The position numbers were made by a program, and so were the translations under genes. From Phycisphaerae bacterium (GTDB lineage Bacteria; Planctomycetota; Phycisphaerae; Phycisphaerales; SM1A02), in NCBI GenBank assembly GCA_016873315.1, contig VGXL01000004.1:1-55154 (forward strand): a stretch of DNA of 55,154 bases, given 5' to 3'. This document shows positions 1-55,154 of the stretch, one piece after another. The notes beneath the pieces were generated by a model. It did not search any database and had not been told where the DNA came from. It worked only from the letters and a program-made list of their open reading frames with translations. The stretch's first letter is position 1. Every line of letters starts with the position of its first letter.

Positions 1-107
1 CCACGCTTGACCGTGACCGTCTCTTCACCATCCTTCAGATCCAGCTCAGTGAGGTCGTTTTCGACCATCAAGCGGACCAACGACTCAAGCTTGCGGATAT
101 CGATCAT
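1..107 (-). CDS. accB: Biotin carboxyl carrier protein of acetyl-CoA carboxylase, N-terminal part only
   Basis: Reading leftwards from an ATG at 107-105, the frame stays open to the window edge and encodes about 35 residues. They begin MIDIRKLESLVRLM and continue with TELDLKDGEETVTVKRG. This matches the N-terminal pattern of AccB proteins (MDIRKIKKLIELVEE, then SELEIKEGEESVRI). AccB carries the biotin that shuttles carboxyl groups in the first step of fatty acid synthesis. The biotinyl domain, with its MKM lysine, lies outside the window. A TACACT hexamer 10 nt upstream is a likely promoter. The divergent side is the 3' end of a hypothetical gene on the same strand, so accB probably starts its own transcription unit. 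accC would be expected further left. Confidence 0.8.
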   Translation of the reverse strand, partial: MIDIRKLESLVRLMVENDLTELDLKDGEETVTVKR

Positions 108-117
108 GATGGGCCGA

Positions 118-123
118 AGTGTA
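118..123 (-). promoter_or_regulatory. Putative -10 element of accB
   Basis: The minus strand reads TACACT here, 10 nt before the accB ATG. It fits the TANNNT hexamers found just before many starts in this window. No clear -35 is visible. The rest of 108-208 holds nothing else that I recognise. Confidence 0.4.
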
Positions 124-208
124 GCGATCCTGTGCCGATCGTGCAGCATCCCGCTTGGACGGGCGCAACTCGACCGACGCGGGCCGGGCGACCCGAGCAC
201 CCCGGCGA

Positions 209-961
209 CTATCGAAGCGGCCTGAACGCTCGCGGTGGGCCGAGGACCTCGGCCATCAGGATCGCACGGCGTGCCCCATCGCGCGATCGGAGCAGGCCGG
301 CCACCGATTCGGCCAGCGCGCTGCGATCGCTGCGATGCGCGACCGCCGTGGCGACAGTCGGTGATGACTCGACGCCCGCGACTGGGCGCGACGGCGGTGG
401 TGGCGCCGGGAGCGGTTGAGTCGACTGCCGCGCGGCTGCACGAGCACGGACCTCGTCGACGGCCGCGCGCACCCCCGCGAGCGAGTGCAGCGCGTCGCCG
501 CTCTCCTCGTCTTCGCCATCTTGCGACGCAGCTTCGGGATCCAGGCGATCGATCGGTGGCGGCGGTGGCGCGCTCGTTCCTGCACTCGTTGGTCGCGACG
601 ACGCTTGACCGGGCGGCAGCAACTCCGCAGGGAATCCTCGCGCGGGGAACTGATTGACGACATCACGCGCCTCGGCGAGTCCGAGGTTGCAGATCGCGCG
701 CAGCGCCATGATGGCTTCGATCACATTGCCCTGCTCGATCAAGCGCCCCACCGCAAACGCCTGCGGGGCGCTCATCGAACGGACGCTGTTGACCTGCACC
801 GGTCGCGTGCCATCGAGCGATGGCGCGATGCCCGGAAGAGCGCCGTCGCCGCGCGTGGCGGCTTCGGCGGCAGCCTGCTTCTCCTTTGCCTTCTTGGCAA
901 AGTAGCTCGCCACGGCCTGGCCCACGGCGATCAGGATGAAGATGATGATCGACTGCGTCAC
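209..961 (-). CDS. Hypothetical membrane-anchored protein with L7/L12-like segment
   Basis: This 250-residue protein is not a family I can name. An N-terminal hydrophobic stretch (residues 4-19) looks like a membrane anchor. Residues 70-106 (VGRLIEQGNVIEAIMALRAI, then CNLGLAEARDVV) resemble the C-terminal helix-loop-helix of ribosomal protein L7/L12, where the pattern is K.EVIK.VRE.TGLGLKEAK.LV. A Pro/Ala/Ser-rich linker follows. The extreme C-terminus has a compact motif, ILMAEVLGPPRAFR. The start is 12 nt after the ABC ATPase stop, so it is probably the last gene of the importer operon. The L7/L12 likeness could reflect a shared small fold rather than ribosome function. The frame is solid and the function is unknown. 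Confidence 0.7.
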   Translation of the reverse strand: MTQSIIIFILIAVGQAVASYFAKKAKEKQAAAEAATRGDGALPGIAPSLDGTRPVQVNSVRSMSAPQAFAVGRLIEQGNVIEAIMALRAICNLGLAEARDVVNQFPARGFPAELLPPGQASSRPTSAGTSAPPPPPIDRLDPEAASQDGEDEESGDALHSLAGVRAAVDEVRARAAARQSTQPLPAPPPPSRPVAGVESSPTVATAVAHRSDRSALAESVAGLLRSRDGARRAILMAEVLGPPRAFRPLR

Positions 962-973
962 GGCTGGTGGATC

Positions 974-1738
974 CTAGCCTTCGGCGGCGGCGCCACGCAG
1001 CGCGACGATCGGTCTGAGGCTGTCACCGACGCGCTCGAAGGGAACGCCGAATCCTTCGAGCAGCGCGGTTTCGCTGAGCACCGCTTCCCGCAGGCCGCTC
1101 GCCCGCAAGCGCCCCGCTTCCATCCACCACACCGAGTGCGCCAGCGCATCGGCGAGCGCCAGATCATGCAAGACCACAAGGACCAAGCTTCCCGCGCTCG
1201 CCACCGCCTGCAGCGCTCCGGCGACTCGCTGCTGTTCGGCAAGGTCCATCGCGCTCAAGGGCTCATCCAAGATGAGAAGGCCGCCCGCGTCGTGCTGCGC
1301 CAAGGCTCGTGCAAGGACGACACGCTGCTGCTCGCCCCCCGAGAGCGCGGCGAAGGATCGATCAAGCAATTCGTGAACCGCGAGGGCATCGACGGCGCGT
1401 TCGATGTGCTCCGCTGATCGCGGCACCACGGCGCCCGCGAGTTCGATGACCTCACGCGCCGTGAAGTTGGCCGCGACAAGCGGTCGCTGCGCGACATACG
1501 CCACGCGGCGCGCCCGTTCTGCGGCAGTCGATGCTGCGAGCTCGCGCCCCTGCCAGGTCGCGGAGCCAGAGCTTCGGCCCACATGCACGCCGGCAATGGC
1601 GCGCACGAGCGAACTCTTGCCGCTGCCGTTGCGACCGATGACGGCAACGATGCGACCAGGTGGCGCGCTCACGCTGACCCCGTGCACCGCGGCGCGAGCG
1701 CCATGCCAGACGCAGATCGAGTCAAGGATCAGGCTCAT
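974..1738 (-). CDS. ABC transporter ATP-binding protein, BtuD/FepC type
   Basis: This 254-residue ATPase would power import of a cobalamin, haem or siderophore-type ligand. The Walker A motif GRNGSGKS is near residues 35-42, the signature LSGGEQQRV near 132, Walker B LLILDEP near 153-160, and the H-loop histidine in VVLHDLALAD near 190. I start it at the ATG at 1738 because it overlaps the permease stop by 4 nt (ATGA). The frame stays open 11 codons further upstream, but those lie inside the permease. It is the third gene of a binding protein-permease-ATPase set, in the gene order typical of BtuF-BtuC-BtuD or FecB-FecCD-FecE systems. The ligand cannot be read from the ATPase. Confidence 0.9.
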   Translation of the reverse strand: MSLILDSICVWHGARAAVHGVSVSAPPGRIVAVIGRNGSGKSSLVRAIAGVHVGRSSGSATWQGRELAASTAAERARRVAYVAQRPLVAANFTAREVIELAGAVVPRSAEHIERAVDALAVHELLDRSFAALSGGEQQRVVLARALAQHDAGGLLILDEPLSAMDLAEQQRVAGALQAVASAGSLVLVVLHDLALADALAHSVWWMEAGRLRASGLREAVLSETALLEGFGVPFERVGDSLRPIVALRGAAAEG

Positions 1739-2793
1739 GTGTGGCGTCCTCCATGTCGACGGAGCACCCACAGAAAAACTGGTCCGCCGAGGACCGCCGT
1801 GACGACCGCCACCGGCAGCGTGCCTGAGCCGGGAATCGGAACCACGCGTCGCAAAGCGTCCGCCGCGATCAAGAGCGTGGCGCCAAGGATCGGCGACGCG
1901 ACGACCAGGCCGCGATGCCCTGCACCCAACAAGAGCCGGGCGATGTGCGGCGCGACGAAGCCCACGAACGCAATCGGTCCGCAGAGCACAACGCTCGAAC
2001 CCGCGAGCGCGCCGCTGAAGACAACCAACTTCCAGCGCAGCACAGGAAGATCAACGCCCAAACTCGAAGCCTCGTCATCGGCCGTGCACGCCGCATCAAG
2101 CCAGCGAGCGCGCATCACCGACCACCATCCGATCGACGCCAACAACATCGCGCCCGCCATGAGCGGCACGCGCTCGGGGAGTTCGGGAATCCGCCCCATG
2201 GCCCAGGCCATCAAGTCACCGCGCGACGAAGGCGGCATCAGGTACTGGACCAGGATCGTCAGCGCGCCCGCCACGCTTGCCACGACCACGCCGGCCAAGA
2301 GCAGCGTGACGGGGTCGATCGCACCGTGTCGACGGCCCGCGGCAACGACCAGGATCAACGCGAGCGCTGAGCCAAGGCTCGCTGCGACCATCCCCCCGTC
2401 CGCGATGAGCCACGCTGCACCCCAACTCGCCGCGAGTGACGCGACCGACACGGCGAGCCCGGCGCCAGACGAGAGTCCGAGCACGAACGGCGATGCCAAC
2501 GGGTTGCGCAAGAGCGCCTGCAACAGCACGCCTGAAGAACCAAGGCTTGCACCCGCCACAGCGGCGCTGACGAGCGCGCCCATGCGCAGATCGACGATGT
2601 CCGAGGTCGGCCACGACCAACCGCGTGCGCCGAGCATGAGCCGAAGCAGAACCGCGAGTCCAGCGAGCGCGATGATGACCAGCCACGCCGTCGTGCGCGA
2701 TCGCGCTGCGTTCGCAGTGTCCGCACTGCTCCTGCGAGAACCCGTGGAGGTCGTGGACCTGGCGCCGCACGCTGGATGGCACCTGTCGCTCAT
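1735..2793 (-). CDS. FecCD/BtuC-family ABC transporter permease
   Basis: This 352-residue integral membrane protein is the channel subunit of a metal-chelate or cobalamin importer. After a hydrophilic N-terminus of about 34 residues it shows about nine to ten hydrophobic helices. Family hallmarks are visible: GVLLQALLRNPLASPFVLG (the conserved GA..Q...RNPLA.P..LG motif), GPIAFVGFVAPHIARLL in the second half, and GRRHGAIDPVTLLLAG in between. The ATG at 2793 overlaps the stop of the binding protein by 4 nt, and its own stop overlaps the ATPase start by 4 nt. All three importer genes are therefore translationally coupled. FecCD permeases usually dimerise in the membrane. The substrate is unresolved between cobalamin, haem and ferric siderophore. 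Confidence 0.92.
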   Translation of the reverse strand: MSDRCHPACGARSTTSTGSRRSSADTANAARSRTTAWLVIIALAGLAVLLRLMLGARGWSWPTSDIVDLRMGALVSAAVAGASLGSSGVLLQALLRNPLASPFVLGLSSGAGLAVSVASLAASWGAAWLIADGGMVAASLGSALALILVVAAGRRHGAIDPVTLLLAGVVVASVAGALTILVQYLMPPSSRGDLMAWAMGRIPELPERVPLMAGAMLLASIGWWSVMRARWLDAACTADDEASSLGVDLPVLRWKLVVFSGALAGSSVVLCGPIAFVGFVAPHIARLLLGAGHRGLVVASPILGATLLIAADALRRVVPIPGSGTLPVAVVTAVLGGPVFLWVLRRHGGRHT

Positions 2794-3590
2794 CGCGCTG
2801 GATCCCCGGTTGTGAGCGCCGCGCGCACGCGCTCAAGGCTTGGGCCCAAGGTTCCCGAGGGAACGAGCAAGGCATCGTCGTCTGCAGCCACGATGCGTGC
2901 ACCGGTTCGGGCAGCGACCTCGGCGGTCCACGGCGAAGGCGCGGTGCCGATCGTCAACACGATGGCTGGCTTGAGCTCGACCATGTCCTCAAGATCGAGC
3001 GTCTGCCACGCTCCGTTGCCGAGCGCATTGGGTACGCCGCACGCTGCAAGAAACTCGCCGAGGTAGGTCGACGGACCGAACGCCAGCCGACCGTCGCCCG
3101 CCTGCACCATCAGCACGGTGCGAGCCGGGTCCCACGCCATCGGTGCACACGCGCGGTCCATCGCGGCGATCAGTTCGTTCGCGCGCGCGGCGAGCTGCTG
3201 ATCGCCGGGGTCGAGCGCTGCAGGAAGTTCCGCGACCATCGTGCGCACATCAGTGAGCGTCGCGAGCGGCCACGCACGAACCTGCGCACCGATTCGCGCG
3301 GCGACCTCGGTGAGTCCACCATCCATGCCCTGCGCGGGTGGCTGCACGACGACGACGCACGGATTGGCCGCGACCAGCGCTTCGGCATCGAGGTCGAGCA
3401 ACGAACCGACGACCGGCGCATCCGACTCACACCACGGTGTGCGACCCACCACCGTGTCGCCCGCGCCAAGCGCCACGATCGTCAAGGTGATCGCGGGGCT
3501 CAGGCTCGCGGCTCCCCTGCAGCCATCGCGCGAGCCATCCCCGCAGGCCGTCAGCACGAGCACGAGGATTCCGCCAACGACCGATCGCAT
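2790..3590 (-). CDS. Lipoprotein substrate-binding protein of FecCD/BtuC importer
   Basis: This 266-residue protein begins MRSVVGGILVLVLTACGDGS, a lipoprotein signal with the lipobox LTAC and acylation at Cys16. The mature part has the helical-backbone metal receptor pattern: GDTVVGRTPWCE, DLDAEALVAANPCVVVV, a long helix around ELIAAMDRACAP, and YLGEFLAACGVPNALG followed by LKPAIVLTIG. These match BtuF/FecB-like proteins that bind cobalamin or ferric chelates. GRTPWC is reminiscent of BtuF-like cobalamin binders, which makes B12 a reasonable but unproven ligand. The frame runs open another 139 codons upstream. I chose 3590 because the signal peptide starts there, a TACTGT hexamer lies 9 nt upstream, and the upstream extension would overlap the divergent gene. 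Confidence 0.85.
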   Translation of the reverse strand: MRSVVGGILVLVLTACGDGSRDGCRGAASLSPAITLTIVALGAGDTVVGRTPWCESDAPVVGSLLDLDAEALVAANPCVVVVQPPAQGMDGGLTEVAARIGAQVRAWPLATLTDVRTMVAELPAALDPGDQQLAARANELIAAMDRACAPMAWDPARTVLMVQAGDGRLAFGPSTYLGEFLAACGVPNALGNGAWQTLDLEDMVELKPAIVLTIGTAPSPWTAEVAARTGARIVAADDDALLVPSGTLGPSLERVRAALTTGDPAR

Positions 3591-3598
3591 CGGAGCGA

Positions 3599-3605
3599 TA
3601 CAGTA
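3599..3605. promoter_or_regulatory. Overlapping divergent -10 elements
   Basis: The 7-base sequence TACAGTA gives TACAGT on the plus strand, 10 nt before the ATG at 3615. It gives TACTGT on the minus strand, 9 nt before the ATG at 3590. Only 24 bp separate the two start codons, so both mRNAs must be nearly leaderless and RNA polymerase cannot occupy both -10 sites at once. Confidence 0.4.
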
Positions 3606-3614
3606 CGGGCCACG

Positions 3615-4496
3615 ATGCCCCTGCGCAGTGCGATCACCAGCCTCTTCCTTGGGGACGCGGCACCAACCGCGGATGCCCCACCGACCACCGACGGTCGCTC
3701 GATCCAAGTCCATCAGGCCGAACCGATCAAGCCCGTCGAGGTGATGCAGCAGTTCGAATCGCAACTCGCATCGCAAGCCGATGTGAATCGACGCCTCGGC
3801 GAGCTCATTCGTCAACTCGATGGAACACTGGCGTCGCTTCCGGAGATGGCCCGCCAGCAGGCGCGCATGGTGGACACGCTCATTGACCAGGCCCAGCGCG
3901 CCAAGGACCGCGACGCCGCCCTGACCCGCGGCCTCAAGGAACTCGGCGAAGGCTCCGACCGCCAGACGCAGGTGCTCGGGCTCGTTCAACAGCAACTCGA
4001 CTTGCACAGCGAGACGAGTTCACGCGTAGCTGAAATCCTTGGCGAAGCGCGCACGGCGCTCGGCGCGTTCAGTGCCAGCAGCGAGCGTCACGCTCGAAGC
4101 ATCGAGTCGCTCGCTGAAGCCACGCGACGACGAACGATCCAAAGCGATCGACTGGAACGGCGGCTTCAGCTCTGGTTGGTCGTGACGACCGCGCTCTCGA
4201 CGACAGCGCTCGTCTACGCGCTGGTCGTTGCCTTGCGCGACGCACCCCAGGCGCAGCCCGCGCCGTTGCCAGCCGCGCCGGTAGCGACGAGTGAACCGGC
4301 TGCGGCCACCACGACCGATCCAAATGCCGCGACGCAGACCACCACACCAGCCGTCAGCAACCCCACAACGCCTGCAGTGACGAAGCCCACGACCACGGCG
4401 ACCAAGCCCCCGGCCGCGGGACCCGATCCCGCAGGTGATGGCTCAAGCCCCGCACCGACCGGCGAACCTGCCGTGGTCGATCCGGTCGCTCCCTGA
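3615..4496 (+). CDS. Hypothetical coiled-coil protein with one transmembrane helix
   Basis: This 293-residue protein is not a family I recognise. Residues about 35-182 are heptad-like and charged (for example QFESQLASQADVNRRLGELI), which predicts a long coiled coil. A single hydrophobic helix follows (LWLVVTTALSTTALVYALVV, about 186-206). The last 85 residues are a low-complexity Pro/Ala/Thr tail. The predicted layout is a cytoplasmic coiled coil with a disordered tail across the membrane, as in scaffold or envelope-spanning proteins. It is divergent from the importer binding protein with 24 bp between starts, and it ends 19 bp before the convergent exporter gene. No Shine-Dalgarno is visible before the start. 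Confidence 0.7.
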   Translation: MPLRSAITSLFLGDAAPTADAPPTTDGRSIQVHQAEPIKPVEVMQQFESQLASQADVNRRLGELIRQLDGTLASLPEMARQQARMVDTLIDQAQRAKDRDAALTRGLKELGEGSDRQTQVLGLVQQQLDLHSETSSRVAEILGEARTALGAFSASSERHARSIESLAEATRRRTIQSDRLERRLQLWLVVTTALSTTALVYALVVALRDAPQAQPAPLPAAPVATSEPAAATTTDPNAATQTTTPAVSNPTTPAVTKPTTTATKPPAAGPDPAGDGSSPAPTGEPAVVDPVAP

Positions 4497-4515
4497 ATCA
4501 CATTCTCCGGTTCGC

Positions 4516-6339
4516 TTACGCGCTCGCCGTCGCGAGCTGGCTCGAGGCGATGGCGCGATAGACGCCGCAGCGCTCAATCAATTCAGCGTGCGTGCCACGA
4601 TCGACGATCTGGCCTTGATCCATCACGACGATCCAGTCCGCTGCAAGCACTGTGCTGAGTCGGTGCGCGACGGTGATGACCGTGCGCCCCTTCCCGAACT
4701 CACGGATCGCCTCGTTGATCTGGCGTTCGCTGTCTGCATCGACCTGGCTCGTGGCTTCGTCCATCAGGAGCACGGCTGGGTCGCGCAGCGCAGCTCGAGC
4801 GATCACGATGCGCTGGCGCTGACCGCCGGACAAACTCATGCCCTGCTCGGCCACCAGCGTGTCGTATCCGTGCGGCAACGCGCGAATGAAGGCGTCGGCG
4901 TGCGCGCGCTGCGCCGCGGCGACGATGGACTCGAGTGTGGCGGACGCGCAACCCAGCGCAATGTTCTCGGCGATCGTGCCGTGCACGAGCACGGCCTCTT
5001 GCGAGACCACACCAACTTGCGAACGCCACGACCTGAGCGACGCGCCGTCAAGGTCAAGGCCATCCACCACCACTCGGCCGGTCGTGGGCACGAGCAACCG
5101 GGGAATCAGCGACAGCAGCGTGGACTTGCCGCAACCATTGGGACCGACGATCGCAACATGCGCGCCAGCCGGAATCGTGAGATCGATGCCGCGCAGCGAG
5201 GCGCGCTCTGCCTTGGGGTAGGTGAACCCGACGCCCACGAAATCGATGGACCGCGACAAGCGTGCAACATCGCGTCCACCGTCAGCGCCGGGCTCAGTCG
5301 CCGCGTCGAGGATCTCGCGGATGCGACGCGCCGGTGCTTCGGCCGACTGGATGTCACTGACGAAGGCCGTGAGCGGGCGGAAGCTGCCCGCCGCAACGGC
5401 AAGGCTGCCAAGCGACATGAGGAATCGATCCAGTTGCATGCGACCGGCAAGGAGTTCTCGCCCGGCGAGGAACACAAGTCCGAGCACGACGAACACCGCC
5501 AGCAGTTCCATCAGCGGACTCGCCAGGCTGCGCACCTTGCGAAGTTTGAGTTCGTTTCGAACGACGCCCTCGTTGGCGCCAGCAAATCGGCGGCCCATGT
5601 CCGGTTCGGCCGTAGCAGCCTTCACCGAGCGAAGCCCCTGCATGGCTTCGTTGGTCACCAGCAGCAGCCGCTGCTGCGCTTCGAGCGTGCCGCGCATACC
5701 GCGATTGATGCGCTTGCCCAGTCGCCGCAGCGTGTAGGCCAACGGCGGTCCAGCCACGATCGCCGCGAGCACGATCCGCCAATCGAACCAGATGGCAACG
5801 CCGACGGCCGACAGGCCCTTGGTGACATGGGCCAGCGAACGGTTCGTGAGCGCCACGAGACCGCCATGCAGCTCACTGCAGTCGCGCAGGATGCGCGATG
5901 TGAAGTCGCTTGGGCCCTGCGCCACGACCATCGACAGCGGCAAGCGAATCGCCGCGTCGAACGCGCGCTGGCGTGCGTCGGCGACAATGCGCGTGACCAT
6001 CGTCAGCGTGAGGTACTGGTGCAGGAAGTTGGCGGCGGCGCCGATCAGCGTGAGCGCAGCCAGGCTCAGCAGCACGACCCCGAGGCTGGCATCCGTCGAC
6101 TCTGGCAGTCGAGCCAGCAGCCAGTCGGGCACCTGCAACCAGCCGCCAGCGGCATTGTGGTCGCGGGCAATGCCGGCCAGACCCTTGGCATCCTCGCCAA
6201 GCATGAGATCCAAGACCGGCAGCGCGGCACCGAGCCCCGCCGCAATGCCCAGCCCGCTCACCACGGCGCACGACACGGCGCCGGCCAAAGTCCACGGCGC
6301 GGCCAACAGTTCTCGAGCAAAGGTCCAGTATGCCTTCAT
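4516..6339 (-). CDS. MsbA-like ABC exporter (fused membrane and ATPase domains)
   Basis: This 607-residue half-transporter has an N-terminal six-helix membrane domain (about residues 1-320) and a C-terminal nucleotide-binding domain. In the latter I see Walker A GPNGCGKS, Q-loop VVSQEAVLVHGTI, signature LSGGQRQR, Walker B VLLMDEATS and the H-loop AHRLSTV. This is the type IV exporter architecture of MsbA (lipid A flippase) and multidrug homodimers. It follows aroA by 15 nt on the same strand and is probably transcribed from the groES promoter. MsbA-like lipid export fits a Gram-negative-type envelope, but family membership alone does not fix the substrate. The start at 6339 gives a short cytoplasmic N-terminus before the first helix. 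Confidence 0.92.
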   Translation of the reverse strand: MKAYWTFARELLAAPWTLAGAVSCAVVSGLGIAAGLGAALPVLDLMLGEDAKGLAGIARDHNAAGGWLQVPDWLLARLPESTDASLGVVLLSLAALTLIGAAANFLHQYLTLTMVTRIVADARQRAFDAAIRLPLSMVVAQGPSDFTSRILRDCSELHGGLVALTNRSLAHVTKGLSAVGVAIWFDWRIVLAAIVAGPPLAYTLRRLGKRINRGMRGTLEAQQRLLLVTNEAMQGLRSVKAATAEPDMGRRFAGANEGVVRNELKLRKVRSLASPLMELLAVFVVLGLVFLAGRELLAGRMQLDRFLMSLGSLAVAAGSFRPLTAFVSDIQSAEAPARRIREILDAATEPGADGGRDVARLSRSIDFVGVGFTYPKAERASLRGIDLTIPAGAHVAIVGPNGCGKSTLLSLIPRLLVPTTGRVVVDGLDLDGASLRSWRSQVGVVSQEAVLVHGTIAENIALGCASATLESIVAAAQRAHADAFIRALPHGYDTLVAEQGMSLSGGQRQRIVIARAALRDPAVLLMDEATSQVDADSERQINEAIREFGKGRTVITVAHRLSTVLAADWIVVMDQGQIVDRGTHAELIERCGVYRAIASSQLATASA

Positions 6340-6354
6340 GGGAGTCGCGTCACC

Positions 6355-7656
6355 TTACACGCCCTCGAACAACGCAAGTGAATCCCAGAACCCCGGCCAA
6401 CTCTTGGCCACGCAGCCGGGATCATCGATCGAGATGCCCTGTCGATGGAGCCCAAGGGTCGCCAGGCTCATGGCCACGCGGTGATCGCGGTGCGCATGCA
6501 GCGTGACCGCGCGATCGTGCCGAGTCGATGGATCGATCACGATGGCGTCGTCGCTCGCGCACACCGTGCAACCGATCGCACGGAGCTCCGCGGCCATCGC
6601 GCCGATGCGGTCGCTCTCCTTCACGCGCAGCGTGTGCAGTCCCGTGATGGTGGTCGTGCCTGTTGCTGCCGCTGCGACGGCGGCGATCGCGAGCGCACCA
6701 TCCGGCCAACGCGCTGCATCGGTGGTGATCCCTCGCAATGGTCCACCGTGTTCGATCGAGGTCGATCCCTCGACGGTTCGTTCGCGCGCACCCATCTGGA
6801 GCAAGGCATCGATCGCGCCGCGATCCGGCTGCGCGGTGGTCCGCAGGAGCGCAGGCACCGTGACGCGCATGCCAGGGATCAGTGCCGCCGCAGCGATCGG
6901 GTAGATCGCGCTGCTTGCATCAGGCTCGACGGTGATGTGGACACCGCGAGTGGGCATCGGGCCAATGGTCACCGCGGCCAATCCGCCGTCGGGCGCGCGT
7001 TCGATCTGGACAGGCACCCCCGCTCGCGTGAGCACCGCGATCGACAGCTCAAGGTACGACGCGCTGGTGGGCGGCTGGGCGAACGCGAGTTCGAGGCCGC
7101 GTTCGAGCCAGGGCGCGATCATCATGAGCGCACTGATGAACTGACTGCTGCTGGTGGCGCCGACGGCAAGCGTGCGCCCCGTCGGTCGCAATCCGCCCAC
7201 GACGACCGGCAGGCGCCCCGCGGCTTCGACCCAGCGGATCGACGCACCCAACTGGGCGAGCATGGCGAGTCCTTCGGCGACCGGGCGCTCACGCATGCGC
7301 GGGCTGCCATCGATCACGATCGGTTGATCGGCGAGCGCGGCGAACGCAGCCATGAACCGAGTCGGCGTGCCGCCATCGCCAAGGTGGACGCTGCTGCCGC
7401 CGCGAGGGCGCCCAGCGCATCCGACGATCGTGAGTTCATCCGGCGCAGTCCACGACGCGTGAACGCCGCACTGCGACACCGCGTCCGCGAACAAGGTGGT
7501 GTCGTCGGACTTCAGCGCCCCTGCAAGGACGCTCGGTCCGTCCGCCAAGGACGCAAGCATGATCCAACGATTGGTCAGGCTCTTGCTTCCCTGGACCCGC
7601 GCGATGATCTCACGCCCCATCGTCGCCGGCCGGATCGCCCTGGCGGCGCCAACCAC
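6355..7656 (-). CDS. aroA: 3-phosphoshikimate 1-carboxyvinyltransferase (EPSP synthase)
   Basis: This enzyme makes EPSP from shikimate 3-phosphate and PEP, the sixth step of chorismate synthesis. The 433-residue protein shows the substrate loop GSKSLTNR, the PEP-loop variant LGDGGTPTRF, the block SSQFISALMM, the motif TLRVKESDR, and DHRVAMS near the C-terminus. In E. coli-type enzymes the PEP loop reads LGNAGTAMRP; here Asn is Asp, Ala is Gly, and the proline after Arg is Phe. I start it at a GTG at 7656, 3 nt after the groES stop. An ATG 12 codons later (7620) is an equally possible start. It sits between groES and the exporter in one operon. Confidence 0.93.
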   Translation of the reverse strand: MVGAARAIRPATMGREIIARVQGSKSLTNRWIMLASLADGPSVLAGALKSDDTTLFADAVSQCGVHASWTAPDELTIVGCAGRPRGGSSVHLGDGGTPTRFMAAFAALADQPIVIDGSPRMRERPVAEGLAMLAQLGASIRWVEAAGRLPVVVGGLRPTGRTLAVGATSSSQFISALMMIAPWLERGLELAFAQPPTSASYLELSIAVLTRAGVPVQIERAPDGGLAAVTIGPMPTRGVHITVEPDASSAIYPIAAAALIPGMRVTVPALLRTTAQPDRGAIDALLQMGARERTVEGSTSIEHGGPLRGITTDAARWPDGALAIAAVAAAATGTTTITGLHTLRVKESDRIGAMAAELRAIGCTVCASDDAIVIDPSTRHDRAVTLHAHRDHRVAMSLATLGLHRQGISIDDPGCVAKSWPGFWDSLALFEGV

Positions 7657-7659
7657 CGC

Positions 7660-7986
7660 TCAGGCGCCTTCCCGACGGAACACCGCCACGACATCATCGA
7701 CCGGGATCACGAAGAGACGATTGTCCCCTTCGAAGTCAACTGGAATGCCGTGACGCGGATTGAAGAGCACGCGGTCGTACCGCTTGATCGGGTAGTCCTC
7801 GTCGCGCTCGACCTGCGCGCTCACTGCGACCACGCGGCCCGTGAGCGTTGGAATCTCGATCTTGTCAGGCAGATGGATCCCGACCTTGGTGATCTTCTTG
7901 TCCTCGTCCTTGCGGATGAGCACGCGCTTGCCGACGGGTTCAACCGTCTCAAGGCGGGCGGCGGGTGGCGTCGGCTTGGTCGACAT
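7660..7986 (-). CDS. groES: Co-chaperonin GroES family protein
   Basis: This 108-residue protein carries the GroES fold pattern: PVGKRVLIRKDE, a mobile-loop region rich in Lys and Ile (KKITKVGIHLPDK), TLTGRVVAVS, the KRYDRVLFNPRHGIPV segment equivalent to GD.VLF.KY.G..V, and the C-terminal VIPVDDVVAVF. GroES caps GroEL so that client proteins can fold. It is 10-15 residues longer than usual because of an N-terminal Pro-rich extension. No groEL is adjacent, so it may be an additional, specialised copy. A TATCCT hexamer sits 7 nt before the ATG, and the gene is divergent from apt with 47 bp between starts. It is the first gene of the groES-aroA-exporter operon. Confidence 0.85.
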   Translation of the reverse strand: MSTKPTPPAARLETVEPVGKRVLIRKDEDKKITKVGIHLPDKIEIPTLTGRVVAVSAQVERDEDYPIKRYDRVLFNPRHGIPVDFEGDNRLFVIPVDDVVAVFRREGA

Positions 7987-7993
7987 GCTCGTG

Positions 7994-7999
7994 AGGATA
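7994..7999 (-). promoter_or_regulatory. Putative -10 element of the groES-aroA operon
   Basis: The minus strand reads TATCCT, 7 nt before the ATG at 7986. With normal spacing from -10 to the transcription start, the mRNA would begin at or next to the AUG. Confidence 0.45.
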
Positions 8000-8021
8000 G
8001 GCGAACCCCGCGCGCTGCTGC

Positions 8022-8027
8022 TAGAAC
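8022..8027 (+). promoter_or_regulatory. Putative -10 element of apt
   Basis: TAGAAC lies exactly 6 nt before the apt ATG, with no Shine-Dalgarno sequence in between. A leaderless transcript is predicted. Confidence 0.4.
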
Positions 8028-8033
8028 ACGCGC

Positions 8034-8552
8034 ATGCCAGACCGGATCCGTCAGCTCGTGCGCGATGTGCCCAACTTTCCCAAGCCGGGCATCATGTTCA
8101 AGGACATCACACCGGTACTGCGGGATCCTGCTGGCTTGGCACTCGCCATCGAGTTGATGGCGAATCCGTTCCGCAATGTGCGCGTCGATGTCGTGATCGG
8201 TCCCGAGAGCCGCGGGTTCATTTTCGGGACGGCCATCGCGCAGAGCCTGAACGCTGGCTTCGTGCCGGTGCGCAAGCCGGGGAAGTTGCCCTGGCGAAAG
8301 CGCTCGGTTCGCTACGCGCTTGAGTATGGCCACGACGAACTTCAAATGCACGAGGACGCGATCACGCCCGGCATGCGCGTGCTGCTCGCCGATGACCTGC
8401 TCGCGACCGGCGGCACGCTTCGGGCCTCGGCGGACTTGGTGCAGTCGTGTGGTGGCCATGTGGTCGGTGCGTCGGTCCTGATCGAGCTCCAAGGACTCGG
8501 TGGGCGCGCAGTGCTGCGCGATCTCGCGGTCTCAAGCATCCTTGAGTACTGA
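8034..8552 (+). CDS. apt: Adenine phosphoribosyltransferase
   Basis: This purine salvage enzyme converts adenine and PRPP to AMP. The 172-residue length is typical. Diagnostic segments are the N-terminal VRDVPNFPKPGIMFKDITPV, the ESRGFIFG block, VPVRKPGKLPW, and the PRPP-binding motif VLLADDLLATGGTL. The start is the ATG at 8034, which gives MPDRIRQLVRDVPNFP, the canonical Apt N-terminus. The gene is monocistronic by spacing: groES diverges upstream, and hppD follows 42 bp later with its own TATACT promoter element. Confidence 0.96.
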   Translation: MPDRIRQLVRDVPNFPKPGIMFKDITPVLRDPAGLALAIELMANPFRNVRVDVVIGPESRGFIFGTAIAQSLNAGFVPVRKPGKLPWRKRSVRYALEYGHDELQMHEDAITPGMRVLLADDLLATGGTLRASADLVQSCGGHVVGASVLIELQGLGGRAVLRDLAVSSILEY

Positions 8553-8582
8553 GCGGGGGTCGTTTCGACGGTCCCGGGGTTC

Positions 8583-8588
8583 TATACT
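8583..8588 (+). promoter_or_regulatory. Putative -10 element of hppD
   Basis: TATACT, the best -10 match in the window, ends 6 nt before the hppD ATG. There is no ribosome binding site between them. The -35 region is not distinct. Confidence 0.5.
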
Positions 8589-8594
8589 CACGGG

Positions 8595-9797
8595 ATGAGC
8601 AGCCTCACCACCGCACCGTCGTCCGCCACCCTGTCGTCGACCGATCCCCTGATGCTGGTCGATGTCGACCATGTCCGGTTCTATGTGGGCAACGCGAAGC
8701 AGTCGGCCTTCTTCTACGCCAATGCGTTCGGCTTCCAGGTCGATCAAGTCGCCGACCTGACGACGGGAAGCCGAACGACGGCCCAATACCTGCTCACGCA
8801 GGGCAACATCCGATTCATTCTGGAGACGGCGCTGACGAGCGACCACCCGGTGGCTGAGGAATGCCGGAAGTACGGCGACGGCGTGAAGGATGTGGCCCTG
8901 ACCGTGCTCGATGCCGAGCGCGCGTGGGAACAGGCCCGGCGCAACGGCGGCGAGAGCGCCTATGAACCACGCACGGTCAGCGACGCCCATGGCAGCGTCA
9001 CGATGGCCGGCATCAAGACATTCGGTCGAGCGATCCACAGTTTCGTCAGCCGCACTGGTGCCTACGCGCTGCCCAATGTCAAGCAAGGTGCGACCTTCGC
9101 GCCGGGGTTCCGGTCGATGGGGAACTTCAGCCTGAACGCATGGAACAAAGCCAACCCATGCGGCCTCAAGTATGTCGACCACTGCGTGGGCAATGTCGAG
9201 CTCGGCCAGATGAACCGCTGGGTCAAGTGGTACGAAGAAGTGATGGGCTTCACGATGTTCAAGCACTTCGACGACAAGGACATCTCGACCGAGTACTCCG
9301 CGCTGATGAGCAAGGTCATGGCCGCCGGCAACCACCTGATCAAGATGCCCATCAATGAGCCCGCCGCCGGCAAGAAAAAGAGCCAAATCCAAGAGTATTT
9401 GGAGTGGCACGGCATGTCCGCGGGCGTGCAGCACTTGGCGCTGCGCACCGATGACGAACTGCACAGCGTGGCCGAACTGCGCCGGCGCGGCGTCGACTTC
9501 TTGGCCCTGCCCGATGCGTACTACGAGAGCGTCTGGAACCGTGTCGACACGATGCTCCGCCAGCACGGTCACGAGGCCGTGAAGGAAGACCACCAGAAGG
9601 TCAAGGACCTGGGCATCTTGGTCGACGCCGACGACGAGGGCTACCTGCTTCAGCTCTTCACGAAGCCGCTCCAGGATCGTCCCACGCTCTTCTTCGAGAT
9701 CATCTGCCGTCGTGGCTCGCAGAGCTTCGGTAAGGGCAACTTCAAGGCGCTGTTCGAAGCACTCGAGATCGAGCAGGAACGACGCGGCAATCTTTGA
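8595..9797 (+). CDS. hppD: 4-hydroxyphenylpyruvate dioxygenase
   Basis: This enzyme converts 4-hydroxyphenylpyruvate to homogentisate using Fe(II) and O2, the second step of tyrosine breakdown. The 400-residue protein has two vicinal-oxygen-chelate halves. Likely iron ligands are His196 (LKYVDHCVGN), His280 (SAGVQHLALR) and Glu368 (RPTLFFEIICR). The C-terminal helix GNFKALFEALEIEQERRG is the family hallmark that closes the active site. The start gives a short Ser/Thr-rich leader before VDVDHVRFYVGNAKQSAFFY. It lies 0.8 kb from homogentisate dioxygenase and about 2.8 kb from fumarylacetoacetase, so most of the homogentisate pathway is clustered here. Maleylacetoacetate isomerase is not in the window. 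Confidence 0.96.
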   Translation: MSSLTTAPSSATLSSTDPLMLVDVDHVRFYVGNAKQSAFFYANAFGFQVDQVADLTTGSRTTAQYLLTQGNIRFILETALTSDHPVAEECRKYGDGVKDVALTVLDAERAWEQARRNGGESAYEPRTVSDAHGSVTMAGIKTFGRAIHSFVSRTGAYALPNVKQGATFAPGFRSMGNFSLNAWNKANPCGLKYVDHCVGNVELGQMNRWVKWYEEVMGFTMFKHFDDKDISTEYSALMSKVMAAGNHLIKMPINEPAAGKKKSQIQEYLEWHGMSAGVQHLALRTDDELHSVAELRRRGVDFLALPDAYYESVWNRVDTMLRQHGHEAVKEDHQKVKDLGILVDADDEGYLLQLFTKPLQDRPTLFFEIICRRGSQSFGKGNFKALFEALEIEQERRGNL

Positions 9798-9814
9798 TCG
9801 GCGGTTCGCCGATC
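9796..9814. terminator. Stem-loop between convergent hppD and pseudouridine synthase genes
   Basis: GATCGGCG pairs with CGCCGATC around the loop GTT, giving an 8-bp perfect stem. It includes the hppD stop codon and lies 50 bp before the convergent gene ends. No U-tract follows, so it may only block RNA 3'-end decay. Confidence 0.45.
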
Positions 9815-9864
9815 AGGCGAACGCGTGCAGCGTGCGGGTCGGGGCTCGATCCATATCGATCACT

Positions 9865-10518
9865 TCACGCGCCAAAGCGCGGATCGTGATCCACGACCTG
9901 GTCATCATCAATGATGATCGCGTGGGCGTGCAGTGCCGCATGATCGAACCCATCGCGAGGCAATCCGCGATAGACGCCGTCGCTTGCGAGCGGGAACCCG
10001 AGCCACGCGAAGCCCGCTCTGATCTGATGCCGGCGACCGGGACCAACGAGTTCGACATCGACGAGGTCATGCGTGGACGATCGTGCAAGCACCGACCATC
10101 GACAGATGCCGCGCGTGGATGCATCGCCACGCTCGCTCACGCTCACCTTGGATGAGCCGCGATGGCGACCCGTGAAGTGCAAGGCAAACTGTCCACGCTC
10201 GCGCACGCCGGGTGCGACCCACGCGCGATAGCGTTTCTCGACCGCGTGACGCGACGGCTCCCCAGAGAATGCCGATCGGAGTTCCGTGAAGGCAGATTCC
10301 GAGCGCGCAGCGACGATGCAGCCGCTGGTGCCCTCATCAAGTCGGTGCACGAGCCCAGCGCCGTCGAGAGCACTCTGCGCGGGGACAGTCCTGCGCAGCC
10401 ACGCCTCGATCGTGCGCACACTGCCTGCGGCTTGTTCCACTGAATGCCATCCTGCCGGCTTTCCAATCACGAGCCACGCTGCGCGTTCAGCGATGATGGT
10501 TGGTTCAGCGCGTGCCAT
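9865..10518 (-). CDS. RluA-family RNA pseudouridine synthase
   Basis: This 217-residue enzyme would isomerise specific uridines in rRNA or tRNA. The catalytic motif is GLVHRLDEGTSGCIVAAR, with the active-site Asp in HRLD. Other family motifs are LVIGKPAGWHS near the N-terminus, EKRYRAWV, and the C-terminal PGRRHQIRAGFAWLGFPLAS (the R.HQIR.H....G.P...D block). No S4 domain is present, as in RluA itself and TruC. I start it at the ATG at 10518 because a TACGCT hexamer lies 9 nt upstream; a longer start at 10548 exists. It is divergent from hmgA with 61 bp between starts. The target site cannot be predicted. Confidence 0.87.
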   Translation of the reverse strand: MARAEPTIIAERAAWLVIGKPAGWHSVEQAAGSVRTIEAWLRRTVPAQSALDGAGLVHRLDEGTSGCIVAARSESAFTELRSAFSGEPSRHAVEKRYRAWVAPGVRERGQFALHFTGRHRGSSKVSVSERGDASTRGICRWSVLARSSTHDLVDVELVGPGRRHQIRAGFAWLGFPLASDGVYRGLPRDGFDHAALHAHAIIIDDDQVVDHDPRFGA

Positions 10519-10527
10519 GAGGCATCG

Positions 10528-10533
10528 AGCGTA
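10528..10533 (-). promoter_or_regulatory. Putative -10 element of the pseudouridine synthase gene
   Basis: The minus strand reads TACGCT, 9 nt before the ATG at 10518. This supports the shorter start. Confidence 0.35.
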
Positions 10534-10555
10534 CGGGCGCAACGCCATTCACGGT

Positions 10556-10574
10556 TACACTTGCCCCACGAGGA
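10556..10574 (+). promoter_or_regulatory. -10 element and ribosome binding site of hmgA
   Basis: TACACT at 10556-10561 is followed by GAGGA at 10570-10574, spaced 5 nt from the ATG at 10580. Unlike most genes here, hmgA therefore has a leader with a Shine-Dalgarno sequence, and this fixes its start. Confidence 0.5.
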
Positions 10575-10579
10575 TTCCC

Positions 10580-11896
10580 ATGGCTTACTACACCAAATTG
10601 GGCAAACTGCCCAGCAAGCGCCACGTCCAGTTCCGCGCCCCCAATGGCCGTCTGTACAGCGAAGAAGTCTTCGGCACCGAAGGCTTCACTGGCCCCACCA
10701 GCACGCTCTACCACATCAATGCGCCGACGCAGGTCAGTGGCTGGGAACCCTTGTACGACGCTCAACCGGAGTATGCCGAGCTGAATGTGATGCGCATGCG
10801 TCACACGCGCAGCAGCCCCATGCCGACCCAAGGCGATCCGATCACGGGACGAGTGGTCCTGTACGGCAACGCCGATGTCGAGATGGGCGTCTGCGTACCC
10901 GCCGAGGGGATGGACTACCACTACAAGAGCGTCTTCGACGATTGCCTCTTCGTGCACCACGGCCGCGGCACGCTGTACACCATGTTCGGCGCGATCCCCT
11001 TCGGTCCCAAGGACTACCTCGTCATTCCCAAGGGCACGATCTATCGGCTCGTCTTCGACAAGGCCAAGGCCAACGAGCCCGCGAACAGGTTCGTCTTCAT
11101 GGAGGCCGTCAACGGCAGCCTGATCCTTCCACCGCCGCGCTATCTGGCCAAGAAGAGTTCGCAGTTCCTGGAGCACGCGCCCTTCTGCGAACGCGACCTG
11201 CGGCTGCCGCAGTTGCCGATGACCTTCGATGAGCGGGGCGAGTTCGAAGTGCGTATCAAGAGCCGGGGCTGGGTGCACAGTTACACCCACGCGTACCACC
11301 CGCTGGATGTCGTGGGTTGGGACGGCTGCGTGTACCCGTACGCCTTCAACATCGACGACTTCAGCCCGATCGTGGGCAAGCACCACCTGCCCCCGCCGAT
11401 TCACCAGACCTTTGAAGCGCACAACTTCGTGATCTGCTCGTTCTGTCCGCGGCTGCTCGACTTCCATCCGGACGCGATCGTGGTCCCGTACAACCACTCG
11501 AACCTGGACTCGGACGAAGTGCTGTACTACGTCGAAGGCAACTACAAGGCGCGCCGCGGGATCGAAAGCGGCTCGCTGACGCTGCACCCGCAGGGCATTC
11601 CGCACGGCCCGCACCCGGGAACGGTCGAATCCACCATCGGCATGACCCACACCGACGAACTCGCGGTGATGTGCGACACCTTCCGCCCACTCGTGGCCAC
11701 GCGCGCTGCGGTCGAGCTCGATGAGCCGCTCTATCCGGCCTCGTGGGACGAGGGCGCCTTGACCGCAAGCAGCAAGGTGCGCGCACCGAAGGCGGCCAAG
11801 GCCGCTGCAGAGTCGAAGGCGGCGAAGCAGTCGTCGAAGGGCAAGACGGCCCGACGCGCGCCAGCTCGCACGGCCATCACGAACACCTGGGACTGA
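10580..11896 (+). CDS. hmgA: Homogentisate 1,2-dioxygenase
   Basis: This Fe(II) enzyme opens the homogentisate ring to maleylacetoacetate. The 438-residue protein is a bicupin. Candidate iron ligands are His306 (VPYNHSNLD), Glu313 (SDEVLYY) and His346 or His352 in LHPQGIPHGPHPG, the family's most conserved block. The last 35 residues are an Ala/Lys-rich tail (KAAKAAAESKAAKQSSKGKT) with no role in the known fold. The start is the ATG after the GAGGA ribosome binding site; the frame is open 98 codons further upstream, but that part overlaps the divergent gene. A DUF192 gene follows after 5 nt. Together with hppD and the convergent fahA it builds the homogentisate route of tyrosine catabolism. 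Confidence 0.95.
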   Translation: MAYYTKLGKLPSKRHVQFRAPNGRLYSEEVFGTEGFTGPTSTLYHINAPTQVSGWEPLYDAQPEYAELNVMRMRHTRSSPMPTQGDPITGRVVLYGNADVEMGVCVPAEGMDYHYKSVFDDCLFVHHGRGTLYTMFGAIPFGPKDYLVIPKGTIYRLVFDKAKANEPANRFVFMEAVNGSLILPPPRYLAKKSSQFLEHAPFCERDLRLPQLPMTFDERGEFEVRIKSRGWVHSYTHAYHPLDVVGWDGCVYPYAFNIDDFSPIVGKHHLPPPIHQTFEAHNFVICSFCPRLLDFHPDAIVVPYNHSNLDSDEVLYYVEGNYKARRGIESGSLTLHPQGIPHGPHPGTVESTIGMTHTDELAVMCDTFRPLVATRAAVELDEPLYPASWDEGALTASSKVRAPKAAKAAAESKAAKQSSKGKTARRAPARTAITNTWD

Positions 11897-11901
11897 TCGC
11901 G

Positions 11902-12585
11902 ATGCGCGGTCCGCTGTTCGCAGCGATGGCAGTCATGGGACTCGGCACGATGGTGGCTGTCGGCGCGTCGGTGCTTTCGACGACAGCTGCCCCTCCTGCA
12001 GACCAAGCACCACCTGCGGCACCTGCGGCCGCGCCCGCAGACCAAGCACCACCAACGGCACCTGCGGCCGCGCCCGCACCGAACGAAGACGACGATCCGC
12101 TGCCCGCGCAGATCCCCAACCTGAGCGACGCCGGCCTTCCGGTCGTGCGGCTCACCCTCGGCGGTGAACCGTTCGACCTTGAGCTCGCTGCAACGGACGA
12201 CGCGATCGCCAAGGGGCTCTCGGGTCGTGACCGCGTGCGCCGTCACCGCGGCATGTTGTTCGTCATGCCGTACTCGCGCGAACAGGGTTTCTGGATGATC
12301 GACTGCCTTGTGCCGATCGACATTGCCTTCGTGAGCGATCAGGGAATCGTGACGGCCGTGCACACCATGAAGACCGAGCCGCAGCAGCGCGCCGACGAGT
12401 CGCGCGGCGCGTACGAAGTCCGACTGCCGCGCTATCCGAGCGGCGCCAAGGCCCGCTACGCGATCGAACTCGCCGCTGGCGAGTTTGCGCGTCTGAGCAT
12501 CGTCAAGGGCAGCGAGATCAAGGTCGACTGGCCGAGTGTGAATACTCTGGCTCGCGCCACGCGCGTGGCCGGATCGAAGCGTTGA
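11902..12585 (+). CDS. DUF192 family exported protein
   Basis: This 227-residue protein begins MRGPLFAAMAVMGLGTMVAV, a signal peptide or membrane anchor. A Pro/Ala linker built from two near-identical 13-residue repeats follows (about 33-58). The C-terminal two thirds is the DUF192 domain, recognisable from RHRGMLFVMPYSREQGFWMI and PIDIAFVSDQGIVTAVHTM; family members read GMLFV...FWMKNT.IPLDI.F. DUF192 proteins are small, often secreted, and of unknown function. The gene starts 5 nt after the hmgA stop and is probably co-transcribed with it. Its stop codon lies in the first copy of a 23-bp direct repeat. Confidence 0.88.
   Translation: MRGPLFAAMAVMGLGTMVAVGASVLSTTAAPPADQAPPAAPAAAPADQAPPTAPAAAPAPNEDDDPLPAQIPNLSDAGLPVVRLTLGGEPFDLELAATDDAIAKGLSGRDRVRRHRGMLFVMPYSREQGFWMIDCLVPIDIAFVSDQGIVTAVHTMKTEPQQRADESRGAYEVRLPRYPSGAKARYAIELAAGEFARLSIVKGSEIKVDWPSVNTLARATRVAGSKR
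11998..12075 (+). repeat. Two tandem 39-bp coding repeats in the DUF192 gene
   Basis: Copies at 11998-12036 and 12037-12075 begin GCAGACCAAGCACCACC and differ at two positions. They encode an in-frame repeat containing ADQAPP in the Pro/Ala linker, consistent with recent slippage duplication. Confidence 0.85.
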
Positions 12586-12639
12586 ACGACGGCTCACGCA
12601 GGGAGCAGCCGGACCCAGCGTTGAACGACGGCTCACGCA
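12578..12639. repeat. 23-bp direct repeat spanning the convergent gene ends
   Basis: The sequence starting AGCGTTGAACGACGG occurs at 12578-12600 and again at 12617-12639, identical over 23 bp and offset by 39 bp. The first copy holds the DUF192 stop codon. The second holds the fahA stop codon on the other strand. It looks like a local duplication of the gene end. Confidence 0.85.
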
Positions 12640-13940
12640 ACGGGCAGCACGAATCCGCGGCACTCACCAAAGCTCAGTCGCGGCAGACCGTCGCGGACCG
12701 CCGATCCACGCACGATGACTTCGTCGCCATCCTGCAGGAACTTGCGTTCCGTACCGTCGGGCAGCGTGATCGGCTTGGTGCCGCGCCAGGTGAGTTCGAG
12801 CAGGCAACCTCGTTCGTCCTCACCAGCACCGCTGATCGTGCCGCTGCCGATGAGATCACCCGGCCGCATGCGGCAGCCACTCACCGTGTGGTGCGCGAGC
12901 ATCTGGTTCATGCTCCACCACAGGTCCGTGCCGCGACTGCGACTGACGACCATCTCAGGCATGCCGCGTTCGCGCATCGATGCGCTCGAGATCGCGACCT
13001 CGAACCGCACATCGAGCAGGAAGTCGCCGTCCCACCGCAGATAGTCGAGCGGCTGCGGATCGCCGTCTCCGCGCGGCGGAACGGGCACGCGGTACGGCGC
13101 GAGCGCATCGGCCGTGACGATCCACGGGCTGATCGATGTCATGAAGTTCTTGGCCGTGAACGGGCCGAGCGGCTGGTACTCCCACTTCTGCAGATCGCGC
13201 GCGCTCCAATCGTTCAGGAGAACATGGCCGAAGATGCGGCCTGCGGCTTCGGCCACGCTCACGCGCTGACCGATGTCGTTGGCTTGACCGCCAACGATCG
13301 CGCCCAGTTCGAGTTCGTAGTCGAGCAGACGGCACGCGGTGAGCGACGGCGGACCATCATCAGCTTGGACGGTCTGCCCCATCGGGCGCCGCACCGCAGC
13401 ACCGCTGGCAACGACCGTGCTCGCACGACCGTGGTAGCCAACCGGTAGATGCTTCCAGTTGGGCATGAGCGGATTCGTGGGGCGGAACATCGAACCCACA
13501 TTGGTCGCATGATGGATCGACGCGTAGAAGTCGGTGTAGTCGCCAATCTCGCAGGGAAGGCGCATCGTGATGCCCCACGCCGGAAGCAGAGCATCCTTGG
13601 CGACTGGTGCGTCTCGAAGGTCACCGCACGATGCGCTGAGCAACCGCTGAAGCTCCGAGCGCGTCGCCGACCACGCCCCCTGACCAAGGCCGAGGAAGTC
13701 ATTGAGCACAGACTTGGCCAGCGCATCCTGAATGCGGCCGTCCAGCCGTGCGAGCACGCCCGACTCCACGCAGCGATGCAGGTCCAGAATGCTGTCGCCG
13801 ATCCGCACGCCCAATCGCGCACCGCGGCCCTCGCCGCTCCACGCACCCATGGGCAGATTGGCAAGTCCGAAGCCCTCGCCCCTGCCCTCGCCGCCGGAGG
13901 AACTTGCTCCGACAACCCACGATCCTCCAGATGCGGTCAT
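12633..13940 (-). CDS. fahA: Fumarylacetoacetase
   Basis: This enzyme hydrolyses fumarylacetoacetate to fumarate and acetoacetate, the last step of tyrosine breakdown. The 435-residue protein has the two-domain FAH layout. Key segments are DYTDFYASIHHATNVGSMFR (catalytic His and metal Asp region), PVGYHGRAST, DYELELGAIVG, the metal-site segment LLNDWSARDLQKWEYQPLGP and AKNFMTSISPWIV. I start it at the ATG at 13940: it overlaps the upstream stop by 4 nt and has AAGGAGGA 7 nt upstream. An ATG two codons earlier lies too close to that ribosome binding site. It is the last gene of the Mla-type operon, convergent with the hmgA unit. Confidence 0.96.
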   Translation of the reverse strand: MTASGGSWVVGASSSGGEGRGEGFGLANLPMGAWSGEGRGARLGVRIGDSILDLHRCVESGVLARLDGRIQDALAKSVLNDFLGLGQGAWSATRSELQRLLSASCGDLRDAPVAKDALLPAWGITMRLPCEIGDYTDFYASIHHATNVGSMFRPTNPLMPNWKHLPVGYHGRASTVVASGAAVRRPMGQTVQADDGPPSLTACRLLDYELELGAIVGGQANDIGQRVSVAEAAGRIFGHVLLNDWSARDLQKWEYQPLGPFTAKNFMTSISPWIVTADALAPYRVPVPPRGDGDPQPLDYLRWDGDFLLDVRFEVAISSASMRERGMPEMVVSRSRGTDLWWSMNQMLAHHTVSGCRMRPGDLIGSGTISGAGEDERGCLLELTWRGTKPITLPDGTERKFLQDGDEVIVRGSAVRDGLPRLSFGECRGFVLPVA

Positions 13941-14866
13941 GCGCATTCCTCCTTGCTCACCAAACCCATGGCCAACAGATCTTCAAGTGGTTCGTCGTAA
14001 CTGCACGAGCCGAAACTGTGCATGAGTTGGGCGCGCGCCGCAGCTGCTTGGGCGGCGGTGAGACGGTGGCCGTCCCACAAGATCCCCTGCGCATCGACGG
14101 CAAACGCTCCGGGGCGCTCATCGGCAAGCAGCCGTACGAGCCCGCTGCGATCGATCACGCCAGCGTGCATCATGCATGAGCCGACGATGACATTCATGAA
14201 GCCATGCTGCGTGCACCCGATGGCCGGCACGGCATGACGAAGCGCGCGGTGCAGACCAGCGGTGGCCTTGAAGGGAACACGACCGCGGGTGCACGCCTCG
14301 ATGAACGCAGACACCTGCTCGATGGTCGGGTGCGCCGCGGCGGTGACTCCGCCGGTGCGGATCTTCGCGCCAAAGCCCTCGTCGGCGATGGCGATGAGCA
14401 GTCCACGCACATCGCGATCGACCGGAAGTTCCCAGTAGGTGAAGCACTCCGGCAGCACCTCGATGGCGCGCTCGATCTCTGCGGCGTTCGCGGCCTTGAC
14501 CTCAAGGCAGTCCACCCGCATCGCTGGCTCGCCTGGCGACGCGTGACGATCGTTGAAGCTCTCCACCGCCGCGAGCGATGCGGTGAAGTCGTCCCACTGC
14601 GCGATCGGCGGCGTGACTGCGGAGACCGCCCAGGCCCCTTCCGTGCGCGGCGGTTCGACCACGGGCGCGTCTCCCTTGGCGAGCGCGCCCAGCGCGGACA
14701 GCCGGGTGGCTGGCCAGACCAACCGCGCGCCGATCCACCCCGCGCCACCACCGATCAGGCGTGCGAACATCGAGACTGCCGTGGGTTCGTCAAGCGACGC
14801 AGGCGGGTAGAGCCCTGCGTAGTCGATCGATTCGCCCAACAGAGCACGCAGCGCGGAGTGACTCAT
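13937..14866 (-). CDS. Conserved protein of unknown function upstream of fahA
   Basis: I recognise no named family in this 309-residue protein. It begins MSHSALRALLGESIDYAGLY followed by PPASLDE. The C-terminal half has an ordered, probably catalytic-looking core: FTYWELPVD, FGAKIRTGGVTAAAHPTIEQ, VPFKATAGLHRALR, and a Cys/His-rich segment, GCTQHGFMNVIVGSCMMHAG. The pattern of strands ending in Glu, Lys, Lys and Thr resembles a (beta/alpha)8 barrel, which is inference. Its stop overlaps the fahA start by 4 nt and its start is 7 nt after the lipoprotein stop. Coupling to fahA suggests a role linked to tyrosine breakdown. The frame extends 67 codons upstream, but those overlap the lipoprotein gene. 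Confidence 0.75.
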   Translation of the reverse strand: MSHSALRALLGESIDYAGLYPPASLDEPTAVSMFARLIGGGAGWIGARLVWPATRLSALGALAKGDAPVVEPPRTEGAWAVSAVTPPIAQWDDFTASLAAVESFNDRHASPGEPAMRVDCLEVKAANAAEIERAIEVLPECFTYWELPVDRDVRGLLIAIADEGFGAKIRTGGVTAAAHPTIEQVSAFIEACTRGRVPFKATAGLHRALRHAVPAIGCTQHGFMNVIVGSCMMHAGVIDRSGLVRLLADERPGAFAVDAQGILWDGHRLTAAQAAAARAQLMHSFGSCSYDEPLEDLLAMGLVSKEECA

Positions 14867-14873
14867 GGCTCGC

Positions 14874-15548
14874 TCAGGGCTTGGCGAGCGCATCGGCGGG
14901 GAGCGCACGCAGGTCGCGCGCCAGATCGCCAAGGCACTGGCCGAACGCGTCGGAGAGACCCTTGATGACGCCAGCCGCGTCGTCGCTCGCCACGGGCGAC
15001 TCGTGCTCGTAGGTTCGGTCCATGATGAGGCGCGGATCCACGTCAGTGCGCTGCAGGAGCAACGCATGAAGCGTCACGCGGGTCACGCCCTTCCGGTCGG
15101 TCCCGAAGAAGGCGCCGAAGGTGCGAACGCTGCTGACCAAACTCAGTTCGTCGGATCCATAGAGCCCAGCCGACGTGACGGATGTCGCGACCTTCGAATG
15201 GGCGAGCGCATCCACCATTTGAGCCTGCAGAATCTGATCCAACGGCATGACCCAGCCGTTGTAGATGTCCGCGCGTGCCTCGCCATCTGCGAATCGGTAG
15301 ATCAGCGTGCCCGAGTTCCAAGGCGCTGCGATGCGCGGTCGGCCAACGCCAAGCTGACCGAGCATGGGCGTGCCTTCCGTGGTCGGTGACGACCCGTCGA
15401 TGCTGATCGTCCACTGCGTCGAGCCCGGCCGGCTGGTCAGGAGCGAGCAGCCGGGCAGCGAGACCGCGAGGGCGGCGATGCCGACGGCAACAAGGATGCC
15501 GAAACCCGACATGATGCTGGATGTGGCGCGCTGGGTGAAGTGGGTCAT
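14874..15548 (-). CDS. ABC-type transport auxiliary lipoprotein (PqiC/YmbA-like)
   Basis: This 224-residue protein has a hydrophobic signal ending in a lipobox (AVSLPGC, Cys about 34). The mature part follows the ABC_trans_aux pattern: a beta-rich start (TQWTISIDGS), then RPRIAAPWNSGTLIYRFADG, YNGWVMPLDQILQAQMVDAL (the usual Y...RWAE.....L...L.), and later DPRLIMDRTYEHESPV. These outer-membrane lipoproteins accompany MCE-type lipid transporters. The ATG overlaps the MlaD stop by 4 nt, which supports that role. Confidence 0.82.
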   Translation of the reverse strand: MTHFTQRATSSIMSGFGILVAVGIAALAVSLPGCSLLTSRPGSTQWTISIDGSSPTTEGTPMLGQLGVGRPRIAAPWNSGTLIYRFADGEARADIYNGWVMPLDQILQAQMVDALAHSKVATSVTSAGLYGSDELSLVSSVRTFGAFFGTDRKGVTRVTLHALLLQRTDVDPRLIMDRTYEHESPVASDDAAGVIKGLSDAFGQCLGDLARDLRALPADALAKP

Positions 15549-16510
15549 GGCTTGGTGCTCCTAGAGGAATTCGACGGAGTGCTGATCGGTTCAGGTGGCG
15601 CGAAGAGCGTGGAGCCGGCATCGCGCTCGAGTTGGTTGGCAAGATTCTCGAAGCTGCGGGCGGCAGCGGTGAGCTCCTCGATCAGAGCGGTCACACGGGG
15701 CTCGCCGCGAGCCACGACGCCATCAATGCGGCGGACCAGCACGCGGATCTCCTCGGCGGTCTTCCTGAAGTTCGCCACGGTCTCCGGCAGTTCCTTCATG
15801 GTCGTCTTGAACTCGCCGCTCTGCAGGAACGCGCGGATTTCGTCGCCGGTGTTGGAGATGCTGGTCAGCGTGCGATGCAGGTCCGTCTTGATGGTTGTGT
15901 CGGCAGTATCGAGGAGCTCACCGATGCGCACACCGAGACCAGCAAAGTCGATGCGGCTGATCTTGGACACGGTAGTTTGAATCGAGTCGACCATTTCGTC
16001 GAACTTGCTGGCCGTGCTGGCGATCGCCACGACATCGTCATGCATCATGTCCTCGGGCGGCATGGAGAGTTGCGTCTGGTCGGGCTCATTCAAGATTTCG
16101 ATGTAGGGAAGGCCGGTCAGGCCCGCCGACGCCACGCGCGCGCAGAGCCCGTGGTTGCGGCCGAAGGCGAACTCACGGCGAACCTCATCGGGCTGCTGAC
16201 CGTCGGGAACGAAGATGTCCATGGTCACGATGACATTCTTGTTGAACTCGCCCGCCCGCTCCGCACCATCGTCATAGACAAAGCGACCGGTCGGGAATCC
16301 GACATCGGTGACCTTGCCGATCGTGACCCCCAGGTAACGGACGGGCGTGCCGCGTGACACACCAGTGACCGGGCGCGTGAAGTACGACTGGATCTGGATC
16401 GTGGTCTGGAACAGGGCGCGGCTCGTCGTCACCAGCGTGCCGGCGACGATGGCCACCAGGCCAGCGAGCACGAAGAGACCTGCCTTGTAGGCATGCTTGT
16501 TGCTGCTCAT
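15545..16510 (-). CDS. mlaD: MCE-domain (MlaD-like) lipid transport protein
   Basis: This 321-residue protein has one N-terminal transmembrane helix (AGLFVLAGLVAIVAGTLV) and then the MCE domain, recognisable from IQSYFTRPVTGVSRGTPVRY and LGVTIGKVTDVGF, plus the later block ARVASAGLTGLPYIEI. The C-terminal third is helical and charged, as in MCE proteins that form a tunnel for lipids across the periplasm. It is longer than E. coli MlaD (about 183 residues), closer to the single-MCE proteins of other phyla. The ATG overlaps the MlaF stop by 4 nt, and its own stop overlaps the lipoprotein start by 4 nt. Confidence 0.93.
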   Translation of the reverse strand: MSSNKHAYKAGLFVLAGLVAIVAGTLVTTSRALFQTTIQIQSYFTRPVTGVSRGTPVRYLGVTIGKVTDVGFPTGRFVYDDGAERAGEFNKNVIVTMDIFVPDGQQPDEVRREFAFGRNHGLCARVASAGLTGLPYIEILNEPDQTQLSMPPEDMMHDDVVAIASTASKFDEMVDSIQTTVSKISRIDFAGLGVRIGELLDTADTTIKTDLHRTLTSISNTGDEIRAFLQSGEFKTTMKELPETVANFRKTAEEIRVLVRRIDGVVARGEPRVTALIEELTAAARSFENLANQLERDAGSTLFAPPEPISTPSNSSRSTKP

Positions 16511-17298
16511 GATGTTGCTCCTTGGGGTGCTCTTTCCTCTGGTTGGCGCGCGAGGAACCTGCGGACATCGGGCGGGCCGGAGTCGAGCAGTTCCTTGGGC
16601 GAGCCGATCGCCAGTTGGGTCTTCTTCGCACCACCGAGCACGACCATGCGATCGGCGATGGTGAAGATGCTGGGAAGTTCGTGGGTCACCACCACAAAGG
16701 TGCGACCGGTCGAACGCGCCAGACGCACGACCATCTGGTCGAACTCGGCGCTGCTGATGGGATCGAGGCCCGCACTGGGCTCGTCGAGGAAGACGATCCT
16801 CGGGTTCATGGCCAGAGCGCGCGCCACCGCGGCGCGCTTCTGCATGCCGCCCGAGAGTGCGCTGGGCATCTTGTTGCAATGCTCGTCGAGATCGACCATC
16901 GCGAGGAGCGAGAGCGCCAGCGAGTTCATCTCGGACCAGGTGCGCAAGCCCTGTTCCTCCATCGCGAGCCGAACGTTTTCAAGCACGGTCAATCCGCCGA
17001 ACAGCGCGCCGCCTTGGTACATGACGCCGATCGAGCGCCGAACCTGTTGGACAGCTTCGTCGCCGCCGGTGACCAGGTCATGGCCCGCGATCCGCAGCGT
17101 GCCGGACACAGGTGGCAGCAGCGTGATCATGGCCTTCATGAGCGTGCTCTTGCCGCACCCCGATCCGCCGCCGATGACGAACACCTCGCCCGGGGACACC
17201 GTGAAGTTGATCCCCGTCAGGACGGCGTGGCCGCCGTAGCCAACAGACAGGTCCTTGGCCTCGATGACGGTGTCGGCGGATGCGGCGGTGGTCAGCAT
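16507..17298 (-). CDS. mlaF: MlaF-like ABC transporter ATPase
   Basis: This 263-residue ATPase of the Mla/MCE lipid transporter shows Walker A GGSGCGKST, the Q-loop region MYQGGALFGGLTVLENV (a typical MlaF sequence), signature LSGGMQKRAAVARA, Walker B IVFLDEPSAGLDP and the H-loop VVTHELPSI. LSGGMQ and AGLDPI are diagnostic of the MlaF subgroup. It starts 3 nt after the MlaE stop and overlaps mlaD by 4 nt. It energises movement of phospholipids between the membranes; the direction is debated for the family. Confidence 0.94.
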   Translation of the reverse strand: MLTTAASADTVIEAKDLSVGYGGHAVLTGINFTVSPGEVFVIGGGSGCGKSTLMKAMITLLPPVSGTLRIAGHDLVTGGDEAVQQVRRSIGVMYQGGALFGGLTVLENVRLAMEEQGLRTWSEMNSLALSLLAMVDLDEHCNKMPSALSGGMQKRAAVARALAMNPRIVFLDEPSAGLDPISSAEFDQMVVRLARSTGRTFVVVTHELPSIFTIADRMVVLGGAKKTQLAIGSPKELLDSGPPDVRRFLARQPEERAPQGATS

Positions 17299-17301
17299 GG
17301 C

Positions 17302-18405
17302 TCAGATTCCGATGGCATGGAAGAGCGCCACAAGCACACCGTCGAGGATGATGATCGCCACGATTCCGGACACCACCGCGCGCGTGGTGCTTGCGCCGAC
17401 GGCGCCCGGACCGACTTGGGTTTGAAGTCCGGATCGGCAACCGATGCCACCAATGACGATCGCGAAGACGAAGGCCTTGAAGACCCCCTGTAGGAAATCC
17501 ACTTGGTCGATCGAATTGCGGACGCCTTGCAGATAGAGCTCAAGGCTCATGTCGCGCGCGACCATCGGAAGCCAGCCACCGAGCACGCCAGCGAACGACG
17601 CGAACACCGAGAGCAGCGGCGTGGTGATCGCCACCGCGAGAACGCGCGGGGTCACGAGGAAACGCTCTGGATTGAGCCCCATCGTGGTGAGCGCATTGAC
17701 TTCTTCGGTGACCTTCATCGTGCCGATCTCGGCGGCAAAGGCGCTGCCCGAGCGACCCGCGAGGATGATCGCGGTGATGAGTGGGCCGAGTTCACGGATG
17801 ATTGCGAAGCCCATGATCGTGGGCGTCTGGTCAGCCGCGCCGTAGCGATCGAGCGCAGGCATCATTTGATAGGCGATGATGAAACCCACGATCCCGCTCA
17901 ACAAGCATGTCACGGGCATCGAGTCGATGCCTGATTGGCCCATCACGCGAAGGAGATCGCGCCAACGAAGTGACTTCGGGTGCCGAAGGGCGTACGCCAG
18001 ATCGATCGCCGCCCCGCCGACAAACCGCACCGTGTCGGCGAGTTCGTCCAGCATGCGAAACGCCGTCTCGCCAACATCGCTCACAAAGTGCGAATCCTGC
18101 TCGCGTGGCTCCGGCGGCTTGTGCCCGACGGCGCGCTCGACGAGCGACGCCTGATCGGCCGACAGCCCACGCACTTCGATCGTGCCCCCAGCCCAGACCA
18201 CCGTGCGTCGGAGTTCCGCCAGGAGCAGAAGCCCGGTGCCACTGACCTCACGAAGCCCAGTGGCGTCGACCACGACGGATCCACTGCCGGCAGAGCGTGC
18301 GCGGCCGACGAGGTCCTCCCAGACTTCGCGCACGCGCGCGTCCTGAAGTTCGCCCTCGAGGACGATCACCGTCGGGCCGGAGGGACTCTGCACATCGGAA
18401 GGCAT
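17302..18405 (-). CDS. mlaE: MlaE-family permease with fused N-terminal STAS domain
   Basis: This 367-residue protein starts with about 95 residues matching a STAS domain (TVIVLEGELQDARVREVWED, then VVVDATGLREVSGTGLLLL), the fold of MlaB. The rest is an MlaE permease: GFIIAYQMMPALDRYGA, IIRELGPLITAIILAGRSGS (the EAA-like loop with conserved RELGP), AAEIGTMKVTEEVNAL, and PRVLAVAITTPLLSVFA. In E. coli MlaB and MlaE are separate proteins; here the regulatory subunit is fused to the channel. It is the first gene of the lipid transport operon, with TACATT 8 nt before the ATG. Confidence 0.93.
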   Translation of the reverse strand: MPSDVQSPSGPTVIVLEGELQDARVREVWEDLVGRARSAGSGSVVVDATGLREVSGTGLLLLAELRRTVVWAGGTIEVRGLSADQASLVERAVGHKPPEPREQDSHFVSDVGETAFRMLDELADTVRFVGGAAIDLAYALRHPKSLRWRDLLRVMGQSGIDSMPVTCLLSGIVGFIIAYQMMPALDRYGAADQTPTIMGFAIIRELGPLITAIILAGRSGSAFAAEIGTMKVTEEVNALTTMGLNPERFLVTPRVLAVAITTPLLSVFASFAGVLGGWLPMVARDMSLELYLQGVRNSIDQVDFLQGVFKAFVFAIVIGGIGCRSGLQTQVGPGAVGASTTRAVVSGIVAIIILDGVLVALFHAIGI

Positions 18406-18413
18406 CTGTCAGG

Positions 18414-18419
18414 AATGTA
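18414..18419 (-). promoter_or_regulatory. Putative -10 element of the mla-fahA operon
   Basis: The minus strand reads TACATT, 8 nt before the mlaE ATG. Only 37 bp separate mlaE from the end of the MFS gene, so the promoter must lie here or be shared with it. Confidence 0.4.
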
Positions 18420-18442
18420 GCCGCTCGTGTGGCGTGCAGGTG

Positions 18443-19831
18443 TCAGCGTTCGGTCCAGTCAAGACTCGTGCCGTAGGTCTCGCGCAAGCCGAACCAACCG
18501 AGCGCCGCTAGGGTCATCACGACAAGTCCCGTGATCGCCGCGGCCTGCCACGGGGCAGTTGGGTCATCGAGTCCGATCCACCCTTCGATCATCAGCCACA
18601 CTGCGCCGCTGCCGGCCGCCGACCAACGCACCACATTGGGCGCGGTCGTTGCGGCCGTGGCGCGCAAGTCCGTGCCGAAGTGCTCCGCCGCGGTCGTGAC
18701 GAACACGGCCCAGTAGCCGATGCCGAATCCGAGCAGGCCGATGATCGCGTACGTCAGTCCAAGATTCGCCTGCATCAGGCCAAGCGAGAAGTACGCGAGG
18801 AGGCTGAACGCCGTGATGCCGAGGAATGTTGCGATCGCAAGCCGTCTGGAGCGCCACCACTGGCTCGCCAGACCGCTCGCAAGGTCGCCCAGAGCCAAGC
18901 CGACATAGCACCACATGATCGCTCGGCCCGGAACGGGACGCTCGCTCTCGATGATGCCCATCGATCGCGCGATGACATCGCTGTACTTGACGCAGACGCC
19001 GACCACATACCAGATCGGTAGCGCGATGAGCACCACGCTCAGGTAGCGCACCAGTCGCTCGCGCGGCCAAAGCAGTCGCCAGACCGCCCCACGACCCGGC
19101 CGATGCGCTCGCTGCACGGCGCTGAACATGCCGCTCTCGACGACGCCAAACCGAAGGGCCAACAAGGCTAGGCCAAGCCCGCCGCCGATCAGAAACGAGG
19201 TGCGCCACGCGAAGACCTGCGTCACGAAGTAGCCAGCGATCGCTCCACAGATCCCGACGGCGGCAACGATCGTGGTCGCCACGCCACGCCGCTCGGGCGT
19301 GACGAGTTCAGCGACGAGCGTGATCCCAGCGCCCAGCTCGCCCGCAAGGCCGATGCCAGCCAGAACACGCAACACTTCGTATTGCCGGATCGCCGATCCG
19401 CACCCAATCCAGTGCAGGATGCGCAGCGGCCCGGATGGATCGATGTCCGTGATGAATCCGTTCAGCACGTTCGCGACGCTGTACAGCACGATGCTCCCGA
19501 AGAGCACCGACAGTCGACCGCGACGATCGCCGAGCACGCCCCAGATCACGCCACCCACGACGAGGCCGGTCGTCTGCAGCGTGTTGTCGAGCCAGACGCC
19601 CCAATCGCGAAGGAGCAGGTCCTGCGCAGCCGTGTCCAGCCCCGCAAGGCGCGGACCGAGCACCTCGCGCAGCGACTCCTTGCGGACCATGGCGAAAAGC
19701 AGCAGATCGAAAATGTCGACGAAGTAGCCGAGCGCAGCCACAACGACGGCGAGCATCGTCGACACGCGCGTCAGTGGGCCTGGTTGCGCGCTCACCGTGT
19801 TCGAATCGTGCTCGGTTCGATCGCCCATCAT
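18443..19831 (-). CDS. Major facilitator superfamily transporter
   Basis: This 462-residue protein has about 12 hydrophobic helices and MFS signatures: GVIWGVLGDRRGRLSVLFGS in loop 2-3 (the G...D..GRR motif) and RVLAGIGLAGELGAGITLVA, followed by ELVTPERRGVATTIV, typical of the sugar/acid symporter groups. The N-terminus (residues 1-25) is hydrophilic. An unusual internal segment, REVLGPRLAGLDTAAQDLLL, lies in the first periplasmic loop region. The substrate is unknown. The start is the first of two ATGs in tandem; GACACT lies 7 nt before the second (19828), so that one may be used. It is divergent from cdsA, with 71 bp between starts. Confidence 0.87.
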   Translation of the reverse strand: MMGDRTEHDSNTVSAQPGPLTRVSTMLAVVVAALGYFVDIFDLLLFAMVRKESLREVLGPRLAGLDTAAQDLLLRDWGVWLDNTLQTTGLVVGGVIWGVLGDRRGRLSVLFGSIVLYSVANVLNGFITDIDPSGPLRILHWIGCGSAIRQYEVLRVLAGIGLAGELGAGITLVAELVTPERRGVATTIVAAVGICGAIAGYFVTQVFAWRTSFLIGGGLGLALLALRFGVVESGMFSAVQRAHRPGRGAVWRLLWPRERLVRYLSVVLIALPIWYVVGVCVKYSDVIARSMGIIESERPVPGRAIMWCYVGLALGDLASGLASQWWRSRRLAIATFLGITAFSLLAYFSLGLMQANLGLTYAIIGLLGFGIGYWAVFVTTAAEHFGTDLRATAATTAPNVVRWSAAGSGAVWLMIEGWIGLDDPTAPWQAAAITGLVVMTLAALGWFGLRETYGTSLDWTER

Positions 19832-19890
19832 CGGGAGTGTCGCAGCGCGCGGCCCACCGCGCCAGTCGGCCCTGGCACTGCGTGACTGAC

Positions 19891-19896
19891 TAGCAT
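19891..19896 (+). promoter_or_regulatory. Putative -10 element of cdsA
   Basis: TAGCAT ends 6 nt before the cdsA ATG and no Shine-Dalgarno intervenes. A leaderless transcript is predicted. Confidence 0.4.
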
Positions 19897-19902
19897 CCGG
19901 GC

Positions 19903-20793
19903 ATGCTCTGGCAGCGACTCATCACTGGACCCTTGCTGATCCTGATGCTCGTCGGGCTGGTGTGGTTGGACGAAACGGCATCGACCCCGATGGTCATCGC
20001 CCCTGGCGGGGACGAGATTCCATTCGCGCCGCGCGGCACCGTGTTGCTCGCGATGTGCGCGCTCGTCGTTGCGCCGCTCCTCGCGCGAGAGATCGCGGGC
20101 ATGCTCTCGCGCGCAGGCTCGGCCGTGCACGAATGGCCGTGCATGCTCGCCGCCGTGCTCGGCGTGTGCTCGATGTGGTTCCTTGGCAGCGCTGCCACGG
20201 TGAACACGAAGGTCGCCGGTGCGGTCGTGGCGATCCCCTTGGCGCTGATCACGCTGATGTCGTTCGCACTCATGCAGCGACGAACCGCAGCGGGTGCATC
20301 GTCGACCGTGGCGGGTGTGCTGCTGTCCTGGGCGTACGCAGGCCTGCCGTGGGCGTTCTGGATCGCGCTCGATCGCGCGCAGGGTCCAGCCGTCCTCGCC
20401 GGCGCGATCCTGACGGTGAAGTCGACGGACATCGGCGCGTATTTCACAGGCATGACGCTCGGTCGCACCAAGTTGATCCCGTGGCTGAGCCCAGGCAAGT
20501 CACGCGAAGGCTTCGTGGGTGGTCTGGTGACGGGCGCGGGCATCGGCGCGCTGTTCGCGTGGTGGTCGACGGATTGCACTTGGGTCGCAACGCCCATCGA
20601 TCCCGTCCGCGGTGCCGTCACCGGCGCGATCTTCGGCATTCTTGGGCCGATCGGCGATCTTGCCGAGTCGCTGTTCAAGCGCGAGGCGCGGGTCAAGGAC
20701 AGCGGCAACCTGCTCCCTGGCATGGGTGGCGTGCACGATGTGGCCGACAGTCTGCTGCTGACGGCCCCCGCTGCGTGGCTGCTGTTGGCCTGA
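19903..20793 (+). CDS. cdsA: Phosphatidate cytidylyltransferase
   Basis: This membrane enzyme makes CDP-diacylglycerol from phosphatidate and CTP, the branch point to all phospholipids. The 296-residue protein has multiple hydrophobic helices and the CdsA signature near its C-terminus: SLFKREARVKDSGNLLPGMG, then GVHDVADSLL, matching S..KR...KD.G.LLPGHGG..DR.DS. Here the usual His is Met and DR is DV. Upstream, VKSTDIGAYFTGMTLGRTKL and SPGKSREGFVGGL are typical. It is followed after 71 bp by the zinc-ribbon protein gene. Confidence 0.94.
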   Translation: MLWQRLITGPLLILMLVGLVWLDETASTPMVIAPGGDEIPFAPRGTVLLAMCALVVAPLLAREIAGMLSRAGSAVHEWPCMLAAVLGVCSMWFLGSAATVNTKVAGAVVAIPLALITLMSFALMQRRTAAGASSTVAGVLLSWAYAGLPWAFWIALDRAQGPAVLAGAILTVKSTDIGAYFTGMTLGRTKLIPWLSPGKSREGFVGGLVTGAGIGALFAWWSTDCTWVATPIDPVRGAVTGAIFGILGPIGDLAESLFKREARVKDSGNLLPGMGGVHDVADSLLLTAPAAWLLLA

Positions 20794-20849
20794 ACGCCCA
20801 CGGGAATGCACGCGAGAACGCAGGTACGAACGCGGGCGCGTCCTTCCGG

Positions 20850-20855
20850 TACGCT
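20850..20855 (+). promoter_or_regulatory. Putative -10 element of the zinc-ribbon protein gene
   Basis: TACGCT ends 9 nt before the ATG at 20865. Confidence 0.35.
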
Positions 20856-20864
20856 TGCGCGATC

Positions 20865-21605
20865 ATGAGTGTCATCGCAGCCCTGCGGAATCTCCAGCGT
20901 GTCGACAGCCAGGTTCGAGCCCTCAGCACCCGTCTCGACGGTGCGGCCGACGCGCTGGCATCGCGCGAGCGAGAAGTGACCGCGGCGAATGCCAAGCTCG
21001 CTGAGGCGGAGTCGATTCATCGCCAACTGCTGGCCAGCGCGAAGAACCTGGAAGCCGAGAGCGGAACCTTCAAGTCCCGCATCGAGTCACTGCGTGTGGA
21101 ACTGAACGCCACCTCGAAAAAGTCTCAGTACGACGCCATTCTCGCCGAGATGGGCGCCCTGCAGGAGAAGCGCGACGAACGCGACGGTCAGGCGCTGGAG
21201 TTCATGACCAAGGCCGACACCCAGCAAGCGCGCATCAACGATGCGACTGCGCACCGCGACGAACGCGTGCGTCGCCGTGATGCGGCCAAGACCGAACACG
21301 AGCAGCGCAAGGCCGACATCGCCGATCGCTTGACGGAACTTCGCCGCGAGCGTGAAGAGGCCGCCGTGCAAGTTCCGGCCAAGGAACTGGCGCTCTTCAA
21401 CTCGGTCGCCGACGAACACGAAGGCGAAGCGATGTCCGAAGTCATCGAGCTCAGCGCACGACACCGCGAGTACAGCTGCGGCGTGTGCAACATCGAGTTG
21501 CCGCCGCGTGCATTCGCCGCGCTGATCGGCAACAACGACACGATCACCTGCTGCCCAAGCTGCCGCCGGATCCTCTTCTTGGATCTGGCTGCGAAGGCAG
21601 AGTGA
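20865..21605 (+). CDS. Coiled-coil C4 zinc-ribbon protein (CdsZ/DUF164-like)
   Basis: In this 246-residue protein, residues about 1-185 form a long charged coiled coil (RNLQRVDSQVRALSTRLDGA and onward). A compact zinc ribbon follows, with Cys pairs in YSCGVCNIELPP and TCCPSCRRILF. This is the layout of COG1579 proteins, predicted nucleic-acid-associated and linked in some bacteria to ribosome or RNA functions. A conserved KSQYDAILAEMGALQ block, where the family reads NKEY.AL..EI..L, supports the call. The ATG at 20865 is chosen for its promoter element and because the coiled coil begins there; the frame is open far upstream inside cdsA. Confidence 0.85.
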   Translation: MSVIAALRNLQRVDSQVRALSTRLDGAADALASREREVTAANAKLAEAESIHRQLLASAKNLEAESGTFKSRIESLRVELNATSKKSQYDAILAEMGALQEKRDERDGQALEFMTKADTQQARINDATAHRDERVRRRDAAKTEHEQRKADIADRLTELRREREEAAVQVPAKELALFNSVADEHEGEAMSEVIELSARHREYSCGVCNIELPPRAFAALIGNNDTITCCPSCRRILFLDLAAKAE

Positions 21606-21617
21606 GTTCACAGATCC

Positions 21618-21633
21618 GCTCGCCCTTGCGAGC
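21618..21633. terminator. Stem-loop after the zinc-ribbon protein gene
   Basis: GCTCGC and GCGAGC pair around CCTT, 12 nt after the stop codon. No U-run follows. The 129 bp between the two convergent genes hold nothing else clear. Confidence 0.4.
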
Positions 21634-21734
21634 CGCGACTGCGGTGTGATGGCGTAGGTCCGTTGGCCCTTTTCAGCCGCGAAGGCCGCGCGAGTCCCTG
21701 CGCACACCTGACTTCGTGACACTTCAGCGCGGCG

Positions 21735-22169
21735 TCACTCGAAGCCGAGCTCGGCGAGTTCTTCTTCCGAGAGTCCAAAGTGGTGGCCGATTTCGTGCAG
21801 GACGGTGATGCGGATCTGCCGCATGACCTCGTCTTCGCCGCCGAACGCTTGGCCATCCTCGTCGAGTCCCGGTTCCCAGCCGCCGGCCTCGTCGATGATG
21901 CCTCGGCGGAAGACGTGAATCGTCTCGGGCAGATCGCCACTCGCATCGTGACGCCGCTCCGTGAGCGGGACACCTGAGTAGAGCCCGCACAGATCATCGA
22001 GCTCTGGGTCCATGCCCAACTCCTCGAGCAGTTCAGCACTCGGGCAGTCGTCCACGATCAACGGCGCTTCATCGAGCAGCGCATGCAACCGAGGTGGCAG
22101 CGAACTCATGACGAGGTCCATGAGTCGGTCGAAACGGTTGCGCTCCCAGTTGGGAAGGTGCTCGCTCAT
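21735..22169 (-). CDS. Minimal zinc metallopeptidase (zincin_1/MmcQ-neighbour type)
   Basis: This 144-residue protein carries the zinc motif HEIGHHFGLSEEEL at its C-terminus, within VLHEIGHHFG, which is the PF06262-type minimal zincin (ITVLHEIGHHFGL..E.L). Upstream, TIHVFRRGI also fits the family (I.LY...I). Small acidic proteases of this type are widespread in bacteria and their substrates are unknown. I use the ATG at 22169 rather than a GTG two codons earlier, because AGGA lies about 9 nt upstream. It starts 46 bp after pyrD on the same strand and is probably co-transcribed. Confidence 0.87.
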   Translation of the reverse strand: MSEHLPNWERNRFDRLMDLVMSSLPPRLHALLDEAPLIVDDCPSAELLEELGMDPELDDLCGLYSGVPLTERRHDASGDLPETIHVFRRGIIDEAGGWEPGLDEDGQAFGGEDEVMRQIRITVLHEIGHHFGLSEEELAELGFE

Positions 22170-22215
22170 GACCACATCCTGGGACGACGGATCGAGTCCA
22201 CACCAACGCGATGCG

Positions 22216-23154
22216 TCATGACCAGTCCGGAGCGCTCAGATCGACCGCGCCGACAAGGTCCATGATCGACGACGCGCCTTGGCGCTGGACCCAGGCGTCG
22301 AGGTCGCGCGCGACCGTTGCGGGACCGGCCGGGTCGACGAAGAGCGAGGTTCCCATGCCCACCAGCGTGGCGCCGGCAAGCACGAGTTCCGCCGCATCGC
22401 GCCAATCCATCACGCCGCCGAGACCGATGATGGGCTTCCCCGCGTCGCGGGCGACCTGCGTATAGACCTCATGCACCATGCGCACGGCGATCGGATGGAT
22501 CGCTGGTCCACTGAGCCCGCCTTTGCCGCGCGAGAGTCGCGTGCGGCGCGTCTCGGGATCGATCGCCATGGCCTGAACGGTGTTGATGAGCGTCAGCGCA
22601 TCGGCGCCGCCGTCGATCGCACCCCGCGCGAGCCCGACGATATCGCCCGTGTTCGGCGTGAGTTTGACGATCAGCGGTTTGGTGGTGACCGACCGAAGCG
22701 TCGAAGTCAGACCGCGCAGGAGGTCGGGCGAGTCGCTGAACTGCAGCCCCGTCGAGGTATTCGGGCAGCTGGCGTTGATCTCGATCGCCGCCATGTCGTC
22801 GAGTGCGTCGAAGGCACGCACGACCGCGGCGTAGTCCTCGATCGAATGCCCCGCAACGCTGCCGATGATTCTGCACGGCACGCGGGATGCACGGCACCAC
22901 TTCTCACGGACGAACGCCTCGACACCAACGTTGGCGAGTCCGATCGCGTTGAGCATGCCGCCCTTGGCGCCGATGATCCGCCAAGGCTTGTTGCCCTCGC
23001 GCGGCTCTGGCGTGATGCTCTTGGTCGTGATGGCACCAAGCGAACGCAGGTCCAGCGCATCGGCGAGCTCATCGAGGTAGCCACATGTGCCCGCTGCGGC
23101 CACAAGCGGCGAGCCGAAGTCGATGCCCAGAGCGTGCACGCGCAGGCGATGCAT
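22216..23154 (-). CDS. pyrD: Dihydroorotate dehydrogenase (class 1)
   Basis: This enzyme oxidises dihydroorotate to orotate in pyrimidine synthesis. The 312-residue protein has the FMN barrel pattern: GSPLVAAAGTCGY, GAITTKSITPEPREGN, the catalytic-loop segment AIEINASCPNT (class 1 enzymes use a Cys base, here in NASCPNTSTG), LIVKLTPNTGDI, ALTLINTVQAM, LSGPAIHPIAVRMV, and PIIGLGGVMDWRDA with MGTSLFVDP for phosphate binding. The Cys base and the RLSRGKGGLSGPAI segment place it in class 1B. The partner PyrK is not adjacent. The start is supported by TAGAAC 7 nt upstream. It is divergent from the TPR-YggX gene with 41 bp between starts. Confidence 0.94.
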   Translation of the reverse strand: MHRLRVHALGIDFGSPLVAAAGTCGYLDELADALDLRSLGAITTKSITPEPREGNKPWRIIGAKGGMLNAIGLANVGVEAFVREKWCRASRVPCRIIGSVAGHSIEDYAAVVRAFDALDDMAAIEINASCPNTSTGLQFSDSPDLLRGLTSTLRSVTTKPLIVKLTPNTGDIVGLARGAIDGGADALTLINTVQAMAIDPETRRTRLSRGKGGLSGPAIHPIAVRMVHEVYTQVARDAGKPIIGLGGVMDWRDAAELVLAGATLVGMGTSLFVDPAGPATVARDLDAWVQRQGASSIMDLVGAVDLSAPDWS

Positions 23155-23161
23155 GGACGGA

Positions 23162-23167
23162 GTTCTA
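23162..23167 (-). promoter_or_regulatory. Putative -10 element of pyrD
   Basis: The minus strand reads TAGAAC, 7 nt before the pyrD ATG. It is the same hexamer as at apt, another nucleotide-metabolism gene. Confidence 0.4.
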
Positions 23168-23183
23168 GCAGGTGCCGCACGGC

Positions 23184-23189
23184 TATGCT
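23184..23189 (+). promoter_or_regulatory. Putative -10 element of the TPR-YggX gene
   Basis: TATGCT ends 6 nt before the ATG at 23196. The divergent pyrD and TPR-YggX promoters are about 16 bp apart. Confidence 0.45.
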
Positions 23190-23195
23190 TCGGGC

Positions 23196-23840
23196 ATGAG
23201 CACGCCCGACCGCATCGCGCAGTTCGAGAAGATGGCCTCGGCCGACCCGAGCAACGAGATGGCTCACTTCAGCCTGGGCAACGCGTACCTGCAGGTCGGC
23301 CGCTATGCCGAGAGCGCGCAGAGCCTGGAGCGGTGCATCGCGATCAATCCTGAGATGAGCAAGGCCTATCAACTCTGCGGTCAGGCGATGATCGGTGCCG
23401 GCTGGGAAGACAAGGCCGTGGCTGTGCTGATGACTGGCTACGACGTCGCCGCGCGCAAAGGCGACCGACTGCCGCAGGAAGCGATCGCCGGGATGCTTCG
23501 CTCGATCGGCCGCGAACCGCCGAAGGTCGAACGACCGGTCGATGCAGCGGCGGAAGCACTGCGCGCCAGTGGAGTCTTTGTGTGCGGCCGCACCGGGCGC
23601 CCTGGATCCAAGCTCCCGTCGCCGCCTTTCCGTGGGCCCGTCGGACAGTGGATCTTCGACCATGTCAGCGCTGAAACATGGCGCGACTGGATCGGCCAAG
23701 GCACGAAGGTCATCAATGAACTTCGCCTGGACTTCAGCCGCGACAGCGATCAGGAGATCTACGACCGCCACATGCGGGAGTACCTGGGCATCGACGATGA
23801 ACTGCTCGCGCAGTTGCGCACAACTGCCACGAAAGTTTGA
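23196..23840 (+). CDS. TPR domain fused to an Fe(II)-trafficking (YggX-like) domain
   Basis: In this 214-residue protein, residues 20-95 read as tetratricopeptide repeats (NEMAHFSLGNAYLQVGRYAE, then SAQSLERCIAINPEMSKAYQ). Residues about 126-200 match YggX end to end: FVCGRTG aligns with the N-terminal I.C......L, then PPFRGPVGQWIFDHVSAETW (YggX P..GELGKRIY..IS..AW), RDWIGQGTKVINELRL (W...QT.LINE..L) and YDRHMREYLG (E.EM..FLF). Cys130 sits at the position of the YggX redox Cys. YggX proteins are about 90 residues, act alone and protect Fe-S clusters from oxidative damage. Here the domain is joined to a protein-binding module. I use the ATG with TATGCT 6 nt upstream. Confidence 0.8.
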   Translation: MSTPDRIAQFEKMASADPSNEMAHFSLGNAYLQVGRYAESAQSLERCIAINPEMSKAYQLCGQAMIGAGWEDKAVAVLMTGYDVAARKGDRLPQEAIAGMLRSIGREPPKVERPVDAAAEALRASGVFVCGRTGRPGSKLPSPPFRGPVGQWIFDHVSAETWRDWIGQGTKVINELRLDFSRDSDQEIYDRHMREYLGIDDELLAQLRTTATKV

Positions 23841-23843
23841 TCG

Positions 23844-23879
23844 GCGCCCACCGGCGCACACGGCAGCGTCACGCGACGC
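23844..23879. terminator. Paired GC-rich stem-loops between convergent genes
   Basis: GCGCC/GGCGC around CACC (23844-23857) and GCGTC/GACGC around ACGC (23866-23879) form two adjacent short hairpins right after the TPR-YggX stop. They lie before the end of the convergent BatA-like gene. Confidence 0.35.
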
Positions 23880-23902
23880 GTGTTGACTGAGGGCTCAGCG
23901 CG

Positions 23903-25876
23903 TCACACCTTGCGAAGATAGACGAGCCACTCGAGCGTCAACACCGCGAGCGCGGCCAACATGAGCCACGGCCAGAGCGCGCTTCGGCCTGACTCGCCGC
24001 CCTGCACACCACGAACGGTCTCGAGTCCAAGCGAGAGCGACTCGAGCGTGCCGATGCGGCCTTCGCGCGGGTCCTGCAACGCCACGGCGATCGGGCGGGT
24101 TCGCTCCTCGCTCCCCTCGTGCCAGCGCGCCGTCCAAACTCCGGCTTGGCGCAGCGGCCCGATGACGACTTGTGCGGGATCGGTGACGGTGATCTCGTGC
24201 GAGCCAGACGCCGGTGAGGTGAGCGTCAATGAGCGCACGCCTGAAGGCAGTCGGATCGGCTGCGTGTCGCCGGGCGCAATCGTGGGCAGTGCGGCTTCGC
24301 GACCGCTCGCGGCAAGAAACTCGATCGCATTCGCCATGAAGTTGACGAAGCCGCGTTGGAACGGCCAGTTGCTGTCGAGCGGATTGAATGCGACGACGAC
24401 CGCCTGACCGCCCGATCGTGCGAGCGTCATGACCAAGGGCCCATCGCTGCCTTCAACGATCGTCTCCACATCGCTCGCGGGCGAGTACGCCACGGCGCGC
24501 GCAACCCCGAGTTCATCCAAGTTCACGAAGCGCAGGAGCGGATGCGCGGCCTGGGATGAGCGCATCGAGACATCGGCCTTCTCGCCGTAGGGATTGAGCC
24601 CCTCGAACGGCGCCGTCCCGCCAAGGACGAGGTACCGAGCCGGCGGGAGCGATGGCGGCGACGCGCCATCGAGCACAACGACATCGAACGCGTCGATCCA
24701 TGCGGGGTTCGCCGCGGTGCGCGTGGTGAACTGATCGAGCGTGACCGCGTCCACGGACTTGACTGGCAGCGCCTGCACCAGGCCGCGCGTGATCGACGAT
24801 CCACCCACAAGCAGGACGCGAGCGGCAGCCGAGGGTGCCGCCACCATCGCCATGCGATTGTCCGCAGGTTGGTCGTCGGACGCGACGAGCCGCACCTCCA
24901 CGATCCCGTCGGGCTTCACGGTGACCGACGGGAACGACACGCGCACCTCGCCGGGGAGCCATGTCTTGCGCGAGGGATCCTCGCCCGCTGCTGGTACGTC
25001 GATCCCATTGGGCAACACTGCACGCAGCGTGCCATCAACCCAGAGTTCGACATCCGAGTGCAGCGGTGCCTCGTCCCAATTCATGATGCGCGCGAAGACA
25101 GCGACTTCATCTGGGTTGCCAGCGAGCCGCGAAACGCCGGCGCCCGCAACGCCGGCGTTGCGCGCGGTGGACGAGCCCATCGGATGAAAACGAAGGTGCT
25201 CGCCAGGCTTGATGACGCACCGCTCCAGATCGGCGATCCGACCATCGGACCAGAGTTCGAGCGTGACGCCGCTCTCCTGCGGCGCACCCTGCTTGTCGGG
25301 ATTGGGCACCTCCATGAAGGAGCGCGCAACATCGAGCGCATCGACGAGTGTGGTCGTTTCGTCGGTGGCTTCGATGGCATCAATCGCATCGTGCGCGCGC
25401 GCCGCCAGCGTGCTGAAGGGGCTCAGGACGGTCGCCTCGCGGGCGAGCGCGACGACCATGACTTCAGGCGCTTGCGAGAAGAGCCCAGTGCCGAAGAGCG
25501 CGCTGACGCGGTCGTGCGCTTCGCGCTTGGCTTGCTCGAGACGCGAACGACCATCCGCGTCTTTCACACCCATGCTGGCGCTGCGGTCGATGAGCAGCAC
25601 CACGCGCCCGCTCTCGACGAGGCCCAAGTCTGCCTGGGGCTGCGCGAGCGCGAGCGCAAGCAGCGCGATGGCCAGCGCCTGCAAGACGAGCAGCCACGAC
25701 ATGCGCATGCGCTGGAACAAGCTGTTCGCGCGAAGGTCTTCGACCTGGCGGGTCCAGAGCAGCGTGCTCGCGACGGTTCGCTTGGGCCGACGCAGACGCA
25801 GGATGTACAGCGCAAGCAGCGGCGGCAGCGTGGCAGCCGCCAAGATGATGCCAGCCAGCGGTGCAAGCCACATCAT
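23903..25876 (-). CDS. BatA/vWA-domain membrane protein
   Basis: This 657-residue protein starts with the BatA N-terminal membrane module: helix 1 LAGIILAAATLPPLLALYIL, the basic LRLRRPKRTVAS loop, then SWLLVLQALAIALLALALAQ. A vWA domain follows with an intact metal site (VVLLIDRSASMGVK, the DxSxS MIDAS). The middle and C-terminal parts are beta-rich periplasmic domains (residues about 240-600). A final helix (ALWPWLMLAALAVLTLEWLV) returns to the membrane. Such proteins occur in aerotolerance (bat) operons with MoxR ATPases. It is the last of seven coupled genes; its ATG overlaps the DUF58 stop by 4 nt. Confidence 0.87.
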   Translation of the reverse strand: MMWLAPLAGIILAAATLPPLLALYILRLRRPKRTVASTLLWTRQVEDLRANSLFQRMRMSWLLVLQALAIALLALALAQPQADLGLVESGRVVLLIDRSASMGVKDADGRSRLEQAKREAHDRVSALFGTGLFSQAPEVMVVALAREATVLSPFSTLAARAHDAIDAIEATDETTTLVDALDVARSFMEVPNPDKQGAPQESGVTLELWSDGRIADLERCVIKPGEHLRFHPMGSSTARNAGVAGAGVSRLAGNPDEVAVFARIMNWDEAPLHSDVELWVDGTLRAVLPNGIDVPAAGEDPSRKTWLPGEVRVSFPSVTVKPDGIVEVRLVASDDQPADNRMAMVAAPSAAARVLLVGGSSITRGLVQALPVKSVDAVTLDQFTTRTAANPAWIDAFDVVVLDGASPPSLPPARYLVLGGTAPFEGLNPYGEKADVSMRSSQAAHPLLRFVNLDELGVARAVAYSPASDVETIVEGSDGPLVMTLARSGGQAVVVAFNPLDSNWPFQRGFVNFMANAIEFLAASGREAALPTIAPGDTQPIRLPSGVRSLTLTSPASGSHEITVTDPAQVVIGPLRQAGVWTARWHEGSEERTRPIAVALQDPREGRIGTLESLSLGLETVRGVQGGESGRSALWPWLMLAALAVLTLEWLVYLRKV

Positions 25877-26790
25877 CGCAGGAGACCTCGCTTGCGCAGG
25901 TAGTCCAGCAACAATTCGTCGACGGGCGTGGTCGTGGGAACCGGAACATGAACGATGCCGCGGCGGACGCAGAAATCACGCAGCGCGGTGGCGTGCGCAA
26001 CCGTCGCTTGGCTGTACGCCTCGAGAGCTTTCGACGTGATCGTCATTTCGACCTCGGCGCCATCCTCGCTGTCGATGAATCGAAGATCGCCAGTCAGACC
26101 GTGCATCCCCGGATCGCGCTCCTCCGGAGCGATGAGCTGCAGCGCGTAGACATCGAAGCCGCGGCCAGCGACGGAACGAAGCCCCTTCTCGGCACCGTCG
26201 CGGAAGAGAAAGTCACTCAAGACGATCATGACGCCGCGTCCTTGTCGCCCGAGCGCGATCGTGCGCATGGCGTCATCGAAGCCAGCGTCCCCAGCTGCCT
26301 TGCGATCGAGCAGCCACTGTCCAAGATCGCGTGTTCGGCGGCGTCCGCGCAGACCAGTGAGCGGATGGAAACCGTCGCCACCAAAGCCAAACGCTGAGAC
26401 CCGGTTGTGATTGACCAGCCCGACATAGCCGAGCGCCATCGCCACGCGGCGCGCGTAGTCGAATTTGTTGGGTGTGCCCCAATCCATGCTGCCGGAACAA
26501 TCGATCGCGAGCACCAGACTCAGATCTTCTTCCTCGAGGAAGAGCTTCAGGAAGAGTCGATCGAGTCGGCCGTAGATGTTCCAGTCGACGAATCGAAGGT
26601 CATCGCCTGCGACATAGGGCCGGAAGTCGGCGAACTCCACGCTCTGGCCGCGGCGTCGGCTGCGTCGCTCGCCCTGCACCTTGCCTTGGAAGATCTTGCG
26701 ACTCGTCACATCGAGCGCGTCAAGCCGGGTCATGAGCGGTCCATCGATGAGTTGATCGACGGTTCGTGGTGCGTCGGCGCGCTCGCTCAT
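25873..26790 (-). CDS. DUF58 domain protein
   Basis: This 305-residue cytoplasmic protein has the DUF58 hallmarks: GERRSRRRGQSVEFADFRPY and VAGDDLRFVDWNIYGRLDRL (family consensus G.H.S...G.S.EF...R.Y..GD..R.IDW...AR...L), then LFLEEEDLSLVLAIDCSGSM, an intact MIDAS-type DxSxS. The C-terminal part carries DVYALQLIAPEERDPG. DUF58 proteins are regular partners of MoxR AAA ATPases and are thought to help fold or load cofactors into client proteins. Start and stop overlap neighbours by 4 nt. Confidence 0.92.
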   Translation of the reverse strand: MSERADAPRTVDQLIDGPLMTRLDALDVTSRKIFQGKVQGERRSRRRGQSVEFADFRPYVAGDDLRFVDWNIYGRLDRLFLKLFLEEEDLSLVLAIDCSGSMDWGTPNKFDYARRVAMALGYVGLVNHNRVSAFGFGGDGFHPLTGLRGRRRTRDLGQWLLDRKAAGDAGFDDAMRTIALGRQGRGVMIVLSDFLFRDGAEKGLRSVAGRGFDVYALQLIAPEERDPGMHGLTGDLRFIDSEDGAEVEMTITSKALEAYSQATVAHATALRDFCVRRGIVHVPVPTTTPVDELLLDYLRKRGLLR

Positions 26791-27824
26791 GGCACCACCT
26801 CAGTCGGCGTGCGCGCGATGACATGCTCGATGATGCGATCGACGGGGGTCGCATCCGCTTCGGCCTCAAAGCTGGGCACGACGCGGTGCCGCAGCGCGGC
26901 AGGCGCCATGGCCCGAAGGTCATCGCAGCTCACGGCGAAACGACCATCGAGGAGCGCGCGCACCTTCGCGCACGACACGAGTGCTTGCGCCGCTCGCGGG
27001 CTCGCACCGAACGCGATCCATCGGTCGGTCCATCGGTCGCTGAAGGCCCCGTGCGGATGCGTGCCGAGCACCAAGCGAATCGCGTAGTCCTGAACATGCG
27101 GCGCCATCGCGACCTGCCGCGCAAGTCGTTGCGCAGCACGAATCGCACGCGCATCGAGCAGTTGGCGCGCCTGGGGCGCTTGTCCCGTGGTCGTGCGGGA
27201 AAGAACCTCGTTCAGCGTTGCTTGGTCCACCGTTGGCACGCGCACCTTGAGCAGGAAGCGGTCGAGTTGGGCCTCGGGCAGCGGGTACGTGCCCTCTTGT
27301 TCAATCGGATTCTGCGTGGCGAGTACGAAGAACGGTCGCTCGAGCTGCATCGTCTGGCCGCCGACAGTCACGCTGCGCTCCTGCATCGCTTCGAGCAGCG
27401 CGCTCTGCGCCTTGGGCGTGGCGCGGTTGATCTCGTCAGCGAGCACGACCTGCGCAAAGATCGGACCAGCGCGGAACTGGATCTCGCGGTTGCCGCTCGC
27501 GGCGTCCTCGACCACGACCTGCGTGCCCGTGATGTCAGCGGGCATCAGATCCGGCGTGAACTGGATGCGCGAGAAGCGAAGCCCAAGGATCTGCCCCAGC
27601 GTTCGCACGAGCAGAGTCTTGCCCAAACCCGGCACGCCCTCGAGCAGGATGTGACCATCCGCCAGAAGCGCCACCAGGCACTCGTCGACCACGGCCTGCT
27701 GACCGACGAGCACACGCCCCACTTCGTGTCGCATTGCGACCACCGTGCGACCGAAGGCTTCAGCCGCCGAGCGCACCTCGTCGATCGTCGAGGGTGCATC
27801 GGGAACGGGCTCAAGCCGCGTCAC
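26787..27824 (-). CDS. MoxR-family AAA+ ATPase
   Basis: This 345-residue AAA+ chaperone shows Walker A GVPGLGKT, the MoxR-specific RIQFTPDLMPADITGTQV block, Walker B VVLADEINRA followed by TPKAQSALLEAMQER, sensor 1 VLATQNPIEQEGTYPLPEAQ and the arginine-finger region LDRFLLKVRV. The C-terminal lid runs from about 230 to 345. MoxR ATPases work with vWA proteins to mature metal- or cofactor-containing complexes. I start it at a GTG at 27824, which overlaps the upstream stop by 4 nt (GTGA); the frame stays open 94 codons further, but that part lies inside the previous gene and has no MoxR similarity. Confidence 0.93.
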   Translation of the reverse strand: MTRLEPVPDAPSTIDEVRSAAEAFGRTVVAMRHEVGRVLVGQQAVVDECLVALLADGHILLEGVPGLGKTLLVRTLGQILGLRFSRIQFTPDLMPADITGTQVVVEDAASGNREIQFRAGPIFAQVVLADEINRATPKAQSALLEAMQERSVTVGGQTMQLERPFFVLATQNPIEQEGTYPLPEAQLDRFLLKVRVPTVDQATLNEVLSRTTTGQAPQARQLLDARAIRAAQRLARQVAMAPHVQDYAIRLVLGTHPHGAFSDRWTDRWIAFGASPRAAQALVSCAKVRALLDGRFAVSCDDLRAMAPAALRHRVVPSFEAEADATPVDRIIEHVIARTPTEVVP

Positions 27825-30805
27825 GATGCGTCCTCCTCGCCGCGCGCGCGGCGCTTGGCTGCCCGCAACCGCGCCAGGCTCGATGCATCCTCGCTCGATG
27901 CGGCATCGTTCGACGCGGCGCCCTTCGATGCGCCACCAGTCGAACCGGCACCCGGCGAGGCGTCGCTCGGCTTGTCCTGCGTGCGGTCCACGATTTCGAC
28001 GGGAGCGCTTGGCGCCGTGCGACGATCGGGTTTCGTGGGTCCGGTCGATGCGGCGGCAGTTGGCTCGCTCCCCGCTTGTCGCGCACCGCTTCGCGCGCGC
28101 TTCCATGCTTCGACCGTTGCGCCGCCGGCCTTGGCCCCCTCGCCCACCGCCATCGCCGCAAGATCGCGCGCCGCTTCGCGGTCAAGCGAGATCCTTCGCG
28201 CCGCAACATCGATGATGAGGAGCGCTGCGGCGAGGATCGCCAACACATTCCAGATTCGCTTGGCGGCCTCGGGCATCGAGAGCCCGCTGCGATCGAAGAA
28301 GTCGGTCGTCGCCGCATCCTTCAAGGCGATCATGCGACCACCGCTGAGGTCGGCGATGCGCCGCAAGAGCGCCGAGTCATCGCGCGTGGCGGCGAGTTCG
28401 CGCGGGTACGGAACGCTGACGACCGATCGCGCTGACCGCTCGATGCCCATGCCATCCTGCGCCGAGATGCTCGCCAAGTACGCGCCCTGCTCACGCGCGT
28501 CGAAGTTCGCCACATACTGACCCGGCGCCGTCTGCTGCAGATCAAGCACGACGACGCTGCCATCGGGCCGCATCAAGGTCGCCGAACTGCGCAGGAAGTC
28601 GCGAGGCTCGCCCGCGGCCGTGAACGCCGACACCTGCACGCGCCCCACATCGCCATCGACCGAGGTGGACACCAGCAGATCCTGCGCGGTCGGCGGGCGC
28701 ATCATCCATCGCAACGCGCGGGTCCAGAACGGTTGGTAGCCGCTCCATGTCGCCCACGATCGGCCCCATCGGCCGCCCAGGTCGCTCGTGAAGGCCATCG
28801 ACTTGCCGAGTCCGTAGTTCCAGTACGCCACGAGCGGATCGCGCGACTCGGTCGTTGGCAGCACCGCCGGCACCTGGGCAAGTCCATCGCGCGGCACGGT
28901 CACGACCCAACCGTTGACCTGCGGCAGGCTCGTTGTTCCATCCATCGGTCCGCCCGTCGACTGCTCCACAACTGGTCGCACGGTCTGCTCCAAGATCAGC
29001 GTGCGGCTGACGAGCGTGGCTTCCTTCGTGAAGATTTTCGGAAGCAGATTCGGATTCTGAACATTGTAGAAGGTGCCGCCAGTCTGCTCGGCAACGGCGC
29101 GCATGTTCTGCAAGTCGATGCTCGTCCCGTGACCGCCCACCATGATCGTGGTGACGGTGATCTTCAGGCGCTTGAGTTCGTCCAAGTCGCTCTGCGTGGG
29201 CGGACTCGGATCGCCATCCGAAATGATGATGATGTGCTTCTGTCCGGCGTTCGCCTTGGCGAGCCCTTCCTTTGCCAAACTCAGGCTCGCCTTGAAGTCG
29301 GGCATGTCGCCCACCACCATGCGCTTGATCGCCGCGCGAATGCCAGACTTGTCGCCGACGGGCTGCAGTTCATGCGCCCACGAAGCGAGTTTGCCGCTCC
29401 GACCGCCCCAGTCAAAGGTCACGATCCCCGCAAGGTCGAGTCTGCTCAACGCATCGACCGCCGCGTCAGCCACCTTCTCGCCCCAGTAGTTGCCGGCTGC
29501 CATCTCGCACGAGTGCATGATGAGCACGAGCGCACCCTTGGGGAGTTGGCGCGTCGCCGGCGGTTCGAGCCGTACGGCGAAGGCCTTCGAGGACTCGCTG
29601 CCTTGCCAACCGCCTGCGCCGAACGCTCGGTCGCCACCGGTGACCAGCAGTCCACCGCCGAGGTCGTGCACATACGAGTGCAACAACTGATCGGTCTCGT
29701 TCGTGATCTCAAAGCGACCGACATTCGCGAGCACGACCGCATCAGCATCGGCGAGGACCGACACGCCTTCGACATCGAGTTCATCTGGCGTGACGACGAA
29801 CGACGGGATGTCACCTTCGGCCAGTGCCTCGACGAGCGGCTTCGATTCATCGCCGCCAGCGCTTCCGTCCACGATCACGACCTTTGCCCCCGAACTGACG
29901 AGCACCATCGCCGCGCCGCGGTTGTTCTCGGCAATCGCGTCGGAAGCAGGATCATCGGGCGTGTAGACGAGTTCGTACCGTCGAGACTGACGCCCAACGA
30001 CGACCATGGGAAATGTCAGCGCGTTCACGCCAGCCTTCAGATCAACCGCGAGACCACTGCCGGGTGCCGATGGATCCAAGTCGACCGGCTCGCCATTTTC
30101 GCGCAGCGTCACGACGCCGCGATTGGGTCCCATGCTGCGGATCGACGCGCGCAGATCAATCGTCTGGCCCTCGCGAGCGGTGCTCGGCGCGCGCAGCGAC
30201 TCGACCATTACCTCGCTCGCGTGGCTGAAGGGCAGCGCGACCACGTCGATCGGAATGCCGTTGGCACGAGCAGCCTCGGCCGCTTCGAGCGCGTTGCCGC
30301 TCGTCTGATTGCCATCAGAAATCAGCAGCAGTCGGCTCGCCGTGTCCGGCGGAAGCATCGCCATGCCGCGCCGCAGGGCAGCCTCGATCCCAGTCGCCAT
30401 CCGATCGCCGCCATGTTGCGACACATCCAAGCTCGCATCGCTCTCAGCGATCGCGCGGACCTCCGGGCGACTGGCAAAGGTGATCAATCCCACGCGGTCG
30501 GCCGCTTCGCGCTTGCTCGCCACCAAGCCGTCAACCAGCTTCTGCGCCTGCTGCTGCATCGACTGCGGCACCGATCGGCTCGCGTCGGAAACCACCATCA
30601 CGGTCAGTCCCTCGCCCTTGCGCACCAGACTCGGCTGCGCGAGCGCGAGTGCGAGCATGGTGACGAGCAGGCCCCGCAGCACCATCGTCGCGATCGTCTT
30701 GCCAACACCCACGACGCCGCGACGGCGCCATGCCATCCAGCAGAGCACCGGAACCAGCACGAGCAGCGCCAGTGCCAGCGGTCGTTCAACATCGATCGAC
30801 GGCAT
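27821..30805 (-). CDS. Large membrane protein with two vWA-like domains and a GATase1-like domain
   Basis: This 994-residue protein begins with two membrane helices (residues about 8-25 and 38-57). A first vWA domain has an intact MIDAS (VVSDASRSVPQ, Asp74). A beta-rich section follows, then a glutamine-amidotransferase-like block (SYVHDLGGGLLVTGGDRAFG). A second vWA-like domain sits inside it, in which the metal motif is replaced by IMHSCEMAAGNYWGEKV. Near residue 860-885 a third helix (RIWNVLAILAAALLIIDVAA) precedes a Ser/Ala/Arg-rich cytoplasmic tail. This architecture is common in planctomycete Bat operons. The ATG shares one base with the upstream stop (TGATG); a GTG one codon earlier gives a 4-nt overlap and is also possible. 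Confidence 0.88.
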   Translation of the reverse strand: MPSIDVERPLALALLVLVPVLCWMAWRRRGVVGVGKTIATMVLRGLLVTMLALALAQPSLVRKGEGLTVMVVSDASRSVPQSMQQQAQKLVDGLVASKREAADRVGLITFASRPEVRAIAESDASLDVSQHGGDRMATGIEAALRRGMAMLPPDTASRLLLISDGNQTSGNALEAAEAARANGIPIDVVALPFSHASEVMVESLRAPSTAREGQTIDLRASIRSMGPNRGVVTLRENGEPVDLDPSAPGSGLAVDLKAGVNALTFPMVVVGRQSRRYELVYTPDDPASDAIAENNRGAAMVLVSSGAKVVIVDGSAGGDESKPLVEALAEGDIPSFVVTPDELDVEGVSVLADADAVVLANVGRFEITNETDQLLHSYVHDLGGGLLVTGGDRAFGAGGWQGSESSKAFAVRLEPPATRQLPKGALVLIMHSCEMAAGNYWGEKVADAAVDALSRLDLAGIVTFDWGGRSGKLASWAHELQPVGDKSGIRAAIKRMVVGDMPDFKASLSLAKEGLAKANAGQKHIIIISDGDPSPPTQSDLDELKRLKITVTTIMVGGHGTSIDLQNMRAVAEQTGGTFYNVQNPNLLPKIFTKEATLVSRTLILEQTVRPVVEQSTGGPMDGTTSLPQVNGWVVTVPRDGLAQVPAVLPTTESRDPLVAYWNYGLGKSMAFTSDLGGRWGRSWATWSGYQPFWTRALRWMMRPPTAQDLLVSTSVDGDVGRVQVSAFTAAGEPRDFLRSSATLMRPDGSVVVLDLQQTAPGQYVANFDAREQGAYLASISAQDGMGIERSARSVVSVPYPRELAATRDDSALLRRIADLSGGRMIALKDAATTDFFDRSGLSMPEAAKRIWNVLAILAAALLIIDVAARRISLDREAARDLAAMAVGEGAKAGGATVEAWKRARSGARQAGSEPTAAASTGPTKPDRRTAPSAPVEIVDRTQDKPSDASPGAGSTGGASKGAASNDAASSEDASSLARLRAAKRRARGEEDAS

Positions 30806-33294
30806 CACGGGGAAGGTACCGCGACGGATTCACGCTTGACTCGGTCCACCCAACGATCCGAGGGGAGCAGGTAGAGCCGATTGTTCGTGGAATCGAGAAC
30901 GGCCAAGGTGCCGCCATGCACCTGCGCCGACCACGGACCATTGAGCATGCCGGGCTCGCGTCCGCCTTTTCCCCAACAGCCGCGCGACGATCCGTCTGAC
31001 AGATCGAACGCCTGCAGCCGGCACCCGCCGAACTCGGTCACCAGCACGGTGGTCGCGTCAAGCCGTTCGAGTCCGTACGGGTAGAGCAGTTCGCCGGGCT
31101 CCTGCCCCATCGCGCCGATCGATCGCACGAACGCGCCGTCGGTCGTGACTTCGACGAGCCGATGATTGCACGCGTCGGCAACGAGCACTCGCCCGGAGCC
31201 GAGCATGAGCATCGACTGCGGCCGATCGAACTTGGGTTCGGGGGATCCGTCCGTCGGGACGCCGTGGTGACCGAACGAGCGGACGAATGTGCCGTCGCGC
31301 TGGAAGACCTGGATCCGATCGTTGCCGCCGTACTCGCTGATGTAGACCAGACCGTCCTCACCGAACGCGATGTCCGTTGGGAAGACGAACTCTCCGGGTG
31401 CTTGACCGAATCGACCAAAGGTCCTGAGCACGCGGCCCTGGTCATCCATCACCGTGATCCGATGCTCGTGCGTGTCGGCGATCCACAGTTCGCCATCTGG
31501 TGACACGCTTATGCCCGTGGGGAACCCCTGATCGAACTCAGGCATGAGCCATTCGCGACGGTACGACCCATCTGGCCCCAAGACCTGCACGCGCGCGCTT
31601 CGATCGATGATCACGAGCTCGCCAGCCGGAGTCCATGCCATGGCGCGTGGATAGTTGAATTGCAGTGGTCCCTTGCCGCCGCGACCGACGACACGCGCAT
31701 CAGCACACCATGATGGAAGCGGTGTCGTGTGCGACTCGCCGCCGCACGCGACCATGAACGGCAGCAGAGCGAAGCACGCCACCAGCACGCCGCCCGATCT
31801 GGGGGCCAACCACGCCAACGCGCCAGCGGCGACCGCGGCGACGATCATCAGGATCGGCACGAAGCCGGCCACCACATCGGGTCGCTGGTAGTGCATGGCG
31901 TTGAGCAGCGCGGCCGCGATCCAATCTCCGCCTGGCGGTTGCACGCGCGCAGAGACGACCACTTCGCCAGCCGCGCCCACCGCGCCAATCGCTCCGGCCG
32001 CAGCACACGCCACGCCCACGCGCGGCCAGAGCGCCAGCACAATCGTCCACGCAGGGCCGTCGAGCCGCGCACTCGCGCGGAGATCCCGAGGCGCACCGCG
32101 GACGGAGAGCCAGCCCATCACGGCACCGATCCATCCCCACCGAGAAAGCTGCGCTGCGGCCACGATGCCCAGGCCATCGTGCATCCACGAAAGTCCGTCT
32201 CGATTCCATGCATGAACATGAGCAACCGCCACGACGATCGCTGGCGAGAGCGCGAGCGTGATCCACACCACACGGAGCCATCGCTCTGCGCGCTGCAGAC
32301 CAAGCGATCCCTCGGCACACCAAGCATGCAGCATGCACACGCCCGCGACGAGCGCGCCACACATCACCGACGCGGCGGCCGTTCTCAACACACCATCGCC
32401 GTACACCTGCAGGACCTTCACCGCACCACCGTGCCCAAGCGAAAGGAGCAAGAGCACGATCCCGGGGACGATGAGCGGCATCGCAAGCAGCACGAGCGGC
32501 CATCGGGTTGTGGCGCGAACATCGTTCACAGCATGATCATCCGTCGCGTGCGGTCGTGTGACCACGATGGCGACCGCGAGCGATGCTGCGATCGACCAGC
32601 CCGAAGCCACGAGCACCGACCACGGACTTGCTCCAGCCGCTTCGAGCGCCCGAAGTTCGAAGCCCACCGTCCGGACCAAAGCTAAGTCGAAGGCCGTCGT
32701 GTCAGCCATCGTCAGTCCGGCGACCACCAAGATCGACAGCAGCACGCCATGTCGATCTTCGCGCCACGACATTCGCACGCGATCGATCCAGCGCATGCGA
32801 TCCAGGACCGCCGCCTCGCGCGCAACGACGCGCTCGCGCAAGGCGATGACGAGCGCTCCGGCGATCGGCCAGAGCGTGCACGCGAGTGCCATGAGCAGCG
32901 CCAGCGTGCGCCACGCACCCACCGCATCGTGCTCGATGATCCACGATCCGAGTCGCCACTCGGGTGAGCCGAGCTGCCACCACGCGTACCACGCTGCGTA
33001 CGGCGGAACCAGCACAGGCACGATCCAGAGCGCCCACGACCACCAACTTCGCGGTGGGCTCACGCGGGACATCCACCACCCCACCATCGTGACGAGCACG
33101 CCCGCGCCGACGCTCCACCCGATCGTCGCCAACGCAACGGCCCACGCGTTGTGGGCCACGCCGATCGGTGCATCAACCGTCGAGTGCAGGGCTGGCACCT
33201 GCACGATCGGGGCGACCACGCCCAGCACGACACCAAGCAGTCCGAGCGCGAGCAAGACGATCGGCAGGATGGGCACCACCGATCGTCTCGTCAC
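30805..33294 (-). CDS. Ferric-type ABC permease fused to an NHL-repeat propeller
   Basis: In this 829-residue protein, residues 1-502 are a two-lobed permease of the FbpB type, with about 12-13 helices and two EAA-like loops (REAAVLDRMRWIDRVRMSWR and RASARLDGPAWTIVLALWPR). Residues about 530-829 form six NHL blades, for example GFPTGISVSPDGELWIADTH, FPTDIAFGEDGLVYISEYGG and LNGPWSAQVHGGTLAVLDST. At the joint, VLVACFALLPFMVAC reads like a lipoprotein signal, with Cys517 as the lipobox Cys and a GTG at 31788 that could start it. The reading frame has no break. If the last helix exits outward, the propeller is periplasmic. Both ends overlap neighbours by 1-4 nt. Confidence 0.87.
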   Translation of the reverse strand: MTRRSVVPILPIVLLALGLLGVVLGVVAPIVQVPALHSTVDAPIGVAHNAWAVALATIGWSVGAGVLVTMVGWWMSRVSPPRSWWSWALWIVPVLVPPYAAWYAWWQLGSPEWRLGSWIIEHDAVGAWRTLALLMALACTLWPIAGALVIALRERVVAREAAVLDRMRWIDRVRMSWREDRHGVLLSILVVAGLTMADTTAFDLALVRTVGFELRALEAAGASPWSVLVASGWSIAASLAVAIVVTRPHATDDHAVNDVRATTRWPLVLLAMPLIVPGIVLLLLSLGHGGAVKVLQVYGDGVLRTAAASVMCGALVAGVCMLHAWCAEGSLGLQRAERWLRVVWITLALSPAIVVAVAHVHAWNRDGLSWMHDGLGIVAAAQLSRWGWIGAVMGWLSVRGAPRDLRASARLDGPAWTIVLALWPRVGVACAAAGAIGAVGAAGEVVVSARVQPPGGDWIAAALLNAMHYQRPDVVAGFVPILMIVAAVAAGALAWLAPRSGGVLVACFALLPFMVACGGESHTTPLPSWCADARVVGRGGKGPLQFNYPRAMAWTPAGELVIIDRSARVQVLGPDGSYRREWLMPEFDQGFPTGISVSPDGELWIADTHEHRITVMDDQGRVLRTFGRFGQAPGEFVFPTDIAFGEDGLVYISEYGGNDRIQVFQRDGTFVRSFGHHGVPTDGSPEPKFDRPQSMLMLGSGRVLVADACNHRLVEVTTDGAFVRSIGAMGQEPGELLYPYGLERLDATTVLVTEFGGCRLQAFDLSDGSSRGCWGKGGREPGMLNGPWSAQVHGGTLAVLDSTNNRLYLLPSDRWVDRVKRESVAVPSP

Positions 33295-34337
33295 GGTCCA
33301 GTCGCCTTGATGAGGTCCGCAACAGCGGCATCCATCCGGTCCGCGGCATCTTGGATGTCGACGCGCATCGGATCGTCGGGCAGCGGATCAAGATCCGGCG
33401 GAAGTTCCACACCGAGTGGCCAATTGCGACTCTCGCTTGCGGCGATGCGCGCTTGCACCCCCGCACTCAGCATGTATTCCATGAACCAGATCGCATTGGA
33501 GCGATGTGGCGCACCTGCGATCAAGGCCACGGTGTTCGGAATCAACAGCGTGCCGCCACCTGGATCGGCAACCGGATCGTGACGCGGCATGATCCAAACG
33601 ACCTTCGCACCGCGAGCCTGTGCAGCGAGCACATCGTCGGTGTCGGTGAGACCGATGTCCGCTTCACCGCGCGCCACCGCTTCGACGACCGCAGCGTTTC
33701 CTCCTGTCAGGAGCCGCGGTTCGTTCTCGGCAAACCCCTCGACGAACGCCTCCCAGTACCCCGGGATTCGCAGCGAGCGCTCGAAGAACGACTGCATCGC
33801 CCCAAGGTGCCCACGCGTCGTTCCAAAACGCGGATCGGCCATGACAATGCGGCCCTTCCACCATGGGCGCACAAGATCCATCCAGGTGTCGGGAAGCTCC
33901 TCGGGCTTCACCCGATCGGGTGCGATCACGAGCACACGCGCACGCGCGCTGAAGCCGAACCATCGGCGCTCGCGGTCCCGGCAATTCACGGGCCACTCGC
34001 CGAAGACGCCTGCGTCGAGCGGCTCGAAGGCGCCCTCCTTGGCCAACTGGGCGACGGCGAAGCACTCGCTGCTCCAGAGCACATCGGCGCGAGGTCGCTC
34101 GCGCTCGGCCCGGAGCAGGCTTGCCAGCGCCGTCGTCTTGGTGGCCTCGGTGTCGTAGCGAACACCGACGGTGAGCCCCGATTCTTGCTCGAACGACTCG
34201 ATGATCGGTCGCGCGACCTGTTCATCCGCGCTCACATACACGATGAGGTCGGGCGACTTGCCGCACGCCGACAACGCGATCACCGCAGCGCCGATCAACC
34301 AACGGAGCGCGCCAACCCACGGCATGAAGGACATCAC
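33291..34337 (-). CDS. Iron(III)-type ABC transporter substrate-binding lipoprotein
   Basis: This 348-residue protein has a signal with lipobox LSAC (WLIGAAVIALSACGKS). The mature part is a class of periplasmic binding protein close to FbpA/AfuA: LIVYVSADEQVARPIIESFE (family VYS..D...A..I...FE), VGVRYDTEATKTTALASLL, RADVLWSSE, and PRFGTTRGHLGAMQ. FbpA proteins bind ferric iron with two adjacent tyrosines in the C-lobe; at that place this protein reads ADIGLTDTDDVLAA and no Tyr pair is present. The ligand may therefore not be free Fe(III). Its stop overlaps the permease-NHL start by 4 nt. No ATPase gene of this transporter type lies nearby. Confidence 0.88.
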   Translation of the reverse strand: MMSFMPWVGALRWLIGAAVIALSACGKSPDLIVYVSADEQVARPIIESFEQESGLTVGVRYDTEATKTTALASLLRAERERPRADVLWSSECFAVAQLAKEGAFEPLDAGVFGEWPVNCRDRERRWFGFSARARVLVIAPDRVKPEELPDTWMDLVRPWWKGRIVMADPRFGTTRGHLGAMQSFFERSLRIPGYWEAFVEGFAENEPRLLTGGNAAVVEAVARGEADIGLTDTDDVLAAQARGAKVVWIMPRHDPVADPGGGTLLIPNTVALIAGAPHRSNAIWFMEYMLSAGVQARIAASESRNWPLGVELPPDLDPLPDDPMRVDIQDAADRMDAAVADLIKATGP

Positions 34338-36208
34338 TTCGATCCGCCCTGGCTCGGTGCTTGACCAGCAGGTTGACCCGCGCCCGATCCGGCGCCCTGA
34401 CCCGCGCCACTGGTCTTGCGATCGATCTGCTTCTTGACATCACCGAAGTAGCGTCGATGCGCTTCCTTCAGGTGCGGCGGCACCGGATCTTCGGCCGTTG
34501 CACTCTCAGCTTTGCGCGTCACATCGCCCGCAACGGACTGGAGCGCGGTCGCCGCTTCGCCCGTGATCGCTGGACCCTCGACGAGCTGACGCGCGATGAT
34601 CGGTCCCTGGCCCTTCTCGACCTTTTCGCGACGCTTGACGGTGTTGGTCTTCGTCACCTCGCGGGGAGCTTGACCGCCCGAGCCCTGACCGCGCGAACCC
34701 ATGCCAGGTCCCTGGCGCTCACCATCTTGCCCCTCGCTCTGCCCGCCTTGCGCAAGTTGAGTCGGACCCGAACCACCCTTGCATTGACCGCCGGCACTCT
34801 GGCTCGCTTGATCCATCTGCTGCTGGGCTTCCATGTCGTTCAGCAGTTCGCTGGGGTCGCCGGCGGCAGCATCCTTCTGCTCATCCGACGCGCCCTGCTC
34901 GCCGTCGGAAGGTTGATCCTGACTGCCTTGCTGGCCCTCGTTGCCTTGCTCGCCATTCTGACCCTTCTGACCCTTCTGTCCCTGCTGGCCCTTCTGCCCG
35001 GACTGACCTGGGTTCTGGCACTGCTTGCACGCCTTGCTCAGTTGCTGCATGTTCTGCTGCATCTGCTGCGCCGCATCGAGCGCCTGCTTGAGTTGTTCCT
35101 TCTGCGCCTCGTTGAGCTGCTTCGACTGCTCGATCGCGCGCTTGAGCGCTTCGGGGTTGTCGGCCATGTTGGGATCCAAGCCCGCATCCTCGAGCGCCTT
35201 GCGCAGAGCATCCTTGTCCTTGGCCAGCTCCTGCAACTTTTTCGCCAAGGCTTCAAGGTCTTTCTTCGCCTGTTCGCGCTGGGCCTCAGTCATCGAGCCG
35301 TCGTTGAGTTTCTCCTGCAGGTCCTTCATCGCCTCCTTCGCAGCGGCGATGTCGCCCTGCTTGAGCGCCTCGGTCAAGGGCGCGACCGCGCTGTCCTTGG
35401 GGACCTGAAGACTGGCGAGCGCATCCTTCGTCTGCTCCATGCCCTTGGCTTGTGCGCTCTCCTTGAGCGCGCCGAGCTTCTGGGCCATCTCCGTCAAGCG
35501 CTTCGCGAGCTCACGCTCCTTCTCGGCAAGGCTCTTGTCATCCTGCCCTTCGATGGCCTCGTTCGCACGGCGAATCTCGGCGGCCATCTCTTCGCTCAGG
35601 CGCGGATCGTCGGTCACGGTCTTGACGACCGCCTCCAAGCGCTCCTTCATCGCGTCCACGCGCGATTGACTGCCGGGATCGGTCGCCGCGGCGTCGGCCT
35701 GCGCGGTCGACCAACTCGGCGCCACCATGAAGAGCAGCCAGGCCAGAGCGAGTGCGCCCGGACCACCCCACCAAAGTCGCGGAAGTTTGAAGGGAAGCGC
35801 TCGCCGCCACAGCTGCAGCAGCCCGCGCTCGTCGGCCAGATGCATCGCATCCTGCACGGCTGCCTGAGCGAAGGGATCTTGACGATCGCGAACTGCAAGC
35901 GCCGTCGACAAACGATCCTTCAGCCCGAGCTCCGCATCAATCACGCTGGCCATTGCCACGGGCGACGGCGTGCGCTCACGCATCACCAACGCAGCGATCC
36001 CGGCGCCGACGAGCGCCGCCACGCTCACCAGCGCGAGCCACTGCGGATCAGCCGCGGCATCCCATCGATCGCCCACGATCTTGGCCACCATCACCCAGAC
36101 CACCGGCAGCGCGCTTGCGACGAGCAGCGCCCACAGGAACGCGCGCGCCCACGCTTGGACGGCGAAGCGCCCCTGGCAGCGACGGACGATGCGGTCGATC
36201 AGGTCCAT
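34334..36208 (-). CDS. DUF4175-like membrane protein with long coiled coil and Gln/Gly-rich region
   Basis: This 624-residue protein opens the seven-gene operon. It has two N-terminal helices (about 17-38 and 47-66), a third near 120-141 (GGPGALALAWLLFMVAPSW), and then about 230 residues of charged coiled coil. A Gln/Gly/Lys-rich low-complexity stretch follows (repeats of GQKGQ around 34960-35010), and a short C-terminal block, PPHLKEAHRRYFGDVKKQ. Similar proteins open Bat-type operons in planctomycetes; the function is unknown. I start it at the ATG at 36208, which has GGAGAGGAG 9 nt upstream and TATCCT before that. Its stop overlaps the binding-protein start by 4 nt. Confidence 0.8.
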   Translation of the reverse strand: MDLIDRIVRRCQGRFAVQAWARAFLWALLVASALPVVWVMVAKIVGDRWDAAADPQWLALVSVAALVGAGIAALVMRERTPSPVAMASVIDAELGLKDRLSTALAVRDRQDPFAQAAVQDAMHLADERGLLQLWRRALPFKLPRLWWGGPGALALAWLLFMVAPSWSTAQADAAATDPGSQSRVDAMKERLEAVVKTVTDDPRLSEEMAAEIRRANEAIEGQDDKSLAEKERELAKRLTEMAQKLGALKESAQAKGMEQTKDALASLQVPKDSAVAPLTEALKQGDIAAAKEAMKDLQEKLNDGSMTEAQREQAKKDLEALAKKLQELAKDKDALRKALEDAGLDPNMADNPEALKRAIEQSKQLNEAQKEQLKQALDAAQQMQQNMQQLSKACKQCQNPGQSGQKGQQGQKGQKGQNGEQGNEGQQGSQDQPSDGEQGASDEQKDAAAGDPSELLNDMEAQQQMDQASQSAGGQCKGGSGPTQLAQGGQSEGQDGERQGPGMGSRGQGSGGQAPREVTKTNTVKRREKVEKGQGPIIARQLVEGPAITGEAATALQSVAGDVTRKAESATAEDPVPPHLKEAHRRYFGDVKKQIDRKTSGAGQGAGSGAGQPAGQAPSQGGSK

Positions 36209-36217
36209 GGCAGTACG

Positions 36218-36237
36218 CTCCTCTCCAGAAGGATACT
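36218..36237. promoter_or_regulatory. Divergent promoter region of the Bat/ABC operon and the Pro-rich protein
   Basis: On the minus strand TATCCT (36235-36230) is followed by the ribosome binding site GGAGAGGAG (36226-36218), 9 nt before the ATG at 36208. On the plus strand GATACT (36232-36237) lies 5 nt before the ATG at 36243, and AGAAGGA (36227-36233) could act as its ribosome binding site instead. The two -10 boxes overlap. Confidence 0.45.
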
Positions 36238-36242
36238 CCTCG

Positions 36243-37178
36243 ATGATCATGACGCGAGCCATTCCCATGCTGTTCGCCGCCATCGCAGTACTTGGTGCGC
36301 CGTCCGTTCTCGCGCAGGTCGACAACGACCTGCAGCGCCAAGTCGATGCGCTCAAGGAGCAAGTCCGGCGAAAGGACATCGACCTCCAGGTCTTGGCCGC
36401 CAAGGTCACTGAACTCGAGGCCAAGCTCGCCGATTGCGAACGCCGTGGAGATCCGGCACCCGCACCAGATCCTGCGCCTGCGCCAACTGATCCGCCCGAG
36501 TCGACGCCACCGACGCCCGCTCCCGAGCCGACCCCGGACGATCCGCACCTGCCTGCGCCGACTCCCGACGATCCGCACATGCCTGCGCCGACTCCCGGCG
36601 ATCCGCACATGCCCGAGCCGGCCCCCCGCGATCCGCGCTTGCCGTCGGATGCGCCCGCTCCCATTGCGCCGCCCGCGCCGCATGATCCCTCGACCGAACA
36701 GCCTGCGCCGGAGTTCGTCTCGCCCGAAGCACTGCTCAACGCTGTGCGGATTCGGTTGCGCGAAGACTTTGGCGCGCGCGCGAACTCAAGCGATGCAAAG
36801 GAGCGCGCGACCTACCACCGCGAACTCAAGCCATGGACCGTGGACCGAGCTCGGACCATGCGTCACGAGGTGGTGTGGTCCGTTCAGTTGATCGAGGCCA
36901 TGTCGGTTCGCGGCGGTCGCATCCTCATCCAGGCCCAGGTGATCGATGCAACCGGTCGCGAACTTGGACCGTGCACCATCGAGCTCGCCGGCGCGGCAGC
37001 GAAGGCGTGGCGCGGCACATCGATTGCGGGCCGTCGTGCGACCGTGCGCGGACTGGCGACACTCGAGCTGACCATCGATCCTGAACTGCATGAAGCCCGC
37101 CCGTTCCGCAACGACCGATTCATCGGTCCATGCCTCGAAGCCCGCGTGATCGTGACGCAAGCTGTGCTCAGCACCTGA
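36243..37178 (+). CDS. Secreted protein with coiled coil, Pro-rich repeats and unknown C-terminal domain
   Basis: This 311-residue protein has a signal peptide ending near AQVD (PMLFAAIAVLGAPSVLA). A coiled coil follows (DNDLQRQVDALKEQVRRKDI onward), then about 90 residues of Pro/Asp-rich repeats (PAPTPDDPHM type), and a C-terminal domain of about 150 residues starting near FVSPEALLNAVRIRLREDFG. I do not recognise that domain. It includes ELGPCTIELAGAAAKAWRGT and ends with CLEARVIVTQAV. It is divergent from the Bat-type operon with 34 bp between starts, and the Bfd gene follows after 14 bp. It may be a periplasmic linker protein. An ATG two codons in (36249) is also possible. Confidence 0.75.
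   Translation: MIMTRAIPMLFAAIAVLGAPSVLAQVDNDLQRQVDALKEQVRRKDIDLQVLAAKVTELEAKLADCERRGDPAPAPDPAPAPTDPPESTPPTPAPEPTPDDPHLPAPTPDDPHMPAPTPGDPHMPEPAPRDPRLPSDAPAPIAPPAPHDPSTEQPAPEFVSPEALLNAVRIRLREDFGARANSSDAKERATYHRELKPWTVDRARTMRHEVVWSVQLIEAMSVRGGRILIQAQVIDATGRELGPCTIELAGAAAKAWRGTSIAGRRATVRGLATLELTIDPELHEARPFRNDRFIGPCLEARVIVTQAVLST
36511..36650 (+). repeat. Tandem 30-bp coding repeats
   Basis: About four imperfect 30-bp copies start at 36511, 36541, 36571 and 36601 (unit ATCCGCACATGCCTGCGCC and so on). They encode ten-residue DPHMPAPTPx-type units in the secreted protein. The middle two copies are the most alike. Confidence 0.8.
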
Positions 37179-37192
37179 ACTGAGCGACGACT

Positions 37193-37495
37193 ATGGACCC
37201 GCATGACCAAGTTTGCGTGTGCTTCAAGGTGAGTCTGCACAAGCTCACCACCTTCATGGATCGCGAGCAACCGTCGGTGCCCAGCCAACTGAGCCAGTGC
37301 CTTGGGGCGGGCACCGGATGCGGCTGGTGCGTGCCGTTCCTGTGTCGACTCCATGCTCAGCACGCCGCCGGGCTGCACCCTGACTTGGCCATCTCGCCCG
37401 AGGACTATGTGGCCAGGCGCGCGTCCTACAAGGCTGCAGGAAAGATCCACCAAGGCGACGAAGCGGTCGAGGCGGGCGGCTGGCAAGGCGGCTAG
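37193..37495 (+). CDS. Bfd-like [2Fe-2S] ferredoxin
   Basis: This 100-residue protein has the BFD-type cluster ligands: Cys8 and Cys10 in QVCVCFKV, and Cys43 and Cys46 in GTGCGWC. This is the CxC plus CxxC arrangement of bacterioferritin-associated ferredoxin, with extra Cys at 36 and 51. Bfd donates electrons to release Fe(II) from ferritin cores. The C-terminal 45 residues (SPEDYVARRASYKAAGKIHQ and on) extend beyond normal Bfd, which has about 64 residues. It sits directly upstream of the Fur-like box and feoA. No clear promoter or ribosome binding site was seen before its start. Confidence 0.85.
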   Translation: MDPHDQVCVCFKVSLHKLTTFMDREQPSVPSQLSQCLGAGTGCGWCVPFLCRLHAQHAAGLHPDLAISPEDYVARRASYKAAGKIHQGDEAVEAGGWQGG

Positions 37496-37497
37496 TA

Positions 37498-37514
37498 TTG
37501 AGACTCGTTCTCAA
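37498..37514. promoter_or_regulatory. Fur-box-like inverted repeat before feoA
   Basis: TTGAGACTCGTTCTCAA is an inverted repeat with 6-bp arms (TTGAGA/TCTCAA) and matches the 7-1-7 Fur-box geometry. It lies 12 nt before the feoA start, and TAGTAT at 37493-37498 could be the -10 it covers. Fur with Fe(II) would repress feoAB when iron is plentiful. Confidence 0.65.
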
Positions 37515-37526
37515 CATGAGCACTTC

Positions 37527-37790
37527 GTGACCGACCCCACTCCTCCCATTCGAATCCCGCTCACCCAGCTCGCCCCAGGCCAGCGAGCCACCGTCGACTG
37601 CTCTGCGCTCGACGCGCTTCCACCGGGTGACCGCTGCCTGCTCACGGCCATGGGTCTTGGTGAACGATGCGAAGTGCGCATGTGCAGGGGTGGACGCGCT
37701 TGCATTCTCCAAGTGGACACGACGAGGCTCGGGCTGTCACAGGATGTCGCCGAGCGCATCATGGTGACCCCGATCGACGACGCGCCATGA
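37527..37790 (+). CDS. feoA: FeoA family protein
   Basis: This 87-residue SH3-like protein of the ferrous iron importer matches FeoA in layout: PLTQLAPGQRATVDC near the N-terminus, the conserved RCLLTAMGLGERCEVRMCRG (FeoA R.RL..MGL..G..V.....), and the C-terminal ACILQVDTTRLGLSQDVAER (FeoA P....V.G..LALR...A..I). The start is a GTG at 37527 in the right frame; no in-frame ATG fits after the Fur-like box. FeoA interacts with FeoB and is required for its transport activity. The stop overlaps the feoB start by 4 nt. Confidence 0.87.
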   Translation: MTDPTPPIRIPLTQLAPGQRATVDCSALDALPPGDRCLLTAMGLGERCEVRMCRGGRACILQVDTTRLGLSQDVAERIMVTPIDDAP

Positions 37791-39742
37791 GCGACGATGC
37801 CGCTGCGACGATCGCGCTCGTCGGCAATCCCAACACTGGAAAGACCACGCTCTTCAACGCGCTCTGCGGCACACGCGCGCGCACGGCGAACTTTCCGGGC
37901 AGCACCGTCGATCACCACGCTGGACTTTGCACACTCGGCGGCGGCATTCTCGAAGTGATTGATCTGCCGGGCATCTACTCGCTCGATCTCGACCTGCCCG
38001 AGTGCGCGGTCTGCTCCGATTGCATCGCCGGCAGGCTCGGGCCCGCGCCAGATGCGGTCGTGCTCGTCCTTGATGCGACCAACCTGCAGCGCAATCTGCA
38101 GTTCGCCAGCACCGTGCTGCGCCGCGGCGTGCCCTGCGTGGCTGCGGTGACGATGACCGATGCTGCGCGTTCAGCCGGGCTGGTGCTTTCGACCGAGTCC
38201 ATCGGAAAGGACCTAGGAATCCCGGTCATTGAGGCGAGCGGTCGAACGGGCATTGGGCTCGTCGACCTCGCGCGCTCGGCGCGGGACATCGCGACACGCC
38301 TTGCGCCGCCACATCCCGCGGTCCCCTTTCCGCACGCCACGCCGGGCACCGCAGCATGCGCTGAGTGGGCCGCTGGAATCTTCGAACGAGCAGGCGGCCG
38401 GGCGACGCGTGCCGGCACGGACCCACTGACCGAACGCCTCGACCTGGCGTTCACGCACCCTGTGCTGGGGATCGCTGCGTTCCTCGCGACCATGGCGCTG
38501 TTGTTCATGTCGATCTTCTGGCTCGCCAGCTATCCGATGGATGCGATCGACGCCACGATCGGAACGCTCGCTGAGCTGGTGCGATCGCTGCTGCCCGACG
38601 GGCTGCTCAGCGACTTCCTCGCCGACGGCGTCGTCGGCGGCATCGGCGCAACGCTCGTCTTTCTGCCGCAGATCGCCTTGCTCTTCTTCCTGCTCGCGCT
38701 GCTCGAAGACACGGGCTACCTCGCTCGCGCCGCGCTCTCGCTCGATCGCACGATGCGGCGCTTTGGACTGCCTGGCCAAGCGTTTCTGCCGCTGCTGTCG
38801 AGTCACGCGTGTGCGCTGCCGGGCATCATGAGCACCAGGCTCATCCCCGGTCGGCGCGATCGGCTGGCCACCATTCTTTGCGCACCGTTCATGAGCTGCA
38901 CAGCACGCATCCCGGTGTATGTGTTGCTCTGCGGACTGCTCTTTGCGAACGAACCTTGGTTGGCGGGCATCGCATTCGCAGGCTGCTACGCGTTGGGGAT
39001 TGCGGCCGGTCTCGGAACGGCCTGGCTGCTGCGGACCACGATCCTCGCTGGCGAGGGCCGCGCCATGGTCATGGAACTTCCGCCGTATCGAACGCCGAGC
39101 CTGCGCACCGCGCTGCTCGTTGCGCGCGATCGCTCGTCCATCTTCCTTCGCAATGCCGCCACGGTCATCCTGTCGATCAGCGTCGTGATGTGGTGGCTCA
39201 GCGCCTTCCCGCGCAGCGACCCCACGCCGCAGTCGCAGGCACTCCGTCAAGTTGCCGAGGCAGCCGTCGCTGCAGGCGACGAAGCCCGCGCGCAGGAACT
39301 CGTGGCCGCAGCCGACTCGTTGGATGCGCAGACCCAGGCCCGTGGCAGTTTCGCCGCGCGCGTTGGCGATGCGGTGCAACCGGCGTTCGAGCCGCTCGGA
39401 CTGGACCGCCAACTCACGATGGCGGTGCTCACGAGCTTTCTCGCCCGCGAGGTCTTCGTCAACACGGTGGCGATCCAAGTCCAGTCCGGCGATGACGTCG
39501 CGGACCCGAGCACGATGGAGGCGATGCGAACCGCAACGCGCGAAGATGGCACGCCACTCTTCGGCCGCGGAACCTGCGCCGCACTGCTGGTGTTCTATGT
39601 GCTGGCAATGCAGTGCCTGCCCACGCTGGTGTTGACCGGGCGGGAGGCCGGCGGATGGCGCTGGGCGCTCCTTCAACTGGGCTGGATGAGTGCGCTCGCG
39701 TGGGTCGCGGGCGCGATCGCCTTCCAACTGGTGGCGACCTGA
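37787..39742 (+). CDS. feoB: Ferrous iron transporter FeoB
   Basis: This 651-residue Fe(II) importer has a G-protein domain with G1 GNPNTGKTT and G3 DLPGIYSL. It shows two oddities: the G4 position reads TMTD (residues 122-125) instead of NxxD, and after G3 it has CAVCSDC (Cys73, 76, 79), a CxxCxxC insertion in the switch II region. The membrane part has the expected FeoB blocks: FLPQIALLFFLLALLEDTGY, LPGQAFLPLLSSHACALPGI, CAPFMSCTARIPVYVLL, and the C-terminal SFLAREVFVNTVAIQVQSGD. The ATG overlaps feoA by 4 nt. The Fur-like box upstream of feoA probably controls the whole unit. Confidence 0.95.
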   Translation: MSDDAAATIALVGNPNTGKTTLFNALCGTRARTANFPGSTVDHHAGLCTLGGGILEVIDLPGIYSLDLDLPECAVCSDCIAGRLGPAPDAVVLVLDATNLQRNLQFASTVLRRGVPCVAAVTMTDAARSAGLVLSTESIGKDLGIPVIEASGRTGIGLVDLARSARDIATRLAPPHPAVPFPHATPGTAACAEWAAGIFERAGGRATRAGTDPLTERLDLAFTHPVLGIAAFLATMALLFMSIFWLASYPMDAIDATIGTLAELVRSLLPDGLLSDFLADGVVGGIGATLVFLPQIALLFFLLALLEDTGYLARAALSLDRTMRRFGLPGQAFLPLLSSHACALPGIMSTRLIPGRRDRLATILCAPFMSCTARIPVYVLLCGLLFANEPWLAGIAFAGCYALGIAAGLGTAWLLRTTILAGEGRAMVMELPPYRTPSLRTALLVARDRSSIFLRNAATVILSISVVMWWLSAFPRSDPTPQSQALRQVAEAAVAAGDEARAQELVAAADSLDAQTQARGSFAARVGDAVQPAFEPLGLDRQLTMAVLTSFLAREVFVNTVAIQVQSGDDVADPSTMEAMRTATREDGTPLFGRGTCAALLVFYVLAMQCLPTLVLTGREAGGWRWALLQLGWMSALAWVAGAIAFQLVAT

Positions 39743-39918
39743 TGGGCTTCCCCGTCGATGACTGGCAGGCCTGGGTCGTGACGGCGTGCGCGATCGCAGG
39801 TGCGTGGTTCGTACTCAAGCCGTTCTTGCCAACCGCATGGAAGCCACGGCCGAAGCCGCGCCCGACCCGCGCTCGCCTGACGATCGGTGGCAAGCCTCCC
39901 GATCAGCCGCTTCGGTGA
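39742..39918 (+). CDS. Small membrane protein coupled to feoB
   Basis: This 58-residue protein has one predicted helix (WVVTACAIAGAWFVLKPFL) and a basic, Pro-rich C-terminus (KPRPKPRPTRARLTIGGK). The ATG shares its first base with the feoB stop (TGATG), so it must be translated with feoB. Some feo operons end in a tiny membrane protein (FeoB-associated Cys-rich protein or FeoC); this one is not Cys-rich, so it would be an analogue rather than a homologue. Confidence 0.65.
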   Translation: MGFPVDDWQAWVVTACAIAGAWFVLKPFLPTAWKPRPKPRPTRARLTIGGKPPDQPLR

Positions 39919-39925
39919 TCGAAGC
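39909..39925. terminator. Stem-loop at the end of the feo operon
   Basis: GCTTCG and CGAAGC pair around GTGAT, and the loop contains the small gene's stop codon. About 100 bp to the convergent ispD end hold only a second, weaker stem (CGAGC/GCTCG at 39977-39989). Confidence 0.35.
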
Positions 39926-40020
39926 CCGCTCGCATCATCAAGCACTGCAGTCATCCGGGCCCATCCGCTTCCCGCGCGAGCATCGCTCGGCCGACCAGAT
40001 CCAGCGCGGGAGCGCCGCTC

Positions 40021-40812
40021 TCAGAATCCAAAGAGCGGCTTGTCGCCAGGCAGTTTCGCGCCGAGCATGAGCTTCGCCAACACCAGATCCGACTGCGTCG
40101 TGAGTTTGATGTTGCGAGGGTCCCCCGCGACGACGAGCACCGGTTCGCCGAGTCGCTCGACTAACGATGCATCGTCGGTCGCCCCCTCGAGACCCTGCTG
40201 TGCGTAGGCGCGTTCGAAGAGTGATCGCTCAAAGACCTGCGGCGTCTGGATCGCCATCATGCGTTCGCGCGAGACAGTCTCGGTCACGCGGCGTCCCTTG
40301 ACGCCATCACCGACCGGCTCACCGTCGCCGCCCCCAAGGATCGAATCGACGATCGCATCGTCGGCGCTTGCGTCAAAGGTCTCCTCGGTGACGCGCTTCA
40401 GTGTGGCCGAGACGGATTCGCCGGGAATTGCAGCACCAGAGACATCCGCAGCCGCGAACACGCGATCGATCAGTTCTTGGTTCACCAGCGGACGAGCTGC
40501 GTCGTGCACCGCCACATGCGTGCAGTCGGCTGGCACCGCCGCGAGCGCGTTGCGCACGCTCTCCCATCGCTCGCGGCCACCCGCGACGACCTTGACACCG
40601 TGGAACGCCAATTGCACGCCGTATCGATCGCGGAACTCATCGACCCCATCGGCAGGCGCAGCCACGATGACCACCGCGACATCATCGCGCTTGGCAAATG
40701 CCTCGACGCTCCGCAGCAGCACCGGCCGCCCGCCAAGATCCTGACCCAACTTGTCGCCGAGTCCGAACCGAACGCTCTTGCCCGCTGCTGGCAGAATGAC
40801 TGCGACCTTCAT
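40021..40812 (-). CDS. ispD: 2-C-methyl-D-erythritol 4-phosphate cytidylyltransferase
   Basis: This enzyme of the MEP isoprenoid pathway joins CTP to MEP. The 263-residue protein shows VILPAAGKSVRFGLGDKLGQ at the N-terminus (nucleotide loop, family AAG.G.R......K....), VVAGGRERWESVRNAL, and VHDAARPLVNQELIDRV, the IspD signature. It also has TVSRERMMAIQTPQVF (T..R....QTPQ.F) and EGATDDASLVE near the substrate site. An insertion of about 25 residues (ASADDAIVDSILGGGDGEPV and following) sits before that motif. The ATG overlaps the Hsp70 stop by 4 nt. Confidence 0.95.
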   Translation of the reverse strand: MKVAVILPAAGKSVRFGLGDKLGQDLGGRPVLLRSVEAFAKRDDVAVVIVAAPADGVDEFRDRYGVQLAFHGVKVVAGGRERWESVRNALAAVPADCTHVAVHDAARPLVNQELIDRVFAAADVSGAAIPGESVSATLKRVTEETFDASADDAIVDSILGGGDGEPVGDGVKGRRVTETVSRERMMAIQTPQVFERSLFERAYAQQGLEGATDDASLVERLGEPVLVVAGDPRNIKLTTQSDLVLAKLMLGAKLPGDKPLFGF

Positions 40813-42665
40813 GGCTGCACCGGTCCTTTCGATCCGCGATCCATCGACTGCAAACTCTGCACGATCGCGGCTTCGTGCAGGCGCATGCTCGCTCGGTCGA
40901 GCGCGTCCTTGGCGGCGTGGAACGCATCCGCATCGACCTGGCCGGGCGAGCGCTCAGCAAGCGCCATGAATCCCTTGAGTCGGGTCAAGTGACCCTCCAG
41001 TTCCTCAAGGTACGCCGTGTCAAGCAACGCAGCCGCGCGCGTGCGGGCGTCCTCGATCCACGAGATGTCGAGCCGTGCGTTCACGATGAGATCGATCACG
41101 CGATGCGCGTGCATGTCCTCGCGCGCATGAGCGAGCGAGTCGGCCTCCATGCGATCGACCTCGTCAGCCGTCAGGCCATACGCGGGCACGACCTGCACCT
41201 GCGCGCGTCGACCACTGCGCCGCTCGACCGCGTTCACGGCGAGCACGCCATTCGCATCCACCATGAAGTCAAGCTGCACCTGCGGAATTCCGGCTGGCAT
41301 CGGCGGCAGTCCGCGAAGTTCGAAGGTGGCCAAGCTCCGGCAATCGTTCACGAGTTCGCGCTCGCCCTGCACCACATGGACTTTGATCGCGGTCTGCCCA
41401 TCGACGCCAGTCGAGAACATCTCGGTCGCTCGCGCGGGCACTGCGCTGTTGCGCACGATCATCTTGGCGACCGCACCGCCGGCCGTCTCGATGCCAAGCG
41501 ACAGCGGCACCACATCCATGAGCAACAGGTCGGTCCGCCCACCCGAGAGCACCTGCGCCTGAAGCGCGGCACCGAGCGCCACCACCACATCCGGATCGAG
41601 CGCGGTGTATGGCTCGACCCCAAAGAGGCGACGGGCGAGTTCGCGTACCGCTGGAATGCGCGTGCTGCCACCGACCAGCACCACGCGATCGATGGTCGGT
41701 ACGCCGGCATCCGACAGCGCGCGCCTGCAGCATGCCGCCATGCGTTCAAGGAACGGAGCCGCGAGCACCTCGAGCAGATCCCGGTCGAGCACCAACTCGA
41801 AGAACCCGTGCGCATGAGCAAGGCGTTCGGTCGCGCGATCGTTCGTGGAGAGCGCACACTTGGCTCGCTCCGCGGCAGCGCGCAGCAACTCCATGCCATG
41901 CAGCGTCGGGGGACCACCAAGCCACGCCTCGTAACGCGGCAGGAACTCGGACGCGATCGCCGCATCCAGATCATCCCCCCCAAGCGCCGTGTCGCCCGCT
42001 GTGGCGAGCACCTGCAGGAACTCGCCATTCAAACCGACGCCGTCGCCCGGAATGACCGAGAGGATGCTCACATCAAAGGTCCCCCCGCCGAGGTCGAAGA
42101 CCGCGACGGTTTCCGCCGCACGGTGGCCGCGACCGATGCCATAGGCCAATGCAGCGGCGGTCGGTTCATTCACGATGCGCACGACCTCGAGGCCGGCGAG
42201 CCGGGCGGCATCGCGCGTGGCCTGGCGCTGGCCGTCGTCGAAGTAGGCAGGCACGGTGATCACGGCACGCCGCACGGCGACGCCAAGGTCCACCGAAGCG
42301 ATGCGCGCGAGTTCGCGCAGGACATGCGCAGAAAGTTCCTGCGGCAACAGTGTGCGATCCGCCAAGCCAACCGCCGCCAAGCCGCGCGGTCCATCGACCA
42401 CATGCAGACCCTGGGGCGCACCAGCGTCGCGGACCTCGGCGGCGGATCGGCCAATGAGCCGCTTCACGCTCGCTGCAGTGGTGTGCGGGTGATGGGCACG
42501 CTCAACCCGGGCCCGTTCGCCGACCACCACGCCCCCATCATCGATGCGGATCACGCTCGGCACCAGACCACGACCCGGTCCCAGCACGCGCGGACCCCGC
42601 GCATCGGCAAAGGCGACGAGCGAATTCGTGGTGCCTAGGTCAATCCCGACGATCGGATCCTGCAT
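40809..42665 (-). CDS. Hsp70 family chaperone, HscA/DnaK-like
   Basis: This 618-residue chaperone has a canonical nucleotide-binding domain: phosphate 1 VGIDLGTTNSLVAF, connect 1 VITVPAYFDDGQRQATRDAA, EPTAAALAYGIGRG, phosphate 2 FDLGGGTFDVSILSV, and adenosine motif VVLVGGSTRIPAVRELA. The substrate-binding domain follows (VPLSLGIETAGGAVAKMIVR). The lid is short and the C-terminus lacks the EEVD-like DnaK tail, which resembles HscA, the Fe-S assembly chaperone. No iscU or hscB is next to it. TAGACT lies 9 nt before the ATG, and ispD follows with a 4-nt overlap. Confidence 0.92.
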   Translation of the reverse strand: MQDPIVGIDLGTTNSLVAFADARGPRVLGPGRGLVPSVIRIDDGGVVVGERARVERAHHPHTTAASVKRLIGRSAAEVRDAGAPQGLHVVDGPRGLAAVGLADRTLLPQELSAHVLRELARIASVDLGVAVRRAVITVPAYFDDGQRQATRDAARLAGLEVVRIVNEPTAAALAYGIGRGHRAAETVAVFDLGGGTFDVSILSVIPGDGVGLNGEFLQVLATAGDTALGGDDLDAAIASEFLPRYEAWLGGPPTLHGMELLRAAAERAKCALSTNDRATERLAHAHGFFELVLDRDLLEVLAAPFLERMAACCRRALSDAGVPTIDRVVLVGGSTRIPAVRELARRLFGVEPYTALDPDVVVALGAALQAQVLSGGRTDLLLMDVVPLSLGIETAGGAVAKMIVRNSAVPARATEMFSTGVDGQTAIKVHVVQGERELVNDCRSLATFELRGLPPMPAGIPQVQLDFMVDANGVLAVNAVERRSGRRAQVQVVPAYGLTADEVDRMEADSLAHAREDMHAHRVIDLIVNARLDISWIEDARTRAAALLDTAYLEELEGHLTRLKGFMALAERSPGQVDADAFHAAKDALDRASMRLHEAAIVQSLQSMDRGSKGPVQP

Positions 42666-42674
42666 GGAACGACG

Positions 42675-42680
42675 AGTCTA
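42675..42680 (-). promoter_or_regulatory. Putative -10 element of the Hsp70-ispD operon
   Basis: The minus strand reads TAGACT, 9 nt before the ATG at 42665. Confidence 0.4.
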
Positions 42681-42717
42681 GGGCGGATGCACAGCTCAGC
42701 GGCCCGACTTCGCTGCG

Positions 42718-43239
42718 CTAACCCGCTGCAGCAGCCACGCGCTCCCGCAGGCGGCGCAAGCCTCGGACCCGCAGGTTCGTGACCTCGTGCTCCGAAGCGC
42801 CCAGTGCACACGATGCCTCGCGGTAGGTCATGCCTTGGCAAATGAGCATGCGGAAGACTTCGATCTCGCGGGGATCCACGGCGCCAAGCGCTTGCGCAAG
42901 CGAGTCGCCTGGCTCGTCTCGGGCGCCAAGGCAGTCATGCGCGACATCGTTGACGCTGTCGGAGGAGAGATCCGTGGCGGCATGGGACTGGAGCCGAATC
43001 AACCGGCGTTCCTCGACCCGGATCCTGCGCCGGATCGCTCGATTGGCCGCCCGCCAGAGGTAGCGGTCGGTCAGTTGGTCGGGATCCCCGAATCCGATGC
43101 GCGCGAGCCTGAGGAAGAGGTCCTGCACAGCATCCTCGACGACGGCTTGCGGATACAGCCGTGACAGGCTGCCGACGAGGTGGTCGCGGTGATGCTCATA
43201 CGCCCCAGCCACCGCGTGCCACCGAATGGACTGCTCCAT
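42718..43239 (-). CDS. ECF-type RNA polymerase sigma factor
   Basis: In this 173-residue protein, region 2 is visible at residues about 14-65 (YEHHRDHLVGSLSRLYPQAV, then VEDAVQDLFLRLARIG), with the conserved V.D..QD.FL.....  pattern. Region 4 lies at about 115-170 (REIEVFRMLICQGMTYREAS, then EHEVTNLRVRGLRRLRER), a helix-turn-helix. The layout fits an extracytoplasmic function sigma factor. No anti-sigma gene is adjacent. The start is the ATG at 43239, with AGGAG about 7 nt upstream; the longer frame upstream has no similarity. A TTGAAC-TACGGT promoter lies 39-66 nt upstream. It is 52 bp ahead of the Hsp70 gene on the same strand. Confidence 0.85.
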   Translation of the reverse strand: MEQSIRWHAVAGAYEHHRDHLVGSLSRLYPQAVVEDAVQDLFLRLARIGFGDPDQLTDRYLWRAANRAIRRRIRVEERRLIRLQSHAATDLSSDSVNDVAHDCLGARDEPGDSLAQALGAVDPREIEVFRMLICQGMTYREASCALGASEHEVTNLRVRGLRRLRERVAAAAG

Positions 43240-43277
43240 GGGCACGCTCCTTGATCTGCAACATGCGTTGCTGCGCC

Positions 43278-43305
43278 ACCGTAGTCCAGTCGCGTCGCCG
43301 TTCAA
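43278..43305 (-). promoter_or_regulatory. Putative sigma-70-type promoter of the ECF sigma gene
   Basis: The minus strand has TTGAAC (43305-43300), a 16-bp spacer and TACGGT (43283-43278). The leader would be about 32-35 nt and contains an AGGAG ribosome binding site. Confidence 0.4.
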
Positions 43306-43402
43306 GGGGCCCGCAAAGAGTTCGTTCAGGATGCACCAAGAAATCCAAGCACGATCTGCACCGAAATTCGTGCGGGAACCCTTGACAGCCCAGGTCGACC
43401 AC

Positions 43403-43963
43403 TCAGTCGCGCGTCTGATCGAACCGCTCGCCAGCCTTGGGCAACTCATCGAGCGTGCCTTCAAGTCGTCGTGCGGCGATCGCCATCAGCGCCTTGCGCA
43501 GGCTCGCGATCGCAGCGTCGTCAGCTTGCGCTCGCACGCGATGCTCGTTGGGCTTCCCGGTCACGATGACGACATAGGCGCGATCCTCGGTCACGCTGTC
43601 CTGACGCGCCGACAACCCAACCCAATCGACACCAGCAAGGTCCGCGGCCAGACCAGCGCAATCATCCGGCGAGAGCGTCACGCCCCAGGTCGTGCGACGA
43701 TCGAACGCATCGATCCCTCCGCCCCACTCGAACTCGCCTCGGTCCACCCGCACAAACTCGAAGCGGGCCTTCAACGGATCCGCCCACCACGCATCAATCG
43801 ACGCCTCGCACCCTGGCACGCCGCGCGGTGCTTGCACACCCGGTGCCGCCGAGCACGCGGCGAAGCCAAGCGCCAGCAACGGCATGGCCGAGCGCGCCCA
43901 CGCTTTGAACGCGCGTGGCTCCCGGAGCTTCATCACACGATCGTCCCCTTCGCCAGCGCTCAT
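43403..43963 (-). CDS. Hypothetical lipoprotein
   Basis: This 186-residue protein has a signal with lipobox FAAC near residue 37 (MPLLALGFAACSAAP). The mature part contains ARFEFVRVDRGEFEWGGGID, a beta-type sequence, and LSPDDCAGLAADLAGVDWVG, ending with a basic helix (ASLRKALMAIAARRLEGTLD). No family is recognised. The ATG overlaps the stop of the next upstream lipoprotein gene by 4 nt. Both proteins share a layout of lipobox then a small beta domain, so they may act together at the envelope. A start at an internal ATG is possible, because the first 24 residues are not signal-like. Confidence 0.68.
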   Translation of the reverse strand: MSAGEGDDRVMKLREPRAFKAWARSAMPLLALGFAACSAAPGVQAPRGVPGCEASIDAWWADPLKARFEFVRVDRGEFEWGGGIDAFDRRTTWGVTLSPDDCAGLAADLAGVDWVGLSARQDSVTEDRAYVVIVTGKPNEHRVRAQADDAAIASLRKALMAIAARRLEGTLDELPKAGERFDQTRD

Positions 43964-44571
43964 GGCGTCGACAGCGCAGCGTTCCCGCGCATCGTGGAGT
44001 ACGGGTCGTCTCCAAAGTCATAGCGCATGGGCAACTCATGATCGGCTGGCAGGTCGTCCATCCAGCAGGCCGATGCCAGCGTGCGCACGAGCGACGCGAC
44101 TTCGCTTGGCTGCTGCCGCGCCGCAGCGTCGAGCCGCGTGACCGACCACATGCCGCGTTGGTCGTGGGTCATCCAGACGATGATCGTCACATCGCCCGGG
44201 CTTGGCCGCACGGCTGTGATCCACGGCGTGTCGCTGCCCGGCGCACCAGGCGGGAACGGCGGCTGCGCATCCATCAACGCTTGGAAGCGGTCCCAGATGG
44301 GCGTGAGCTGGGTCGGCGAGAGCATGCGCACGCGTGGCGGTCGATCGCGGATGGTCAGCCCGCCACCGGCCTGACCGTGCAGCGCGCCGTCAGGAAAGAG
44401 CGTGTATCGCGCGGGCTGGAACTGTGCGCGGTCCTCGCCTTGCACACCCTCATCGACCAGCACCGTGATGTCGATCGTGGGCTCGGCCTGATCCTTGACC
44501 TGGTCGCTCGATGCGCACGCCCCGAGCATGGTCGCCAGAAGCAGCACGGCCGATCGACGGAGGTCGAGCAT
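43960..44571 (-). CDS. Hypothetical lipoprotein
   Basis: This 203-residue protein begins MLDLRRSAVLLLATMLGACA with the lipobox LGAC, so it is likely an outer-membrane or periplasmic lipoprotein. The mature part reads PTIDITVLVDEGVQGEDRAQ, then FQPARYTLFPDGALHGQAGG, suggesting a beta-rich domain, with a conserved-looking TPWITAVRPSPGDVTIIVWM. No family is named. TACCTT lies 7 nt before the ATG at 44571, and pheT is divergent with 67 bp between starts. The following lipoprotein gene overlaps it by 4 nt. Confidence 0.7.
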   Translation of the reverse strand: MLDLRRSAVLLLATMLGACASSDQVKDQAEPTIDITVLVDEGVQGEDRAQFQPARYTLFPDGALHGQAGGGLTIRDRPPRVRMLSPTQLTPIWDRFQALMDAQPPFPPGAPGSDTPWITAVRPSPGDVTIIVWMTHDQRGMWSVTRLDAAARQQPSEVASLVRTLASACWMDDLPADHELPMRYDFGDDPYSTMRGNAALSTP

Positions 44572-44578
44572 GCGCGGG

Positions 44579-44630
44579 AAGGTAGCACGGCGCTCGCGCC
44601 CCCGCCGCGGTCCGACCCTTGCGCTACCTT
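44579..44630. promoter_or_regulatory. Divergent -10 elements of the lipoprotein pair and pheT
   Basis: TACCTT occurs on the minus strand at 44584-44579, 7 nt before the lipoprotein ATG, and on the plus strand at 44625-44630, 8 nt before the pheT ATG. The same hexamer serves both directions. Confidence 0.4.
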
Positions 44631-44638
44631 GGCACCCC

Positions 44639-46657
44639 ATGCGCACGAGCGTCCGCTGGCTCAACGATTACCTCGACCGACCGGTGACTCCCGACGAGGC
44701 CGCCGACGCGTTCACTCGGGTGGGTTTCCCTGTCGAGCACCGCGAGTCGACCGACGACGGCGATGTGGTGCTTGAGGTCGAACTCACGAGCAATCGCGGC
44801 GATTGCCTGAGTCACCTGAATCTGGCGCGCGAGCTGGCCGCCATGACCGGGCGATCCGTCAAGGAGCCGACCTTGGCTCGGATCCCCGACGGCTCCGGTC
44901 CTGTGCCCATCACCAACCACGATCACGAGGCGTGCCCGCTGTACACCGCGCGCGTGATTCGCGGTGTCAGCGTGCGACCGAGTCCCGAGTGGATGCAGCA
45001 GCGTCTGCGCGCGATCGGGCAGATTCCCCGGAACATCCTGGTCGACGCCACCAACTATGTGCTCTTCGAGTACGGGCAGCCCACCCATGTCTTCGATCTC
45101 GCACGCCTCACCGGCCCCGCGATCCACATTCGCCCGGCGAAGGATGGCGAAACGCTTCTCCCGATCGGCGAAGGTGCCAAACCGCTGCCCCTGCGTCCGG
45201 GCGATCTGGTCATCGCCGATGCGTCCGTGCCCGCGGCGATCGCTGGCGTCAAGGGCGGCGCGCCGAGTGCAGTCAGTGAGCGCACGACAGATGTCCTGAT
45301 CGAGGCGGCGACCTTCGCGCAGAAGGCCGTGCGCTCGTCGAGCCGTGGACTGAAGGTGTCCAGCGACAGCTCGTACCGCTTCGAGCGTGGCGTGGCGCCG
45401 GCCGATGTCGACGCCGCCGCTGATCGACTGGTTGCGCTCATCCTTGAACACGCGGGCGGCCGACTCGACGGCGGCCGTGTCGCGGCCGGTGCGTCGCTCC
45501 CCGCGCCTCGATCGGTTGCGGTGCGCGTCGATCGTGCGCAACGCGTCTTGGGGTATCCGCTCTCTTCCGAGGAGATGCTCGCCACGCTGCGAACCTTGGG
45601 CTTCGCACCGACCCACGCGGGCGGAACGATCACCTGCACCGTGCCGCCTCGTCGCATCGACATCGAGCGCGAGATCGACTTGATCGAAGAACTCGCTCGG
45701 CTGCACGGCATGGATCGCGTGCCGATGCTCGACACGATCCAAGTCCGAGTCGCAGCACCGCAGCCCCAGGTCGAAGGGATGCGCGAGGCTCGTCGCACGC
45801 TCGTCGGTCTGGGTTTCGTCGAGACCGTCACGCACACGCTCGTGTCCGAGCGCGCGGCGCAGCCCTTCACCCACGCGGGCACGACGCCACTGCGCGTGAG
45901 CGATGAACGAGCTGGGGATCCGATCTTGCGGCCATCGCTTCTGTCGAGCCTGATGGCGACCGCGCGACTCAATGCCGACCGCGGCACACCATCGATCCGC
46001 CTGATGGAGGCGGCAAGCGTCTTCGATCTGATGGGCGACCAACTCAGGGAACGATCATCGCTTGGGCTCCTGATCGCCGACACGCCCGACGCGGACGCCG
46101 CCATGCGCGCGATGCGCGGCTGCGTCGAGCGACTGCTTGGCGCGCTCTTGGGTGCGCACGCTGCGATCGATGTCGTGCCGATCGCCGAAGCAGCCGGGTT
46201 GTCGCCGGCTGCGCTCGTCAGGGCGCGCGGACAGGATGTGGGCACGATCGGTCTGCTCTCGTCTGACGCGCTCAAGGCGTTCGGTCTCGAAGGCCCCATC
46301 GCCGGTGCGGAGCTGTTCATCAAGCCGCTCCTCACGCAGTGGCCGCCCGACACGACCGTCCGCGCGCTGCCCAACTTCCCATCGATCGACCGCGATGTCA
46401 GTGCGATCGTTTCCGATGGCGTGGCCTGGTCGTCGATCGAGGCGCTCGTTCGTGATCTGTCGCTTGAGCACTTCGAGTCGATCGCGTTCGTCGGGACCTA
46501 TCGCGGCAAGCAGGTCGGCGAGGGGCGCAAGAGCGTGACCATGCGGCTGACCTTCCGCAGCGCTGCCGGAACGCTGCGCCGCGAGGATGCCGACCCGCAT
46601 GTTGCGCGCGTGATCGGTGCTCTGCAGGCTGGCGTCGGCGCCGAGGTGCGCTCGTGA
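44639..46657 (+). CDS. pheT: Phenylalanyl-tRNA synthetase beta subunit lacking the tRNA-binding OB domain
   Basis: This 672-residue subunit begins MRTSVRWLNDYLDRPVTPDE (the PheT N-terminal helix), passes TRVGFPVEHRES, and goes at once into VVLEVELTSNRGDCLSHLNL, which is the B3 domain. In E. coli PheT (about 795 residues) a tRNA-binding EMAP-type domain of about 110 residues lies between these. The editing site region (GQIPRNILVDATNYVLFEYG), B5 (PPRRIDIEREIDLIEELARL) and the C-terminal ferredoxin-fold anticodon-binding domain (FPSIDRDVSAIV, then TYRGKQVGEGRKSVTMRL) are all present. pheS is not adjacent. The start has TACCTT 8 nt upstream, and the stop overlaps the next gene by 4 nt (GTGA). Confidence 0.93.
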   Translation: MRTSVRWLNDYLDRPVTPDEAADAFTRVGFPVEHRESTDDGDVVLEVELTSNRGDCLSHLNLARELAAMTGRSVKEPTLARIPDGSGPVPITNHDHEACPLYTARVIRGVSVRPSPEWMQQRLRAIGQIPRNILVDATNYVLFEYGQPTHVFDLARLTGPAIHIRPAKDGETLLPIGEGAKPLPLRPGDLVIADASVPAAIAGVKGGAPSAVSERTTDVLIEAATFAQKAVRSSSRGLKVSSDSSYRFERGVAPADVDAAADRLVALILEHAGGRLDGGRVAAGASLPAPRSVAVRVDRAQRVLGYPLSSEEMLATLRTLGFAPTHAGGTITCTVPPRRIDIEREIDLIEELARLHGMDRVPMLDTIQVRVAAPQPQVEGMREARRTLVGLGFVETVTHTLVSERAAQPFTHAGTTPLRVSDERAGDPILRPSLLSSLMATARLNADRGTPSIRLMEAASVFDLMGDQLRERSSLGLLIADTPDADAAMRAMRGCVERLLGALLGAHAAIDVVPIAEAAGLSPAALVRARGQDVGTIGLLSSDALKAFGLEGPIAGAELFIKPLLTQWPPDTTVRALPNFPSIDRDVSAIVSDGVAWSSIEALVRDLSLEHFESIAFVGTYRGKQVGEGRKSVTMRLTFRSAAGTLRREDADPHVARVIGALQAGVGAEVRS

Positions 46658-47274
46658 CCACCCCGCGCGCTGCTCTGGCGCAGCTCACGCTTGGCGGATA
46701 TCTGCACGACCTCGCTTCCAAGCAACCCGTCCCTGGCGGCGGCGCCGCCTCTGCCGTGGCACTCGCTCATGGCGCCGCGCTCGGCTCGATGGTGCTGCAC
46801 TACACGCTTGGAAAAGCCAAGTTCGCGCAGTGGGAGCACGACCACGCCGCCATGCTCCTGCACTTGGATCACGCACGCGCCGAAGCGCTCGCGTTGGCGG
46901 ACCTTGATGCGGCGGCCTACGCCGACCTCAACGCACTCTGGTCGCTCACGCCCGCGCAGCGGCTCACTGATCCGCGCTGGATGCCAGCGGTCGAGGCCGC
47001 CACGCGCGCTCCCGCGGCCATCGGTGATCTAGCTCTGGCCGTGCTCGCGATGCTCGATCGCATGCCAGGACGGACGAGCACGATCATTCGCAGCGACCTT
47101 GCGATCGCCTCGGAATTCGCAGCGCTCGCTGTGCACGGCGCGATCTGGAATGTGCGCGCGAATCTTCCGCTGCAGCCGACCGAAGCCCAGTCGTCATGGT
47201 CCGCGTGGTGCACGCGCGCCGCAGCCGACGCATCAACCTTGCGCGACCGCATCGTCGCTGCGTGCCGATCATGA
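46654..47274 (+). CDS. Formiminotransferase-cyclodeaminase-like protein (FTCD_C domain)
   Basis: In this 206-residue helical protein, residues 5-60 carry the diagnostic FTCD_C motif: LASKQPVPGGGAASAVALAH, then GAALGSMVLHYTLGK (PGGGS..A......AA...MV). These proteins include the cyclodeaminase of folate-linked histidine breakdown and methenyl-THF cyclohydrolase FchA. The start is a GTG overlapping the pheT stop by 4 nt, so it is translated with pheT, an unexpected pairing. Folate enzyme activity is likely but not proven; no hut genes are nearby. Confidence 0.83.
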   Translation: MTTPRAALAQLTLGGYLHDLASKQPVPGGGAASAVALAHGAALGSMVLHYTLGKAKFAQWEHDHAAMLLHLDHARAEALALADLDAAAYADLNALWSLTPAQRLTDPRWMPAVEAATRAPAAIGDLALAVLAMLDRMPGRTSTIIRSDLAIASEFAALAVHGAIWNVRANLPLQPTEAQSSWSAWCTRAAADASTLRDRIVAACRS

Positions 47275-48194
47275 TCCCGCTGGTTCCGCTCGCTGCGGTC
47301 GCCGCGGGTTCGATCGCCACTGCCTACACGATCGCGATCGCGCGCGAAGCCAAGTGCCCCCGTCGCGCGACCTATGCTTGGGCGCTGGCGCACGGCTCGC
47401 CGGCGAGCCCGGCGGAAGTCCCTGGCGTCGGCGCGTGGCATGAAGGCAGCACCGCGCTGGGATCATTCGACATCGACCATCCCGCCGTCCAGCACCTTCC
47501 CCCCTCAGCGCGCTCGATGGTGCTGCCTTGGTGGGTCGTCGAGGGCCGCGGCAAAGGCACCATGCTGCTCATCCACGGCTGGGGCCGCTCGCGCTGGGAT
47601 TCGCTGCGCCGATTGCCGTGGTTCATGGAGCATGCTGACACGATCGTGATGCCGGATCTTTGTGGTCACGGCGAGGCGCCAGGCACGACCAGCGTCGGAC
47701 TGCGCGATCATCTCGATCTTGATCGGTTCATGGGGAACGCTGGGTTCGACACAGAGATCACGACGGACACGCCTGGCGGGCTCACGATCGTCGGTCACTC
47801 GATGGGCGCCATGGTGTCGACTCGGCTCGCAGCGCTGCTCTGCGAGCGAGGAGCGCCGCCTCGGCGGCTGGTGCTCCTGGCACCCTACGACTCATTGATC
47901 GTTCCAGTCAGCAATCGACTTCGCGCGCGCGGTTTGCCGGCCGGACCCTTCGCGGCGGCGGCCACGTGGTGGTGGGACCGTGGCGAAGAGCCGTTGCACC
48001 GCACCCTGAGCCGCGTCCAGTGCCCAGTCTTTGTGCTCGGCGGCGGGCTCGACACCGTCACCACGCCGGACGATGTGCGACGAGCGACTGCACCGCATGA
48101 AGTCGTCATCGAAGACGGGATCGATCACGCACAGGTCGGCGTAGACGGAACAGCATCGCGTCAGGCGCTGAACGCCTTCCTTGCTCGGACCTGA
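47271..48194 (+). CDS. Alpha/beta hydrolase
   Basis: This 307-residue protein begins with a hydrophobic segment (IPLVPLAAVAAGSIATAYTI), suggesting a membrane anchor or signal. The fold is visible from TMLLIHGWGRSRWDSLRRLP (oxyanion strand, HGWG), the acidic PDLCGHGEAPG, and the nucleophile elbow IVGHSMGAMVS (GHSMG, Ser). An acid in GGGLDTVTTPDD and a His in DGIDHAQVG complete the triad. The substrate is unknown. The ATG overlaps the FTCD-like gene by 4 nt, making this the last gene of the pheT operon. A strong hairpin follows. Confidence 0.85.
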   Translation: MIPLVPLAAVAAGSIATAYTIAIAREAKCPRRATYAWALAHGSPASPAEVPGVGAWHEGSTALGSFDIDHPAVQHLPPSARSMVLPWWVVEGRGKGTMLLIHGWGRSRWDSLRRLPWFMEHADTIVMPDLCGHGEAPGTTSVGLRDHLDLDRFMGNAGFDTEITTDTPGGLTIVGHSMGAMVSTRLAALLCERGAPPRRLVLLAPYDSLIVPVSNRLRARGLPAGPFAAAATWWWDRGEEPLHRTLSRVQCPVFVLGGGLDTVTTPDDVRRATAPHEVVIEDGIDHAQVGVDGTASRQALNAFLART

Positions 48195-48203
48195 ACGATG
48201 CGC

Positions 48204-48220
48204 CGGTCGGAAGCCGACCG
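48204..48220. terminator. Stem-loop between convergent genes
   Basis: CGGTCGG and CCGACCG pair around AAG, giving a 7-bp perfect stem, 9 nt after the hydrolase stop and 7 nt before the end of the convergent gene. It could serve both directions. Confidence 0.5.
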
Positions 48221-48227
48221 TTGGGCA

Positions 48228-49979
48228 TCACGGCATCAGCAGGCGGACACGGAACGAGAAGCCCTTGTCTGCGGGCGCGAGCCACCACACTGACGGCCCG
48301 ATGTACTTCTTCATCAGTTCGGCGTCGAACTTCGCCATCATGTCCGCCACGTTCTCGATGGCCTCCTCGGTGACGATGTCATCGAGCGGGTTGCCAGCGT
48401 CGTCGACGAATCCGTCGAACCCGTCCTGCACGCCCTCAAGGCGGCCCATGACCGACTTCTGCACCTCGAACTGGGCCGTGGTGTCGGTGAAACCCCACGC
48501 CGAGACCGCGCCGCTGCCGACGGCGGCAGCGCACCGCTTGTAGACGGGCAGTTCCGCGATGCCCTTCGTGTCCTTCTCGCCAGCGGCGCGCAAGGCCTGC
48601 TCCACGCCCGATGAGTCACCCAGCAGCAACTGGCCCGATCCGAGTCCGACGGAGAATTCCGTAGCGTCGCCACCGAAGATCGTGGCGCCCTGGAAGTCGC
48701 GGGGCATCATTCCGATCGACGGAGCGAACATCTGCAGCATCGGCATGCATGCCTTCTCGTCGCTGCACGCGATCGCCGTCACGCTGCCCACTCCGCTCTC
48801 GGCATTCGCGTCGGCCCACTGAGCACTATGAATGCTCGGCCCCATCACGGCGAAAGCCTTGGTCATGATCGGCTCGTAGATGGTCAGCGTCGGCGCGAGT
48901 TGTTCGGCCTGCATTTCGGGCAAACTCGCGACGGCGGCCTCGATCGTTTTCCAGAGTTCGCCAAACGCGACATTCGCGCAGGTGTACGAGACGCTTTCGT
49001 TGCCCAAGAGCTTGGGCGGTGCGCTGACGGGTTGCCCCTTCGCCACCAACGACACCAAGCCTTCCTTCTTGCCGGGAATGAAGGCAGCGCCGGAGACTTC
49101 CAGAATGCTGTCCTTCGGCTGCATGTCGAAGCCAAGCGAGAAGGTGCGGATGTCACCGAACAGCGATGCCATCGCCGGCTGCACCATGGCCATCGGACCC
49201 ATCATCATCGGCCCGAGCATGTCCTTGAGTGGTCCGGTGAACACCGTCACGCTCATCTCGGTTGATCCGAGCAACGCCGCATTGCCGCGCCAGTCGTCGC
49301 TCGAGCCAAGGGTCTTGCTCTTGCCCTTGCCCTGCGTGGCGAGCAGCGCTTCCTCCAGGCTTGCCATGCTGCTGGCGAGCAGCATGTGTTCGCCGTCTCG
49401 CATGAAGTACATGGTCTCGGGTCCGGAGCCGAAGGCACCCAGTTCCATGCCCATGCCGTCGAACTCGTCATCGGCCTCGACTTCCTCGGCCTCGTCGTCG
49501 CCCATCGGAATGATCCAGACTTCCTTGCCGTCGAGTTCGGCCTTCTCGATCTTGACCTCGGCCTCCTTCGCGCCCTTCTCAAACGAAGCCATCAGCATGC
49601 GCGCGCCGCTGTCGGCGCGGTCATCGAAATCAGCGACGACGATGAACGCCATGGTCATCGCGTCCAGTTCCTCGTCGCGTTCGCCGAAGAGCGCCATGCC
49701 CACGCGGCCGGGCAGTACCAGATCCTTGCGCTCGATGCCAAGTTCCTTGGTAGCACCATCGAGCGCCTTCTCCAGCTCCTTCGAGTCATCGCCCACCAGC
49801 TCCTTGAGCTTCGGATCGTCGAAGAGCTTGCCGAGCTGGCCCGCGCGGATGGCTTGCCAGGACGCATGAAGGTCCTTCGCGCTCACCGCCAAGAATGTGC
49901 TCTGCGGGGCGATCGCCTCGATGGGCGGAAGTTCAGCGACGGCAGCGACGGACGCGGTCAGAATGAAGGTCGAAAGCAT
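48228..49979 (-). CDS. Hypothetical exported protein (possibly DUF3352-like)
   Basis: This 583-residue protein has a weak signal (LSTFILTASVAAVAELPPI) and reads as a soluble beta/alpha protein with repeating segments of the type found in DUF3352-like planctomycete proteins: APQSTFLAVSAKDLHASWQA, DDWRGNAALLGSTEMSVTVF, LLGNESVSYTCANVAFGELW. It has a Met-rich patch (GPMMMGPMAMVQPAMASLFG) and an acidic patch (DDEAEEVEADDEFDG). No catalytic motif is seen. GGAG lies about 7 nt before the start. The upstream 104 bp to the protease gene hold no other feature that I can name. Confidence 0.7.
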   Translation of the reverse strand: MLSTFILTASVAAVAELPPIEAIAPQSTFLAVSAKDLHASWQAIRAGQLGKLFDDPKLKELVGDDSKELEKALDGATKELGIERKDLVLPGRVGMALFGERDEELDAMTMAFIVVADFDDRADSGARMLMASFEKGAKEAEVKIEKAELDGKEVWIIPMGDDEAEEVEADDEFDGMGMELGAFGSGPETMYFMRDGEHMLLASSMASLEEALLATQGKGKSKTLGSSDDWRGNAALLGSTEMSVTVFTGPLKDMLGPMMMGPMAMVQPAMASLFGDIRTFSLGFDMQPKDSILEVSGAAFIPGKKEGLVSLVAKGQPVSAPPKLLGNESVSYTCANVAFGELWKTIEAAVASLPEMQAEQLAPTLTIYEPIMTKAFAVMGPSIHSAQWADANAESGVGSVTAIACSDEKACMPMLQMFAPSIGMMPRDFQGATIFGGDATEFSVGLGSGQLLLGDSSGVEQALRAAGEKDTKGIAELPVYKRCAAAVGSGAVSAWGFTDTTAQFEVQKSVMGRLEGVQDGFDGFVDDAGNPLDDIVTEEAIENVADMMAKFDAELMKKYIGPSVWWLAPADKGFSFRVRLLMP

Positions 49980-50083
49980 GGGTGGTCTCCAGGAATGAGT
50001 CGTGATGGATCGCTGGGGCGTTTGGTTCGGTTCTGCGTCGGTCGGTCAGGTGTGGTTCGCTCGACTCGCTCGATGCGCGCGAC

Positions 50084-51031
50084 TCACTTCCGATCAGTGC
50101 GGTCGTCCAATTGCGGCGGCGGCGTGAACGAGGTGCGCGCCGGTGGCTGGTGGTAGTTGTGGCCCGAGTTGGGATTGTTCTTGTCGTAACCGAAGGCTTC
50201 CCGGTTGCGAATGAAGTCCTTCACATAGCGCGCGGGAATCGCGAAGCCCAGCGCCTCGCCGCCGCGGATCCCCATGTTCGTAATCCCGATGACCTCGCCC
50301 TTGGTGTTGAAGAGCGGACCGCCGGAGTTGCCGGGATTGATCGGCGTGTCGGTCTGGATGTAAGTGAGTCCATCGAAGTTGCGCTGCGTCGTGCTGATGA
50401 CGCCCTGAGTCAGCGTGCGCTCAAGCCCGAGCGGATTGCCGATGGCAAAGACCGGCTGGCCGATGTCGAACTTCTCTTGGTCGATGATCGCCGCAAAGTC
50501 AAAGTCCTTGCCGTCGGGGTGCTTGATCCTGATGAGCGCCAAGTCCACATGGTTGTTGACCGCGATCAGTTCGACATCCTCGATCTCGGTGCGCTTGAGG
50601 GTGCCGTCGGACTGCGGGAACCACACCGTCACGCGCAAGTTCGTTTCGCCCTGCACCACATGGGCGTTCGTCACGGCGTAGCCGGTCTTGTCGATGATCA
50701 CGCCGCTGCCCAGACCGCCCGGTGTGCTCACCTTGATGACGGCAGGACCGATGCGCTTGGCGTGCTCCTTAGGCGAAAGCGTGGGCGGATTGGTCGCGTG
50801 GGAGAAGAGTTCGTCTTGCACCGCCTGCATCTCTGCGGCGGCCTCGGCCTGCTTCACTTCGGCCACATCTTCCATGTCGAAGACCAGCACATCCGGACCG
50901 ACATCGAGCCAGACCTTGCGGTCATTGCGCTTGATGATGGTGCCCTCGAGCCGGCTGCCGCTCTTCATGATGAGCGTGTCGGTGGGCGCGAGCAACGCGG
51001 CGGCAACGGCGACGGCAAGCAACGAGTGCAT
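50084..51031 (-). CDS. HtrA/S1C-like serine protease without PDZ domain
   Basis: This 315-residue exported protein has a signal peptide (MHSLLAVAVAAALLAPTDT), then an Sm/SH3-like segment (IIKRNDRKVWLDVGPDVLVF), then a trypsin-like domain with the full triad: His124 (AVTNAHVVQG), Asp163 (HVDLALIRIK) and Ser236 (INPGNSGGPLFN). The loop AIGNPLGLERTLTQGVIST is typical of S1C proteases. The frame ends soon after GFAIPARYVKDFI, with a disordered tail, so no PDZ domain follows as in DegP/DegQ. A role in periplasmic protein quality control is likely. TAGCCT lies 6 nt before the ATG. Confidence 0.9.
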   Translation of the reverse strand: MHSLLAVAVAAALLAPTDTLIMKSGSRLEGTIIKRNDRKVWLDVGPDVLVFDMEDVAEVKQAEAAAEMQAVQDELFSHATNPPTLSPKEHAKRIGPAVIKVSTPGGLGSGVIIDKTGYAVTNAHVVQGETNLRVTVWFPQSDGTLKRTEIEDVELIAVNNHVDLALIRIKHPDGKDFDFAAIIDQEKFDIGQPVFAIGNPLGLERTLTQGVISTTQRNFDGLTYIQTDTPINPGNSGGPLFNTKGEVIGITNMGIRGGEALGFAIPARYVKDFIRNREAFGYDKNNPNSGHNYHQPPARTSFTPPPQLDDRTDRK

Positions 51032-51037
51032 CCCCGA

Positions 51038-51047
51038 AGGCTACCAT
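51038..51047. promoter_or_regulatory. Overlapping divergent -10 elements of protease and FG-GAP genes
   Basis: The minus strand has TAGCCT (51043-51038), 6 nt before the protease ATG. The plus strand has TACCAT (51042-51047), which would give the FG-GAP gene a leader of about 60 nt. Confidence 0.35.
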
Positions 51048-51130
51048 GACCTTCCCGCATCTTCGGCTGCCTGAACCCCATGACCATCCCGCATCGCCTG
51101 CGGCCTGAACACCCATGACCACCCTGCCTC
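51046..51130 (+). repeat. Three imperfect repeats of the FG-GAP gene start region, with an upstream mini-frame
   Basis: ATGACCTTCCCGCATC (51046), ATGACCATCCCGCATC (51080) and ATGACCACCCTGCCTC (51115) are spaced 34 and 35 bp apart. The first two are followed by similar GGCTGCCTGAA/GCGGCCTGAA segments. The first ATG opens a 20-codon frame in phase with the gene, ending at a TGA 7 nt before the true start. It could be a translated leader or a leftover of duplication. Confidence 0.6.
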
Positions 51131-53382
51131 TTGTCGCCCTTCTCCTCTCGCTGCCGCAACAGGATCTGAGCCAGCACTTCGGATTCAACCCGCTCGAGGT
51201 CGTCAAGGTCGGCCCCAACGCGGGCCCGGTCCTTGCAGTCGATGTGAACGGTGACGGACTCGGCGATCTGGTCGTGGCCAACAACTACGACAGCCGCATC
51301 GAGGTCCACCTGCAGAAGAAGGACGCGACGCCCACCGACACGGTCGCGCCGACGCGTGTGAACGAGATCCCAGAACACTGGCGGTTCCGCCGCATCGAAA
51401 TCCCCGCGGGTGAAGCGATCGGTGGACTGCTCACACACGATGCGAACGGCGACGGCCGACTTGATCTGGTCGCCGCGGGCACGCCCAACCGCGTGGTCTT
51501 CTATCTGCAGCAGCCCGACGGCACCTTCAAGGCCGATCGAAAGCACACGGTGAAGAATCTCGTCGTCGGCAAGGATGCGATTGCGATCGCGGATGTCATG
51601 GGTGATGCCGCGCCCGAACTGCTCGTGATCGCTGGGGCGAACATCAGCGTCTTCCCCATGAAGGGCACTGAGCTCGGTGCGCCGGTCGACCTGATGCCCG
51701 GCGCGGGCGGACTGGCTGGCGTGATGGCCGGCGATCTTGATGCGAACGGCTCCAACGACATCGTCGCCGTGCTACCCGATGATGCGCAGCCGATCCGCGT
51801 GTGGTATGGCACCAAGCGCGATGCGCTGACGCAGATGGGACCGCAGGTGCGCTACGACATGCCGGTTCTGCGCGAAGCGGCGCTCGTGAACATCCTCGGC
51901 AAGCCGGGTTCGAGCTTGGCGACGATTGAAAAGAAGACCAAGCGCACCGTCGTGCACACCGCGCAGCCCGCAAAGGAGTCGAGCGAAGACGGCAAGGGCG
52001 AGCTGGTGACCTGGTCCTTCGAGGATCCCTCCAATCGCAAGCGCGATTTCGCGGTGGCTGATGTCGACGGAGATGGCCTGCCTGACCTCGTCGCGACCAA
52101 CACCGAATCCAACGCCGTCAGCGTGTACCGCCAGCAGAAGGGTGTCGGTTTCGGGAACGCCCAAGAGTGCCCCAGCTACTCCGAGCTCGACTTCATCGCC
52201 GCACGCGACGTGGACGGCGACGGCAAGGCTGAGATCTTCGTGAGCAGCGAGAAGGAAGGCGTCGTGGGTCGTAGCGCGTGGAAGGACGGCACCGTCGGCT
52301 TCCCGCAGACGGTCGAACTCGCCAAGGGCTTGACTCCCGTCGCGATGAACATCGTCATGCTGCAAGGCGCGCCCACGCTCGCCGTGATCGCGAAGGAGAA
52401 CCGCAACTATCGGCTCGAACTCATCGACGCGAAGAGCGGCACGACTGCGTCGATCGACCTTGGCGCACAGAGCCGCGCGCCGGACACGATCCTGTCGATC
52501 GACGCCGATCAGGACGGCAAAGATGATCTGCTGCTCTTCACTCCCGAGAAGCCCATGACCATGGTGCGCTGGGACGGCAAGGACGACCTGAAGCCCTATG
52601 TCCTGCTTGAGTCGAAGGACATGTCGCAGTTTGGTCTCGCGCAGGCCGCCAACGCGCAGAACACCGAGATCGCCGATGTGAACGGCGACGGCAAGACCGA
52701 ACTCCTCGTCGCGGATCGCAACTTCATTCGTGCCCTTCGCTACGACACGACCAAGGGTTGGCAGGTCGTCGAGCAGATCAATGCTGCGCGCGGCGACAGC
52801 AAGCTCGTGGCGCTCGCGCTGCGTGGCAATCGACTCGTCGCCGGCGACAAGGAGAACGGCAAGATCCTGGTGTTCGAACGCACCGACGGCTCCTGGAAGG
52901 AAACTGAAGCGCTCGATGCCAACGGTTTCAAGTTCACGGCGCTCGCGACCGGCCCCTTCGCCGGCGGCGAAGATGCGGTGCTGCTCGTGGGCGACGAGGG
53001 GTTCGGCGTCTTGCGTGATGCCGGGCCGCGCATGGAGTTGGCCGAGAGCGGGACCTTCCGCAGCGACAGTCCACGCCGCGTCGAACACGAGATCGGCGCG
53101 GGCGATGTCAACGGCGATGGTCGGACGGACCTGCTGCTCCTGGATGCGGGCGAACAGAACTTGGAGATCCTCACCTTCTCTGACGCTGGCAAGCTCTTGT
53201 ACGGCACCGGCTTTGAGGTCTTCGAGACCAAGATGTTCTCAGGCGGCGAACCCAAGGAGTTCCAGCCGAGCCAAGTGGTGGTGCTCGATGTCACCGGCGA
53301 CGGCGCAGACGATGTGATCCTGCTCTGCCACGACCGCGTGCTCGTCTACCCACAGATGACCAAGGACGGCGCCAAGCGCTGA
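51115..53382 (+). CDS. Secreted FG-GAP/VCBS-repeat propeller protein
   Basis: This 755-residue protein starts with a short signal-like segment (TTLPLVALLLSLPQQ) and then repeats built around Ca-binding loops: DVNGDGLGD, DANGDGRLD, DLDANGSND, DVDGDGLPD, DVDGDGKAE, DADQDGKDD, DVNGDGKTE, DVNGDGRTD and DVTGDGADD. Nine such loops predict one or two seven-bladed propellers related to integrin FG-GAP domains. Such proteins are abundant in planctomycetes and act outside the cytoplasm; the ligand is unknown. The GAF-PP2C gene follows after 6 nt, so the two are probably one transcription unit. Confidence 0.88.
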   Translation: MTTLPLVALLLSLPQQDLSQHFGFNPLEVVKVGPNAGPVLAVDVNGDGLGDLVVANNYDSRIEVHLQKKDATPTDTVAPTRVNEIPEHWRFRRIEIPAGEAIGGLLTHDANGDGRLDLVAAGTPNRVVFYLQQPDGTFKADRKHTVKNLVVGKDAIAIADVMGDAAPELLVIAGANISVFPMKGTELGAPVDLMPGAGGLAGVMAGDLDANGSNDIVAVLPDDAQPIRVWYGTKRDALTQMGPQVRYDMPVLREAALVNILGKPGSSLATIEKKTKRTVVHTAQPAKESSEDGKGELVTWSFEDPSNRKRDFAVADVDGDGLPDLVATNTESNAVSVYRQQKGVGFGNAQECPSYSELDFIAARDVDGDGKAEIFVSSEKEGVVGRSAWKDGTVGFPQTVELAKGLTPVAMNIVMLQGAPTLAVIAKENRNYRLELIDAKSGTTASIDLGAQSRAPDTILSIDADQDGKDDLLLFTPEKPMTMVRWDGKDDLKPYVLLESKDMSQFGLAQAANAQNTEIADVNGDGKTELLVADRNFIRALRYDTTKGWQVVEQINAARGDSKLVALALRGNRLVAGDKENGKILVFERTDGSWKETEALDANGFKFTALATGPFAGGEDAVLLVGDEGFGVLRDAGPRMELAESGTFRSDSPRRVEHEIGAGDVNGDGRTDLLLLDAGEQNLEILTFSDAGKLLYGTGFEVFETKMFSGGEPKEFQPSQVVVLDVTGDGADDVILLCHDRVLVYPQMTKDGAKR

Positions 53383-53388
53383 CCACGC

Positions 53389-54690
53389 GTGCAGGACCTC
53401 GGCGCCTTCAACGACCCGCAGGCCCTGCGCAAGCTGTTGCAGCTCTCTCGCCTTTTGGGTGAGTGCGCCGACCTGGACCAGGTCCTGAGAACGGTCATCG
53501 ATGCGCTGCGCGATGCACTGCGCAGCGACCGCGCCACCGTCTTCGTGCACGATGCCAAGGGCGCGTCGCTCGTCACGCGTGTGGCGCACGGGTTGGGCAC
53601 GACCACGATCCGCATTCCAGATTCACGCGGCATCGCCGGAGCGTGCGCGCAATCGCGAGAAGTCGTGAACGTCAAGGACGCATACGAAGACGAGCGTTTC
53701 GACCGATCCTTTGACGCCAAGACCGGCTACCGCACGCGCACGATTTTGGCGGTCCCGCTGCTCGATGACGAGGGCGGCCTCGTTGGCGTCGCACAGGTCC
53801 TCAACCGCGCCGAGGGGACCTTTACGGACGAGGATGAGTTCATCGCGCGATCTCTGGCAGCGCACGCGGCCGTCGCCGTGCGCCGAGCCGCGCTGATCGA
53901 GGACCGCATCGAGCGCCTTCGTCTGCAAGAAGAGATCGATGTCGCTCGATCGATCCAGCAGCAGGCGTTCCCACAGGGCGTGCCGTCGATCCAGGGCTAC
54001 GAAATCTTTGGCCGCAGCACGCCCAGTCAAGAGTGCGGCGGTGATGCCTACGATCTGGTGCCGCTCGATGCGCGCGGCATTGCAGCGGTCGATGCCCCTG
54101 CCGATCGCGCGATGCTGCTCATCGCCGATGCGACCGGTCATGGCGTCGGCCCCGCGCTGAGTTCGATGCAGACCCGCGGCATGGCGCGTCTGGCGCTGCG
54201 TCTGGGTCAACCGCTCGCGTTGCTCGCCGAGCAGATCAATCAGCAGTTGCTCGACGATCTCCCCGGCGGGCGCTTCGTCACCGCGTGGTTCGGCTTGCTC
54301 GATGCACGCGATCACACGCTGCAGTCCTTCAGCGCTGGACAGGGACCGCTCTACGTCTATCGGCGCGCGACCGACACGTTTGAGTTGGTCGACACGGATG
54401 CGCCGCCGATGGGCGTCATGGACTTCGACGAATCCGTGTGCGCACCACAGACCGTGCGGCTGGAACCTGGCGACCTCTTCGTGGCCATCACCGATGGCTA
54501 CTACGAAGCCCCCGAAGCTGGGAGCGAGACTGGCTTGTTCGGCGAGGAGCGCGTCTTCGCCATCATTCGCGCCATGCGCACCGAGCCGCTGGAGGCGATC
54601 GTCGCCGAGCTCGACCGCGCGGTGCTGGCCCACCACGGCTCCGACTTCACACCCGACGACCGAACCGCCATCCTGGTGCGGCGGGGCTGA
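53389..54690 (+). CDS. GAF domain-PP2C (SpoIIE-type) phosphatase
   Basis: This 433-residue protein starts at a GTG, 6 nt after the FG-GAP stop. Residues about 20-165 form a GAF sensor (LLGECADLDQVLRTVIDALR, RTRTILAVPLLDDEGGLVGV). A linker helix, EEIDVARSIQQQAFPQGVPS, leads to the PP2C domain with its metal sites: QECGGDAYDLVPL, LLIADATGHGVGPALSSMQT, GLLDARDHTLQSFSAGQGPL, and DLFVAITDGYYEAPE. Proteins of this type (RsbU/SpoIIE) dephosphorylate anti-anti-sigma factors in partner-switching stress responses. No STAS or kinase gene is next to it. The GAF ligand is unknown. Confidence 0.92.
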   Translation: MQDLGAFNDPQALRKLLQLSRLLGECADLDQVLRTVIDALRDALRSDRATVFVHDAKGASLVTRVAHGLGTTTIRIPDSRGIAGACAQSREVVNVKDAYEDERFDRSFDAKTGYRTRTILAVPLLDDEGGLVGVAQVLNRAEGTFTDEDEFIARSLAAHAAVAVRRAALIEDRIERLRLQEEIDVARSIQQQAFPQGVPSIQGYEIFGRSTPSQECGGDAYDLVPLDARGIAAVDAPADRAMLLIADATGHGVGPALSSMQTRGMARLALRLGQPLALLAEQINQQLLDDLPGGRFVTAWFGLLDARDHTLQSFSAGQGPLYVYRRATDTFELVDTDAPPMGVMDFDESVCAPQTVRLEPGDLFVAITDGYYEAPEAGSETGLFGEERVFAIIRAMRTEPLEAIVAELDRAVLAHHGSDFTPDDRTAILVRRG

Positions 54691-54728
54691 GCCGTGCGCC
54701 GCAGTCGCTTCCTCCGGTCGCGCCTAGG

Positions 54729-54761
54729 CCGTGTCCCCATGCGTCGGGGGCGGGGCCACGG
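54729..54761. terminator. Strong hairpin after the GAF-PP2C gene
   Basis: CCGTG and CACGG, then CCCC and GGGG, pair across one T-C mismatch with a 13-nt loop, 38 nt after the stop codon. A less GC-rich stretch rich in T follows (around 54775-54800), making this the best terminator candidate here. Confidence 0.45.
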
Positions 54762-54813
54762 GCGGTCAGCATCAGTATTTGTCGCAGGATTTGTTTCGAT
54801 GTCCTCAATCTGA

Positions 54814-54843
54814 TTGACTCGGTCCCCCCGGACCCGCTAGCGT
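54814..54843 (+). promoter_or_regulatory. Sigma-70-type promoter of the last gene
   Basis: TTGACT (54814-54819), an 18-bp spacer and TAGCGT (54838-54843). A small GGTCC/GGACC hairpin (54821-54834) lies in the spacer. AGAGG at 54855-54859 is the ribosome binding site, 5 nt before the ATG. Confidence 0.45.
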
Positions 54844-54864
54844 CATCGGCATCCAGAGGTGCAC

Positions 54865-55154
54865 ATGACCAAGTCGATCATTGCCGGGGCGCTTGGCGCC
54901 GTCATCCTGTCCGTGGCTGCCGACGCCGGGTTCACCGGCTTCACCTCCGTTCGGACGGTGTTGAGCAACGGCAACATTCAGTACAAGGTCTATGCGACCT
55001 TCGACAACGTCGGTCTGCCCGCTGGCCAGTCGTGGGTGTTCCTGAACGCCTACAGCCACTCGACCGTCAGCGGCACCATGAATGCCGTGCACCAGGACTT
55101 CTTCACGGCTGACGGCGAAGTCGGCACCTGGATGGCTGGCGCGTCGGTCTCGTC
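54865..55154 (+). CDS. Secreted protein, N-terminal part (continues beyond window)
   Basis: From the ATG at 54865 the frame is open to the window end, giving 96 complete codons. The start reads MTKSIIAGALGAVILSVAAD followed by AGFTGFTSVRT, a clear Sec signal peptide with cleavage near ADA-GF. The mature part, for example GNIQYKVYATFDNVGLPAGQ and then VFLNAYSHSTVSG, resembles secreted planctomycete beta-proteins that often carry C-terminal sorting tails, but the family cannot be named from this fragment. It has a leader, a ribosome binding site and a -35/-10 promoter, unlike most genes in this window. That would fit strong expression. Confidence 0.75.
   Translation, partial: MTKSIIAGALGAVILSVAADAGFTGFTSVRTVLSNGNIQYKVYATFDNVGLPAGQSWVFLNAYSHSTVSGTMNAVHQDFFTADGEVGTWMAGASVS

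Follow-up and report, generated by a model that had tools for sequence, protein, structure and literature searches.

Cysteine loss and helix conservation in a TPR-YggX fusion protein of the planctomycete order Phycisphaerales

The fusion gene and its product

The gene considered here occupies 23196..23840 on the + strand of the window, the whole stretch of DNA that was analysed (55,154 nucleotides of contig VGXL01000004.1 from a Phycisphaerae bacterium, GCA_016873315.1). Based on the ORF call, profile matches and an AlphaFold2 model, it encodes a protein of 214 aa that joins N-terminal tetratricopeptide repeats (TPR) to a C-terminal YggX domain. The frame runs from an ATG at 23196 to a stop codon at 23838-23840; an in-frame GTG lies upstream at 23172, but translation of the relatives is possible from the site corresponding to 23196. 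As the first-pass annotation had stated, the gene is divergent from pyrD, a dihydroorotate dehydrogenase gene on the - strand (DHO_dh, 22216..23154; PF01180, E 1.4e-64) that is given here as context and stands outside the proposed function. The two start codons are separated by a gap of 41 bp (23155..23195). The promoters that the same annotation had placed about 16 bp apart are unsupported, since a consensus scan of 23050-24000 gave no sigma-70-type promoter on either strand. According to Pfam, the neighbours of the fusion gene in the window are DHO_dh, Zincin_1 and BatA/VWA genes; mutY is absent beside it, and whereas the window is contig C4, the two HhH-GPD genes of this genome are on C62 and C9. 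A convergent run at 23903-28106, ending 62 bp after the fusion gene, contains BatA/VWA together with DUF58-like and MoxR-like genes.

The N-terminal part of the protein consists of three TPR helical hairpins (residues 3-103; 23202..23504, + strand). Four TPR profiles match above their cut-offs, all within residues 23-79, namely TPR_2 (29.9 bits, cut-off 27), TPR_19 (30 bits, cut-off 25), TPR_8 (27.5 bits, cut-off 25.7) and TPR_11 (26.9 bits, cut-off 26.8), and the model has six helices there, in agreement with the original call. When residues 1-107 were compared with TPR structures by VIA-align, Z reached 16.2, with an rmsd of 1.9 over 107 residues. Next comes a variable linker (residues 104-126; 23505..23573, + strand), recognized from the alignment and the model, which has a predicted helix at 114-124 and a mean majority share of 0.41 in the 94 order rows described below, lower than that of either domain.

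The YggX (Iron_traffic) domain covers residues about 128-198 (23577..23789, + strand). A profile search with PF04362 matched residues 129-199 (E 2.8e-14, 53.1 bits, cut-off 27), so that the stretch for which the YggX assignment had been made, residues 126-200, does carry a significant match. The C-terminal 90 residues also match the YggX entries 2mzy (E 5.2e-9), 1t07, 1yhd and 1xs8 of the PDB. On NF003817, the NCBIfam equivalog for YggX (oxidative damage protection protein), the fusion scores 54.1 bits, below the cut-off of 74 bits. The AlphaFold2 model, built from 81 sequences, has a mean pLDDT of 94.6 and a pTM of 0.76; its YggX part contains helices at 148-156, 159-176, 183-197 and 201-213 and, by Foldseek, resembles the YggX of P. 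aeruginosa (1t07) with a TM-score of 0.82 on the target, E 2.9e-3 and 28% identity over 75 columns. Cys130 (codon at 23583..23585, + strand) lies over a Cys of 2mzy and corresponds, by the alignments, to the N-terminal Cys of YggX, as had been proposed, as well as to the first of the four Cys in the relatives treated below. Going by the title of a cited paper, Cys-7 of the Salmonella protein is reportedly essential. The most conserved stretch of the domain is GTKVINELRLD (residues 169-179; 23700..23732, + strand); the proposed LINE-type motif reads KVINE here and not a literal LINE. Overall, the gene is confirmed as a true TPR-YggX fusion.

Distribution and origin of the fusion

Within the order to which the window belongs (GTDB Phycisphaerales, hereafter the order), PF04362 was found in 158 of the 161 genomes drawn, and in 141 of the 143 that are of good quality. 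A long N-terminal part is present in all 94 order proteins read, which come from 93 genomes (G515 having two) and comprise 31 rows from a draw across the phylum and 63 further loci. In the phylum draw, 47 of 392 genomes had PF04362, 31 of these being from the order, and no order genome without a match appears among the first rows listed, ranked by kinship. One non-order genome (G065), whose match lies in a 1046-aa frame and at 22.3 bits misses the cut-off, is left out of all counts. When the first fusion set was compared with Pfam, PF04362 matched 41 of 41 rows and TPR_2 39 of 41 (E up to 0.001). At the level of the class, a full-length fusion profile exceeded 210 bits in 61 of 120 genomes, i.e. 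in 19 of 19 from the order and in 42 of 101 others. Additionally, a scan of GTDB genome contigs gave 463 pattern matches, 408 of which are relatives; the best 80 of these, ranked against a four-Cys query, are referred to as the named loci. A TPR part is evident by sequence in 78 of the best 80 (the exceptions are L109 and L119), TPR_2 matches 75 of the 81 rows formed by the named loci and the window, and records titled Phycisphaerales, Phycisphaerae and other Planctomycetota predominate, the fusion occurring also in Planctomycetota outside the order. Given the 158 order genomes, the 94 fused rows and the class-wide profile matches, a chance or annotation artefact is rejected. The first-pass annotation was right that the gene is a true fusion, unlike the single-domain YggX of Proteobacteria, but the fusion is order-wide and not peculiar to the window genome. 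In the open-access literature searched, nothing linked YggX with tetratricopeptide or Planctomycetes, although domain-architecture databases may already list the fusion. The gene thus places a familiar domain in a nearly order-wide fusion, which displays a loss series at a presumed metal site.

A separate single-domain YggX alongside the fusion was also considered and rejected, as the window genome has one PF04362 match. In the phylum draw, none of the 47 genomes with a match has more than one; in the order draw, G515 (66% complete) has two, on two short contigs. The order genomes G511, G425 and G488, which have no PF04362 match, do have TPR-type matches to the fusion profile, with no YggX part in the stretches read; both loss and assembly gaps are possible. 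Two stand-alone TPR proteins, L243 and L244, each roughly 100-110 aa long and akin to the TPR half, were seen in order genomes lacking PF04362. In G535, a class-level relative, a 98-aa frame (L240) encodes a four-Cys YggX with no TPR, possibly a fission of the fusion. One planctomycete fusion (L096, genome G526) sits under a record titled Alphaproteobacteria, a title that is probably wrong because its contig number and position coincide with those of G742, a genome of the window's class.

A tree was made of 133 YggX domains, in which families f1, f2 and f4 were represented by part of their rows and Nitrospirota by every other locus, and from which the Cys columns were not removed. In it, the 106 fused domains make up one side of a branch from the 27 unfused ones (support 96). 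Clades of their own are formed by the classical single-domain proteins (three rows, support 99) and by the four-Cys single-domain proteins of planctomycetes (two rows, support 98). This pattern provides moderate evidence that the fusion arose once, moderate because each domain offers about 75 residues and because the Cys columns contributed to the tree. A quick tree of 171 rows (LG+G4, SH-aLRT support only), made without the four Cys columns, places the order in one clade of 103 tips (support 100), which has no four-Cys member, 64 of its tips having one Cys and 39 none. Rows sharing the same last 150 residues were removed from the tree rows, as were L109 and L119, and in the rooting attempt the chosen outgroup did not form one clade. 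Since stand-alone TPR frames matching the TPR half, several of them 105-117 aa long, occur in the same class, it is plausible that such proteins were the source of that half.

Cysteines, helix and gene order among the relatives

Among the best 80 named loci, the YggX domain reads CxxC...CxxC in 62, Cx4C...CxxC in four and has one or two Cys in 14, counts that are biased to four-Cys rows because the ranking used a four-Cys query. The Cx4C first pair, with the second pair kept, is seen in a planctomycete group made up of L070 (titled Gemmataceae), L079, L090 and L126. In the phylum draw, which is less biased, every fused row from beyond the order (10 of 10; families f57, f70 and f76) has CxxC...CxxC, as do the unfused L006 and L007 (f64); the other unfused rows, L002, L003 and L013, are of the classical kind. 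The named loci L109 (Nitrospira sp.) and L119 (Ca. Manganitrophus) likewise combine CxxC...CxxC with no TPR seen. PF04362 occurs in 40 of 100 Nitrospirota genomes: the 39 loci read (L201-L239) all have CxxC...CxxC with no TPR seen, in open frames of 82-135 aa for 38 of them and 226 aa for L238, and the fortieth genome is that of L119, also with four Cys.

The model of L119 has strands at 3-5 and 12-15 and a helix at 35-51, and its Cys 6, 9, 34 and 37 fall as one pair between the two short strands and a second at the start of the long helix. Compared with YggX structures, it gives Z of 9.2-11.4; among treble clefs outside YggX there are weak rows only, an absence that proves nothing. Kaur and Subramanian (2016; PMC4999995) count YggX among the treble clefs, its solved structure being one that lacks zinc. 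The four-Cys relatives carry their Cys where a treble clef has its ligands and may bind metal. By analogy with treble clefs this metal would be zinc, and iron is possible too.

Within the order, three of the four Cys are nearly always gone. The window has C130 and then T133, S158 and T161 at the four places, and so retains one of four presumed ligands in place of two CxxC pairs. Position 130 is Cys in 55 of the 94 order rows, Asp in 35 and deleted in four. By family, Cys130 is kept in 24 of the 28 rows of the window's own family, and in 52 of 57 rows of f1, f2, f5 and f101 together, and Asp is found in 34 of the 37 rows of f3 and f4. The tree requires at least four Cys/Asp changes at this position, and 34 of the 35 Asp rows fall in one clade of f3 and f4, the remaining one being in f2; hence there have been few independent trials. 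All four deletions are in loci of one genus, g270, of f1, the window's family (L166, L171, L172 and L173; genomes of 1.8-2.0 Mb), where the stretch around residue 130 is lost and the INE helix kept; G511, mentioned above, is another genome of that genus. Across the same 94 rows, every position of residues 169-179 is 0.96-1.0 identical, and W165 does not vary. In a draw from the class, nine of 56 matches were read in addition to L240; these nine, from L191-L200, are four order genomes already counted, four four-Cys loci and L191, a fused protein from outside the order with a single Cys in its YggX domain. Because L191 is a one-Cys protein outside the order, Cys loss has probably occurred more than once.

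Turning to gene neighbourhoods, the planctomycete single-domain loci of family f64 have the same-strand order SufS-like, SufU-like, yggX (L006:1459-3227; L007:1453-3229), yggX being last. Their SufS-like genes are class-V aminotransferases (Aminotran_5, E 4.1e-115 and 6.8e-107), and the SufU-like gene matches NifU_N in L007 (E 1.8e-27), whereas in L006 it is split between two tblastn segments (61% and 67% identity). In L109 and L119, the gene immediately downstream of the four-Cys yggX, at most 20 bp away and in the same orientation, is of the HhH-GPD (endonuclease III-like) type (L109:4998-5950; L119:4998-6062; E 2.3e-29 and 2.2e-26, with EndIII_4Fe-2S also in L109), an arrangement that echoes the mutY-yggX adjacency of gammaproteobacteria described in a passage of a 2024 paper (PMC11078426). 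A weaker Nth/MutY-like stretch lies near the single-domain yggX of L003. Among 246 loci, many of which reach only 1-1.5 kb and two of which (L241 and L242) are the window genome's own glycosylase genes, SufU-/SufS-like matches were confined to L006 and L007, and Nth-like matches beside yggX to L109, L119 and, weakly, L003. ORFs near the loci, chosen by length with no gene caller so that some are not genes, were also compared. The 83 ORFs beside 42 single-domain loci have Pro_dh (18) and bifunctional nuclease (12) as the commonest families and one Rrf2 regulator; the same two families are the commonest next to the Nitrospirota loci L201-L239. For the 90 same-strand ORFs near fused genes, GreA (5) and GTP cyclohydrolase I (4) lead among the families listed, and no Fe-S assembly family is among the 25 of 55 families listed.

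No conserved partner gene was found next to the fusion in the loci compared. As a general partner, pyrD was rejected, as it has a match in nine of the best 80 named loci, some of them short, all nine lacking the two Cys pairs. Other neighbours were set aside too, since the clusters that they form are confined to particular lineages: BatA together with the DUF58-like and MoxR-like genes in the kin of the window, and PhosphMutase with FHA in one four-Cys group. Matches to the run that lies next to the fusion gene in the window were obtained in 9-10 of the best 80 named loci.

Interpretation and comparison with known systems

The reading that we prefer, tentatively and at a little under even chances, is that the fusion protein is an adaptor, pairing TPR with a treble clef and working mainly through the INE helix, in which an ancestral metal site has been dismantled within the order. 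On this account, the three-TPR solenoid at the N-terminus would bind a partner protein or peptide, and the YggX-fold treble clef at the C-terminus would offer a second binding surface around the almost invariant helix WxxWxxxGTKVINELRLD. Two Cys pairs holding a metal were probably present in the ancestor of the fusion; in the window's order these would have passed from four Cys to one Cys and then to Asp or loss of the loop, with the helix retained. A metal site in the ancestor that decayed in the order while the helix was kept seems the simplest account of the distribution, and because the site was dismantled without loss of the helix, the preserved function would be independent of thiol-bound iron and the preserved activity should lie in the helix surface. 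A client is hinted at by the gene order of the unfused relatives, which points to the assembly or upkeep of Fe-S proteins. The suf rows and the endonuclease III-like neighbours favour an iron-sulfur role, and they would also fit iron, not zinc, at the four Cys. Two observations limit the adaptor reading: Asp130 could serve as an Fe(II) ligand, and a thiol role may persist in the window's family, 24 of whose 28 rows retain Cys130.

The first-pass annotation instead suggested a domain that traffics Fe(II) or protects Fe-S proteins, with the TPR delivering it to specific client enzymes. TPR targeting of the YggX domain is plausible, and the iron part of the idea draws on membership of PF04362, on the retention of Cys130 at the YggX Cys in 55 of the 94 order rows, on the Suf-like genes that precede yggX in f64 and on what is known of YggX elsewhere: a table in a review gives a Kd of about 1e-6 M for Fe2+ in the Salmonella protein (PMC9268430), and passages of a 2006 and a 2024 paper describe Fe(II) binding in vitro and in vivo (PMC1360075) and a critical N-terminal Cys (PMC11078426), respectively. 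However, the Cys has become Asp or been deleted in 39 of the 94 rows with the helix kept, and the fusion, at 54.1 bits, falls short of the NCBIfam equivalog cut-off of 74 bits. Moreover, the other 244 loci, many of them short, gave no SufU-/SufS-like match, the families listed near fused genes include none for Fe-S assembly and those beside single-domain loci include a lone Rrf2 regulator. The Fe-S connection has some support from two planctomycete and two Nitrospirota single-domain loci, next to SufS/SufU-like and HhH-GPD genes, respectively; as a whole this explanation is doubtful, though well short of negligible. If the client were instead an Fe-S HhH DNA glycosylase (MutY/Nth), bound by the YggX helix while the TPR held another factor, the gammaproteobacterial mutY-yggX adjacency, the HhH-GPD gene directly downstream in both named Nitrospirota loci, the weaker case of L003 and the two HhH-GPD genes of the window genome would find a place; but with no Nth-like match beside yggX in the rest of the 246 loci, and with the window genome's glycosylase genes on other contigs, a glycosylase partner is improbable. 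A thiol redox switch, with Cys130 as an oxidant sensor that would modulate TPR binding in the window's family, is slightly less probable still: it would accord with the retention of Cys130 in f1, f2, f5 and f101, but a lone Cys requires a second thiol or a dimer, and Asp takes its place in 34 of 37 f3/f4 rows, while four f1 rows have lost the loop altogether.

A broader proposal, possible but more likely wrong than right, concerns YggX as a whole. At its root, YggX may have been a four-Cys metal treble clef, with zinc or iron, tied to the assembly and repair of Fe-S proteins; Cys-7-based Fe(II) trafficking would then be a late development in a branch whose metal site had been lost, and the ancestral function would reside in the INE helix. 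If that is true, the loss series of the planctomycete fusion (four Cys, one Cys, Asp, loop deleted) separates metal from function. The name iron-trafficking protein, long attached to YggX, rests largely on one cysteine plus enteric genetics. A protein that is nearly universal in an order, with its Cys replaced or deleted and its helix fixed, makes the question of metal or surface directly testable, with the residues to mutate named.

Compared with YggX (PF04362; 1yhd, 1xs8, 1t07 and 2mzy), the fusion shares the domain sequence, the fold, the N-terminal Cys and the INE helix, but it adds a three-TPR N-terminus, lies below the NCBIfam equivalog cut-off and is without a mutY neighbour; the classical single-domain protein has about 90 aa, whereas the window protein has 214 aa with TPR. 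With the four-Cys single-domain relatives (L109, L119, L201-L239, L006 and L007) it has the same PF04362 domain and INE helix in common; those proteins, however, have two CxxC pairs and no TPR seen, some being in a SUF-type row, while the window has one Cys. With respect to treble-clef zinc fingers, PMC4999995 places YggX in the fold group and the two Cys pairs of the relatives are at the ligand places, yet the window domain has one of the four presumed ligands. Finally, the N-terminal half resembles small TPR proteins, such as PcrH/SycD and the TPR domains of HOP and CHIP, in its three hairpins (Z 14.0-16.2 over 97-110 residues in at least 50 rows), and it differs from them, and from the stand-alone TPR proteins of the same class, in being fused to YggX.
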